A stretch of 47,341 nucleotides of DNA from Acidobacteriota bacterium (lineage in GTDB: Bacteria; Acidobacteriota; Thermoanaerobaculia; Thermoanaerobaculales; Sulfomarinibacteraceae). The notes below the pieces were generated by a model, which made no database searches, was not told the origin of the DNA, and worked only from the letters and a program-made list of their open reading frames with translations. The stretch covers positions 1-47,341 of the forward strand of contig JAADFK010000064.1 in assembly GCA_013152925.1 (NCBI GenBank). Direction: 5' to 3'. Numbering within the stretch: position 1 is the first letter of the stretch; each line of letters begins with the position of its first letter. Both the position numbers and the translations under genes were made by a program. Below are positions 1 to 47,341 of this stretch, one piece after another.

Positions 1-928
1 GGCGGCCGCGGCCGGGCATGGGCCGGCGGGGCGCGGTGGGGCGGCCGGGCGTGGCGGCGCCCTCCTGCCCCGTCTGGACCTTCTGTTCCTCGAACTTCTT
101 CAGCAGCTCGCGGATCTCGTTGGCGTCGGCTGCGGCCTTGTCCTTGCTGCTCGTGACGGCCCGCCGGCTGCCGGCCTCCTTCCGCCGCCGCTCCAGGTCG
201 CGCTGGGCCTGGAGACGCTGTTTGATCTCGTCGGGGCTCAGCTCGCGGAGGCCGCGCTCCAGCGGCGTCTTGGCCTTCCTGGCGCGGATGCGCTTGGGTT
301 CCTCGGTGATCTCCTTCCGCCCGGCGGTCAGCTCCTCTTCCGAGACTTCCGGAGCGGGTTTGACCTCCTCCTCCTCGGCCTCGGCGGGTGCCGCCTCCAC
401 GGCGGCGGTTCCGGTGGTTTCGGTGCTCTCCGCCTCCGCGACGGTCTCCTCCGGGGTCTCCACCCCGGCCGGCTGCGCCTCGACCTCGACGGCGCCGGTC
501 TCGAGGATCTCCCCGGCGGCTTCGGCCTGGGCCTGGGGAGCTCCGGCCTTGACCTCGGCCGTCTCGACCGGGGTCTCGGCAGTCGCGGGCGCTGCCTCCT
601 CGGCCTCGGCAGCCTTCTTGGCAGGCGCCGCGACCTCGGCGATCTCCCGCTCGGTCTTGATGATACGCCGCCGCTTGCGGCGGACGAGGCGGTCGCGGGC
701 GCTTGCCGGCGCGTCCTCCTGGCCCTCGGCGGATTCGCTGCGGACGATGACCTCCCGGGGGCGCTTCTGGAGCGTCTCGCCGGTGATGATGGCCCGCACC
801 GTGCTGAAGTCGAGGGCGTCCTCTTCCGTGTTGACGTTGACACCGATCGACTTGAGCTTGAAGATGAGCTCGGCGGGTGTGATACCCATCGTTTTGGCGA
901 GATCGACGACGCGAAGCTGCTTGACCAT
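1..928 (-). CDS. infB: Translation initiation factor IF-2, N-terminal part (cut by window edge)
   Basis: IF-2 is the GTPase that delivers initiator tRNA to the 30S ribosome. Only the first 309 codons are in the window; the GTPase domains lie beyond the left edge. The first ~50 residues (starting VKQLRVVDLAKTMGI after Met) form the typical IF-2 N-terminal helical domain. They are followed by a long Ala/Glu/Pro-rich linker and a charged helical stretch, as usual before the G domain. The ATG at 928 is preceded by GAGGAG and starts 6 nt after the nusA stop codon, so it is translated in the nusA operon. Identification rests on the N-terminal domain plus the conserved rimP-nusA-infB order. Confidence 0.93.
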   Translation of the reverse strand, partial: MVKQLRVVDLAKTMGITPAELIFKLKSIGVNVNTEEDALDFSTVRAIITGETLQKRPREVIVRSESAEGQEDAPASARDRLVRRKRRRIIKTEREIAEVAAPAKKAAEAEEAAPATAETPVETAEVKAGAPQAQAEAAGEILETGAVEVEAQPAGVETPEETVAEAESTETTGTAAVEAAPAEAEEEEVKPAPEVSEEELTAGRKEITEEPKRIRARKAKTPLERGLRELSPDEIKQRLQAQRDLERRRKEAGSRRAVTSSKDKAAADANEIRELLKKFEEQKVQTGQEGAATPGRPTAPRRPMPGRGR

Positions 929-934
929 CGTCAC

Positions 935-2395
935 CTACTCCTCCCGGGCTTCTTCCTCGGCGGCGGCCGCGTCAGCCCGGGCGGCCTCCAGGGTCTCACG
1001 GGCCATGTCGAGGAGACGCTTGGCCGTCACGGGTCCGATACCCGGGATGTCGGAGAGCTCCTCGGCGGTCTTGGCGAGCACGTCCTGCACCGTGTGCAGG
1101 CCATGGTCCTCGAGGCGCTCCCGGAGGCGGTCCGTCAGGGCCGCCAGGTCCTCCAGGGGGATCAGCTCGTCGTAATCATAACTGGGGGTTGTGGGCTCCA
1201 GCACCTCGGGGAGGGACTCCTCCTCGTCGGAGATGCCCTCCATCTCGCGAAGCATGGAGGCCAGGGCGGAAGCCAGCTCATCCTTGACAGCATCCTCGCT
1301 CTTGATCTCGATGCGGCAACCCAGCAGCTTGGAGGCCAGGCGGACGTTCTGGCCGCGCTTTCCGATGGCCAGGGAGAGCTGCTCGGGCCCGACGATGACG
1401 TCGAGAACCGTCTCCATCTGCTGCTCGTAGACGGGGTTGCCATCCTCGCCCAGGAGGACGTTACCCTCCTCGTCGCGGAGCTGGATGGTGATGGGCTCCT
1501 CGCGCACGGCCACACGGTTGATCTTGGCCGGTGCCAGCGCGTTCTGGGCGAAGGTGACCAGGTCGTTGTTCCACGGGATGATGTCGATCTTCTCGCCCTT
1601 GAGCTCGCGGGTGATCGCCTGGACGCGGGAGCCCTTGAGGCCGACGCAGGCGCCGACGGGATCGACGTCCCGGTCCCGCGAGAACACTGCCACCTTGGCT
1701 CGCTCGCCGGGCTCGCGCACGCAGTGCTTGATGGCCACCGTGCCGTCGTAGATCTCGGGCACCTCCATCTCCAGGAGCTTCTCCAGGAGCCGGGGGTCGG
1801 TGCGCGAGAGCACGACCTGGGGCCGGGCAGCGTCCATGGTGACGTCAACGACCACAGCGCGGATGCGGTCACCCTGGCCGTAGCGCTCGTGGCGCACCTG
1901 GTGTCCCCGCGGGATGATGCCCTCGGTGTCCCCGAGCTCCACGATGATGGCGCCGCGGTCCATTCGCTTGACGATGCCGTTGATCATCTCGCCGATGCGG
2001 CCCGAGTAGTTGCGGTAGACCACGGCGCGCTCGGCCTCGCGAACCCGCTGAAAGAGGACCTGGCGGGCCGACTGGGCGGCGATGCGCCCCAGGGCCGATG
2101 TGTCCAGGGGATCGAGGAGCAGCGTCCCGCCGACCTCGATCTCCGGGTCGATCTCCCGCGCCTCCTCCAGGGAGATCTCGATCTCGGGGTCCTCGACCTC
2201 CTCGACCACGGTGCGGGACACCCAGCAGCGAATCTCGCCGGTCTCGGGGTCGATATGGGTGTGAACGCTGCGCTCCTTGTAGTGCTTCCGTGCCGCCGAG
2301 GAGATGGCCTCGGCCACCGCATCGATCAGCTTCTCGGGCTCGATGTCGCGCTCCGCCGCAACCTGGCGGACCAGTGTGTTGATGTCCAGCTTCAT
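935..2395 (-). CDS. nusA: Transcription elongation/termination factor NusA
   Basis: NusA binds RNA polymerase and nascent RNA and modulates pausing, termination and antitermination. The 486-residue product has the N-terminal polymerase-binding domain (about 1-125), an S1 domain (about 130-200), two KH domains (about 225-345; VGLKGSRVQ and [12 protein letters not shown] are the KH loops) and a C-terminal helix-hairpin-helix region ([12 protein letters not shown], about 455-470). I chose ATG 2395 because it overlaps the rimP stop as ATGA and is preceded by GAGAGGAAG. A GTG at 2404 would add three residues. It lies between rimP and infB in the classic order. Confidence 0.96.
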
Positions 2396-2880
2396 AGACG
2401 GCACTTCCTCTCACGCATCAACGCCTGCCAGTCGACCTGCAGGCGGGATTCGAACACGCTCTCCACGGGGAGCTCGACGGTGTCCCCGGCGTCGGTCAGT
2501 ACCCGGACGACCCCATCGTCGAGACCCATGAGCTCGCCGGTGATCACCCGGTGCTCGCGAAACTCCGGCCTCATCCGGACCTTGACCCGCCGTCCCGCGA
2601 AGCGCCGGTAGTCGGCGTCCGAGTAGAGCTTCCGTTCCAGGCCCGGCGAGCTGACCTCCAGGGTATACCGGTGCGAGAAGGGATCCTCCACGTCCAGGTA
2701 GGCCGAGGCCAGCCGCGAGACCCGGGCGCACTGGTCCAGGGTCACGCCGGCCGGACCATCGACGATCAGGCGCAGGACGGTCTTCGATCCGCTTCCCACG
2801 ACCTCCACGTCGAGGAGCTCGAGGCCCTCGTCCCTGACCATGGCGGCCAGCCCGCTGTGAAGCTCTTCCTTCAGTTGCAT
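2392..2880 (-). CDS. rimP: Ribosome maturation factor RimP
   Basis: RimP helps assemble the 30S subunit. The 162-residue product has the two-domain RimP pattern: an N-terminal alpha/beta domain containing GLELLDVEVVGSG...LRLIVDGPAGVTLDQCARVSR and YTLEVSSPGLERKL, then an SH3-like C-terminal domain (about 90-160). The start at ATG 2880 is set by GGAAGGAGACG just upstream. A longer open frame to 2976 exists but would run through the promoter and leader hairpin. The stop overlaps the nusA start. Confidence 0.95.
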   Translation of the reverse strand: MQLKEELHSGLAAMVRDEGLELLDVEVVGSGSKTVLRLIVDGPAGVTLDQCARVSRLASAYLDVEDPFSHRYTLEVSSPGLERKLYSDADYRRFAGRRVKVRMRPEFREHRVITGELMGLDDGVVRVLTDAGDTVELPVESVFESRLQVDWQALMRERKCRL

Positions 2881-2900
2881 CGTCTCCTTCCCACTCCAGT

Positions 2901-2938
2901 AAAAAAAGTGGGCCCATGGCCCACTTTCGTACCGAAAG
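2901..2938 (-). terminator. Leader hairpin with T-tract before rimP (terminator or attenuator)
   Basis: On the minus strand a perfect 10-bp stem (AAAGTGGGCC / GGCCCACTTT, 2905-2914 with 2918-2927, 3-nt loop) runs into a T7 tract at 2901-2907, the textbook form of an intrinsic terminator. A second perfect hairpin (CTTTCG / CGAAAG, 2924-2929 with 2933-2938) overlaps the terminator's outer stem, so both cannot form fully at once. It lies after queG and also about 15-40 nt downstream of a good promoter and 20 nt before the rimP start. It may therefore act as an attenuator for the nusA operon as well as ending queG transcripts. Confidence 0.75.
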
Positions 2939-2949
2939 CAGCGAAGAGC

Positions 2950-2978
2950 TTTATAGCACACCGGGCGCCGGTTCACAA
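2950..2978 (-). promoter_or_regulatory. Sigma-70 promoter of rimP-nusA-infB
   Basis: Reading the minus strand, TTGTGA (2973-2978) and TATAAA (2950-2955) are separated by exactly 17 nt. The site lies between the queG stop and rimP. Predicted transcription starts near 2943, about 60 nt before the rimP ATG and just upstream of the leader hairpin. Confidence 0.7.
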
Positions 2979-3022
2979 GGCCTTGCCCGCTCCCGGTGTT
3001 GCGGCGTTCGAGGCGTCTGCCC

Positions 3023-3961
3023 TCAGCCCCCGAGGTTGCTGCGGGCGATGGCGAGGTTGCGGTGAAACGCCTCGAAGGGGATGCGGTTGAGGGGCGAGCC
3101 TTGCCGCCAGCTCTTCCAGCCCGCCTCGTCCAGAGCCTCCAGGCTGGAGAGCGAAGGCCGGAAGCGGTGTGGGGCCGGTTGGAGCTCGGGATGGGCGGTC
3201 TCCGGGCTGCGGCGGGTCCAGGGACACACCTCCTGGCAGATGTCGCAGCCGGCCACGTTGGCGCCCATGGCCCCCGCCAGCGTCGCAGCGATGGGCCCGC
3301 GGTGCTCCACGGTCAGGTAGGCGATGCAGCGGCGGGCGTCCAGGAGGCCGGGTTCGAGGAGGGCGCCCGTGGGGCAGGCGTCGAGGCAGGCCGTGCAGCG
3401 GCCGCAGTGGGCCGCCGCCGGCGGGTCCGGCGGCAACGCCACGTCGGTGAGCAGGACGCCCAGGAAGAGCTCCGAGCCCAGGCGGCGGTTGATCAGGCAG
3501 GTGTTCTTGCCGATCCACCCGAGTCCGGCCAGGGCGGCCCACTCCCGCTCCGGGACCGGCGCGGTGTCCACCGAGGCGCGCCAGGCGCACCCGCCGGTGG
3601 TCTCCTCCAGCCAGCGGCCCAGGCGGATCAGGCGTTTCTTCATGAGCCTGTGATAGTCGCGGCCCCAGGCGTAACGGGAGATCCAGACCGTGCCCCGGGG
3701 TGGGGGATCGATGGAGAGGGGCAGACTGGTGTGGTAGCTCATGGCCACGACCACCACCGAACGGCATCCCGGGAGCAGGCGCCGCGGGTCCTCCCGGAGC
3801 CCGGCGGTCCGTTCCAGCCATGCCATCTCACCGTGGAAGCCGGACGCGAGCCAGGAGCGCAACCGCGCGGCCCCCGGCGCCTCGCCGCAGGCGGCGACGC
3901 CGGCCAGGTCGAAGCCCTCGGCCGCGGCACGGTCCAGGAGGCGGGCCTTGAGATCCTTCAC
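3023..3961 (-). CDS. queG: Epoxyqueuosine reductase QueG
   Basis: QueG uses cobalamin and two [4Fe-4S] clusters to reduce epoxyqueuosine to queuosine in tRNA. The 312-residue product shows the family hallmarks: VDTAPVPERE with the catalytic Asp (D132), GWIGKNTCLI (about 149-158), a ferredoxin motif C186-x2-C189-x2-C192-x3-C196, and C239-x2-C242-x3-C246. At 312 residues it lacks the C-terminal HEAT-like extension of the ~380-residue forms. The GTG at 3961 fits the family N terminus (VKDLKARLLDRAAAEGF) and has no Shine-Dalgarno sequence; a -10-like CATACT sits 6 nt upstream, suggesting a leaderless mRNA. A longer open frame upstream has no family similarity. Confidence 0.93.
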   Translation of the reverse strand: MKDLKARLLDRAAAEGFDLAGVAACGEAPGAARLRSWLASGFHGEMAWLERTAGLREDPRRLLPGCRSVVVVAMSYHTSLPLSIDPPPRGTVWISRYAWGRDYHRLMKKRLIRLGRWLEETTGGCAWRASVDTAPVPEREWAALAGLGWIGKNTCLINRRLGSELFLGVLLTDVALPPDPPAAAHCGRCTACLDACPTGALLEPGLLDARRCIAYLTVEHRGPIAATLAGAMGANVAGCDICQEVCPWTRRSPETAHPELQPAPHRFRPSLSSLEALDEAGWKSWRQGSPLNRIPFEAFHRNLAIARSNLGG

Positions 3962-3967
3962 CGGGCA

Positions 3968-3994
3968 AGTATGGCATGCGGGATCGGTTAGAGT
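3968..3994. promoter_or_regulatory. Divergent -10 elements for queG and the 4001 gene
   Basis: Only 39 nt separate the two divergent start codons. On the minus strand CATACT (3968-3973) lies 6 nt before the queG GTG. On the plus strand TAGAGT (3989-3994) lies 6 nt before the ATG at 4001. At that distance transcription would begin at or next to the start codon, and neither gene has a clear ribosome binding site. No strong -35 boxes are visible. Confidence 0.4.
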
Positions 3995-4000
3995 GGGTCC

Positions 4001-5077
4001 ATGAAGCTCCTCCGTGTTCTGCCGGCCGTTCTCGTCATCCTCTCGCTGTCCGGCCCCGCCCTGGCGAAGAAGGACCCGCCGGCGGGGATCGTGGCCGCCT
4101 CGGCCGGAACCCGGCTCTTCCTGATGAACCCGGCGACAGGGGCCGCCAAGGCCCTGGAGGTGGGCACGGTGGCGTGGCTCTTCCCGGCGCCGGGCGGCAT
4201 CCTCTTCGCCCCCGACCTGACCCGGGGCCGGACGACGGTGGTCGACCTCAGGAATCAGTCGGTGACGGGCCGCCTCGACGGCGTGACCATGCCCCACTTC
4301 GGTGAGGCCACCGACCGGTACATCGTGGTGGCCGGCAAGATCCTGCTGGTCAGCTGGCCGGGCCGGGCCCTCCTGGGCGAGGTGCCGGCCGAGATCCGCC
4401 ACCCCTGGCAGGTGATCGTGCTTCCCGGAGGTCTCCAGGTTCTCGTCCTCGAGCGGCGGCACGACGGCCGTGGAGGGGTGCGGCTCTGGCTGGTGGACCT
4501 CCTGGAGCGTCGGGTGATCCGGAAGATCGACCTCGATCCCGAGGTCCGCTCCATGGTCCCGGTGCCGGCCCTGGGCATGCTGGCCTTAGCCGAGGGGCCC
4601 AAGGGCGTGCACATGCTGGCCGGGGGTTCCTTCGAGACGGTGGCGGTCATCCCCGTCGCGGGTTCTGCCGAGGGCGTGGCCGCCGGCGGCTCCTCGGGCA
4701 GGACGCTGGCGGTGGCCGTGGCGGACGGTCCGGGCGGGCATCTGGAGCGTCACCGGCTCAGGAGCAGGAAGGGGGAGCTCACCTGGAAGTCCAGGGAGAG
4801 CCTCGCCCTCCCGGCGCCGCCGGTCCTTGTGGCCGGCTCGCCCGACGGGGCGTGGGTTGCCGTGGCCCTCGGGGACGGCCACCTGGGGATCGCCGGCATG
4901 AAGGAGGGCCCCGAGGTGGCCTCGGCGCGGCTGCCCTCGGCCCCCAGGGACCTGGTCTGGTGCGACCCCGGCCGGCGTGGTCCGCCGGTCCCACACTGGT
5001 CCGTGCAAGACGACGGGACCTACTCCGCGGCCCCCACGCCCTCACTCCACCCGACGCCATGGCACGGAGGGAGCTGA
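4001..5077 (+). CDS. Exported beta-propeller-like protein, function unknown
   Basis: The 358-residue product begins with a clear Sec signal peptide (about residues 1-22, cleavage after GPALA). The mature part has several blade-like repeats of about 40-50 residues (for example GTRLFLMNPATGAAKALEVG, VRLWLVDLLERRVIRKIDLD, PVLVAGSPDGAWVAVALGDG) resembling WD40/YVTN-type propellers. No catalytic motif is visible. It is divergent from queG with a tiny intergenic space and is probably monocistronic. A periplasmic or surface location is inferred from the signal peptide; the fold is inferred from repeat texture only. Confidence 0.7.
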   Translation: MKLLRVLPAVLVILSLSGPALAKKDPPAGIVAASAGTRLFLMNPATGAAKALEVGTVAWLFPAPGGILFAPDLTRGRTTVVDLRNQSVTGRLDGVTMPHFGEATDRYIVVAGKILLVSWPGRALLGEVPAEIRHPWQVIVLPGGLQVLVLERRHDGRGGVRLWLVDLLERRVIRKIDLDPEVRSMVPVPALGMLALAEGPKGVHMLAGGSFETVAVIPVAGSAEGVAAGGSSGRTLAVAVADGPGGHLERHRLRSRKGELTWKSRESLALPAPPVLVAGSPDGAWVAVALGDGHLGIAGMKEGPEVASARLPSAPRDLVWCDPGRRGPPVPHWSVQDDGTYSAAPTPSLHPTPWHGGS

Positions 5078-5156
5078 CACCCCCCGAATGACGCCGGTCT
5101 TTGGGCCGGCACCTTGCCTCGGGAGCACCCATGGCGAAGGGCTGGCCCGGATCGGG

Positions 5157-5178
5157 GCACCGGTTTCTCCCGGTGTGC
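5157..5178. terminator. Weak hairpin between convergent genes
   Basis: CACCGG (5158-5163) and CCGGTG (5170-5175) form a 6-bp stem with a 6-nt loop in the 107-nt gap between the convergent 4001 gene and the RiPP-like cassette. No T-tract is present, so this is only a possible transcription end. Confidence 0.25.
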
Positions 5179-5184
5179 GAACCC

Positions 5185-5610
5185 TTACTCCGCCGCCGGC
5201 GCGGTCTCCCAGAGGATGGTTGGAGCCACCTGGGCGTCGCTGAACAGGGCGGGGTCGGTGGACAGCGCGGGGGCGTCCTCCACGGTGACCCAGGCGTGGC
5301 CCTCGCGGGTTTTCCCGGCGAGCAGTCCCAGGTGGAAGCGCGGGGCGAGCCCGCAACGGGACCAGAGGTCCATCAGCAGGAGGGAGCGCTTGAGGCAGGA
5401 GCGGAGGCAGCGGGGCGGCAGCCAGGGTAGAATGCGGTCCACCAGCTCCCTGAGCGCCACCGGATCGCGCAGCGGGGGCGGCAGGAGCCGAACGTCCGCC
5501 AACTGCTCCACCGCCCGGTCCAGCGGCAGGGTCGCGAAGCAGCGTGAGGCGCGGTACGAGGCGCTGAGGAGGGCCGGCAGCAGGAACGGCCAGGAGACCC
5601 GCACGTCCAT
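5185..5610 (-). CDS. Lasso-peptide-B2-like transglutaminase-fold protein
   Basis: The 141-residue product matches the Transglut_core3 / lasso peptide biosynthesis B2 pattern: RSCLKRSLLLMDLWSRCGLAPRFHLGL followed by GHAWVTVED. The presumed catalytic Cys is C72 and the His is H105, spaced as in McjB-type leader proteases; the following D112 could be the third residue. In lasso pathways this protein cleaves the leader peptide with help from an RRE protein. Here it is the last gene of a four-gene set whose reading frames overlap (TGATG with the radical SAM gene). No asparagine-synthetase-like lasso cyclase is nearby, so its substrate is unknown. Family assignment is from motif recognition. Confidence 0.8.
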   Translation of the reverse strand: MDVRVSWPFLLPALLSASYRASRCFATLPLDRAVEQLADVRLLPPPLRDPVALRELVDRILPWLPPRCLRSCLKRSLLLMDLWSRCGLAPRFHLGLLAGKTREGHAWVTVEDAPALSTDPALFSDAQVAPTILWETAPAAE

Positions 5611-6641
5611 CAGGTGCCTCGAAGGCGCCGATGCTCGATGGCCTCTGCGAGCTTGCAAGCGCTCCGTGAGGGCCCCAGCAGGTCTCCATCCTCGAGCAAG
5701 GCCAGGGCGTGGCAGCGGCCGCAGTAGGTCAGCTTGCTGCACGTGGAGCACCCCTTGAGATCGCGCACCGTGATGCTGCGGAGGCTCTGGAGCCACGGCG
5801 AGCCGTCCCAGATTTCCCGGAAGCTCCGCTCGTTAAGGTTCCCGGCAGCACCGGGGAGCACGGTGCAGGCGCGCACCTCGCCCGAGGCCGAGATGGCGGC
5901 GTAACGCACGCCGGCGGCACAGAGGGGGCCTTCGCGGAGGATCTCGGCGCAGTCGTCTTCGGGTGGGTGACAGCCCGTGGCCGGGCCGTCGACGAGAGCC
6001 GTAAGCTCTTCACCGGGAAGCCGAAGCTGAAGCGGGCCGAGGGTACCGTCCTTGGAGGGCAGGATCGACGTGTACACCGTGACGCCGACGCCAAGGTGGC
6101 CGGCCATGGCCGTGACGGTGGCCGGTGCGCCGCGGTTGAGGCTGGTGACGGGAACGGTCAGCTCCACGTCCACCCCGTGCCGTACGAGGAGGCGGACGCG
6201 GTCGAGGACGCGGTCGAAAGAGCCGGGCCGGCCGGTCACGCGATCGAAGGTCTCCGGGTCGCCGGCGTGGAAGCTGACACGGACCTGGAGTCTCAGCTCG
6301 GCCATCAGGGCGGCGGCGGCTCCGTCGATCAGGGCGCCGTTGGTCAGGAGAAGGACGTGGAACCCGAGCTCCCGGGCGCGGCGGGCGATCTCCGCCCAGT
6401 CGTCGCGAAGCAACGGCTCACCGCCCGTCAGGGCCAGGAAGAGCGTGCCCATGGAGGTCAGCTCGTCCAGGAGCTCGAGGACCCGCTCCGTGGACAGTCC
6501 GTCCGGAGCATCGAAGTCTGGAATGTAACAGTGGGCGCAGCGGAAGTTGCAGCGGTTGGTCAGCTCCAGGGAAACATCCAGCGGGATGTGCTCCCGGGCG
6601 GCCCGCAGGACCAGCTCCGGAAAGGCGCCAGGACGGCTCAT
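5610..6641 (-). CDS. Radical SAM/SPASM peptide- or protein-modifying enzyme
   Basis: The 343-residue product carries the radical SAM motif C31-x3-C35-x2-C38 (TNRCNFRCAHCY), GGEP (73-76), and a C-terminal SPASM-type Cys set: C241, C259, C298, C301, C307, C310, C329. SPASM enzymes usually modify ribosomal peptides or proteins, for example by thioether or C-C bonds. The ATG at 6641 overlaps the kinase stop as ATGA. Its place between the HprK-like kinase and the B2-like protein suggests it modifies a peptide recognised by the PqqD domain. The exact reaction cannot be read from the sequence. Confidence 0.88.
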   Translation of the reverse strand: MSRPGAFPELVLRAAREHIPLDVSLELTNRCNFRCAHCYIPDFDAPDGLSTERVLELLDELTSMGTLFLALTGGEPLLRDDWAEIARRARELGFHVLLLTNGALIDGAAAALMAELRLQVRVSFHAGDPETFDRVTGRPGSFDRVLDRVRLLVRHGVDVELTVPVTSLNRGAPATVTAMAGHLGVGVTVYTSILPSKDGTLGPLQLRLPGEELTALVDGPATGCHPPEDDCAEILREGPLCAAGVRYAAISASGEVRACTVLPGAAGNLNERSFREIWDGSPWLQSLRSITVRDLKGCSTCSKLTYCGRCHALALLEDGDLLGPSRSACKLAEAIEHRRLRGT

Positions 6642-7396
6642 GCGACCGGCTTCCTGATGAGATCCCAGACGAGGGGGTCCCTGGCGAAGCTCAGGCGCCA
6701 GACCGGAACCTCCTGGACAAGCCGGGTCAACGTTTCGAAGACCTGGCCCATGGCGTCCAGGTGTTCGGTGGGCCAGCAGACGTGGCGCCGCAGCTCCCGG
6801 AGGGCCCCGGCAGCCGGGATCCTGGTCCGGAGGTGTTCCGGGGCATGCTCGAGAACGAAGACGCCCGCAAGGGGCGCCGAGCCGGGCCGGGCGGCCCAGT
6901 AGGGCAGCGAGACGCCGTGGAACCCGTCCCCAGTTGGACGGACGAGGGCCAGCTCGTCGCACAGCGCGCGTTCGGGGAGCAGCTGGGCCAGAGTGCTCTT
7001 GCCGGCTCCGGATCGGCCACAACAGAGGAAGGTCCGGCCCTCGTCGGCCAGCAAGGCGCCGTGAGCAACGAGGGACGGCGCGACACGCTCGGGAACCAGC
7101 GTGGACAGGAGGGCGTCAAGATGCTCCCAGCGGGCGGAGCCGTGCAAGAAGAATGCGGTCCCCGATGGGCTCGAGGTGACGGGAGGGCCGTCGATCCCCG
7201 GGCGATGTTCCACGAGAACGGCGGGCGGCGCTGTGGTCAGGAACGCTCCGAATCGCTCGTACGCCCGGTCACTCCAGCGGGAGTCCGGCGTCCTCAGCTC
7301 GACGACGGCCCCGCCGAGATCGATACAAAACGAACGTATCACCGGCCTGGCGGGGCCGGGTGGAACCCGGCTCGACGAGGACGGTGCCGGTATCAA
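6638..7396 (-). CDS. HPr-kinase-related P-loop kinase of a PqqD-type cassette
   Basis: The protein has a Walker A P-loop GRSGAGKST (127-135 counting from the TTG start), preceded by HGALLADEGRTFLCC and followed by ALCDELALVRP, a layout typical of HprK-related proteins in PqqD/lasso-type clusters rather than of true HPr kinase. It is 252 residues from TTG 7396, which overlaps the PqqD-gene stop (TTGA). GTG 7342 would give 234 residues and also fits; neither start has a good Shine-Dalgarno sequence, so coupling is likely. In known lasso clusters such kinases phosphorylate the C-terminal Ser of the peptide; that role here is inference. Confidence 0.8.
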   Translation of the reverse strand: MIPAPSSSSRVPPGPARPVIRSFCIDLGGAVVELRTPDSRWSDRAYERFGAFLTTAPPAVLVEHRPGIDGPPVTSSPSGTAFFLHGSARWEHLDALLSTLVPERVAPSLVAHGALLADEGRTFLCCGRSGAGKSTLAQLLPERALCDELALVRPTGDGFHGVSLPYWAARPGSAPLAGVFVLEHAPEHLRTRIPAAGALRELRRHVCWPTEHLDAMGQVFETLTRLVQEVPVWRLSFARDPLVWDLIRKPVA

Positions 7397-7803
7397 GAGT
7401 TGAACGGGTTCTGGTCGCAGATCTGGCTGACAGCCGGGTACTTGGCACAGGCTCCGGCGAAGCGGCGGATCTCGTCCCGCCAGACGATCCGGGGGGCGTG
7501 TGGCACCTCCGCGCCAGGGTCCGGGGCCTCGTCGTGCTGGAGGGGTGGCTCCGCAACGATCAGGCCTTCGGCCGCCAGGTCGGCCAGGAAGGCCCGGACT
7601 GTGGCCCGGACGAGCTCCTCGGTACCCACCTCGGCCGGAACGGCCGATTCCAGCTCCTCGAGCGTCGCTCCACCCTCGAGGGCGGCCCAGAGCCGGCCTC
7701 CGGCCGCGTTCAGCCCGAACATCATCTTGCGGCCCAGGTGGATGAGGATGGTCTCGCCGCCCACCTCCCTCCAGGCCAGCTCCGGATTGCGTTGCACCCT
7801 CAT
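7393..7803 (-). CDS. PqqD-family (RRE) protein with a two-cysteine C-terminal tail
   Basis: Residues 1-85 match the PqqD/RIPP recognition element fold (RRE): MRVQRNPELAWREVGGETIL, then LGRKMMFGLNAAGGRLWAAL, ending in a winged-helix-like part to GLIVAEPP. A Pro/Asp-rich linker (86-105) leads to a 31-residue tail (106-136) with an acidic-basic amphipathic stretch (IVWRDEIRRFAG) and then CAKYPAVSQICDQNPFNS, with C119, C129 and a C-terminal Ser136. PqqD proteins are normally ~90 residues, so the tail is an extension. ATG 7803 has GGAGGGAG upstream. It is the first gene of the cassette. The tail may be a fused RiPP precursor; this is my inference. Confidence 0.82.
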   Translation of the reverse strand: MRVQRNPELAWREVGGETILIHLGRKMMFGLNAAGGRLWAALEGGATLEELESAVPAEVGTEELVRATVRAFLADLAAEGLIVAEPPLQHDEAPDPGAEVPHAPRIVWRDEIRRFAGACAKYPAVSQICDQNPFNS

Positions 7804-7906
7804 GTGGCTCCCTCCACTCTGATTCCCAGTTTCAATCTTACCGTACAGGACCGCTCCTGGGAAGCGACAGGTTCCTCTCGCGCCGTTCCCAGCCTCCCCC
7901 GGCACC

Positions 7907-8476
7907 TCACTGCCGGATATCGAAGGCCGTCGCCCCTGGGCAGGGTTGCTTGGCTCCGTCCATGTAGACTTCCACGCGCCACCGGCCGTAGAGCGAGTTG
8001 GTGACGATGCTCGATCCCGCCACGGGGAAGGAAACCTCCACCGAGGCGTACCGGTTCCCGTCCACGGTCACGTCGTAGGGCGCGTGGATCTTCACGGGAT
8101 ACGGGTAGCCGGGCAACCGGCGGCTCCCCATGGGCGTATTGCCCTTCCCCGGGGCGATGGGCACGTCCAGCCTGCGGTACAGGAAGCCGTGGGGCGTGTA
8201 CACCTTGAGCGTCACGACGTGCTCGTCACCGGGTGTGGCATCGAACAACACGTGGAAGACGATGTCGGTGACCTTGGCCGCCGAGAAGCTGCTCTTCGCT
8301 CTCAGGGAATCGGCGGACAGGCTCGTTGCCGGTCCGAGGACCACACGGGCGCAAAGAGCGGTGGGGGGCTGGGTGCCCCCGCCGGCGGGCGGTCCCACCT
8401 GGGCGAGGGCGCTGCCCCCGGCCACTGTCAGCGCCAGGCCGGCCGTGATGGCGATGCGTTGCATCTGTCGTTTCAT
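7907..8476 (-). CDS. Small exported protein, unknown function
   Basis: The 189-residue product has a Sec signal peptide (about 1-25, cleavage after ALA). The mature protein starts QVGPPAGGGTQPP, almost the same as the mature start of the 1694-aa protein encoded just upstream. The rest looks like an Ig-like beta sandwich (FHVLFDATPGDEHVVTLKVY, YDVTVDGNRYASVEVSFPV, YGRWRVEVYMDG), with two Cys in the mature part. It starts 9 nt after the stop of the giant gene with GTAGGAGGACACC before the ATG, so the two are probably cotranscribed. I do not recognise a named family. Confidence 0.75.
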   Translation of the reverse strand: MKRQMQRIAITAGLALTVAGGSALAQVGPPAGGGTQPPTALCARVVLGPATSLSADSLRAKSSFSAAKVTDIVFHVLFDATPGDEHVVTLKVYTPHGFLYRRLDVPIAPGKGNTPMGSRRLPGYPYPVKIHAPYDVTVDGNRYASVEVSFPVAGSSIVTNSLYGRWRVEVYMDGAKQPCPGATAFDIRQ

Positions 8477-8485
8477 GGTGTCCTC

Positions 8486-11400
8486 CTACTGCAATGGGAG
8501 CGCGATGCCGTAGACGGCGCCGGACTCCGAGCCCACGTAGGCCATGTTGTTGATGACGTCCATGGCGGGGCTGCCGATGGCGGCGGCGCCGTCGCCGAGG
8601 ACGACCGAGGTGTCGATGCTGCCGGTGGCGGCGTTGAGCTGGTAGAGGCTGCCGTTGGTGGAGCCGATGTACAGCGCCGTGCCGCCCACGGGAACGAGTG
8701 GGATCGAGGGGCCGGCCACACCGCCCTGCTGCCAGGTCTGGGACGCCGAGCTCCCGTTGTCCGTCAGCGCCCACACGGTGTTGGTGGTCGAGAAGTAGAG
8801 CTTGCGCGGCGTCGAAACGGTGTACTCCGGCGTCACGTAGCCCTTGACGGGCCCGTCGGTGGTGGCGTAGTGCCAGATCTCCGAGCCGTCGGCCGGGTCG
8901 ATGGCGTAGACGATGCCCGAGTTGTTGCCCACGTAGATCCGGCCGTTCAGGAGCACGGGGGAGCCGTCGACGTCGCCGTAGGGCTTCGACCACACCTTGG
9001 TCAGCGAGGTGCCGTTGAAGGAGAGGCACCACAGGGTGTCGGTCGAGCCGCCGGAGCGCTCACGGGAGGCGAAGTAGATCCGGTTGGTGGCGTAGTCGAC
9101 CGTCGCGCTGGACGAGATGATGCCGATGCCGTTCGCGCCGCCCCCGTTGTTGAAGGAGGTGATGACGGTCCCGTCGGCCGGGTTGAGCATGTACATGAGG
9201 TTATCCGCGGTGGCATCTCGAGAGCCGATGAAGAGCAGGTTGTACGCACCGCCGAAGTCGGTGAAGATTCCCGAGGGAGAGGCGAGCAGGACGCTGCCGA
9301 GCGCCGCGCTCTGCCACAGCGTGGCGCCCGTCTCGGCGTTGACGGCATAGGCGTGGCCGTCCTCCGAGCCCAGGAAGACCACCTGGCTGGCGCCGGAGAC
9401 CGCCGTGGTGGGTACCACCGGCGGCCGCGCCTGCGCCGGGCCGTTCATCCCGGCAGGGGCCCAGGAGAAGCTCCCCACGCGTGGCCAATCGCCGCCTGTG
9501 CTCGTCGGGTTCATGCCGTGGAGCATGCGATCGTTGGACACCGCCCAGGTGCCGCCGGTTCCGATGGCGCCGGGCCGCACCCCCGTGGGTGCCAGGGCCG
9601 TGGCCGCCGTGTTGTAGGCCCACTTGGTCTGCGCCGTGGTGTCGAAGGGCCGGGCCATGACATCCTGGGAGGAGGAGAAGACCCCGCTGCCGTCGTCCAC
9701 GAAGGCCGTGTAGTAGTACGTCGTGCCGTTGGTCAGGCCCGTGTCCGTGTAGGTGTCGTAAGCACCGGCGGTCCCCGTCTGCGTCACGATGGGCGTGCAG
9801 CCCACCGGATCGAGGAAGCCGCGGCAGATCTTCGTCGAGCCGTAGCTCCCCGCCGAGGGGTTGACCCACTCGAGCTTGACTTGGCCCGAAGTCGAGCGCG
9901 CCGTGAACGACTGCACCGGATCGGGCGTGGAGGTGCAAGTGCCGCCACTCTGGACATCGGTGATTTGGACATCGTCGACATACCAGTTCCCGGCGCCGAC
10001 ACTGCTGTCGCAACCCATGCGCCAACGGACGATCACGCTTTGACCGGCGTAGCCGCTCAGGTCGACCACCGTCTGTACCCACGTGGTTTGAGTCCCGGAC
10101 CAATTCGGCCGGTCACCCAGCGGGTTGCCATAGCTTGTCGAAATGTTGGTGTGGTCGTAGCCTCCGGCACTTGCGGAGCCGCCCAGATCGCTCCAGGTGG
10201 CGCCGCCGTCGGTGGAAATCTCGAGCACTGCCGCGTCGTAGGCAAGGCCTGACGTCCAGGAAGAATCCTCGAGATCCCATTGGTGCCAAAAGGAAAGCTG
10301 GCTGGTGGAGGTAACCGTCTTCGCGGGAGCTTGCAGCGACTTGTCGGTCACGCTGCCAACATCCACCGCCGTGAAGGAGTTTGTTCCTCCGGCGGTATGG
10401 TCGACGGTCGTGTCCACGGCCCAGTCGTTGGTGCCCTGAGCGGCATAGTCACTCCAACCTGCGTTCTCGGCATCCACGATGGTCGTGTAGGACTCCACAT
10501 CGTCCAGCCACGTCGCGATTGTCAACCCGGCAGAGCCCGACTGCTCCACGGTGTTCGTCTCCTCGAGACCGCCGTTGCAGAGGCCGCCGTGGCCGGTGGA
10601 GTTGTCCTCGGCGCGGACCACGTAGTAGTAGGTGGTGCCGCCGGTGACCGTGGTGTCCTCGTAGAAGTCGTCGGTGACGCAGCTGGCCAGGAGGCTCGTC
10701 GAGCTGGGTGTGAAGCCGGAGGTCGTCGAGCGGTAGACGTTGTAGACCACGGAGCTGCCGCAGTTCGGGGTCGCCGCGGACCAGTCGAGGCGGAGCCCGC
10801 AGCGAGAGCCCGAGAGCGCCGTCACCGAGGTCAGTCCGGAGAAAGTCGGGGGGCTGCCCACCATGTCCCAGCCCGACAGGCTGGCCCCGCCGTCGCTGGC
10901 ACAGGAGTAGCCGTTGACGGCGCGGATCGAGTAGCTGTAGCTCGTTCCGTTGGTGCCAGTGGTGTCCGTGGCGGAGGTGGAGGACTCAGATATCCCCGTG
11001 AGGATTACGGCTCCGTCGCGCCACACCTCGAAGCTCCGCGTCCCGGAGCCGCCGTCGTTCCAGCCGGCCGGGAGATCCCAGGTCAGCACCACGCCGGTGT
11101 CGTCGCAGGCGTCGCGATCCGTGGCCGTCTGGATCCCGGCGAAGCTGAAGCTGTGGTTGGCATCGGCGCCGGAGCCGGCCGTGGACCAGCCGCTGGACTG
11201 CCCGCACGAGTTGTTGGCCTTCACCTGGTAGGTGTGCGTGGCCGAGTCCCCGGGGCTGTCGCTGTAACTGGTGCCGGCGACGCCGGTGGCGATGACCGTG
11301 CTGTCCCGCATCAGGTCGTAGCTCGTGGCGTTGGCCACGGCGGACCAGGAGATGGTCAACCCCGTGAGCGCGCAGGCCGAGTTGTCCGTCACCGCGGGCG

Positions 11401-13570
11401 CAGCCGGCGTAGCCGGCGCCGTCGCCGTTTGGTCGGAGCCCGAAGTGGCGGCGGACCAGGCGCCCGTGCAGGAAGCGTTCCGCGCCCGCACCTGGTAGGT
11501 GTGACTGTTGAAATCGCCCGGGGAGTAGGTGTAGGGGCTCGTCACGTTGGCGATGGTGGTGGTGCCGTCCACGAGGAGGTCGTAGGCCGTGGCGCCCGTG
11601 ACGCCGGTCCACGTGATGTCCACGCCGCTGAGGGCGCAGGAGTCCTTGTCGCTCACCGCCGGCGCGCCCGGCGTGGCCGGCGTGTTGTCCGCGTCGGTGA
11701 AGCTCTGGGAGGCGCTGTCGGTGTAACAGGTGCTATCCACGGCCCGGATGACATAGCTGTGAGAGGCGGTGTCGCCCGGGTTGTAGCTCGAGCCCGAGGT
11801 AAAACCGCTGACGGCCAGCGCCGTGTCCACATAGAGATCGTGGCTGGTGGCGCCGCTGCCCGCCGTGTAGGTGATCGTCACCCCGCTCTGCGCGCAGGCG
11901 TCGTCGTCCGTGATCGAGTCGATGGTTGGCTGGCCCGGGTCGGTACAGGTGAAGCACGAGGGATACTTGAAAGAGGCCACGCGCGTGTGCCAGTCGAACG
12001 ACCCCGAGGTGACGTAGTACTCCTGTGTGTACCAGAAGGTGCAATCGTCGGAGGGGTCGATGCTCATGGAGGAATAGTCACCCCACCGGCTGTTGCCATT
12101 GTGGTAGCCGCTTCCGGTGACGATGACCGACTCGGCCTGGGGGAGGGTTCCCACGGGATCGGAGACCAGCCTTCCGGCGTACCAGATCGAAGGGTACATG
12201 GAAGAGCTCGAGGCGCTGTAGCCCACGGCCATGTTCCCCATGTGGTCCATGGCGATGGATCCCATCCACCTGGAGGTACTGTCGGGCTCGTAGGTTCCCG
12301 ACTGGTACACGGTTGGCGTACCGTTGGGATCTCGAAGCTCGTACCAGCGCACGGCGCTCGAGGCGCTGGAGCCGCTGACGGAGTGGTTGACCACCAGCGA
12401 CTCGTACGTACCGAAGTTGCGGTAGGCCAGCCGGTACATCAAGCGGTCCGCCAGCGAGTCCAGCTGGGCCGTGGTGCCCTGCTGCGGGATGCAGGTTCCG
12501 CCTCCGCAGGCCTCCGAGAAGCTCGCAACGCTGATGGTCGTCGGTCCGTTGAAGGAGGAGTTGGACGGGGTCGTCCAGTCCACGTGGAACTTCCAAAGGA
12601 GGAGACTGTTCGTCCCGAAGGCGAGAACGTAATTCGGGGAGCCGGAGGGAGGTAGTGTCGATCCGTCCAGATCGGAGGGGAGGAGGCCGCCGTAGGCGGA
12701 GTAGGGCCCGAAGCACTGCTGGGTTGCGGAGCCACCGGTCAGCATGGTTGCCCGGTCGAAGACGCAAACTTCCCCGCCGGCCCAACTCGATCCATTGGCA
12801 AACATGTTGTACGTGATGTAGTACCCGTCGGGCCAGACGGCCATCTTTGGGTAGTCGTTGAAATTGGTGCCGTAGGAATAGGCGTAGCGGTACCAGGAGC
12901 CGGTCGGATCGGAAGTCTGAGAAACGGCGACGCATTCGTAATACGGCGATGAAGAGACTGCAAACTGCGTCACCACCCAGCGGTTGGCCAGCTGATCGAA
13001 CTGGACGATGGGATCGCCGCTGTTGTCCGTCTCGCAGCTGCCTCCGAAACCGGTCCAGAGGGTGTTGCCATTGGCGGGGCCGTACACCACGGTGCCGGTG
13101 GTTTTGTCGAAGATGGTGAACATGGTGTTGAGCCACTGGAAGTAATAGTTGAGCCCCACGTCACCGTTCGTATCCGGCGGCTCACCGCCGATTGTGAAGC
13201 CGCTGAGACCGGAGCCGCCTCCTTCGAAGTTCATGATTGTGGCTGGCATCGCCAGGGTCCCCTGCCACGTCTGGTCCACGTGCGGGCCGGAGCGTCCCAC
13301 GGGACCGCCGGCCGGGGACCGGTTGATCCAGGATGGCAGCTCGTGCTCGGGGGGCAGGTACTTCCCGGGTGATGGCGGGATCGGTTCGATCTCGCGCAGC
13401 GGCGGCGAGACGTCGAAATGGACCGGGTAGCTCACGGTGACGTGCCCGCTCCCGTCCGAAACCGGTGGCGTCGTCCCTCCGCCACCGGGAGGTCCTGTCT
13501 GAGCCGCTGCCGGCAACGCCAGGGCCAATGTTAGCAGTGCTGCGAGCGCCGGAATGAACCCTCGTTTCAT
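8486..13570 (-). CDS. Giant secreted protein: N-terminal propeller-like domain, Cys-paired FN3-like modules, jelly roll and PQQ-type propeller (1694 aa)
   Basis: A signal peptide (about 1-23) is followed by QTGPPGGGGTTPP. An N-terminal domain (about 60-470, with WPDGYYITYNMF and SIDPSDDCTFWYTQEY) resembles a sialidase/BNR-like propeller. Next come at least four ~88-residue fibronectin-III-like modules, each opening with a D-x-x-x-C-A/D motif (DDDACAQSG, DKDSCALSG, DNSACALTG, DRDACDDTG) and carrying paired Cys; then further FN3 modules, a jelly-roll segment (DVESYTTIVDAENAGWSDY...WYVDDVQIT) and a C-terminal PQQ-like propeller (GRIYVGNNSGIVYAIDPADG). ATG 13570 is set by GAAGGAGGGGGAG. It is a paralogue of the gene at 13879-18276. 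Extracellular adhesion or scaffold function is inferred. Confidence 0.85.
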   Translation of the reverse strand: MKRGFIPALAALLTLALALPAAAQTGPPGGGGTTPPVSDGSGHVTVSYPVHFDVSPPLREIEPIPPSPGKYLPPEHELPSWINRSPAGGPVGRSGPHVDQTWQGTLAMPATIMNFEGGGSGLSGFTIGGEPPDTNGDVGLNYYFQWLNTMFTIFDKTTGTVVYGPANGNTLWTGFGGSCETDNSGDPIVQFDQLANRWVVTQFAVSSSPYYECVAVSQTSDPTGSWYRYAYSYGTNFNDYPKMAVWPDGYYITYNMFANGSSWAGGEVCVFDRATMLTGGSATQQCFGPYSAYGGLLPSDLDGSTLPPSGSPNYVLAFGTNSLLLWKFHVDWTTPSNSSFNGPTTISVASFSEACGGGTCIPQQGTTAQLDSLADRLMYRLAYRNFGTYESLVVNHSVSGSSASSAVRWYELRDPNGTPTVYQSGTYEPDSTSRWMGSIAMDHMGNMAVGYSASSSSMYPSIWYAGRLVSDPVGTLPQAESVIVTGSGYHNGNSRWGDYSSMSIDPSDDCTFWYTQEYYVTSGSFDWHTRVASFKYPSCFTCTDPGQPTIDSITDDDACAQSGVTITYTAGSGATSHDLYVDTALAVSGFTSGSSYNPGDTASHSYVIRAVDSTCYTDSASQSFTDADNTPATPGAPAVSDKDSCALSGVDITWTGVTGATAYDLLVDGTTTIANVTSPYTYSPGDFNSHTYQVRARNASCTGAWSAATSGSDQTATAPATPAAPAVTDNSACALTGLTISWSAVANATSYDLMRDSTVIATGVAGTSYSDSPGDSATHTYQVKANNSCGQSSGWSTAGSGADANHSFSFAGIQTATDRDACDDTGVVLTWDLPAGWNDGGSGTRSFEVWRDGAVILTGISESSTSATDTTGTNGTSYSYSIRAVNGYSCASDGGASLSGWDMVGSPPTFSGLTSVTALSGSRCGLRLDWSAATPNCGSSVVYNVYRSTTSGFTPSSTSLLASCVTDDFYEDTTVTGGTTYYYVVRAEDNSTGHGGLCNGGLEETNTVEQSGSAGLTIATWLDDVESYTTIVDAENAGWSDYAAQGTNDWAVDTTVDHTAGGTNSFTAVDVGSVTDKSLQAPAKTVTSTSQLSFWHQWDLEDSSWTSGLAYDAAVLEISTDGGATWSDLGGSASAGGYDHTNISTSYGNPLGDRPNWSGTQTTWVQTVVDLSGYAGQSVIVRWRMGCDSSVGAGNWYVDDVQITDVQSGGTCTSTPDPVQSFTARSTSGQVKLEWVNPSAGSYGSTKICRGFLDPVGCTPIVTQTGTAGAYDTYTDTGLTNGTTYYYTAFVDDGSGVFSSSQDVMARPFDTTAQTKWAYNTAATALAPTGVRPGAIGTGGTWAVSNDRMLHGMNPTSTGGDWPRVGSFSWAPAGMNGPAQARPPVVPTTAVSGASQVVFLGSEDGHAYAVNAETGATLWQSAALGSVLLASPSGIFTDFGGAYNLLFIGSRDATADNLMYMLNPADGTVITSFNNGGGANGIGIISSSATVDYATNRIYFASRERSGGSTDTLWCLSFNGTSLTKVWSKPYGDVDGSPVLLNGRIYVGNNSGIVYAIDPADGSEIWHYATTDGPVKGYVTPEYTVSTPRKLYFSTTNTVWALTDNGSSASQTWQQGGVAGPSIPLVPVGGTALYIGSTNGSLYQLNAATGSIDTSVVLGDGAAAIGSPAMDVINNMAYVGSESGAVYGIALPLQ

Positions 13571-13765
13571 CTCCCCCTCCTTCGACACGATGTGGGGGAC
13601 ACGGATGGGGCGGGGTCGAGAAAAGCGGGCGGCACATCCCGCACGAAAACGCATGCGTAGACACGCGCCGTTCGGCTGAACGCTGTCGGTATCCCCTCGA
13701 TCCTCAATTGACATGCCCCCTGGACCCGTTTCCGGTCCCTCATCCAGTGGGATTTCGTTGGGGGC

Positions 13766-13774
13766 ATGATAGCA
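13766..13774 (-). promoter_or_regulatory. Possible extended -10 promoter of the 1694-aa gene
   Basis: On the minus strand TGCTATCAT (TG-N-TATCAT) occurs about 195 nt before the start codon. It has no convincing -35 box. A degenerate GG-N10-GC arrangement overlaps it (minus strand, 13772-13785) but the -24 element is poor, so I do not call sigma-54 here. Confidence 0.3.
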
Positions 13775-13834
13775 CATTGTGCCCCGTTGAAAAGGTCAGA
13801 GAAGCCGTTGGTTAGCTCCATCCCAGGAGCAGGC

Positions 13835-13869
13835 CGTTTCACAATGGAACATTGTTTCACAATGAGTCA
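13835..13869 (-). promoter_or_regulatory. Two activator-like 17-mers upstream of the 1694-aa gene
   Basis: CGTTTCACAATGGAACA (13835-13851) and TGTTTCACAATGAGTCA (13853-13869) match the same dyad pattern, TGTNYCA-N3-TGRRACA, as the two sites before the 1465-aa gene. They lie in the 308-nt gap between the two giant genes, about 65-100 nt upstream of the candidate promoter. They resemble upstream activating sites of sigma-54 enhancer-binding proteins. Confidence 0.45.
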
Positions 13870-13878
13870 CCATCATCC

Positions 13879-16800
13879 CTATTGCAGCGGCAGGGCGACG
13901 CCGTAGACGGCGCCGGACTCGGAACCGACGTAGGCCATGTTGTTGACGACGTCCATGGCGGGGCTGCCGATGGTGGCCGAGCCGTCGCCGAGGGTTACCG
14001 AGGTGTCGACGCCGCCGGTGGCGGCGTCCAGCTGGTAGAGCCGGCCGTCGCTGGAGCCCACGTAGAGCGCGCTGCCGCCGAAGGGTGCCAGGGGGATGGA
14101 GGGGGCCGGGATGGCGGTGGTGCTCCAGGTCAGGCTGGCCGAGCTGCCATCGTCTGTCAGGGCCCACACGGTGTTGGTGGTCGAGAAGTACAGCTTGCGC
14201 GGTGTGGAGGTGGTGTACTGGGGCCAGATGAAGCCCTTGACGGCGCCGTCGCCCGTGGCGTGGTCCCAGATCTCGGCGCCGTTGGCAGGGTCGACGGCAT
14301 AGACGACGCCGGCGTTGTTGCCCACGTACAGGCGTCCACTGAGGAGCACGGGCGCACCGTCGATGTCGCCATAGGGCTTCGACCACACCTTGGTGAACCC
14401 GCCGGCCGTGAACTGAAGGCACCACAGGGTGTCCTGGGAACCGCCGGCCCTGGAGCGGCTGGCGAAGAAGATCCGGTTGGTGGCGTAATCCACGGTGGCG
14501 CTGGAGCTGATGATTCCCATGCCGCCCGCGCCGCCGCCGTTGTCGAAACCGGCGATGATGTGGCCGTCGGTCGGGTCGAGCAGGTACATGAGGTTGTCGA
14601 GACCTGCATCGCGGGAGCCGACGAAGAGCAGGTCGTCGGCGCCGCCGAAGTCCGTGAAGATCCCGGCGGGCGAAGCCAGGAGAATGCTTCCCAAGGCCGG
14701 GCTCTGCCAGAGGAGCTGGCCGGTGTGGGCATCGGCGGCGTAGGTGTGGCCGTCCTCGGAGCCCAGGAAGGTCACCAGGGAGTGCCCCGGGATCACCGAT
14801 GTTGGGACGACGGGCGGCCGGGCCTGGGCCGGCCCGTTCATGGCCAGGGGCGTCCAGGAGAAGCTCCCGCTGCGGGGCCAGTCGCCGCCGGTTGAGGCCG
14901 GGTTCATGGCGTGGAGCACGCGGTCATTGGAGACGGCCCAGGTGCCGCCGGTGCCGATGGCGCCCGGCATGACGCCGGTGGGTGCCAGGGACGTGGCGCC
15001 GGAGCTGTAGGCCCACAGGATCTTCCCCGAGGTGTCGAGGGGCCGGGCGGTGAGGTGACGGCCGGTGGAGCGGTTGCCGGCGCTGTCCTCGACGAAAGCC
15101 GTGTAGTAATAGGCAGTTCCATTGGCGAGACCGGAATCCGTCGAGGCGTCATAGGTGTTCAGGGCTCCGGCCCAGCTGAGGATGGGCGTGCAGGAGGCGG
15201 CGTCGGGATAGGTGGTCGTGCTCCGGCAGATCTTGGTGGCGCCGTAGGGACCGCTGGAGGGGTTGAGCCACTCGAGCTTGACCTGGCCCGAGGTGGCCCG
15301 CGCCGTGAAGTACTGGACGTCCTCGGGCGTGCCGCCGGAGGCTCCGCCGCAGGGGCCTGGAACCTCGGCGGTCACCTGGACGTCGTCGATGAACCAGCCG
15401 TCCCGGGTGACGGACCCGTCGGTGTACTCGACGAACGCGATGTGGAGTGTGGAGCCGGCGCAGCCTTCGGCTGCTCCGGCGGCCCGGCAGGCCGCATCGA
15501 GGTCCACCACCGTGTTGACGAAGCCGCTCTGAGCGCCGCTCCACCACTGCTCGGCTCCCGCCGGGTTGTTGTAGCCGTTGGCCAGGAAGACGCCGGGATC
15601 CAGGTAGGTGTAGCTTCCCCCGCCCAGGTCCAGTCGAAGGTAGGCGCCGTCGTAGCCCGACTCGAGCTGCCAGCGATGCCAGAAGCTGAGCCGTACGTTG
15701 GTGGCGCCGGCGGGAACGGTGATCGGCGGCGGTCCGGCAAAGGCATGCTTGTTGCTGCCGTAGTTCCTCGTGCAGCTGGTGCCGCCGGCGCGAAAGATCC
15801 TGGAGCCGCTGTGAGCGGTGCAGGACATGACGCCCCGCCAGTCGTTGGCGTCGCCGGAGTTGAAGACACCCGTGCTCCAGCCAGCCATGTCGCCTTCGGC
15901 GTATGACTCGAAGTCCTCGGAGTACAGCACGGAGGAGATCGGCGGCCCGGCCGCCTGGGCCGAGGCGATCGCCTGGTTGGGATCCTCCTGGCCGTTGGAC
16001 TGGTCCAGCGCCCGGACGATGTAGTGATAGGTAGTGCCACTGACCAGGCCGGCGTGGTCGGTGTACGTGGCACCCGTCAGGCCGGCGGCCAGCCGGTTGG
16101 ACAGGGAGGGCGTGAAGTAGGGGTCCGTGGAGCGGTAGACGGCGTAGGTGACCGGGCCGCCGCACTGTGGGGAGGCGGCGCTCCAGCTCAGCTGGATGCC
16201 GCAGCTGGAGGAGGCCAGTGAGGAGGCCGAGGCGATGCCGGCGAAGATGGGTGGCAGGTCGCAGGTGCCCGGGGGCGTGGCGGAGACCTCGTTGGAGTAG
16301 CCGGAATCGCAGGCGCCGCCGAAAAAGGCGGTGACGACGTAGTAGGAGGCGATGTCCCCGGGCGCTGTGGCGTCCAGGTAGCCGGTTGTCCCGGCCGGAG
16401 TGGTGGCCAGGCGCACGTAAGGCCCGCCGGCCTTGCCGCCACGGTACACGCCGTAGCCGCTGGCGCCGCTGACGGCGTTCCACGAGAGAGAGATCCCGTT
16501 GTTGCCGCCAACCGAGGCAGTGAGGCCGGTGGGAGCAACACCGGCGTTGAACTTGAACGAGGCGACCCAGGTCTTCCAGCCGGCCGGGCTCGTGGTGTCC
16601 AGGTACTCGCTGGTGTACCAGAAGGTGCAGTCGTCCACCGGGTCGACGCTCATGGTGGAGTAGTCGCCCCAGCGGGCGGAGGTGCTGGTCTGGGAACCGG
16701 CTCCCGCCACCACGGTGGCCTCGCCCTGCGCGAGGGAGCCCGGGGGATCGGAGACCAGGCGGCCCGCCCAGCGGATGGTGGGATAGGTGGCGCCGCTGGC

Positions 16801-18276
16801 GGTGGTGAAGCCGACCGCCAGATCCCCGGCGGCGTCGAGCGCGGCCGAGGGGCTCCAGCGGTCGTCGGCGTCCGGAGCGTACGATCCTGCCTGCGCCACC
16901 GCCCAGCCCCCACCCGCGTTCTGAAGCTCGTACCAGCGGACGCCGGCATGATCGGAGCCGTTGACGTCCACCGCGTGCGTGACCACGAGGGTCGGGGTGC
17001 CTCCGAGGGAGCGGTACTGGAGCCGGTACATCAACCGGCTGGCCAGAGCATCGAGGCCCTGGGCCGTTCCCGGCTGGGGGATACAGTTCCGGTTGTAGCC
17101 GCAGAGGTTGGAGTCGAAAGCATAGCCGGCGGCCGCCAGGTCGATGGTTGTGGGGCCGGTGAATGAGCCGGATCCCGTGCTCCAGTCCACGGACAGGTCG
17201 AAGAGCAGCAGCTCATCGCTGTGGCCTTCACCCCACGCATCATCGTAGAAGGTCAGGAAGTGGTTGGGCTCACCGGCTGCGGGCGCCGGACCGTCGAGGT
17301 CGGAGGGCAACAGCGCCCACGCCCAGTCATTGGTGGCGGCGTCGGCATAGCCGTAGAGCATACGGGCGCTGGCATCGCCGGCCAGCATCCGGGAGCGCTC
17401 GAAGACGGCGAACTGAGCACCGACGAAGCTCGACCCGCTGAACATGTTGGCCGACATGTAGTAGCCGTCCGGCCAGACTCCGTATTTCGGCGCGTCGGGG
17501 AAGTATCCCACCCCGGCGTCGGCCAGGTAGTCGTAAAGGTACCAGCCGCTGGTGACGGGGTCGGCGCTGCGCGAAACGGCGATGCAGACGTGGTTCGTGA
17601 AGGTCAGCTGGGCGAGGAACCAGCGCCGTGCCAGGTGATCGTAGAGCACGATGGGATCACCGTTATTGCTGACGGCGCAGTCGCCGCCCAACGGCGCCCA
17701 GACGGCGTTACCGTCCACCGGGCCGCCGATGGCGCTGGCTCCCGTGGCCTTGTCGAAGATGTCGATCTGGAGGTTGACCCACTGGACGTAATACCGCTCT
17801 CCAACCGCCCCCTGGGGATCCGGAGGCAGCACGCTGGCGGCGTTTCCGTTGGCCGGGAAACCGGCGGCGGGGGCCGGCATGTTGGGCCGGGGGGTGCGGG
17901 ACGGCCTCTCGAGGGCCGGGTCCTCGAATCGCTCGGGAGCCTTCGCGCGCTGGAGTCTCCAGGGGATCTCGGCGTTTGTCTCGTTGATCTCGTGCGGCTC
18001 ACCCTTGGCGCTTGCGTGCCGGGTGGCCCGGTACGGGCCGAGGTCCCGCTTGGCGAGGGCCGGCGCGGTCACGGTGCGCACCGGCCTGGCGGCGTGCAGC
18101 GGCAGCTTGACAGCGGCACGCTGCGGGCCGGAGCCGGCCAGCACGCTGCGTGCAGTCATCAGGGCGATGACGGCTGCGATGACGATCCACAGCTGCCACT
18201 CACCCCGGCTGAGGCTGGAACGGTCGTTGGGTTTCTCGTGGCTTATGCTACAGAGGCGCTCTCTCGACCTTGTCAT
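13879..18276 (-). CDS. Giant secreted protein, paralogue with FN3, jelly-roll and PQQ-type propeller domains (1465 aa)
   Basis: A long N-terminal segment with a hydrophobic stretch (about 30-47, IVIAAVIALM, possible cleavage after SVLA) indicates export. Domains in order: a propeller-like N-terminal domain (YYVQWVNLQIDIFDKATG; VWPDGYYMSANMF; SVDPVDDCTFWYTSEY), two FN3-like modules, a jelly-roll segment (YSEDFESYAEGDMAGWS ... GWFIDDVQVT), another FN3 and a C-terminal PQQ-like propeller ending SGAVYGVALPLQ. The last ~370 codons are very close to those of the neighbouring 1694-aa gene, so the pair arose by tandem duplication. It has fewer FN3 modules than its neighbour. ATG 18276 has GGGAGGGAG upstream. 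A sigma-54 promoter precedes it. Confidence 0.85.
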   Translation of the reverse strand: MTRSRERLCSISHEKPNDRSSLSRGEWQLWIVIAAVIALMTARSVLAGSGPQRAAVKLPLHAARPVRTVTAPALAKRDLGPYRATRHASAKGEPHEINETNAEIPWRLQRAKAPERFEDPALERPSRTPRPNMPAPAAGFPANGNAASVLPPDPQGAVGERYYVQWVNLQIDIFDKATGASAIGGPVDGNAVWAPLGGDCAVSNNGDPIVLYDHLARRWFLAQLTFTNHVCIAVSRSADPVTSGWYLYDYLADAGVGYFPDAPKYGVWPDGYYMSANMFSGSSFVGAQFAVFERSRMLAGDASARMLYGYADAATNDWAWALLPSDLDGPAPAAGEPNHFLTFYDDAWGEGHSDELLLFDLSVDWSTGSGSFTGPTTIDLAAAGYAFDSNLCGYNRNCIPQPGTAQGLDALASRLMYRLQYRSLGGTPTLVVTHAVDVNGSDHAGVRWYELQNAGGGWAVAQAGSYAPDADDRWSPSAALDAAGDLAVGFTTASGATYPTIRWAGRLVSDPPGSLAQGEATVVAGAGSQTSTSARWGDYSTMSVDPVDDCTFWYTSEYLDTTSPAGWKTWVASFKFNAGVAPTGLTASVGGNNGISLSWNAVSGASGYGVYRGGKAGGPYVRLATTPAGTTGYLDATAPGDIASYYVVTAFFGGACDSGYSNEVSATPPGTCDLPPIFAGIASASSLASSSCGIQLSWSAASPQCGGPVTYAVYRSTDPYFTPSLSNRLAAGLTGATYTDHAGLVSGTTYHYIVRALDQSNGQEDPNQAIASAQAAGPPISSVLYSEDFESYAEGDMAGWSTGVFNSGDANDWRGVMSCTAHSGSRIFRAGGTSCTRNYGSNKHAFAGPPPITVPAGATNVRLSFWHRWQLESGYDGAYLRLDLGGGSYTYLDPGVFLANGYNNPAGAEQWWSGAQSGFVNTVVDLDAACRAAGAAEGCAGSTLHIAFVEYTDGSVTRDGWFIDDVQVTAEVPGPCGGASGGTPEDVQYFTARATSGQVKLEWLNPSSGPYGATKICRSTTTYPDAASCTPILSWAGALNTYDASTDSGLANGTAYYYTAFVEDSAGNRSTGRHLTARPLDTSGKILWAYSSGATSLAPTGVMPGAIGTGGTWAVSNDRVLHAMNPASTGGDWPRSGSFSWTPLAMNGPAQARPPVVPTSVIPGHSLVTFLGSEDGHTYAADAHTGQLLWQSPALGSILLASPAGIFTDFGGADDLLFVGSRDAGLDNLMYLLDPTDGHIIAGFDNGGGAGGMGIISSSATVDYATNRIFFASRSRAGGSQDTLWCLQFTAGGFTKVWSKPYGDIDGAPVLLSGRLYVGNNAGVVYAVDPANGAEIWDHATGDGAVKGFIWPQYTTSTPRKLYFSTTNTVWALTDDGSSASLTWSTTAIPAPSIPLAPFGGSALYVGSSDGRLYQLDAATGGVDTSVTLGDGSATIGSPAMDVVNNMAYVGSESGAVYGVALPLQ

Positions 18277-18324
18277 GGTGACTCCCTCCCGGGCGACCCT
18301 CCATGCCCGGCTACTCCCTTCCTA

Positions 18325-18340
18325 CGCAAATCTCATACCA
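18325..18340 (-). promoter_or_regulatory. Sigma-54 (-24/-12) promoter of the giant-protein block
   Basis: On the minus strand TGGTATGAGATTTGCG places GG (-24) and GC (-12) at the exact spacing required by RpoN, with the flanking T, A and TT conserved. Transcription would start near 18314, leaving a ~38-nt leader containing the Shine-Dalgarno sequence of the 1465-aa gene. Confidence 0.7.
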
Positions 18341-18378
18341 GATATTATTCCGACTTTATGGGGTGTGCTGCAACGTTA

Positions 18379-18423
18379 TGTGTCACTGTGGGACATCATT
18401 GGATCGTGTGCCACACTGAAACA
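18379..18423 (-). promoter_or_regulatory. Two enhancer-binding-protein-like sites
   Basis: TGTGTCACTGTGGGACA (18379-18395) and TGTGCCACACTGAAACA (18407-18423) share the pattern TGTGYCAC-N2-TGRRACA, with centres 28 bp apart. They lie about 55-85 bp upstream of the -24/-12 promoter, a normal place for activator sites of sigma-54 promoters. Site B is also 84 nt upstream of the divergent decarboxylase gene and could affect it. Confidence 0.55.
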
Positions 18424-18506
18424 GGATCCCGGACGTGGCGCGGAAGTGGTCTGGAATCGCTGGCGCCAGCCGGTTGGCTGCGTTATGGTCCCCGGTGGAG
18501 GTTGTC

Positions 18507-19448
18507 ATGGGAAACGTGCCGCGGGCGCTGGTGACGGGCGGAGCGGGCTTTCTTGGCTCGCACCTTTGCGAACGGCTTCTGGAGGAGGGACTGGCGGTCG
18601 TCTGCATGGACAACCTGATCACGGGTTCCATGGCCAACATCGACCATCTTTTCGGCCGGGAGGGTTTCGTCTTCGTCAAGCATGACGTGACCAACTACAT
18701 CCACGTGCCCGGCCGGGTGGACTTCATTCTCCACTTCGCCTCGCCGGCCTCACCCATCGACTACCTGCAGCTCCCCATCCAGACCCTCAAGGTGGGCTCG
18801 CTCGGTACCCACAAGGCCCTGGGCCTGGCCAAGGTCAAGGGCGCCCGCTTCCTGCTGGCCTCCACATCGGAGGTGTACGGGGACCCGCTGATCCACCCGC
18901 AACCGGAGAGCTACTGGGGCAACGTCAACCCCGTCGGTCCCCGCGGCGTCTACGACGAGGCCAAGCGATTCGCCGAGGCGTTGACCATGGCGTACCACCG
19001 CTTCCACGGCGTGGACACGCGCATCGTCCGCATCTTCAACACCTATGGACCGCGGATGCGAGCGGGGGATGGCCGCGTGGTGCCGACCTTCATCAACCAG
19101 GCCCTCCAGGGCAAGCCGCTGACGGTCTTTGGTGACGGCTCCCAGACCCGGTCTTTCTGCTACGTGGACGACCTGGTGGAGGGGATCTGGCGATTGCTCA
19201 CGAGCGACGAGGACGATCCCGTCAACATCGGCAACCCCGCCGAGATGACCGTGCTCCAGTTCGCCAAGGAGATCGTCCGGATCATCGGCTCGTCGTCGGA
19301 GATCGTTTTCGAGCCGCTCCCCGAGGACGATCCCAAGGTTCGCCAGCCCGACATCACCCGCGCCCGCGAGCTCCTCGCCTGGGAGCCCAAGGTCACGCTG
19401 GAAGAAGGGCTGGCCAAGACCATCGAGTATTTCAGGAACGCGGGGTAA
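18507..19448 (+). CDS. UDP-glucuronate decarboxylase (UDP-xylose synthase)-like SDR enzyme
   Basis: The 313-residue product is an extended short-chain dehydrogenase: NAD-binding GGAGFLG (11-17), catalytic S-T-S near 120 and Y149-x3-K153 (YDEAK). The segments [39 protein letters not shown] and [10 protein letters not shown] are typical of UDP-glucuronate decarboxylases, which convert UDP-glucuronate to UDP-xylose for surface polysaccharides. ATG 18507 is chosen because GTGGAGG lies just upstream and the Rossmann fold begins there; the open frame extends 24 codons further up. It is divergent from the giant secreted protein. dTDP-glucose dehydratase is less likely. Confidence 0.9.
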
Positions 19449-20060
19449 CGGCGCGTCAGAATCTTTGAAGCAACGCTCCGTTGGAGCGAGGGGGAGGCAG
19501 GTGCTCCTGGGCTCCGGCGTCCGTTTGCTTGCAGACCGGGGGAGTCCGCAAGCAAACGCCGTCCTCCTCCGGCGGGGAGGGGCGGCGTTGGCCGGCGGAG
19601 CGCGAAGGGGCCCAGCCGGAGTCCGGTGCGTGTCCCCTTCGAGGCCACGCGGCCCCTTGGAAAACGAGGTGGCCGTACGGCCAGCCCGCCCCCTCTCCGG
19701 CCCTCCGGGCCTCCGACCCCCCTGGCCACGGCCACGGGCTTGTTTTCCTGCGGTGCAGGCGGGACGCCTCCTTCGATGGCCGGCGGCTGCTGCCGGCGGC
19801 GCTCTCGCGCAGTGCCAGCCTTCGCGTTTCCCCCGGTGGGTGAAGCTTCTCGATGGGGTGGGAAACGCGAAGACTGGCACGTGCCGCCGGGCGGGACCTT
19901 CTCCTCGGGGTGTTCGTGGCGGTTGCTGCTGGGCGCGATGGGAGCCCGCCCGCTTCGCGAGCATCGCCGTGGAGAACCCCTCCGTTGTGGCGGCTGTGCC
20001 GGTGTCCGCGCCGGTGGCCGGGTGCAGGGGCCGGTGACAGCTCCAGCTGTACGTGGACCT
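19449..20060. repeat. Convergent intergenic region with nested inverted repeats
   Basis: This 612-nt gap between the convergent decarboxylase and lon genes has no convincing gene. It holds a small hairpin CGCTCC-GTT-GGAGCG (about 19470-19484), an 11-bp inverted repeat CGTTTGCTTGC / GCAAGCAAACG (19522-19532 with 19548-19558) that could end the decarboxylase transcript, and a long inverted repeat with 21-nt arms and one mismatch (19812-19832 with 19860-19880; arms begin GTGCCAGCCTTCGCG). Several GGCCGGCGG-type short repeats lie between. The open frames here look like shadows of high-GC sequence. Confidence 0.6.
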
Positions 20061-22448
20061 TCAGTCCCCGGTATTGCCTTGATTGTCGCCGCGGACCAGG
20101 GCGAGGTCGAGGACATCGTCAGCGTGGCGGACCAGGTGAACCCTGGCCTGCCGGCGGGCCCGTGCCGGAAGGTCGGCCAGGTCGCGCTCGTTCTCGGCTG
20201 GGAGGATGATGTCCTGGATGCCCACCCGCAGGGCCGCCAGGATCTTCTCCTTGACGCCGCCGATGGGCAGCACGTCGCCACGGAGGGTGATCTCACCGGT
20301 CATGGCCAGGTCGTGGCGAACAGGCAGGCTGCACGCCGCCGAGACGATGGCGGTGAGCATGGTGACGCCGGCCGAAGGACCGTCCTTGGGGATGGCACCG
20401 GCCGGCACGTGGACGTGGATCGAATGGTTGTCGAACCACTCGGGATCCACGCCGAGCTCGGCGGCCTTGGCCTTGGCGAAGGAGAGCGCGGCCTCGGCCG
20501 ACTCCTTCATGACGTCGCCCAGGGAGCCCGTCAGTGTCAGCTTGCCCTTGCCCGGCAGCGCCAGGGCCTCCACGAAGAGCACGTCGCCGCCGTAGGCGGT
20601 GTAGGCCAGGCCGGTGACCACGCCCACGCGGTCCTCCTTGAGCTGGCTCTCGGGGAGGAAGCGGCGCGGACCCAGCAGGCGTTCGACGACCTTGGGGGTG
20701 ATTCGCCGCCGGCGCCGGTCGCCCGTGGCAACCGCCACGGCGATTTTCCGGCAGACGGAGCCGATCTCGCGTTCCAGGTTCCTCAGGCCGGCCTCACGGG
20801 TGTAACCGTCCACCAGCAGGCGCAGGGCCGGCGTCGTGAACTCGATCAGCTCCGGTGAGAGCCCGTTTTCGTCGATCTGCTTGGGAATGAGGTGACGCCG
20901 GGCGATCTCGATCTTCTCCTCCTCGGTGTAACCGGCCAGCCGGATGACCTCCATGCGGTCCAGGAAGGCGGGCTGGATGGTGTCGATGATGTTGGCCGTG
21001 GTGATGAAGAGCACCTTGGAGAGGTCGTAGGCGACGCCCAGGTAGTGGTCCCGAAAGGAGAAGTTCTGCTCGGGGTCGAGGACTTCCAGCAGAGCCGAGG
21101 AGGGGTCGCCCCGGAAGTCGGCGCCGATCTTGTCCACCTCGTCCAGCATGAAGACGGGGTTGGAGGTGCCGGCCTGGTGGAGGCCCTGGATGATCCGTCC
21201 GGGCAACGCTCCGACGTAGGTGCGGCGGTGCCCACGGATCTCGGCCTCGTCACGAACGCCGCCCAGGGAGATCCGGATGAACTTGCGTCCCAATGCCCGG
21301 GCGATGCTCCGGCCCAGAGAGGTCTTGCCGACGCCGGGAGGGCCGACGAAACAGAGGATCGGTCCCTTGCCCTCCGGCTTGAGCTTGCGCACGGCCAGGA
21401 ACTCGATGATGCGATCCTTGATCTTCTCGAGGTCGTAGTGGTCCTCGTCAAGGATCTTCCGGGCGGCCTTGACGTCCAGGTTGTCCTCGGTGACCTTGGA
21501 CCACGGCAGGCCGGTGATCCAGTCCAGCCACGTGCGGATCACCGAGGCCTCGGCGGAGTCCGGGTGCATGGAGCCGAGACGCTTGAGCTGTTTTTCCAGC
21601 TCCTCCATGGCCTCCTCGGAAAGGCCGGCTTCCTTGGCCTTCTTCCGGTACTCGTCGACCTCCTCGTCCAGGTCTTCGCCCTCGCCCAGCTCTTTCTGGA
21701 TGGCCTTGAGCTGCTGGCGGAGGAAGTACTCCCGCTGGCTCCTGTCCATCTCGCCCCGGGCCTGGGAGGAGATCTCCTGCTGCATCTCCAGCAGGGAGAT
21801 CTCGCGGGTCAGAAGCTCGTGGACCAGCTTGAGCCGCTCCACGGGATCCTCGGTTTCCAGCACACGCTGGGCGTCCTCGGTCTTGAGGTCGAGGTTGGAG
21901 GCCGCCAGGTCGGCCAGCCGGAGCGGGTCATCGAGGTTGGAGGCCACCAGCATGACCTCCGGGGAGATCTGCTTGCCGAGGTTGGTGGCCTTCTCCAGGC
22001 CCTGCTTAACCGTGCGGACGAAGGCCTCCACCTGGAGGTCGCTCTCCTCGAGCTTGGGCTCCTCAAGGCGGGTCAGGCGCGCCTCCAGGTAGGGCTCTGT
22101 CTTGGTGAAGTAGTCGATCCTGGCCCGGGACAGCCCCTGCACGAGGATGCGGATGTTGCCGTCGGGGAGCTTGAGCATGCGCATGATGACGGCGACGCAG
22201 CCGATCTCGTAGAGATGCTTGGGCTCCGGCTCCTCGATGGCAGGGTCCTTCTGGGTGACAAGCAGGATCAGGCGGTTGGCCGCCAGGGCCTCGTCGACCG
22301 CCTTGACCGAGCGCTCCCGGCCCACCGAGAGCGGCACGATGACGTAGGGGAACAGCACCACGTCCTTGAGCGCCATGACGGGCAGGACGTCGGGAATGTG
22401 GATCGGTTCATCCTGGTCGGTGTTGAGGGCAACGGACTGTTCATTCAT
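20061..22448 (-). CDS. lon: ATP-dependent protease La (Lon)
   Basis: Lon degrades damaged and short-lived regulatory proteins in the cytoplasm. The 795-residue product has the full LonA layout: N-terminal substrate-binding domain ([25 protein letters not shown]), a coiled-coil region, an AAA+ domain with Walker [10 protein letters not shown] and [10 protein letters not shown], and the serine-lysine protease domain with GPSAGVTM (catalytic Ser) and [10 protein letters not shown] (catalytic Lys). The ATG overlaps the end of the hsp20 gene by 8 nt. Length is normal for the family. Confidence 0.97.
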
Positions 22449-22899
22449 GACCCCGGTCCTCCTGTTCTTCGACCTCGATGGTGAAAGCCTGGTGGCGGCG
22501 ATCGTCCAGGCGGGGGAAGGTGACGCTCAGGACCCCCTGGCCCAGGACGGCCCGTACCCCCGAGGGATCGACGGGCTGTGGAATCTCGACGGCGACGCTG
22601 AAGGCGCCGATGAAACGCTCCATCAGGTGAAAGCGCCGGGCGCCGGGTTCACTCTCCAGGCGTCCCTTGTAACCCCGGATCTGGAGGATTCCGTCGCCGA
22701 GCTCCACCCGCAGGTCCTTCCCCTTGACCCCCGGCAGCTCGATGCGGACGGTGATCTCGCCTCCCTCGTCGAGCACGTCCACCGCCGGATACCAGCCGGA
22801 CGACTCTCCTCCAGGCTCGTCCAGCAGCAGGTCGATCAGCCGGTTGACCTCGGCTTTGAGAATCTGAATCTGTCCGTAGGGTCCGAATCGTGGGCTCAT
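22441..22899 (-). CDS. Small heat shock protein, Hsp20 family
   Basis: The 152-residue product is an alpha-crystallin-type holdase: WYPAVDVLDEGGEITVRIELPGVKGKDLRVEL opens the conserved domain and GVLSVTFPR is the usual C-terminal strand. It binds unfolding proteins without ATP. Its start overlaps the nrdR stop (ATGA) and its stop overlaps the lon start, so chaperone and protease are cotranslated. The C terminus is acidic ([12 protein letters not shown]). No heat-shock operator is visible inside the operon. Confidence 0.93.
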   Translation of the reverse strand: MSPRFGPYGQIQILKAEVNRLIDLLLDEPGGESSGWYPAVDVLDEGGEITVRIELPGVKGKDLRVELGDGILQIRGYKGRLESEPGARRFHLMERFIGAFSVAVEIPQPVDPSGVRAVLGQGVLSVTFPRLDDRRHQAFTIEVEEQEDRGHE

Positions 22900-23363
22900 G
22901 GCGTCTCTCCCCCCTGGAGCAGAAGCCGGCGGAGCTCCTCCATGAACTGGTTGACGTCCTCGAAACGCCGGTAGACGCTGGCGAAGCGTACGTAGGCCAC
23001 CTGGTCGAGCTGGCGGAGCTTCTCGATCACCATGTTGCCGATCGCTTCACTGGACATCTCCCGGTCCTCCCGCGTCGCCATCTCGGCCTCGACGGCATCG
23101 GCGATGGCGTGCAGCTCCCGTCGCGGGACGGCGCGCTTCTCGCACGCCTTGAGGAGCCCGTTCAACAGTTTCTCACGGTCGAAGGTCTCTCGCCGGCCGT
23201 CACGTTTGATGACGGCGGCGGGCACCTCGTCGACCCGTTCGTAGGTTGTAAAACGGCGGCCGCAGGCGAGGCACTCGCGACGCCGCCGGATCTCACGCCC
23301 TTCCCGAACCTCGCGGGAATCGACGACCCGGCTCTCGGCGTGGCCGCAATAAGGACAACGCAT
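22896..23363 (-). CDS. nrdR: Transcriptional repressor NrdR
   Basis: NrdR is a nucleotide-sensing repressor of ribonucleotide reductase genes. The 155-residue product has the N-terminal zinc ribbon C3-x2-C6 ... C31-x2-C34 (MRCPYCGH, ECLACGRRFTTYER) and the ATP-cone domain (about 46-136, VIKRDGRRETFDREKL). Length is standard. It starts one nucleotide after the stop of the upstream membrane-protein gene (TGAGATG). No NrdR box was found in the window. Confidence 0.96.
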   Translation of the reverse strand: MRCPYCGHAESRVVDSREVREGREIRRRRECLACGRRFTTYERVDEVPAAVIKRDGRRETFDREKLLNGLLKACEKRAVPRRELHAIADAVEAEMATREDREMSSEAIGNMVIEKLRQLDQVAYVRFASVYRRFEDVNQFMEELRRLLLQGGETP

Positions 23364-23364
23364 C

Positions 23365-24411
23365 TCAGGGGTCCTTTTGTTCCCCGGCGGTCGCGGCAGT
23401 TTCCTCGGCCAGACGGGCGGTCTCGCGAAGGCTGAGGCCCAACACGGGCAGGGCGAGAAGACCGATGATGGTGATGGGAACGAAACACAGCGCGTGATAG
23501 GCGATCGCGATCCCCGTGGCCAGGTTCAGCTCGACGCCGAAAAAGGCGGTCAGCCCCTTCTGGATGGCCCAGTGGAATCCCCCGGCGCCTCCCGGCGTGG
23601 GAATGGCCAGGCCGGCCACCGACAGCATGACCAGCAGGTAGGAGGCCCGGAGGGGAAGCACGATGCCGAAGGCCAGGAGCGTGTACTTCATCTGGAAGTA
23701 GATGGTCCACCAGACGAGCACCGAGGCGCCCAGGGTCAGGAGCAGGTCCCGTGGCCGTTGGATCACCTTGAGGCCCTCGAGGAAGTGGTTGAAGAAGGCC
23801 GTGAGGCTCTCCTCCCAGCGGGGGACGAAACGCCGGGCGGGCCAGGCCAGGACCCGGACGAAACGCTCCTGATAGCGGAACAACCCCAGGAGCACCAAGG
23901 AGCCGGCCACGACGCCGATCCCCAGCACCCATCCGGTCAGCTCCAGGATATCGAGGATGCGGAGCGCCTCAGAGCTGAGGTTCATGGTGGGCGGCGCCAG
24001 GCTGAAGAGCAGGAAGCCGACGATGATCGTCCACATGTCGAAGAGACGTTCGGTCAGGATCGAGGCCAGGGCAGCGGAGAGGGGCAGCGCGTCCCGCCGG
24101 GAGATGATGACCGGCCGGACCAGGTCGCCCATTCGCGCCGGCAGCAGGCTCATGGCGGCATAGCCAACGGCAGTGGAGAGGTTGGCCGTGGACTGGCGAA
24201 CCTTGCCCACGGGGCGGAGGAGCAGGATGATCCGGATGGCCCGCAGCCAGTAGCTCAGAAGCGCCAGGCAGCCCGCCAGGAGGAGCCACCAGGGGTTGGC
24301 GCTCTCCAGGGCTTCGCCCACCTCCTTGAAATTGACGTTCCAGAGAAAAACGACCAGCAGCGCCACCATCAGGAACAGTGACACGCCGATGCGCACGGTG
24401 CGTTTCGTCAT
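23365..24411 (-). CDS. Integral membrane protein of the LPG synthase / AglD-like flippase family
   Basis: The 348-residue product has about eight hydrophobic segments and the family signature of the lysylphosphatidylglycerol synthase transmembrane region (UPF0104): YWLRAIRIILLLRP, AMSLLPARMGDLVRPVIISRR, SILTERLFDMWTI and PTPGGAGGFHWAIQKG. Such proteins act in lipid or glycan transfer across the membrane; the substrate here is unknown. ATG 24411 lacks a Shine-Dalgarno sequence, and a -10-like CATACT lies 11 nt upstream, suggesting a very short leader. It heads the operon nrdR-hsp20-lon. Confidence 0.85.
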   Translation of the reverse strand: MTKRTVRIGVSLFLMVALLVVFLWNVNFKEVGEALESANPWWLLLAGCLALLSYWLRAIRIILLLRPVGKVRQSTANLSTAVGYAAMSLLPARMGDLVRPVIISRRDALPLSAALASILTERLFDMWTIIVGFLLFSLAPPTMNLSSEALRILDILELTGWVLGIGVVAGSLVLLGLFRYQERFVRVLAWPARRFVPRWEESLTAFFNHFLEGLKVIQRPRDLLLTLGASVLVWWTIYFQMKYTLLAFGIVLPLRASYLLVMLSVAGLAIPTPGGAGGFHWAIQKGLTAFFGVELNLATGIAIAYHALCFVPITIIGLLALPVLGLSLRETARLAEETAATAGEQKDP

Positions 24412-24437
24412 GCCGGAAGGGTAGTATGATGCCCGGG

Positions 24438-24560
24438 TGAACACAAGGAGCAAGGAGCGTGAGGCGTGAGGGGTGAAGAGGGAAGAAGAAAGATAGAGGA
24501 TTGAGGGTAGAAGACAGGGGGGAGACGCGGGAGGAGAGGGGAGAGACGAGGGGCCGGGCC
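24438..24560 (+). repeat. Purine-rich asymmetric tract
   Basis: About 120 nt in the divergent gap between the membrane-protein gene and the deacetylase gene are strongly purine-biased on the plus strand, built of short GA-rich words such as GGAGCAAGGAGCGTGAGG and GAGGAGAGGGGAGAGACG. No gene is convincing here. Such tracts can form triplex DNA, or may be remnants of dispersed GA-rich repeats. Confidence 0.5.
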
Positions 24561-24662
24561 GGACCCGAGGCGATCTTCCCGGGCGGCCGGTGCCCGCCCG
24601 GGTTGGCGGCTCGGGCTTCGGCTCTGGTTGAGCCTCCTTGGTCCCGAACAGGAGGGGCGAGG

Positions 24663-25661
24663 GTGAGCAGGGACGAAAAGGTATGCAGGATGGGCAAGGA
24701 GATGCTCCAGGTTCGCTCGCATTCCAACATGGAGCGGCACGTGCCCTCGCTGGGGCACCCGGAGGCGCCGGCGCGGCTCCGGGCCGTGCTGTCGGCGCTG
24801 GCCGGCAACGGCGGCGACTGGGAGCTGGACCGCAGGGCCGGGCCGGCGCCCGAGGATGACACGCTGGGCGTCGCCGGCTGGCTGCACGAGGCCGGGTTGA
24901 TCGAGCGGATCCGGGAGGGGGTCGCCCGGGCACCGTCCCGGGTCGACGGGCCGGACAACCCCGTATCGGCCGGGTCGTGGGACGCCATCATCACGGCTGC
25001 GGGCCTGGCGGTCCAGGCCGGGCTCGATCTGATCAACGGACGCCTGACGCGGGCCTTCCTGGCCGTGCGGCCGCCGGGTCACCACGCCTTGCCGGACCAG
25101 GCCATGGGCTTCTGCTTCCTCAACAACGCGGCCCTGGCGGCAGAGATCATCGCGCGTGCCTGGCAGGCGCCGGTGCTCATCGCCGATTTCGACGTCCATC
25201 ACGGCAACGGGACGCAGGCGATCTTCTGGGAGCGGGACGACGTGGGCTTCCTCTCCGTCCACCGCTACCCCTTCTACCCGGGCACGGGCGCCGGCGACGA
25301 GGTGGGCGAGGGGAGGGGCCGGGGCTTCACCCGCAACGTGCCCCTGGCCGCCGGGGCGGACGACGCGATCTACGCCTCGGCTTTCGAGGCGGGCCTCGAG
25401 GAGCTTGGCACGCGGCTGCGGCCGGCCGCCATCGTCGTGTCGGCGGGTTTCGATGCCCACGAGGCCGATCCCCTCGGCGGCATGAAGGTGACGGAGGCCG
25501 GCTTCGAGCGGATGAGCCGCGCCGTGGTCCAGGCGGCGGAGACCTGGAGCGGCGGGCGCGTGCTGGCGTTTCTGGAGGGCGGCTACAACCTGGACGCCCT
25601 CGGCGCCTCGGCCCGTGCGTGCTGCCGTGCCCTGGAGATTGCCCCAGCCGCGCCGGAGTGA
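24663..25661 (+). CDS. Histone-deacetylase-family amidohydrolase
   Basis: The 332-residue product has the zinc-dependent deacetylase motifs in order: GHPEAPARLR, RPPGHHA, MGFCFLNNAALAA, DFDVHHGNGTQAIF (Zn ligands), SAGFDAHEADPLGGM and LEGGYN. Bacterial relatives remove acetyl groups from polyamines, acetoin-related compounds or proteins; the substrate is not clear. I favour GTG 24663 because AGGAGGGG lies 6 nt upstream; ATG 24690 and ATG 24702 are alternatives. It is convergent with the HEAT-repeat gene, with a 22-nt gap. Confidence 0.92.
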   Translation: MSRDEKVCRMGKEMLQVRSHSNMERHVPSLGHPEAPARLRAVLSALAGNGGDWELDRRAGPAPEDDTLGVAGWLHEAGLIERIREGVARAPSRVDGPDNPVSAGSWDAIITAAGLAVQAGLDLINGRLTRAFLAVRPPGHHALPDQAMGFCFLNNAALAAEIIARAWQAPVLIADFDVHHGNGTQAIFWERDDVGFLSVHRYPFYPGTGAGDEVGEGRGRGFTRNVPLAAGADDAIYASAFEAGLEELGTRLRPAAIVVSAGFDAHEADPLGGMKVTEAGFERMSRAVVQAAETWSGGRVLAFLEGGYNLDALGASARACCRALEIAPAAPE

Positions 25662-25683
25662 TCCGCAGCGCGGCGCCGGGTCC

Positions 25684-26994
25684 TCAGGCGGCCGGGCCCG
25701 GGCGGCCCGTGTGAGCCCGGATCGAGCGCAGGAGCACCCCGAGTCGTTGACGGAGGCTGCCGTCGGCCAGGACGGTCCGGCGAAAGGCGGCTCGCAGGCC
25801 GGCCTCCATTGAGGAAAACGCCTCCCATGCGGCGCGCCGAACGCCCCTGCTCTCGTCCCCAAGCGCCCGGACCATGGAAACGGCTCCGGCCCGGCCCCGG
25901 CGACCCAGGGCCCGCACCGCTCGTTCCCGCACCGCGGGCGAGCGGTGATCGAGAAACCCCCCGATCGCCCGGGTCGCCTGCGGTCCGGCGATGCTCTCGA
26001 GCGCCGAGACGGCGGCGAGACCGACGCCGGAACGGGCCGTTCCCCTGGCCAGCCGCGCGATGGCCGGTACGGCCTCTCGTGGGGAGAGCCGTGCGAGGAT
26101 CTCCAGCACCCGTTCGCATCGCCGTTCGCCAGCCTCGCCGGAACGCGGCAGCTCGAGCGCATCGATCAGGTGAGGAACGGCGTGGGGTCCAAGGGCCACC
26201 AGGGTGTCCCTGGCCGGCACCGTGTCCAGCCAACCCTCGCGGTCCAGGGTCTCGATCAGCACGGGGATCGCCTGCTCTCTCAGGGGGCCGCCGGCTTCGA
26301 CGAGAGCCACGGCCGCAGCGGATCTCACCGGCGGCTGTGGGTCGTCCAGCGCGCCTGCAAGGGTCTTCTTGGCCCCGGGAGTGGCAATGGCGCCCAGGAT
26401 GTTGGCGGCGGCGGCCCGGCCTGCCACCAGGTGAGAGGCCTCGTACCCGCCGGATCCTGCGGGTGTCCGGAGCTTCTCCGCGAGCGCCTCGACGGCCCCG
26501 GGGCCGAGGCGGCGCAGCGCCTCCCCTGCGCCATCTCGCGCCACATCGTCGTCGAGACAGCCGATGAGCAGGGGAATGGCACGGAGGTCGCCGAGCCGGC
26601 CGAGCGCGCGGGCGACCTCGCGGCGGGGACGGGCCGCCAGCGCCGCCAGGAGGGCGTCAGTCACGTGATCGTCGGGGCCAAGACGGCTCAGGCGCCCGGC
26701 GATCCGGTTGACGACGGCATCCTCGGCCAGTTGGAGCGAGGCCGGAACGTCGCGGGTCGCAAGCTCTTCCAGGGCCAGCACCAGGACCGACCTCGCCCCC
26801 GGCGTTCCGATGGCTGCCAGGGCGTCCACCGCGAGGCAGCGGTGGGCGAACACGGGTTGCGGGTGGGACATGACCATGTCTCTCAAGCCCGGGATGGCGT
26901 CCTCGCCGGCGCGGACGACCTCGATGAAGGCGTGCTCGCCCTCCTCGAGATCTGCGAGACGCGCCATGAGCTCGGCAAGGCGGTCCGGGGTCAT
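25684..26994 (-). CDS. HEAT-repeat protein
   Basis: The 436-residue product is built almost wholly of ~30-residue HEAT/PBS-lyase-like helical repeats, for example REVARALGRLGDLRAIPLLI, VRSAAAVALVEAGGPLREQA and VRERAVRALGRRGRAGAVSM. No signal peptide or catalytic motif is seen, so a cytoplasmic binding or scaffold role is likely. ATG 26994 gives a natural helical N terminus; GTG 27030, with AGGAG 4 nt upstream, would add 12 residues and is equally possible. Upstream is a patatin gene on the same strand. Confidence 0.8.
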   Translation of the reverse strand: MTPDRLAELMARLADLEEGEHAFIEVVRAGEDAIPGLRDMVMSHPQPVFAHRCLAVDALAAIGTPGARSVLVLALEELATRDVPASLQLAEDAVVNRIAGRLSRLGPDDHVTDALLAALAARPRREVARALGRLGDLRAIPLLIGCLDDDVARDGAGEALRRLGPGAVEALAEKLRTPAGSGGYEASHLVAGRAAAANILGAIATPGAKKTLAGALDDPQPPVRSAAAVALVEAGGPLREQAIPVLIETLDREGWLDTVPARDTLVALGPHAVPHLIDALELPRSGEAGERRCERVLEILARLSPREAVPAIARLARGTARSGVGLAAVSALESIAGPQATRAIGGFLDHRSPAVRERAVRALGRRGRAGAVSMVRALGDESRGVRRAAWEAFSSMEAGLRAAFRRTVLADGSLRQRLGVLLRSIRAHTGRPGPAA

Positions 26995-27130
26995 CGTGGT
27001 GCGCTCCCGGCGGTCCGGCGTCCCAGCCACCGCTCTCCTGCCGCCGTGGATCCCGTCAGCGGCGAGGGTGATCGCGAATCACGCATCGCTCGGCATGAGC
27101 CGTATCGCCGGGGATCGGGGAGAGCGGGGC

Positions 27131-27964
27131 TCAGGGCCGACACCTCTCCTCCCCGGCCGAGAGCGCGGCGAGCTCCGCCGTGAGCCGGGGGAGGACGGCC
27201 TCGGCGGCCGAGCGGCCCAGAGCCTCGATCTCGGGAGCGGTCCTGAAATCCCAGCCCAGGTACTCGCTGACCTGGGGGACGATGTGGCAATCGATGGTCG
27301 AGGGGTCGGGGTGGTTGGCTCGGCTCCACAGGTACCCGGCCACCACCATCAGCTCGAGGTAGTTTTTCGGCGCATGCTTGCCGGAGGGAGGAGGGATCAG
27401 GTCCACGGCGATGACGTAGTCGGCGCCCATCCGCCGGACGACGTCCACGGGTAGGTTGTCCACGACGCAGCCGTCCACGAGGAGCCGTCCGCCGCTCTCG
27501 ACGGGAGGGAAGATTCCGGGTACGGCGGAGCTGGCCCGGAGAGCCGTCGGCAGGTGGCCCGAACGGAAGATGACCTTCTGGCCGGTGATGAGGTCGCAGG
27601 AGATGGCGGCGAAAGGGATGGAGAGCTCCTCGAAGGTGGTGACGCCCAGGTGATCCGCGAGGGTTTTCTGCATGGGCCGTGTGTCGAAGAGGCTGAACTT
27701 GCCGCGAATCGACAGGCGGGCCATCTTGGGCCAGCGGGAGCTGCGGAAGATCTCGCCGATGTCGTCCGCGGCCAGGCCGGCCGCACAGGCGGCGCCGACG
27801 ATGGAGCCGACGGAGGTGCCGGCGATCAGGTCGGGATGGATCCCCTCGCGCTCCAGGACCTGAAGAACGCCCACATGGGCCGCACCGCGCACGGCGCCTC
27901 CACTGAGGGCCAGCCCGATCTTCGCCCGCCGTCCCGCCGGTGGTGCATGCGCCGGATCCGCCAT
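27131..27964 (-). CDS. Patatin-like phospholipase (RssA-like)
   Basis: The 277-residue product has the oxyanion glycine loop SGGAVRG (21-27), nucleophile motif GTSVG with Ser51, and the dyad Asp in VDGCVVDN (D164; the usual DGG is DGC here). The LxGGxxRGxAHxGVLQVLE opening is typical of bacterial cytoplasmic patatins that hydrolyse acyl lipids. ATG 27964 is chosen because GAGGAGG lies upstream; the open frame continues 11 codons further. Same strand as the HEAT-repeat gene, 136 nt upstream of it. Confidence 0.9.
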   Translation of the reverse strand: MADPAHAPPAGRRAKIGLALSGGAVRGAAHVGVLQVLEREGIHPDLIAGTSVGSIVGAACAAGLAADDIGEIFRSSRWPKMARLSIRGKFSLFDTRPMQKTLADHLGVTTFEELSIPFAAISCDLITGQKVIFRSGHLPTALRASSAVPGIFPPVESGGRLLVDGCVVDNLPVDVVRRMGADYVIAVDLIPPPSGKHAPKNYLELMVVAGYLWSRANHPDPSTIDCHIVPQVSEYLGWDFRTAPEIEALGRSAAEAVLPRLTAELAALSAGEERCRP

Positions 27965-28115
27965 GGTCGTTCCTCCTCTCCGCGGCCGGGGGTCCACCGC
28001 TCAGCCTGAATCCAGGGTACTCCATGTTGGCCCAAGGGTGCGCCCACGGCGTCCCGCATCGACCGGAATGCAGCCCGGTAGGCTCCGGGCGAGCCGGGGC
28101 GTGGCGGCGTGTTGG

Positions 28116-28124
28116 TGATACAAT
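28116..28124 (+). promoter_or_regulatory. Extended -10 promoter of the HMG-CoA reductase gene
   Basis: TGATACAAT (TG-N-TACAAT) lies 46 nt before the start codon, with no clear -35 box, as is common for extended -10 promoters. Confidence 0.5.
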
Positions 28125-28169
28125 TCGTGCTCACGTCGAAAGGGACCTGAATGGAGAGGAGATCCCGGC

Positions 28170-29711
28170 ATGAAGATTCCGTCGTTGATTCTGAAGCAGC
28201 TCTACACCTTTGGCTCGCTGGAGCCGACCGCGGAGGGAATCCAGTTCGGCGTCAAGAACCGTCTCAGCGACGCCACGCTGACGGGTTTGAGATTGGTGGC
28301 CATCGACGGCAAGGAAGTGCCACTGGAGAACATCACCCTCTCCCTGGGGGAGGGAGAGCTCGTGGACCCGCGGAACATCTCCGGGGAATCGCCGCTACCC
28401 TTCTTGCTGGCCAAGACCATCACGGTCCAGTGCCGCGGCGTCACACTGGACAAGGGCCGGCACGAGATCAGGATCAGCTTCCAGGCGGAACCCTTCGGCA
28501 CGCTGGATCTCAAGGTCAAGGACGCTCTCAAGGACCCCACGAAGAAGGTCGTGGCGATTCCCTACGACAAGGAGCACAACTTCGAGCCGGAGATCATCCG
28601 CCGCAGGCAGGAGTTCATCGAGAAGCTCACCGGCGCGCACATGGAGCACATCGTTCAGTACTCTTTCGATCCCCACGTGACCGAGGGCAACATCGAGAAC
28701 TTCACGGGGGTTGCCCAGGTACCTCTGGGCTTCGCCGGCCCCCTCAAGATCAATGGGGAGCACGCCAGGGGAGAGTTCCTGATCCCCATGGCGACCACCG
28801 AAGGCACCCTGGTGGCCTCCTACAACCGCGGCATGAAGGTGCTCAACCTCTCCGGAGGCGTGACGACCACGGTGGTGGACGACAAGATGCAGCGGGCGCC
28901 TGTCTTCATCTTCGACTCGGCCCGGCGGGCGCGCGACTTCCGCGAATGGGTCTTCGAGCACATGGACGAGATCCGGGACGTGGCCGAGGGAACGTCCAGC
29001 GTCGCCGAGCTGGAGTACATCGACATCTACCTGGCAAGCCGCTTCGCCTATTTGCGCTTCAACTTCCAGACAGGGGACGCAGCCGGCCAGAACATGGTGG
29101 GGCGGGCGACCTTCGCCGCCTGCAGCTGGATCCTCGAGCAGGTACACGACGTGCGCCGTTTCTTCCTGGAGTCCAACCTGGCGACGGACAAGAAGGCCTC
29201 GCAGATCAACCTGATGCGGACGCGCGGCAAGCGGGTTATCGCCGAGGTCACCATCCCGCGGGACGTACTGATCGAGAACATGCGCGTGGAGCCCGAGAGC
29301 CTGACATACCACTTCAACGTGGCCAACGTCGGCTCAATCCTCTCGGGCGCCAACAACAACGGCCTCCACTCCCCCAACGGCATCACGGCCATGTTCATCG
29401 CCACGGGCCAGGATGTGGCCAACGTCTCCGAGGGATCGGCGGGTATCCTGCACACCGAGCTGACGCCAGAAAAGGATCTCTACATCTCCATTACCATCCC
29501 GTCGTTGATCGTCGCGACCTACGGCGGCGGGACGGGGCTGCCGACCCAGCGCGAGTGTCTCGAGCTGTTGGGGTGCTGGGGCAAGGGAAAGGTCAAGAAG
29601 CTGGCCGAGATCGTGGGCGGCGTCGTGCTTGCCGGCGAGATCTCCCTGGCCTCGGCCATCTCCTCGCTGGACTGGGTTTCCAGTCACGAGCAATACGGCC
29701 GGAACCGCTGA
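28170..29711 (+). CDS. Hydroxymethylglutaryl-CoA reductase, class I type, with an extra N-terminal domain
   Basis: This enzyme makes mevalonate from HMG-CoA with NADPH for isoprenoid synthesis. From about residue 125 the 513-residue product has the class I motifs: ENFTGVAQVPLGFAGPL, MATTEGTLVASYNRG (catalytic Glu), DKKASQIN (Lys), ATGQDVANV (Asp), GGGTGLPTQ and a C-terminal His (H506) in SHEQYGRN. The first ~120 residues are not the membrane anchor of eukaryotic enzymes; they look like a soluble beta-rich domain (GIQFGVKNRLSDATLTGLRL; GRHEIRISFQAEPFG). ATG 28170 is preceded by GAGGAG. The UbiB-family gene follows after 30 nt. Confidence 0.92.
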   Translation: MKIPSLILKQLYTFGSLEPTAEGIQFGVKNRLSDATLTGLRLVAIDGKEVPLENITLSLGEGELVDPRNISGESPLPFLLAKTITVQCRGVTLDKGRHEIRISFQAEPFGTLDLKVKDALKDPTKKVVAIPYDKEHNFEPEIIRRRQEFIEKLTGAHMEHIVQYSFDPHVTEGNIENFTGVAQVPLGFAGPLKINGEHARGEFLIPMATTEGTLVASYNRGMKVLNLSGGVTTTVVDDKMQRAPVFIFDSARRARDFREWVFEHMDEIRDVAEGTSSVAELEYIDIYLASRFAYLRFNFQTGDAAGQNMVGRATFAACSWILEQVHDVRRFFLESNLATDKKASQINLMRTRGKRVIAEVTIPRDVLIENMRVEPESLTYHFNVANVGSILSGANNNGLHSPNGITAMFIATGQDVANVSEGSAGILHTELTPEKDLYISITIPSLIVATYGGGTGLPTQRECLELLGCWGKGKVKKLAEIVGGVVLAGEISLASAISSLDWVSSHEQYGRNR

Positions 29712-29741
29712 GCGGCGGGGGATAGCCGGGAGGGTAACCCC

Positions 29742-31436
29742 GTGGTGACGCGAGCGGCCGCCGACCAGCTGGAGGCGCCGGACGGCGCCGCGGGGACAAG
29801 GCTCCACCGGGGGCTCGGTCTTCCCGGCCGGTTGTGGACCACGCTCCGGCACGGTCTGGGCCTCGCCGGCGGCGCCCTGGTGGCCTCGGTGCGAAGCCGC
29901 CGGCTCGACCATCCGCCGGCGCGGGGTCCTGCTTTCGCCATGGCCAGGCTCGCGGCGGCCCTGGTTCGTCCTTGGCTCGACCCGCAGATTGCCGCCGCGC
30001 CGTTTCCCGCCCAACTCCGGCTGCGTTTGGAGATGCTGGGGCCGGTGTACATCAAGCTGGGCCAGGTCCTCAGCCTGCGGACGGACCTGCTGCCCGATTC
30101 CGTGACCTCCGAGCTCCGCAACCTCCTGGACCGGCTTCCCGCCGTGCCGTGGGAGGAGATCGAAGCGATCCTCGAGGCCGACCTCGGCGGTCCGGTCCGG
30201 AGCTTCTTCCAGTGGGTCGATCCCGTCGCCATGGGCTCGGCCTCCATCGCCCAGATCCATCGCGCGGTGACGCGGGACGGGGACGAGGTGGTGCTCAAGG
30301 TCGTCAAACCGGGGATCCGAGGCTTGCTCTGGCAGGACGCGACATTGCTCCGGGCGGTCGGCCGCCTGCTGGGGGTCGTCGTCCCGAGGTACCGTCCCAG
30401 GGAGGTGATCGAGGAGTTTGTCGAGTACACCTCGCGGGAGTTGGACATGCTTCGCGAGGCCGCCAACGTCGAGACCTTCGCCGCCAGCTTCGCCGGCGTG
30501 CCGGAGGTGGTGTTCCCTGCGGTCCACCGGCGGTTTTCAGGCCGGAACGTCCTGTGCCTCGAGCGGCTCGAAGGAGTCCGGCCGGACAGCCGGGAGGCCG
30601 CAGCCATTCCCGAGGCGCAGCGCCGGCGCCTGATCGACGTCGGGGCGTCCGCCATCGTCCAGATGCTGTACCGGGATGGCTTCTTCCACGCCGACCTGCA
30701 TCCGGCCAATATCCTGATCCTCCGGGATGGGGAAGAGCTCCGGCTGGCCTTCCTGGACATGGGGATGGTCGGGCGCCTGGAGGCCCGCGTGCGGCGCCTC
30801 ATGCTGTACTACTTCTACTCGGTGGTCTCCGGGGACTTCGAAAACGCTTCCAGGTACCTGGCCGCCGTCGCCGAGCCCGCTCCGGGTGCCGACCCGGCGG
30901 GTTTCCGCAAGGAGGTGGAGGACGTTTCGCGGCGGTGGCGGCTGGCCGAGGATGTCGGTGAATACTCGCTGGCACAGCTGATCCTCGAATCCATCCGGTG
31001 CGGTGCGCGGTACGGGATGTTCTTTCCTGTGGAGATGGTCCTGATGGTCCGCGCCCTCGTCACCTACGAGGGGATCGGTATGCTCCTCGACCCCCAGCTC
31101 AACGTCGCGCAGATCACCGAGCGGCACGTCACCCTGCAGTTCAGGCGCCAGATCAACCCCCTCCGCCTGGCGCGGGAGGGGTTGCGGAGGGCACCCGACC
31201 TGATGGACGCCATCATCACGCTCCCGACCCTCGTGACCGAGGGCCTCAAGCTGGTGGAGCGGCAGCGGCGGGAGCCGGCCGTGCGCCCGATGGACGGGAC
31301 GGGAGGTGCGATCTACGGGGGCTTCTGCTTGCTGGCGGGCGCGGTGCTGGCCGTCGGCGGCGCGCCGTGGCCCGCGTGGGCCCTCCTGCTGGCGGCCGGG
31401 CTGCTCCTCCCCCTCCGGAGTGGGCGCAAGAAATGA
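29742..31436 (+). CDS. ABC1/UbiB-family atypical kinase
   Basis: The 564-residue product has the family motifs: YIKLGQVLSLRTDLLPD (KxGQ, near residue 105), AMGSASIAQIHRA (Ala-rich nucleotide loop), LKVVKPGI (Lys), FFHADLHPANILIL (catalytic loop) and LDMGMVGRL. Two hydrophobic segments close the protein, as in UbiB/COQ8 proteins that support quinone or isoprenoid lipid metabolism at the membrane. The GTG at 29742 has GGGAGGG upstream. Proximity to HMG-CoA reductase (30 nt) suggests one operon linked to isoprenoid lipids. Confidence 0.9.
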   Translation: MVTRAAADQLEAPDGAAGTRLHRGLGLPGRLWTTLRHGLGLAGGALVASVRSRRLDHPPARGPAFAMARLAAALVRPWLDPQIAAAPFPAQLRLRLEMLGPVYIKLGQVLSLRTDLLPDSVTSELRNLLDRLPAVPWEEIEAILEADLGGPVRSFFQWVDPVAMGSASIAQIHRAVTRDGDEVVLKVVKPGIRGLLWQDATLLRAVGRLLGVVVPRYRPREVIEEFVEYTSRELDMLREAANVETFAASFAGVPEVVFPAVHRRFSGRNVLCLERLEGVRPDSREAAAIPEAQRRRLIDVGASAIVQMLYRDGFFHADLHPANILILRDGEELRLAFLDMGMVGRLEARVRRLMLYYFYSVVSGDFENASRYLAAVAEPAPGADPAGFRKEVEDVSRRWRLAEDVGEYSLAQLILESIRCGARYGMFFPVEMVLMVRALVTYEGIGMLLDPQLNVAQITERHVTLQFRRQINPLRLAREGLRRAPDLMDAIITLPTLVTEGLKLVERQRREPAVRPMDGTGGAIYGGFCLLAGAVLAVGGAPWPAWALLLAAGLLLPLRSGRKK

Positions 31437-31454
31437 GGGCGCCTTCCGGCGCCC
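31437..31454. terminator. Hairpin between convergent UbiB-like and phasin genes
   Basis: GGGCGCC-TTCC-GGCGCCC forms a perfect 7-bp GC stem immediately after the UbiB-family stop codon. No T-tract follows, so termination strength is uncertain. Confidence 0.5.
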
Positions 31455-31486
31455 CCGATCGTTCGTGTGTCCCCCGTTGGATGGCG

Positions 31487-31936
31487 TCAGGCCTTCTTGG
31501 CCGTGGCCGTGGTCTTCCTGGTGGCCGAAGCGGCCGGCTTGCGGGCCGGGGCGCGGCGGGCCGGCGCAGCCTGCTTCTTCTGCAGGGTTTCGATTGTCTT
31601 GGTCAGGTCCTCGACTTTCTTCGTCAGTGTCTCGATCTCGCTCTTCGTGGGGACACCCAGCTTGTGGATGGCCGCCGTCATCTTCTCGTCGAGCTTCTTC
31701 TCGAAGGTCTCCCAGTAGCTCTCGGCCATGACCGTGACACCGCTGACCGTGCCCTTGGCCTTCTCGATCTGCTCCTTGCCGGCATCCTCGATGGCCGCGC
31801 CCTTCTTGACGAGGTCCTTGAAGACCTTGTTCCCCGTCTCCTGTCCAGTTGCCAGGGCGCCGAGCCCGGCGAGCCAGATCTGGCGGGCGGAAGTGGAAAT
31901 GTCGTCCTGGATTTTCTTGACTTTCTTCTTGACCAT
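31487..31936 (-). CDS. Phasin (polyhydroxyalkanoate granule-associated protein)
   Basis: Phasins coat storage granules. The 149-residue product fits the PhaI/PhaF-type family: an amphipathic N-terminal half (ARQIWLAGLGALATGQETGNKVFKDLVKKG), a coiled coil (SEIETLTKKVEDLTKTIETLQKK) and a Lys/Ala/Pro-rich tail. ATG 31936 has GGGAGG upstream. It is driven by a strong promoter embedded in PhaR-type palindromes. Expression is probably controlled by the PhaR gene 4 kb away. Confidence 0.9.
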   Translation of the reverse strand: MVKKKVKKIQDDISTSARQIWLAGLGALATGQETGNKVFKDLVKKGAAIEDAGKEQIEKAKGTVSGVTVMAESYWETFEKKLDEKMTAAIHKLGVPTKSEIETLTKKVEDLTKTIETLQKKQAAPARRAPARKPAASATRKTTATAKKA

Positions 31937-31962
31937 TGTGACCTCCCTGTGGTCCTGTGTTT

Positions 31963-32040
31963 TGCCGCTCTGCGGCATTGACAGGAAGAATATAACGCAT
32001 TGCGGCATGGCTGTCAACCCCGGGTTTCCGCAATGCGGCA
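31963..32040 (-). promoter_or_regulatory. Phasin promoter with three palindromic operators
   Basis: On the minus strand TTGACA (32012-32017) and TATATT (31989-31994) are separated by exactly 17 nt. Palindromes of the form TGCCGC-N3-GCGGCA lie downstream (31963-31977, perfect), inside the spacer (ATGCCGCAATGCG) and upstream (32026-32040, one arm imperfect). A repressor bound there would block polymerase. The same module precedes phaR. Confidence 0.8.
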
Positions 32041-32102
32041 AAAAGTTTGTCCAGACACATCAGTGAGTTGGAAACCTGGGATGTGCCCGGCAGGTGCTGT
32101 GA

Positions 32103-32117
32103 TGCCGCAGTATGGCA
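32103..32117 (+). promoter_or_regulatory. PhaR-type operator before the WS/DGAT gene
   Basis: TGCCGCAGTATGGCA matches the TGCCGC-N3-GCGGCA consensus at 13 of 15 positions. An extended -10 element TGATATGAT (32158-32166) lies about 40 nt downstream of it and about 80 nt before the WS/DGAT start. Confidence 0.5.
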
Positions 32118-32247
32118 TCCTGGTCGTGGTGTTGCCGGCCTCGTGAGAAGCCCGGCTTGATATGATGGTCGTTCCATTGCAGCACGTGGTTGTGTTGCAG
32201 GTCGGGCTCAGGCTGGGCCGTGGCATGGAGCTTGGAGGTCGCGCACC

Positions 32248-33624
32248 GTGGCGTTTTCTTCTCGTGATCGTATCCCAATGGACAACGTGGACAGCGCCTG
32301 GTTGCGGATGGAGGACTCCACGAACCTGATGACCATCACGGGGATGATGATTCTCGATGGCCCCTTGGACTTTTCCCGCTTCAAGGCCATGATCGAGGAT
32401 CGCCTGATGGCTCACGACCGGTTTCGCAGCCTGGTCGCCGAGTCCCCCCTGCCGTTGGGGCGGCCCTCGTGGCAGGAGGACGACCAGTTCACATTGCGGT
32501 ACCACCTGCGGAAGGTGGCACTGGCCGCTCCTCACGATCAGGGGGCGTTGCAGGAGCTGGTCAGCGACCTCATGAGCACGCCGCTCGACCGCTCGAGGCC
32601 CCTGTGGCAGATCCACGTGGTCGAGAACTATGCCCACGGGACCGCCGTCATCCTCCGGATCCATCATTGCATCGCCGACGGGATCGCCCTGGTACGGCTA
32701 CTCTTTTCGCTGACCGACAAGGAACCCGACGAGGCGCCGACCGTCCGGGACCGTGACGGCAAGGGTGGCAGACAGGGCGGCCGGAAGCTCCTGAGCACCG
32801 CGGAGAGCCTGATCGACAGGGGCCGTGAGGTCCTGGTGAATCCGGATCGCCTGGCCGAGCTCATCCAGGGCGGCTTCGGCGCCGCCGGCGTCCTGACCCG
32901 GCTGATCCAGCGCCCCGCCGACCCGAAGACGGCCTTCAAGGGGCGGGTGACGATCACCAAGAAGGCCGCCTGGTCCAAGCCCATCCCCCTCGGGGATGTC
33001 AAGCGAATCGGCAAGACCTTCGGCTGCACCATCAACGATGTCCTGATGACGGTGGCCGCGGGCGCCATGCGCTCCTATCTGCTGGGCCGGGGCGACGCCA
33101 TCGAAGGCAAGGATGTCCACGCCGTGGTTCCCGTCAACATTCGGCCGCCCCACGAGATGGATCACCTGGGCAACCGTTTCGGCCTGGTCTTCGTGGCGCT
33201 TCCGGTGGGTATGGCGGAGCCACTCGGACGATTGAAGACGGTTCATGAGCGGATGGAACGGCTGAAGAGATCGCCCGAGGCTGGCGTCGTATTCAGCGTC
33301 TTGCAGCTCCTGGGACTGGCCAAGCCGGAGCTCTTGGCCTTCGGGGTGGACTTCTTCGGCAGCAAGGCGACGCTGGTGCTGACCAACGTCCCGGGACCAA
33401 GGAACCACCTCTTCATGGCGGGCTCGCGAATCCGGAACATGATGTTCTGGGTTCCCCAGTCGGCCCACATGGGCCTGGGCATCAGCATCTTCAGCTATGC
33501 TGGAGAGGTGAGGATCGGCGTCGCGGCCGATGCCGCGCTGGTGCCCAACCCGGATTCCCTGATCGAGCACGTGCACGGCGAGGTCACCGTCCTGCTGGAG
33601 GAGGCTGCAGAGGCCGGCGCCTGA
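32248..33624 (+). CDS. Wax ester synthase / diacylglycerol acyltransferase (WS/DGAT)
   Basis: The 458-residue product is a bacterial acyltransferase of the WS/DGAT family, which joins acyl-CoA to fatty alcohols or diacylglycerol to form storage lipids. It has the active site HHCIADG (139-145), PLDRSRPLWQIHVVE just before it, and NDVLMTVAAGAMRSYL plus LTNVPGP in the C-terminal half. The GTG at 32248 has GGAGG 10 nt upstream; ATG 32278 is an alternative. It stands divergent from the phasin gene and carries a PhaR-type operator. Convergent with the SCP2-like gene (30-nt gap). Confidence 0.92.
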   Translation: MAFSSRDRIPMDNVDSAWLRMEDSTNLMTITGMMILDGPLDFSRFKAMIEDRLMAHDRFRSLVAESPLPLGRPSWQEDDQFTLRYHLRKVALAAPHDQGALQELVSDLMSTPLDRSRPLWQIHVVENYAHGTAVILRIHHCIADGIALVRLLFSLTDKEPDEAPTVRDRDGKGGRQGGRKLLSTAESLIDRGREVLVNPDRLAELIQGGFGAAGVLTRLIQRPADPKTAFKGRVTITKKAAWSKPIPLGDVKRIGKTFGCTINDVLMTVAAGAMRSYLLGRGDAIEGKDVHAVVPVNIRPPHEMDHLGNRFGLVFVALPVGMAEPLGRLKTVHERMERLKRSPEAGVVFSVLQLLGLAKPELLAFGVDFFGSKATLVLTNVPGPRNHLFMAGSRIRNMMFWVPQSAHMGLGISIFSYAGEVRIGVAADAALVPNPDSLIEHVHGEVTVLLEEAAEAGA

Positions 33625-33654
33625 TTCCCGCGGACCGAACGGGCCGGCGCGGAC

Positions 33655-34083
33655 CTACTTCCACTCGGGGGGGAACGACGTGTCGACGTTCTTGGCCGAC
33701 TCGACCATTTCCTTGGCGGCCTTGGCGTAGGGTAGCAGGGAGAACAGCTTGCCCCGGTCCAGCTTGAGCTTGCCGCCGACGAGGCCGACGATGGGATCGA
33801 GGTCGCCGGTGAGAATCTTGCTCCAGGTGGGAGGGTTGGCCGAGATGATGTAGGGCGCATCATCCAGGTCCGCCGTGCTGGCCACCTTCCCCGAACGGCA
33901 CTCACCGTGCCACAGATCGGCGATCACCGCACGTTGCTCGGGGATTCCATAGGAATCGTCCGCCGACATCAGGAGAACGATGGCGCCCTCCCAGCGCTTG
34001 GCGGCCTTCGCGTACTCCTCGTTGGCGTTGATCTGCCGGCACCACTCCTGTGCCCATGCCTCGGTGAAAATCTCCACGGCCAT
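33655..34083 (-). CDS. SCP2 sterol-binding-like protein
   Basis: The 142-residue product resembles the SCP2 domain that binds lipids in a hydrophobic tunnel: ADLDDAPYIISANPPTWSKILTGDLDPIVGLVGGKLKLDRGKLFSLLPYAKAAKEMV is the usual C-terminal pattern. There is no signal peptide. It may carry acyl lipids for the neighbouring acyltransferase or hydrolase. ATG 34083 has AAAAGGAGG upstream and its own promoter. Confidence 0.8.
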   Translation of the reverse strand: MAVEIFTEAWAQEWCRQINANEEYAKAAKRWEGAIVLLMSADDSYGIPEQRAVIADLWHGECRSGKVASTADLDDAPYIISANPPTWSKILTGDLDPIVGLVGGKLKLDRGKLFSLLPYAKAAKEMVESAKNVDTSFPPEWK

Positions 34084-34108
34084 TGACGCCTCCTTTTCGC
34101 GCGCGCAA

Positions 34109-34137
34109 AGCATAGCGTATCGAGACCGAAGCGCCAA
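34109..34137 (-). promoter_or_regulatory. Sigma-70 promoter of the SCP2-like gene
   Basis: On the minus strand TTGGCG (34132-34137) and TATGCT (34109-34114) are 17 nt apart, with the -10 element 25 nt before the start codon. No PhaR-type palindrome is seen here. Confidence 0.5.
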
Positions 34138-34229
34138 CCGGGAGCAGGGGAGCACGGGAAAGGGCGAGAAGAGGAGTTTCGGGAAAGAGTGTGCTGGGAA
34201 GCCGTTCGGAGCCGGTCCACGCCCGCGGG

Positions 34230-35453
34230 TCATGCCTCCTCGATCAGCTGCTCCAGGTTGGCGAGGGCTTCGCTGAGCTGGTCGACGACCGGTGGCGTGG
34301 AGGGCCGCGGATCCATGGAGAGGCCGGCGCTGGCCCAGACGGTACGATCTTCGGCGTCGAGCACCTCGTCTCGAAAGCCCAGGCCGTGACGCTCGAGAAT
34401 CGGCGCCAGCTCGCGCCGCCTGAGCCGGAGCTGCTTGAGAGTGCAGCCGTAGGCGTGCTCGCACACCCTCTTGCGGTGGCTGAAGCTGAAGACGTTGGTG
34501 AAAAAGAGCTCGTAGTCGTCCCGCCGGGGCTCGAGCAGGATGAAGTCGGAGTCGACGTAGCGCTCCTCGTAGGCCTCCATGCCGATGACGAGCCGGGAGT
34601 GGATCAGCGTGCGGAAGGTCTGGGAGAGAACCGTCGGCAGACCGCGGTCCACCAGCTTCCCGCGGCGCATGACACCGAGATCAACGGCCCGGATGGTGTC
34701 CACCGGAACGATGGGGTTGAGACAGATGACCAGCTCGGCGCCCTCGTCGAAGGCCACCGAGGCGTGAAGCGTCTTGAGCAGGACGCCGTCCACGTAGAAA
34801 CGATCATCGATGACCACCGGTGGGTAGAGCCCGGGCAGTGCCGTGCTGGCCTGGACGGCCCGCGAGATCGGCACGTGGTTGAAACCCGGCTCGCCGAAGC
34901 GGACGGCCTGACCCGAGTCCAGGTCCGTGGCGATGACGATCAGCTGGCTCTCGAGCTCCCGGAAGTCATCGGTTCTCCCCTTGATGGAGTAGATCCGTTC
35001 GAGATACTCGCGGAGCGGCTCGTTCTTGAACAGCCCGACCGGCAGGGCGCGTGCCAGCCGTGTCAGCGATTCCACCAGCGTCATGTCGTCCTTGCGCTGG
35101 AGGTAGGTCCACAGGGACTCCAGGAAAACCTTCGGGACGCGAAACCCGCTCCGGACGTACTCGGCCAGGGCCGGGGTCAAGAAGGTCTCCGGCACGAAGG
35201 GATGTTCGCCGGGCTCGGTCTTGACGATGGCACGGACCATCTGTGCCGGGGTCAGCTTGTTGGCCAGGCAGGCGGCGACAAAAGCGCCGGCGCTGACGCC
35301 GACGTAGATCTCGAGGTCGTTGAGGTCAAGCCCCTCGATGGCATCGTGCAAGGCCATGACGGCCCCGATTTCGTGGATGGCGCCCTGGGGGCCTCCACCC
35401 GCCATGGCCAGCCCGATGGCTGGTCTTCCGCCCCTCGCCTCCGTCCTGCTCAT
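34230..35453 (-). CDS. Patatin-like hydrolase in the storage-granule cluster
   Basis: The 407-residue product has GGGPQG (19-24) as oxyanion loop, GVSAG with nucleophile Ser54, and VDGVL with the dyad Asp. It is longer than the patatin at 27131-27964, with an additional C-terminal region rich in charged residues (KQLRLRRRELAPILERHG). Its position between the SCP2-like gene and phaR suggests a depolymerase or lipase acting on granule lipid or polyester; this is context inference. ATG 35453 has GGAG 9 nt upstream. Confidence 0.85.
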   Translation of the reverse strand: MSRTEARGGRPAIGLAMAGGGPQGAIHEIGAVMALHDAIEGLDLNDLEIYVGVSAGAFVAACLANKLTPAQMVRAIVKTEPGEHPFVPETFLTPALAEYVRSGFRVPKVFLESLWTYLQRKDDMTLVESLTRLARALPVGLFKNEPLREYLERIYSIKGRTDDFRELESQLIVIATDLDSGQAVRFGEPGFNHVPISRAVQASTALPGLYPPVVIDDRFYVDGVLLKTLHASVAFDEGAELVICLNPIVPVDTIRAVDLGVMRRGKLVDRGLPTVLSQTFRTLIHSRLVIGMEAYEERYVDSDFILLEPRRDDYELFFTNVFSFSHRKRVCEHAYGCTLKQLRLRRRELAPILERHGLGFRDEVLDAEDRTVWASAGLSMDPRPSTPPVVDQLSEALANLEQLIEEA

Positions 35454-35511
35454 CGACGTCCGCTCCGTTTGCCAGCCAGGGTGGCGCGCGGCCGGGAATA
35501 CCGGGCAGCCC

Positions 35512-36060
35512 TCACGCGGAAGACGCCTTCTTCGGCCGCGATGTCGCACGCGCCTTGCCGGAGCCGCCTCGAGAGGTTTTCTTGGTGGGGCTCCGGTGGG
35601 AGGCTCGTGCCGGTGTTTCATGCGCCCTGACGGGTTGGCTTTCCAGGGTTTCCTCATGTTCAAGCTCGGCCAGGGCGCTCTCCAGCTCCGAAAGCCGTTC
35701 CTTGAGTCGCTCCATCTCGTCCCTCGCCTTGCGGACCGGCGCCAGCCGATCGATGGAGGCCCGGACGAACTGATCCACCTTGGTCTGCACGTGCCCCACC
35801 GACGAGGTGACGGCCTCCTCGCCCAGGCGGATCAGCTCGTGCAGAAGGTCGTTCGGGAGGAGCGCGGTGCCTCGGCGGCCCTCTTCCGAGATGATCTGTG
35901 TCAGGGTCTGGGAGGTCACGTCCTCGCCGGTCTTGTTGTCGATGACGCGGATCTCCTGGCCGTGACGGATCCACCCCGCCAGCTCCTCCAGGGAGACGTA
36001 CCGGCTCTCCTCGGTATCGTACAGCTTGCGGCTTCCATAGCGTTTGATCAAGCGGATCAT
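35512..36060 (-). CDS. phaR: Polyhydroxyalkanoate synthesis regulator PhaR
   Basis: PhaR represses phasin genes and binds the polymer when it is present. The 182-residue product begins with the highly conserved DNA-binding domain (MIRLIKRYGSRKLYDTEE, SRYVSLEELAGWIRHGQEIRV), followed by the PHB accumulation domain (LTQIISEEGRRGTALLP...DLLHELIR) and a Lys/Arg/Ser-rich tail. ATG 36060 has GGAGGAG upstream. The operator-promoter before it matches that of the phasin gene, so it is likely autoregulated. Confidence 0.95.
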   Translation of the reverse strand: MIRLIKRYGSRKLYDTEESRYVSLEELAGWIRHGQEIRVIDNKTGEDVTSQTLTQIISEEGRRGTALLPNDLLHELIRLGEEAVTSSVGHVQTKVDQFVRASIDRLAPVRKARDEMERLKERLSELESALAELEHEETLESQPVRAHETPARASHRSPTKKTSRGGSGKARATSRPKKASSA

Positions 36061-36091
36061 GATGCTTCTCCTCCGGGCGCCCCACAGGCGT

Positions 36092-36146
36092 TGCCGCTTC
36101 GCGGCATCCCACAAGAAAATATACCGCACTGCGGCATGAGTGTCAA
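36092..36146 (-). promoter_or_regulatory. phaR promoter with PhaR-type palindromes
   Basis: On the minus strand TTGACA (36141-36146), 17 nt, TATATT (36118-36123). A perfect palindrome TGCCGC-N3-GCGGCA lies at 36092-36106 and a second copy, TGCCGCAGTGCGGTA, fills the spacer. The arrangement is nearly superposable on the phasin promoter. Confidence 0.8.
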
Positions 36147-36147
36147 G

Positions 36148-36179
36148 CGAGCTGGCTGCGGATCCCCGCAGCCAGCTCG
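36148..36179. repeat. Perfect 14-bp inverted repeat upstream of the phaR promoter
   Basis: CGAGCTGGCTGCGG and CCGCAGCCAGCTCG pair around a 4-nt loop (ATCC) next to the phaR -35 box. It could be an end-of-transcript hairpin for rightward transcripts or a remnant of a mobile repeat. Confidence 0.5.
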
Positions 36180-36213
36180 TCCCGACCGAAGCGGCCCAAA
36201 GGGCCGCGAAGTG

Positions 36214-36440
36214 GAGGGACCTCCCGCGACCGGCCACCGGCCGGAGGAGAGGGACCTCCCGCGACCGGCCACCGGCCTGGGAAGCCAGCCGGGTCACGGC
36301 AGCGGGGCAGATTCCTCCACTCGCTGCGCTCGGTCGGAATGACAGGGGGTTGGCTGGTCGGAATGACAGGGGGTTGGCTGGTCGGAATGACAGGGGGTTG
36401 GCTGGTCGGAATGACAGGGGGTCGGCTGGTCGGAATGACA
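36214..36440. repeat. Tandem repeats in the phaR-queD gap
   Basis: Two copies of a 29-bp unit (36214-36242 and 36249-36277, starting GAGGGACCTCCCGCGACC) are followed by four full 24-bp units and a partial fifth (36334-36440; unit begins TCGGAATGACAGGGGG). Together they fill most of the ~400-nt non-coding gap. An open frame runs through them giving an 8-residue repeat, but it has no start signals and is not a gene. Confidence 0.85.
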
Positions 36441-36476
36441 TGAGGCAGCGAACCTCAGGTTCGCTGCCTCATGTCA
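36436..36476 (-). terminator. Long perfect hairpin at the end of the QueD-like gene
   Basis: A 19-bp perfect stem (TGACATGAGGCAGCGAACC and its complement) with a 3-nt loop includes the stop codon of the QueD-like gene. There is no T-tract. It probably ends or protects the minus-strand transcript; it could also belong to the tandem-repeat element beside it. Confidence 0.55.
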
Positions 36477-36846
36477 ACTCGAGGTCCACGCGGTTGCCAG
36501 GGCCTTCCCAGACGCTGACCGTCAGGAGCCTGCCGCCCAGCGCCTCCACACCGGGTGCGAGGCATCGAGCGAGGTGGAGGGCGAGGCTCTCCGCCGTGGG
36601 CGAGGGAGCGCCTATCTCGGGATGCTCGTCGAGCAGCGTCCCGGCCAGGGGTGCCACGGCCTCGTTGAGGAGATCGCGGATGGCGTGGAAGTCGAGGGCG
36701 TATCCCTCCTCGTTGAGGTGGTCGGTGCCAGCACGGATTTCCACCCGCCAGCGATGGGTGTGGGGCTCCTCGGGCTGGCCCCGGTAGCTCCGGAGGGCGT
36801 GAGAGGCCGTCAGCTCAACGGCCGCGTGCACGACCCAGCGGCTCAT
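36469..36846 (-). CDS. 6-pyruvoyl-tetrahydropterin synthase / QueD-like protein
   Basis: The 125-residue product has the T-fold pattern of the PTPS/QueD family: zinc-binding ASHAL and HTHRW, LDFHAIRDLLNE, LLDEHPEIGAPSPTAESLA and VSVWEGPGN. The Cys that normally precedes the HGH motif (C-x3-HGH) is missing; the sequence there is QPEEPHTH, with Pro at that position. It may therefore not make 6-carboxytetrahydropterin in the usual way. Its start overlaps the stop of the radical SAM gene (ATGA). Confidence 0.75.
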   Translation of the reverse strand: MSRWVVHAAVELTASHALRSYRGQPEEPHTHRWRVEIRAGTDHLNEEGYALDFHAIRDLLNEAVAPLAGTLLDEHPEIGAPSPTAESLALHLARCLAPGVEALGGRLLTVSVWEGPGNRVDLELT

Positions 36847-39439
36847 CCCTCGCTCCTGGAGGGGGCGCCGGACTTGGGCCGGCGCAGCAGCACGGATTCG
36901 CGAACGATACGGACCGAAGGAAGCTCCTCCTCGGCAACTCCCAGGGCCATGAGCACCTTCTTCAGGGACGGTGCGGAACCGGTGGGGCTGCGCAGCGCCA
37001 GCTCGAGCCGGAGCGTACCGTCGCCGTCACGTTTCCAGCGGTTGACGGCGGAACGGATCTCGGGCGGCAGCGCCCCGGGATCGTGCGGCCATGGACGCTC
37101 GGGCAGGGAAGCGACCCGGTACCTGGCCGCGTCGGCCAGCTTCCCGAGCGAAGGGGCGCCCGGCAGCAGCGGTGTGGCGTCGAGGATCTCGAGGCCGCCG
37201 GGAAGGAGGGCGTTGATCGCCTCCACGTGGCGCCGCCTCAAGGCGGCGGTGCACTCGACGTCGAAAGACTCGGCGAGCCCTTCGGTACCCAGGGGCAGCG
37301 CCGGGCCCATGGACAGCCGGATGTGGGGGTTGTAGCCCTCGGTATAGTGGACGGGGACTCCCGTAGTGCCCGCTCCAAGGCGTCCATGACCATGCGGTGG
37401 GAGAGGAAGCGGGCGTCGCCGCGCTTGGCGTAGGTGAAGCGGTACTTCCGGTAGACGGCCGCCTGCTGGGCCGGCTGTCCGGCGGCCGGAAGTGGAACGG
37501 TATGGCCGTGTTCGTTCGGTGTGCCCGAGGTCACCGCTGGCGCATCCTCCGGGGGCGGTGGGAGCTTCGGGGCCGCCAGCCTGATGTCCTTGCCGTCCCC
37601 GGGGATGCCGCAGCGGTAGCAATGCCCCCACTTGCAGTCCCCGGTGGCCGCCTCGTTCCGCGAGCGCCTGAGCTCGGCTTTGAGGTAGCCCTTGCGGACG
37701 CCGGCATCAATGAGATCCCACGGCAGCGGGGCGCGGATGTCCCGTTCTCCGAGCTCGGTTTCCACGTCGATTCCCCGCTCCTCGAGGGCCCGCTCCCAGG
37801 CCTTCAGATCGAGGTGCTCGTTCCACCCGTCGAAGACGGCGCCGAGGTCATGGGCCCGGGAGATGACCGCCCCGAGACGGCGGTCCCCGCGGGAGAGGAT
37901 GGCTTCCAGGGCCGCTTCCCGCGGCTCGTTCCAGCTCAGCCTGGCGCCTCGGATCCGGTGGAAGCGCCGCCTCAGGAGCCTGATCCGCCGTCCGAGCTCC
38001 TCGACGCCCGAGAAGGGCTCCCACTGGAAAGGGGTCCACGCCTTGGGGACGAAGCAGCCGACGGAGATCTTGACCTCCACCTTGCGGCCGCGAATCTTCC
38101 GGCCCATGGCCACGAGCTGCTCCGCCAGCCGGGCCAGCTCCTCCAGGTCCTCGTCGGTCTCCGTGGGCAGACCGATCATGGCGTAGACCTTGATCAGGTT
38201 CCACCCGCTGGCGAAGGCGGATTCGGCGGCGCGGAGCATATCGGCGTTGGTGAAGGTCTTGTTGATGACGCGGCGAAGCCGGTCGGAGCCCGTCTCCGGC
38301 GCGAAGGTGAAGCCGGACTTGCGAACGGTGGAGACGGCCTCTGCCAGGCGAACGGAAAAGGCATCCGCGCGAAGGCTCGGCAGGCTGACGGAGACGCGCC
38401 GCGGCCCGAGGGACCCGGCCAGGCGATGTACCAGCGGGCCGATCTGGGAGTAGTCCGCCGTCGACAGGCTGAGGAGGCCGACCTCCTCGAATCCGGTCTC
38501 CCTGGCCTGCCGCTCCATGCGTTCGGCCACGATGTCCGGGTCGTGTTCCCGGACGGGACGGTACCAGTAGCCGGCCTGGCAGAAGCGGCAGCCCTGGGTG
38601 CACCCCCGCATGATCTCCATGCCCAGGCGGTCCTGGATCACCTCGGCGAAGGGCACGATGGGGGTCTGGGGCTGGTCGGCGGGGTCGAGCCGCTCGGCCC
38701 AGACGCGCCGCACCGGCAGGGGAGCCGCCGGATCGAGCGTCTCGTGGGCCGGCAGGCCGTCGTCCCGGCCGGGCTCCCACCGGTAGAAGCGGGGCACGTA
38801 GACCCCGGGAATCCCCGAGAGACGCCGAAGCAGCTCGAGCCGGGGAGCCCCCTCCCGGCGGGCGTCGCGCACGGTGTCCAGGATGGCGTCCAGGGAAGCC
38901 TCGGCGTCGCCGATCAGGATGGCGTCGAAGAAGTCGGCCACCGGCTCGGGGTTGGCCGTGCAGGGCCCGCCCCCAAGAACGATGGGACCGGTCTCGCCCC
39001 GGTCCCCGGCGCAGCGAGCGACGCCGGCGAGATCCAGGAGGTATGGGATATTGATGTAGTTGAGCTCGGACTGCAGCGTGATGCCCAGGATGTCGAAGTC
39101 GGCCACCGGCCGGTACGACTCCAGGGTGTAGAGCGGCACGCCGGCCCGGCGGAGGGCCGCGCCCATGTCGGGCCACGGCGCGTAGGTGCGTTCGGCCAGG
39201 GCGTCGGCCCGGCGGTTGACCAGGTGGTAGAGGATACGGGAGCCCTGGTGGGACATGCCGATCTCGTAGGTGTCCGGGAACGCCAGTGCCACGTGGAGCG
39301 CCACGCTGTCCCACGGCTTGCGGATCAGGTTGCGCTCCATTCCAAGGTAGCGGGCCGGTTTCTGGACCCGCGGCAGGATCGCCTCCAGGGCGGCTCGGAC
39401 GGACTGCGGCTCGATGACCGTTGTGGACGATACACCCAT
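36843..39439 (-). pseudogene. TIGR03960 radical SAM protein with DUF2344 domain, frameshifted
   Basis: From ATG 39439 the frame encodes a B12-binding-like/radical SAM protein (IMRGCTQGCRFCQAGYWYRP has the CxxxCxxC cluster; GFTFAPETGSDRLR is typical of TIGR03960). Its C-terminal DUF2344 domain starts correctly (YRFTYAKRGDARFLSHRMVMDALERAL) and is then broken near 37360; the rest of the domain (GVPVHYTEGYNPHIRLSMGP to the stop at 36843) continues in another frame. The junction fits a 7-nt deletion in expected R-R-A-G codons. It may be a real lesion or a sequencing or assembly error. No Shine-Dalgarno sequence; a -10-like TACACT lies 9 nt before the ATG. Function of the family is unclear. Confidence 0.75.
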
Positions 39440-39766
39440 AGACCGGACAGTGTAGCCGAAACGGTGGCGTTCTCGTCCCTCAGGCGGGCCGGCCCTTCCG
39501 GAAAGAAAACAGCCATGCCGTATCTTCCTGCTTTACGGCCCGATACGGAGGCCGGAGGAAACCTCGAGCTCTCCTGGATGGAGCGTCCTTGGCGACCCTC
39601 CGCCGGTGTCCTCGCCAGCACGGCTTCCATCGTCCTTTGACCGGCCATGGGCGTCCTCCGAGAGTGTCCAGGCGGGACCGGCACACCTCGATCCGGTTCA
39701 CGGCTCAGCGAGCGTCCCCCCGGTTCACCGGGGGGCGCTCTTCATCTCGAGCCGGGGCTTGGGACC
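39440..39766. other. Intergenic region with hairpins
   Basis: This 327-nt gap holds a strong GC hairpin at 39710-39740 (CCCCCCGG/CCGGGGGG flanked by GAGCG/CGCTC with one bulged T), which probably ends the cytochrome transcript, and an inverted repeat CCGTATC / GATACGG (39518-39524 with 39542-39548) of unknown role. The small minus-strand open frame here (from 39648) has a Shine-Dalgarno sequence but no recognisable protein features. No riboswitch core was recognised. Confidence 0.5.
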
Positions 39767-42490
39767 TCACTTCCCCAATTCGGCCAGGATCTCGCGTGCA
39801 TCGCTGTTGGCCTTGAAGAGGAGGGACATCAGGTACAGGTGATTGTGGAATCCGCCGCTCTCGTCCGATTCCGCGAAGCTGAGGTTGTGCTGGGCGGCCT
39901 CGAGCTTGGCCTGAAGATCGGGATTGTCGACTCCCTCCATGGCGGTCTCGGCGGCGGCGACGTTCTGCTGCGCCACCGAATCGACCACCTGGAAGTTCTG
40001 CCTCCACAACCCGGCGACAATCTCATAGTCGGCATCGGTCGTGATCGAGGGGTGGCAGTGCGTACACGAGACGGTCTCCGTGCCATCCTCGTCGGTCACC
40101 GTGATCGCCCACGAGTGCCCGTGGTACATGGACGAATTGCTGCCGTCAACGCCGCTGGAGTACATGTGGCAGTCGGTGCAGCCCGCTCCGGGCATGGTCA
40201 CCTGGTCCGGGATTCCGATCCCGCCCGTGCCCTGCTCCATGTTGTAGCTCAGGTGGTCGGTGTCGGGGAAGCGGAGGTTGCCGTGGCACTGACCGCAGAG
40301 CTCGTTGGGATCCATGGTTTCGTGCTCGCCCGTGGAGGAATTGAAATAGGCGGGCTGGGAGGGATCGTGCTGATCGTGACAGGCGGTGCACGAAACATCC
40401 GGCCACTCGGAGCTGTGCTGGGGCTCGGTGCCCGAATCGAACTGCCCATCCGTGGTCGTGAAGAAGTACTGGAGCGCCTCGACCTCGCTCATGCCGCCGT
40501 TGGCCTTGACGGCGGTGGGGGCATGACAGGCGATGCAGTTCTCCGCGTCGTCCCCGTTGATGACTTCGCCGGGTGTTTGACCCGCCCGCTCCTCGGCCAA
40601 TTCCGCGGCGACGTCGTCCTGGGTCCGGCTGTGGCGGCTCGTCTTCCACGCATCGTAGGTCAGGTGGTCTGTATCGGCGAAACGAAGGCTGCCGTGACAC
40701 TGGCCACAGAGCTCGCTGGAGCTCTTGGGTTCATGCCGCCGTGTCAGGGAGTTGAAGTAGGCCGGCGCCCCCGGGTCGTGCTGGTCGTGGCATGAGGTGC
40801 AGGAGACGTCGGGCCATTCCGCCGTATGGTTCGAAACGGTGTCGTTGTCGAACACCCCGCCGCTGGTGGTGAAAAAGTACGCGAGGGCCTTGGGCTCCGT
40901 CATACCGCCGTTGGCCAGGACGGCGGTCGGTCCGTGGCAGGCGATGCAGTTCTCGGCGTCATCCCCATGGATGACCTCTTCCGGGGTTTGACCCACCCGC
41001 TCCTCGGAGAGCTCGCCGGCCACATCGTTCTGGGTGTCGCCGTGGGGGCTTGCCGCCCACTGGTTGTAGGTCAGGTGGTCCGTGTCGGGGAAACGAAGGT
41101 TTCCATGACACTGGCCGCAGAGCTCCGCGGAAGTTTCCACAGGCGTGTACTCCCCCGAGGTGGAGTCGAACAGCACCGGCATGTTGGCGCCGTGCTGGTC
41201 ATGGCAGACGGTGCAGGCCACGCTGGGCCACGTGGAGGTGTGGTCGGGCACCGTCTCGCTCGTGAAGGTGCCTCCCTGGGTTGTGAAGAAGTAACCCAGG
41301 GCCTCGGCCTCACCCATCCCGCCGTTGGCCAGGACGGCGGTCGGTCCGTGGCAGGCGATGCAGTTCTCGGCGTCGTCGCCGTGAATGACATCGTCCGGGG
41401 TCTGGCCGGCCCGTTCCCCGGCGAGCTCGCTGGCAACGTCCTGCTGGGTATCGGTGTGAGCGCCCGCCGGACAGACCGTCACGGCCGGATGCTCGGCACC
41501 CGCCGGCTCTTGATCGCAGTGGCACTGAGCGCATAGCTGGCTGGCGTCCGCCGCCGTCAGGTCGGCGGGGTTGATGATCTTCGACGGATCACCCCCGCCG
41601 AGAATGTGGGCGGATCCCGGACCGTGACACGCTTCGCACTGAACGTTGACCACGTCGAGGTTCCCGTCGTGATTCGTATCCACGTACCCCGGATCTCCCG
41701 GGCTGACCAGGGTCGCCGGAAACGGCGTGTCCACCCACTCGCCGGCCGAAGTCTGCCGGAGATCCCGGACGGCCGCCACATGGCAACCGGCACAGCTCTT
41801 GGCGAAGGGGCTCGTGTTCTCCGCCGCCAGGTCGGACGCCGAGGTGGACGCGTCGAAACGGGGCATCTCGCCGTCGTCGTACCAGGCGGAGGGGTTGAAG
41901 AGCTTCCAGGAGCCATCCCGCTCATCAAACTCCAGCGGGGCCACGTAATTCCCCTCCGAAAGATGGGAGGGCGTGTCCGTGACCGGCACCCGGACCAGGT
42001 ACAGCTGGGCCGAGCTCCCCGTACCTCCCACCGTGGCCACCACGGGCATGGTGATCTCGCCGATGGTGATGAAGTAGGTTCCATTCGTCACCGAAAGAAC
42101 GGGGGCGTAGGGCTTGTAGGGATCGAAAACCGAGGAGATCTCGTTGAAGTCAAGTCCCTGCATGAAATCGTCAACGCCGTTCTGGTCGGAATCCGCCACC
42201 ACACCTTTTCCGGAGATCAAGGAGTACTGGGTCATGGGCCGTCGAATCTCGAAGGCATGGGAGTTGTCGCGCCAGCCCGTCATGTCCTGGTGGCACGCCA
42301 TGCAGTACTCCGCCCCCACGTAGGTTCCCGCCTCCAGTTGATCTCTCGTGTACATCATCTGGAGCCGTTGCATGGCGTCGATGGCCACGGCACGTTTGAC
42401 ATGACTCGCGCGGAGCGCGGGTGCCGACGCCAGACCGATCGTCGTTGTACCGAGAATCACAAGACCCAACACCCGTGCGACTCGTTTCAT
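39767..42490 (-). CDS. Exported multiheme c-type cytochrome (15 CxxCH motifs)
   Basis: The 907-residue product has a signal peptide (about 1-28) and 15 CxxCH heme sites: CMACH, CAGCH, CEACH and CAQCH, then a ~137-residue unit repeated three times, each with CIACH, C(T)xCH-DQH and CGQCH, then CTDCH and CTHCH. The repeat units include GQTPxEVIxGDDAENC and FTTxxGxFxxxT. A Ca-binding-like DxNxDGNxD loop lies before the repeats. The end (ESGGFHNHLYLMSLLFKA) recalls the C-terminal helices of pentaheme nitrite reductases, but catalytic motifs were not identified. Periplasmic or outer-surface electron transfer is likely. ATG 42490 has GGAAGGAAG upstream. Confidence 0.92.
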   Translation of the reverse strand: MKRVARVLGLVILGTTTIGLASAPALRASHVKRAVAIDAMQRLQMMYTRDQLEAGTYVGAEYCMACHQDMTGWRDNSHAFEIRRPMTQYSLISGKGVVADSDQNGVDDFMQGLDFNEISSVFDPYKPYAPVLSVTNGTYFITIGEITMPVVATVGGTGSSAQLYLVRVPVTDTPSHLSEGNYVAPLEFDERDGSWKLFNPSAWYDDGEMPRFDASTSASDLAAENTSPFAKSCAGCHVAAVRDLRQTSAGEWVDTPFPATLVSPGDPGYVDTNHDGNLDVVNVQCEACHGPGSAHILGGGDPSKIINPADLTAADASQLCAQCHCDQEPAGAEHPAVTVCPAGAHTDTQQDVASELAGERAGQTPDDVIHGDDAENCIACHGPTAVLANGGMGEAEALGYFFTTQGGTFTSETVPDHTSTWPSVACTVCHDQHGANMPVLFDSTSGEYTPVETSAELCGQCHGNLRFPDTDHLTYNQWAASPHGDTQNDVAGELSEERVGQTPEEVIHGDDAENCIACHGPTAVLANGGMTEPKALAYFFTTSGGVFDNDTVSNHTAEWPDVSCTSCHDQHDPGAPAYFNSLTRRHEPKSSSELCGQCHGSLRFADTDHLTYDAWKTSRHSRTQDDVAAELAEERAGQTPGEVINGDDAENCIACHAPTAVKANGGMSEVEALQYFFTTTDGQFDSGTEPQHSSEWPDVSCTACHDQHDPSQPAYFNSSTGEHETMDPNELCGQCHGNLRFPDTDHLSYNMEQGTGGIGIPDQVTMPGAGCTDCHMYSSGVDGSNSSMYHGHSWAITVTDEDGTETVSCTHCHPSITTDADYEIVAGLWRQNFQVVDSVAQQNVAAAETAMEGVDNPDLQAKLEAAQHNLSFAESDESGGFHNHLYLMSLLFKANSDAREILAELGK

Positions 42491-42597
42491 TCTTCCTTCC
42501 CCTTTCCTTCTTCCTCGCTCCTGTCTCAGACTCAACAAAGTGGATTCCTTCTCAGAATATGTCTCATCTTATATATGAACAAATACGCCATATTTTC

Positions 42598-42626
42598 AAT
42601 ATGTGCTCACCACCGGTCGCTGTCAA
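42598..42626 (-). promoter_or_regulatory. Sigma-70 promoter of the multiheme cytochrome gene
   Basis: On the minus strand TTGACA (42621-42626) and CATATT (42598-42603) are 17 nt apart. The following ~60 nt are AT-rich with repeated ATAT words (42545-42600), unusual for this genome. The leader to the ATG is about 100 nt. Confidence 0.7.
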
Positions 42627-42815
42627 CCGCGATCACCAATCAGCCACCGATCGGCCACGGCTCCCCGGCCGCGTTCGGGGGGATGGGGGAATGGTCGAAT
42701 CTGGCGCTGCTGGTGGACGATGCTCCTGGCCCAGTGCCGGCCGCCGTGATTGTCCCTGCGGCCGTGGCTGCCTTCCACCTCCAGGGGACGGCCCGTGCTC
42801 GGAGCCCCGGCGGCG

Positions 42816-43853
42816 TCAGAGCTCTGCGGCGGCGTGAAACGCTTCGACCACGGCGGGATCGAACTGCTGACCGGCGTTGATGTCGAGCTCGGCGATCGCC
42901 TCGTCGAGGGGCAGTGGCTGGGCGTAAAGCCGCCGCGTCGTCATGGCGGCGAAGGCGTCGGCCACGGCCAGGATCCGCGCCTCCAGCGGAATGGCCTCGG
43001 CCGCCAGCCCGTCCGGGTAGCCGGTGCCATCCCACCGCTCGTGGTGGTGGAGGACGGCCGGTGCGGCGTCCGCCTGTGGCGGGAGCCCTTCGAGGATGGT
43101 GGCGCCGGTGAAGGGATGCTGACGGATGCGGGCCAGCTCGTCCTCGTCCAGCGGACCCGGCTTGTTGACGACGGAGTCTGGCAGGAAGAGCAGGCCGAGA
43201 TCGTGAACCAGGCCTGCCGCTCGCACTCTGGAGCAGACGGCGGAGTCGAGCCCCAGGCGGTGGGCCACCAACTGCGCCAGGTGGGCCACCTGGACGGAGT
43301 GGTAGGGCTGGTGGAGGGAGCGTTCGTCGAGGGACCGGACGAGCATCGAGATCAGGTTGGAATAGGCCTGGGCCGGGAGGCTTTCTTGGGGAGGGAGTTG
43401 GTTGGAGCTGTGCCCAGGTCCTGCCTCCTGAAGAGGTGAGTACCAGGCCTCCCGCTCCAGCCAGCGTCCGGCAGGCCCCTCCATGAGGGAATCGACGGAT
43501 CCAAGAAAGCTCTTGAGGTCGAAGGGCTTGATGATGAAGTCGTCGGCGCCGCTGGAGAGGATCATCCGGCGGGTTCGGAGATCGTCCCGCCCCGTGATCA
43601 GCAGGATGCGGAGATCGTGCATCACGTCGACCATCCGCAGACGGAGTGCCACGTCAATCCCGCTCAGACGAGGCATGTTGACGTCGAAGACTGCAAGCGA
43701 CGGCTGCTTGCTGCGGATGGTCTCGAGGGCCGAGGCACCGTCGGTGCACGGGATCGTCGTGAAGCCGCGGGACGTCAACACTTCGTCCAGCGCCATCAGG
43801 ATAGCCGGTTCATCCTCGGCCAGCACGGCGAAACGCCGGTTCTTCAGTGTCAT
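42816..43853 (-). CDS. Response regulator with HD-GYP c-di-GMP phosphodiesterase domain
   Basis: The 345-residue product has an N-terminal receiver domain with acidic pocket E13-D14, phosphoacceptor D57 (LAVFDVNMPRLSG) and K109 (DDFIIKPFD), then an HD-GYP domain with VHDLG and HHERWDGTGYPDGL, the motif set of active c-di-GMP hydrolases. No partner kinase is in the window. The ATG at 43853 has no Shine-Dalgarno sequence; a -10-like TACAAT is exactly 6 nt upstream, suggesting leaderless expression. It lies 326 nt upstream of the cytochrome gene on the same strand; that gap also holds the cytochrome promoter and no gene I can support. Confidence 0.93.
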   Translation of the reverse strand: MTLKNRRFAVLAEDEPAILMALDEVLTSRGFTTIPCTDGASALETIRSKQPSLAVFDVNMPRLSGIDVALRLRMVDVMHDLRILLITGRDDLRTRRMILSSGADDFIIKPFDLKSFLGSVDSLMEGPAGRWLEREAWYSPLQEAGPGHSSNQLPPQESLPAQAYSNLISMLVRSLDERSLHQPYHSVQVAHLAQLVAHRLGLDSAVCSRVRAAGLVHDLGLLFLPDSVVNKPGPLDEDELARIRQHPFTGATILEGLPPQADAAPAVLHHHERWDGTGYPDGLAAEAIPLEARILAVADAFAAMTTRRLYAQPLPLDEAIAELDINAGQQFDPAVVEAFHAAAEL

Positions 43854-43903
43854 GGGAGGATTGTAACTCCGAAAGCTCGTTGGGGTCCACCGGTTCTCCG
43901 ATG

Positions 43904-44146
43904 CCGGGTTCGAGGTTGTTGGACTATGCCCCGGGGTGTCCAGCATGGAGCACGGGCTTGAGCCCGCATCGTGTTGAGCCACGGTGCGATGCAAACGAAC
44001 GACGCCCCAAGCGGACTGAAGTCCGCGCTCCGTGGCGCCGCCGTGACGGCGCGCATCGTACCCGGACCTTGGGGCGAGGCGTTCATCGGCGTTACCGGAT
44101 CATCCCCTATCACGAGCGTTCGCAGCAGCGCAACAACCTCACCCGG
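43904..44146. repeat. MITE-like element, copy 1
   Basis: The element is bounded by inverted ends (CCGGGTTCGAGGTTGTTG on the left; CAACAACCTCACCCGG on the right). It contains an internal perfect palindrome GCGGACTGAAGTCCGC and a long block (from GGTGCGATGCAAACGAA onward) shared with copy 2 at 44362-44596 with few changes. It has no transposase. The size (about 240 bp) and terminal repeats fit a non-autonomous mobile element. Confidence 0.65.
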
Positions 44147-44202
44147 GAACAGTGGCTCGAGCTAATCCCACTTTTCCGCGCCGCAGGCGTGCCAACTCTT
44201 TC

Positions 44203-44294
44203 CTCTGCGTTCCCAGCGATCCCTGCGCGAAACATTCCCGGGTGGGTGGGGGGAGAGAAGAGAGTTTCGCGCAGAGAGCGCAGAGAACGCGGAG
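44203..44294. repeat. CTCTGCG-type inverted repeat between the two MITE-like copies
   Basis: A left arm (44203-44232, containing CTCTGCGTTC and CTGCGCGAAA) faces a right arm (44264-44294, containing TTTCGCGCAGAG and GCAGAGAACGC). Such CTCTGCG/CGCAGAG arrays occur as dispersed repeats in several bacterial phyla. No gene is present from 43854 to 44662. Confidence 0.6.
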
Positions 44295-44361
44295 AGCAGA
44301 GAATGTATGTGTGCGGCGCTCTGCCCCTCAGCGCGAGCTTCCCGGCCCAGCGCTGTACCCG

Positions 44362-44596
44362 GAGGTTGTTGCGCGGTGCCCAAGCTTTGGGAGTGTCGGG
44401 ATGGAGCGCGGGCTAGAGTCCGCATCGTGGTGAGCCACGGTGCGATGCAAACGAATGACGCCCCAAGCGGACTGAAGTCCGCGCTCCGTGGCGCCGCCGT
44501 GACGGCGCGCATCGTACCCGGACCTTGGGGCGAGGCGTTCATCGGTGTCACCGCATCTCCCGCCATTGCGAACGTTCGGAACAGCGCACCAACCCC
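44362..44596. repeat. MITE-like element, copy 2
   Basis: It begins GGAGGTTGTTGCGC and ends with a degenerate complement (GCGCACCAACCCC). The central ~150 nt are nearly identical to copy 1, including the GCGGACTGAAGTCCGC palindrome and GGCGCCGCCGTGACGGCGCG. It ends about 67 nt before the next gene and may supply or separate its promoter. Confidence 0.65.
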
Positions 44597-44662
44597 GGTC
44601 CGGGGGAGCTGTTGCCCGCGACAAGCTGGGCTGCTACATTCGAGAGCTGGAAGGGGGGCACC

Positions 44663-45208
44663 ATGGCTGACGCGACACGTCTCAAGGATGCGGTGGAAGA
44701 TCGGGGACCGTACGCCGTCTGGGAGCTGATGACCGATGAGGAGCGGAGGGCCGCTGCGGCCGCAGCGTGGGTCGGGGCCGAGGGGGAGGGAAAAACCCTG
44801 CTCCAGATGACCATGGCCAAGGAGCTGAAGTTTCGTCCGCAGACCGTGCGGCGGCTGCCCGCGGACAAGGTCGCCGGCCGGCTGGCCCACATTGCGAAGA
44901 ACCTTCCCGAGGATGCGCTGTTCCAACTGCTCTTTCACTTCCACCTGGCCGAGCGCCGGAAGCTTCTCGGCGAGTTCCTCGATGCCGTTGGGTTGCCGCA
45001 CGAGGAGGGGATCCTCGATCTTCCCGAAGATGCGGAGCCACCCGAAGCGTCCAAGGTCAAGGAGGCCGCCGAGGTCCTCGTGAAGGCCCACGGCCGGGAC
45101 GCCGTGATCTACCTCGCCACCCTGGCGGTCGCCGACGGGGCGTTCTGGGGCGGAGTCGACGAAGTTCTCGCCGGATTCGACGCCTCGGGCGAGCCGGTCG
45201 CCGGGTAG
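44663..45208 (+). CDS. Conserved-looking cytoplasmic protein, unknown function
   Basis: The 181-residue product is mostly alpha-helical by composition (ADKVAGRLAHIAKNLPEDALFQLLFHFHLAERRKLLGEFLDAVG) and acidic, with no signal peptide, Cys or catalytic motif. The ATG at 44663 has GGAAGGGGGG upstream, which supports a real gene; the longer open frame reaches into the MITE-like repeat. It is convergent with the surface protein gene, one base apart. I do not recognise the family. Confidence 0.7.
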   Translation: MADATRLKDAVEDRGPYAVWELMTDEERRAAAAAAWVGAEGEGKTLLQMTMAKELKFRPQTVRRLPADKVAGRLAHIAKNLPEDALFQLLFHFHLAERRKLLGEFLDAVGLPHEEGILDLPEDAEPPEASKVKEAAEVLVKAHGRDAVIYLATLAVADGAFWGGVDEVLAGFDASGEPVAG

Positions 45209-45209
45209 C

Positions 45210-47341
45210 TCAGTAACCCAACTCCACGGCACCGATGTCCGGCGCGGTGCCCGCTGCGCGGGAGTGCCCCAGGATGTCCTCGGAAGCGGCCGTGGCCGCG
45301 TCCCCCGCGTCAACGACCGGGCTCCCGCTCGCCGGAGCTCCATGGAGCCTGACGAGGCGGAGGAAGACCTCCCGTACCGTCTGGGAGGTGTCGGCGAACT
45401 GCCAGGCGGCGCCGTCCCACCGGGGCACCACCAGGTTCGTCTGGGCGCCGATGAGGGGATCTCCCGTGACCGCGTGGGTGTCGTCGGTGGTGTTGATCAG
45501 CTCGGAAGCATCGTAGGGGAGGGACTGCCCTCCGTTCCAGTAGAGGTTGTGGTCCAGGGCGAAGGAGGCCGTCTCGGCCGGGGGCGTGTCGGAGAAGTCG
45601 TTGGTGCCGCCCGGGTCGGTGGCCCCCATGGTGCCGGTGGGATCGGACCAGACGTTGTTGTAGAAGAGGATGTTCTCGTTGGCCGGGTTGTCACCCTCGG
45701 TGTTGAGCCGCATGGCGAAGGCCAGCGCCGGCAGGTCGCCCGCCACGGTATTGTTCCGGAAGGTGATGTCCTTGCCGCCCTTGACGCCGAAGGGCGCCCG
45801 CATGACGTTGGCCGAGTTGCCCAGCATCAGGTTGTTCTCCACGAGCACGCGCTGCGCCTCGAAGAAGGCGTTGCCGTCCTCGCCGATGAGAACGAAGTTG
45901 GTGCCGGTGGAGCCCTCCCAGTTGAGGAAGACGTTTCGGCGCACGGTAATATCCTGGCTCCCGGTGAAGGCGTCGCTGCTCCCGTTGCTGTCCTTGATGA
46001 CGATGAACGAGGAGGTGTCGTTGCCGTTGCTCCTCCCGCTGCCCTCGAAGTCGTTGAACAGGACGTTGTCCTCCACTGTGATCCGCGCGGCGCTGTTGAT
46101 GTCCATATGCTCGTCGGTACCGGCCTGGTTGTAGAAGACGTTCCCCTGCACCGTGATGTCGGTAACGCTGTTGTTGATCTTGAGGATGTCGTTGTTGTAG
46201 CTGTCGTGGAGGACGTTGCCGCGGAAGATGAGGTCCTTGACAAGCCCCTCGCTGCCGCCGCCGTCCACGTGGATCACCAGGGCGCCGGCACCCGGGCCGT
46301 CGTGGGCGATGTCGAAGCCCTGGATGGTGATCCCGCTGCAGCCGTCGTAAGTGGTGATGACGCGGTCGTTGTTCCGGAGCAGGGCGCGGAAGCGTACCGA
46401 GGAGCGGACGGTCACGCCCTGGGCGAAGTGCCCGCGGAGGTGGGTCCGTCCCGTATAGGTGCCCGGTTCCACCAGGATCAGGCTGCCGTCCTGCACGGAG
46501 TCCAGGGCGTGCTCGATGGTGGCCCATGGGCTGGCGAAGGAGCCGTCGCCGGTGGAATCGTTACCGTCCGTCGCCACGTAGTAGCGCGTTCCCAGCTCGT
46601 CCATCAGAGTAAAGGTCGCTGTCAGGAAGACCGCCATCTGGGCTCGCGTGACCGGGTCGTTGGGGCAGTACTGTGGGGGGGTGGCACTGCACCCGGCGGT
46701 GATACGCCGCTTCGAGAGCTCTTCAATCCACGGTGCGAAGGGGTTGCCGGTGGGCACATCGTCGAAGATCCCGGAAGCGGGAGGCGGGGAGTAGCCCGCT
46801 CCCTCCTCCGTCGTCAGCAGGAAGACGGCCATCTGGCCCCTGGTGACAGGATCGTTCGGGCAATACAGGGGAGGGTTGGCGCTGCACCCGGCGGTGATGC
46901 CGCGGTTGGCCAGCTCTTCGATCCACGGTGCAAAGGGGTCGCCGACCGGAACGTCGTCGAACATCCCCGTGGTCGGTGGGGGTACGTAGCCCTCACCCTC
47001 CCGGGAGACCAGGAGGAAGACGGCCATCTGGCCCCGGGTCGTCACACCGTCGGGACAGAAGAGGGGAGGATCTCCGCTGCAACCGGCGGTCACCTGAGAT
47101 TGGCACAGGGCCGAGACCCAGGGATGTCCCCAGGATCCGGCGGGCACGTCGTTGAACCGGCAGGAGAGGAAACGCGCCCACTTGGCGTCGATGAAGTTGC
47201 CGGGATCTGTGGCGAAGATGGCGGTGGAATCCTGGTTGGCCACGGTGTCGGGGTGGGAGTCGCCGCTGGTGCCGCCGTACTCCTCGCGGAGGCGGTTGGG
47301 GTGGCTGGCGTGATCGTCGGGGTAGGTCAGCACGTCGAACC
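45210..47341 (-). CDS. Surface protein with SLH-like repeats and a right-handed beta helix (5' end outside the window)
   Basis: About 710 codons are present and the frame continues past the right edge ([10 protein letters not shown] precedes the first possible GTG), so the start is missing. Three ~55-residue SLH-like repeats ([21 protein letters not shown]-type, each with AGCS...CP and [10 protein letters not shown]) anchor proteins to the cell wall or surface. They are followed by a DUF1565-like opening ([20 protein letters not shown]) and a parallel beta helix with [22 protein letters not shown] rungs, ending in the GSPVVDAGD...DIGAVEL motif common in such helices. Polysaccharide binding or cleavage is possible; no catalytic residues were identified. 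Confidence 0.88.

Follow-up and report, generated by a model that had tools for sequence, protein, structure and literature searches.

The window analysed here, a 47,341-nucleotide stretch of an Acidobacteriota genome (contig JAADFK010000064.1, family Sulfomarinibacteraceae), carries a cassette of four minus-strand genes. They encode a 136-aa PqqD-type protein (positions 7393 to 7803; PF05402, E = 3e-12), an HprK-like P-loop kinase (6638 to 7396), a radical SAM/SPASM enzyme (5610 to 6641), and a B2-like cysteine protein, the candidate leader peptidase (5185 to 5610). The PqqD-type gene starts with ATG, with GGAGGG six bases upstream. The kinase gene starts with TTG and overlaps the PqqD-type gene by 4 nt (TTGA), an overlap found in identical form in several relatives; the radical SAM gene overlaps the kinase gene by 4 nt (ATGA), and the overlap of the B2 gene is 1 nt (TGATG). 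The four-gene order recurs in relatives, which are Acidobacteriota MAGs (Thermoanaerobaculia; Thermoanaerobaculales/Holophagae), and its retention there excludes a chance arrangement.

The preliminary description of this DNA had reported four minus-strand genes overlapping by 1 to 4 nt, and gene calls and Pfam families agree with it; a check for loss of the gene order in close relatives found the order kept. It took the genes for a RiPP-like cassette in which a radical SAM enzyme joins the toolkit of lasso systems (RRE, HprK-like kinase, and B2) and a cyclase is lacking, and gene content bears this out as well. Its further proposal that radical SAM chemistry replaces the role of the cyclase stands as a statement of gene content only. 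The description did not mention the C-terminal tail of the PqqD-type protein, the probable precursor and the key feature here, or the two genes for secreted proteins upstream.

The kinase matched ScmC and HprK_rel_A below threshold only in family searches. Its residues H112, G127, G130, G132, K133, S134, D147, and E148 are conserved in 21 to 22 of 22 relatives and form the pattern H-GxxGxGKS-DE, which follows the published lasso kinase pattern H-GxxGxGKS-DD (PMC10368454) with Glu replacing the last Asp. The radical SAM enzyme contains Radical_SAM (PF04055, E = 1.7e-27) and SPASM (PF13186, E = 1e-7) domains and matches no NCBIfam equivalog above cut-off; the CxxxCxxC motif and SPASM cysteines 241, 259, 298, 301, 307, and 310 are invariant (21/21). 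SkfB is its top solved-structure match by sequence, at low similarity. The B2-like protein belongs to Transglut_core3 (PF13471, E = 9.4e-11, above cut-off), the family of lasso B2 peptidases, and falls just below the cut-off of 33 bits for NCBIfam lasso_biosyn_B2 (NF033537; 30.9 bits, E = 3e-7). Its C72 and H105 are invariant (28/28). The SynChlorMet, GeoRSP, and HPr-rel-A models are among the best subthreshold NCBIfam matches, with the PqqD, kinase, and radical SAM proteins far below the cut-offs; the corresponding cassettes share with this one a PqqD-type protein together with a radical SAM/SPASM enzyme, an HprK-related kinase, or both.

Two genes for secreted proteins immediately precede the cassette on its strand. 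The first encodes a small protein of 189 aa with a predicted Ig-like sandwich (7907 to 8476), for which Foldseek returned generic Ig-like sandwiches only, and the second (8486 to 13777) a giant protein in which Pfam and NCBIfam models identify MAM-like domains as well as propeller domains of the PQQ/BamB type. A related gene at 13879 to 18276, also for a giant secreted protein, lies in tandem with the second and encodes the same two kinds of domain.

The C-terminal tail of the PqqD-type protein

The PqqD-type protein exceeds the length of an RRE and ends in a conserved tail (residues 104 to 136) with the pattern P-R-I-x-W-R-E-E...A-G-x-C...C..P..S. Residues 1 to 83 (7555 to 7803) form the RRE domain; NCBIfam PqqD models, of 74 to 102 positions, match up to residue 83 only and leave the tail outside. 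A variable linker follows (residues 84 to 103; 7495 to 7554), then a leader-like segment, PRIVWRDEIRRFAGA (residues 104 to 118; 7450 to 7494), and a core-like segment, CAKYPAVSQICDQNPFNS (residues 119 to 136; 7396 to 7449), which holds a CX9C arrangement and a C-terminal Ser.

Among aligned relatives, mean pairwise identity is 0.37 in the RRE, 0.165 in the linker, 0.51 in the leader-like segment, and 0.385 in the core-like segment. The leader-like segment is rich in E, and its P104 and W108 are invariant in 19 rows. In the core-like segment, C129 occurs in 19/19 rows and C119 in 16/19, and P133 is found in each of the 17 rows in which that column is occupied. Among the three closest sequences, the tail has a dN/dS of about 0.03 to 0.065, versus 0.15 to 0.22 for the RRE plus linker; purifying selection acts more strongly on the tail than on the RRE.

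AlphaFold2, run with an input alignment of 19 rows, modeled the 136-aa protein with a mean pLDDT of 83.5. The RRE is confident (about 88 to 96), the linker has low confidence, and the tail contains a confident predicted strand at residues 106 to 111 (pLDDT of 93 for the block 101 to 110), followed by a predicted disordered core end. The RRE model has the winged-helix RRE fold; its closest solved structures are 5v1v and 5v1u (VIA Z 12.2), complexes of the lasso protein TbiB1 and its leader peptide, and it also matches PqqD structures.

The same tail was found in 21 loci, referred to here as fused, from several families of the class (class-wide search) and from two genomes elsewhere in the phylum (L153 and L154; phylum-wide search). 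Within the family of the window, the cassette is present in about half of 20 genomes searched, a patchy distribution. When 84,980 species were scanned with alignment A1 (alignment A2 being too divergent), the only relatives with the strict motif lay on six Acidobacteriota contigs; this search was of low sensitivity. In three fused loci (L081, L082, and L083) the tail retains a single Cys and the core differs (NQISPxQ...NPxC in a pair of them), and the single Cys limits any two-cysteine chemistry there. Together with the lack of an adjacent B2 gene in L081 and L083, these tails suggest a distinct product. The L081 counterpart of the giant secreted protein has a subtilase domain.

Free-standing relatives and the fused clade

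In 16 loci, related radical SAM/kinase cassettes contain a separate small gene for a leader and core beside a tail-less PqqD gene. A search with a profile of the tails identified one such open reading frame (L038, E = 8e-4), and directed scans added L039 to L041, L044, L086, L088, L110, L112, L115, L117, L121, L155, L159, L160, and L162. In L110 the 189-aa gene and the PqqD gene flank the free open reading frame. In L155 and L160 its flanking genes are those for the 189-aa protein and the kinase, which is the place of the fused gene in the window. When the fused tails were compared profile to profile with each of two sets of free peptides, the E values were 3.7e-9 and 4.6e-9; the free peptides match no Pfam or NCBIfam model. 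By its homology to these precursor-like genes, the fused tail would itself provide the leader and core of a ribosomal precursor.

A motif refined after some of the peptides were known was used to scan 859 kb. There were 34 matches, 33 of them adjoining a radical SAM or kinase gene; reversing the sequence left 1 match, and ten shuffled versions together gave 11 (about 1 expected). The scan detected no separate precursor in the fused loci, and no separate precursor with the leader motif was found in the window. The two arrangements are mutually exclusive: wherever the PqqD gene of a free locus is in view, it lacks such a tail. A C-terminal Ser occurs in 14/21 fused and 13/16 free peptides (27/37 overall). 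One contig (L038:450-5049) bears two PqqD/kinase pairs, a B2 gene, a free precursor, and one radical SAM gene, possibly as two neighboring cassettes.

Fused and free peptides differ in the leader. The motif YxxPx[L/V/I] binds discrete RREs in lasso and LPP (linear polyphosphorylated peptide) leaders (PMC10368454, PMC12710340, PMC13381572). An aromatic YxxP/WxxP anchor is present in 16/16 free peptides, all as Y/WxxPx[IV], and in 1/21 fused ones; the fused forms keep Px[IVL] in 20/21 and lack the aromatic anchor in 20/21. Such a loss would be expected if tethering relaxes the need for an anchor, and it may count as one event, because the fused loci form one clade.

In the radical SAM tree, the 21 fused rows form one group (88/97), which adjoins the free-precursor loci L155, L159, and L160 with a joint branch of 100/98. 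The kinase tree agrees, with all fused rows grouped (94). Because both trees fit it, a single fusion event, out of a family with separate precursors, would be the simplest reading of these sequences. A separate clade of radical SAM/PqqD/kinase loci comprises L035 to L037, L124, and L086:14079-16785; no precursor was identified for this clade.

Proposed pathway and alternatives

Considering the gene content, the conservation, selection, and homology of the tail, the single fused clade, and the lack of a cyclase, all of them computed observations, we give a probability of roughly 0.8 that the cassette makes a RiPP whose precursor and recognition element are one fused protein; the figure covers the fused-precursor reading and not the chemistry. 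A small chaperone of this kind ordinarily brings a separate peptide to the modifying enzymes; here residues 1 to 83 would serve as a lasso-type RRE and the tail as leader plus core. The leader strand PRIVWRD would dock in cis on the RRE, probably by pairing with its leader-binding edge, and so present the disordered core to the three enzymes encoded by the overlapping genes. The radical SAM/SPASM enzyme would modify the core. The cysteines are its most likely targets, and the best guess is that a thioether or some other link is formed there. The HprK-like kinase would phosphorylate a core Ser, plausibly the C-terminal one, since 27/37 peptides end in Ser and the earlier-known lasso kinases act on a C-terminal Ser (PMC10368454). 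The B2 peptidase would then free the core, so that each RRE molecule would be used once. The docking face, the bond formed, and the sites of phosphorylation and cleavage are in this account what we infer, as are export and the biological role; no dedicated exporter was noticed. Profile searches did not find B2 adjoining the cassette in the fused lineages L034, L075, L079 to L081, and L083, and release of the core there would have to use something else.

We also lean, less firmly, toward a distinct RiPP class in which RRE, leader, and core would be one polypeptide with a cis-acting leader and a single-use RRE, and in which the kinase, B2, and radical SAM enzyme would yield a cyclase-free, cross-linked phosphopeptide, the whole having arisen a single time out of a family whose precursors are separate genes. 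The combination consists of known kinds of parts and is apparently undescribed as a set; no description of RRE, kinase, B2, and radical SAM genes without a cyclase was found in the open-access literature, nor any report of a natural RRE-precursor fusion.

Unlikely, and yet the best placed of the other readings, is one in which the tail serves the RRE as an extension for regulation or docking and brings in the radical SAM enzyme or the kinase, the precursor being encoded elsewhere or being another protein, for instance one of the secreted neighbors. The higher conservation of the leader-like part than of the core-like part (0.51 versus 0.385) fits such an extension, and so does the frequent co-conservation of the neighbors: the secreted genes adjoin most, but not all, fused cassettes, and the 189-aa gene accompanies most fused and some free ones. 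That gene was not found beside the fused cassettes L075, L077, and L078, however, the motif scan gave no other precursor candidate in the fused loci, and peptides homologous to the tail are separate small genes at the position of a precursor.

The product might instead be a linear phosphopeptide like the LPP RiPPs, with some other substrate for the radical SAM enzyme. LPP clusters are also a cyclase-less offshoot of the lasso toolkit, with an RRE, an HprK-like kinase, and YxxP leaders (PMC13381572). They differ in having a SipW-like peptidase and an NTP transferase, where B2 and a radical SAM enzyme are found here, in their separate precursors, and in their occurrence in Bacillota (PMC13381572). 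Three features make this reading very improbable: LPPs use a signal-peptidase-like protease and not B2, the core cysteines are conserved, and the radical SAM gene, whose start overlaps the kinase gene, is found alongside fused and free precursors alike.

The similarity to phosphorylated lasso peptides (paeninodin, Bsf type) is extensive. They share with the cassette a discrete lasso-type RRE, for which TbiB1 is the best structural match, an HprK-like kinase with the same residue pattern, a B2 peptidase, and a C-terminal Ser, and with the free-standing forms a Y/WxxPxL/I leader. Unlike them, the cassette has no lasso cyclase, a radical SAM/SPASM enzyme in its place, a Cys-containing core, and a precursor fused to the RRE. 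A true lasso-type locus does occur in the same family (L042:6782-10672), with B2, a tail-less PqqD protein, a kinase, and a cyclase that starts with MSG. Used as a query, this cyclase gave no match in the radical SAM-type loci, whether fused (21) or free (16), and it does match lasso-type loci elsewhere. A check for a lasso cyclase paired with the set elsewhere in the genome of the window, a possibility raised by the preliminary description, returned none: the genome has one B2 only, and no lasso cyclase scored above the curated cut-off in any of the 20 family genomes. The genome of the window has four subthreshold Asn-synthetase-like proteins, of which three (L106, L107, and L109) begin with MCG, as in glutamine-dependent Asn synthetases, and the fourth runs off a contig end; we read them as probable ordinary Asn synthetases. 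A lasso locus with a remote cyclase is rejected on the single B2, the 20 genomes, and the 0/37 radical SAM-type loci, and a degenerate or misread lasso locus of any kind, suggested by the lasso-type kinase, B2, and RRE and by the L042 locus, is scarcely credible given also the MCG starts, unlike the MSG of the L042 cyclase, and the conserved active-site residues of the radical SAM enzyme, kinase, and B2.

With the fused-precursor reading preferred, two further systems invite comparison. Sactipeptide maturases such as SkfB and StsB share a radical SAM/SPASM enzyme and a Cys-containing substrate, with low similarity; unlike in those systems, the fusion partner of the RRE here is the precursor instead of the enzyme, and a kinase and B2 are present. 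In borosins, the precursor is fused in cis to the modifying N-methyltransferase. The cassette would share with them the fusion in cis of a precursor to a protein of its pathway, the partner here being the recognition element.

A second fusion type and wider meaning

The genome of the window also encodes a second, unrelated PqqD fusion (L089:6871-7347, contig C207), a type that recurs in L114, L127, and L129, with tails such as YAPPELLVYHDMADLLALDPPVPGLMPEAWDYP. It adjoins an HprK-like kinase gene in L089, L114, and L129 and is without a radical SAM gene or Cys; the L089 copy has a YxxPxL motif in its tail and is set among polysaccharide-type genes. By sequence, this is perhaps another RRE-precursor fusion, LPP-like in kind, and its presence in the same genome means that the fusion principle may be wider.

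RiPP mining tools seek a small precursor gene near an RRE, and in fused clusters there would be none to find; because the precursor sits inside the RRE gene, mining may be missing an entire group of clusters. The fused and free forms together provide a natural experiment on leader recognition, including why a YxxP anchor is kept, and the RRE-precursor fusion offers a tethered design for peptide engineering. Besides LPP, the cyclase-less relatives of lasso systems would now include an Acidobacteriota branch with radical SAM chemistry, in which a precursor carried as its chaperone's own tail would be an apparently undescribed way to ribosomal peptide products.
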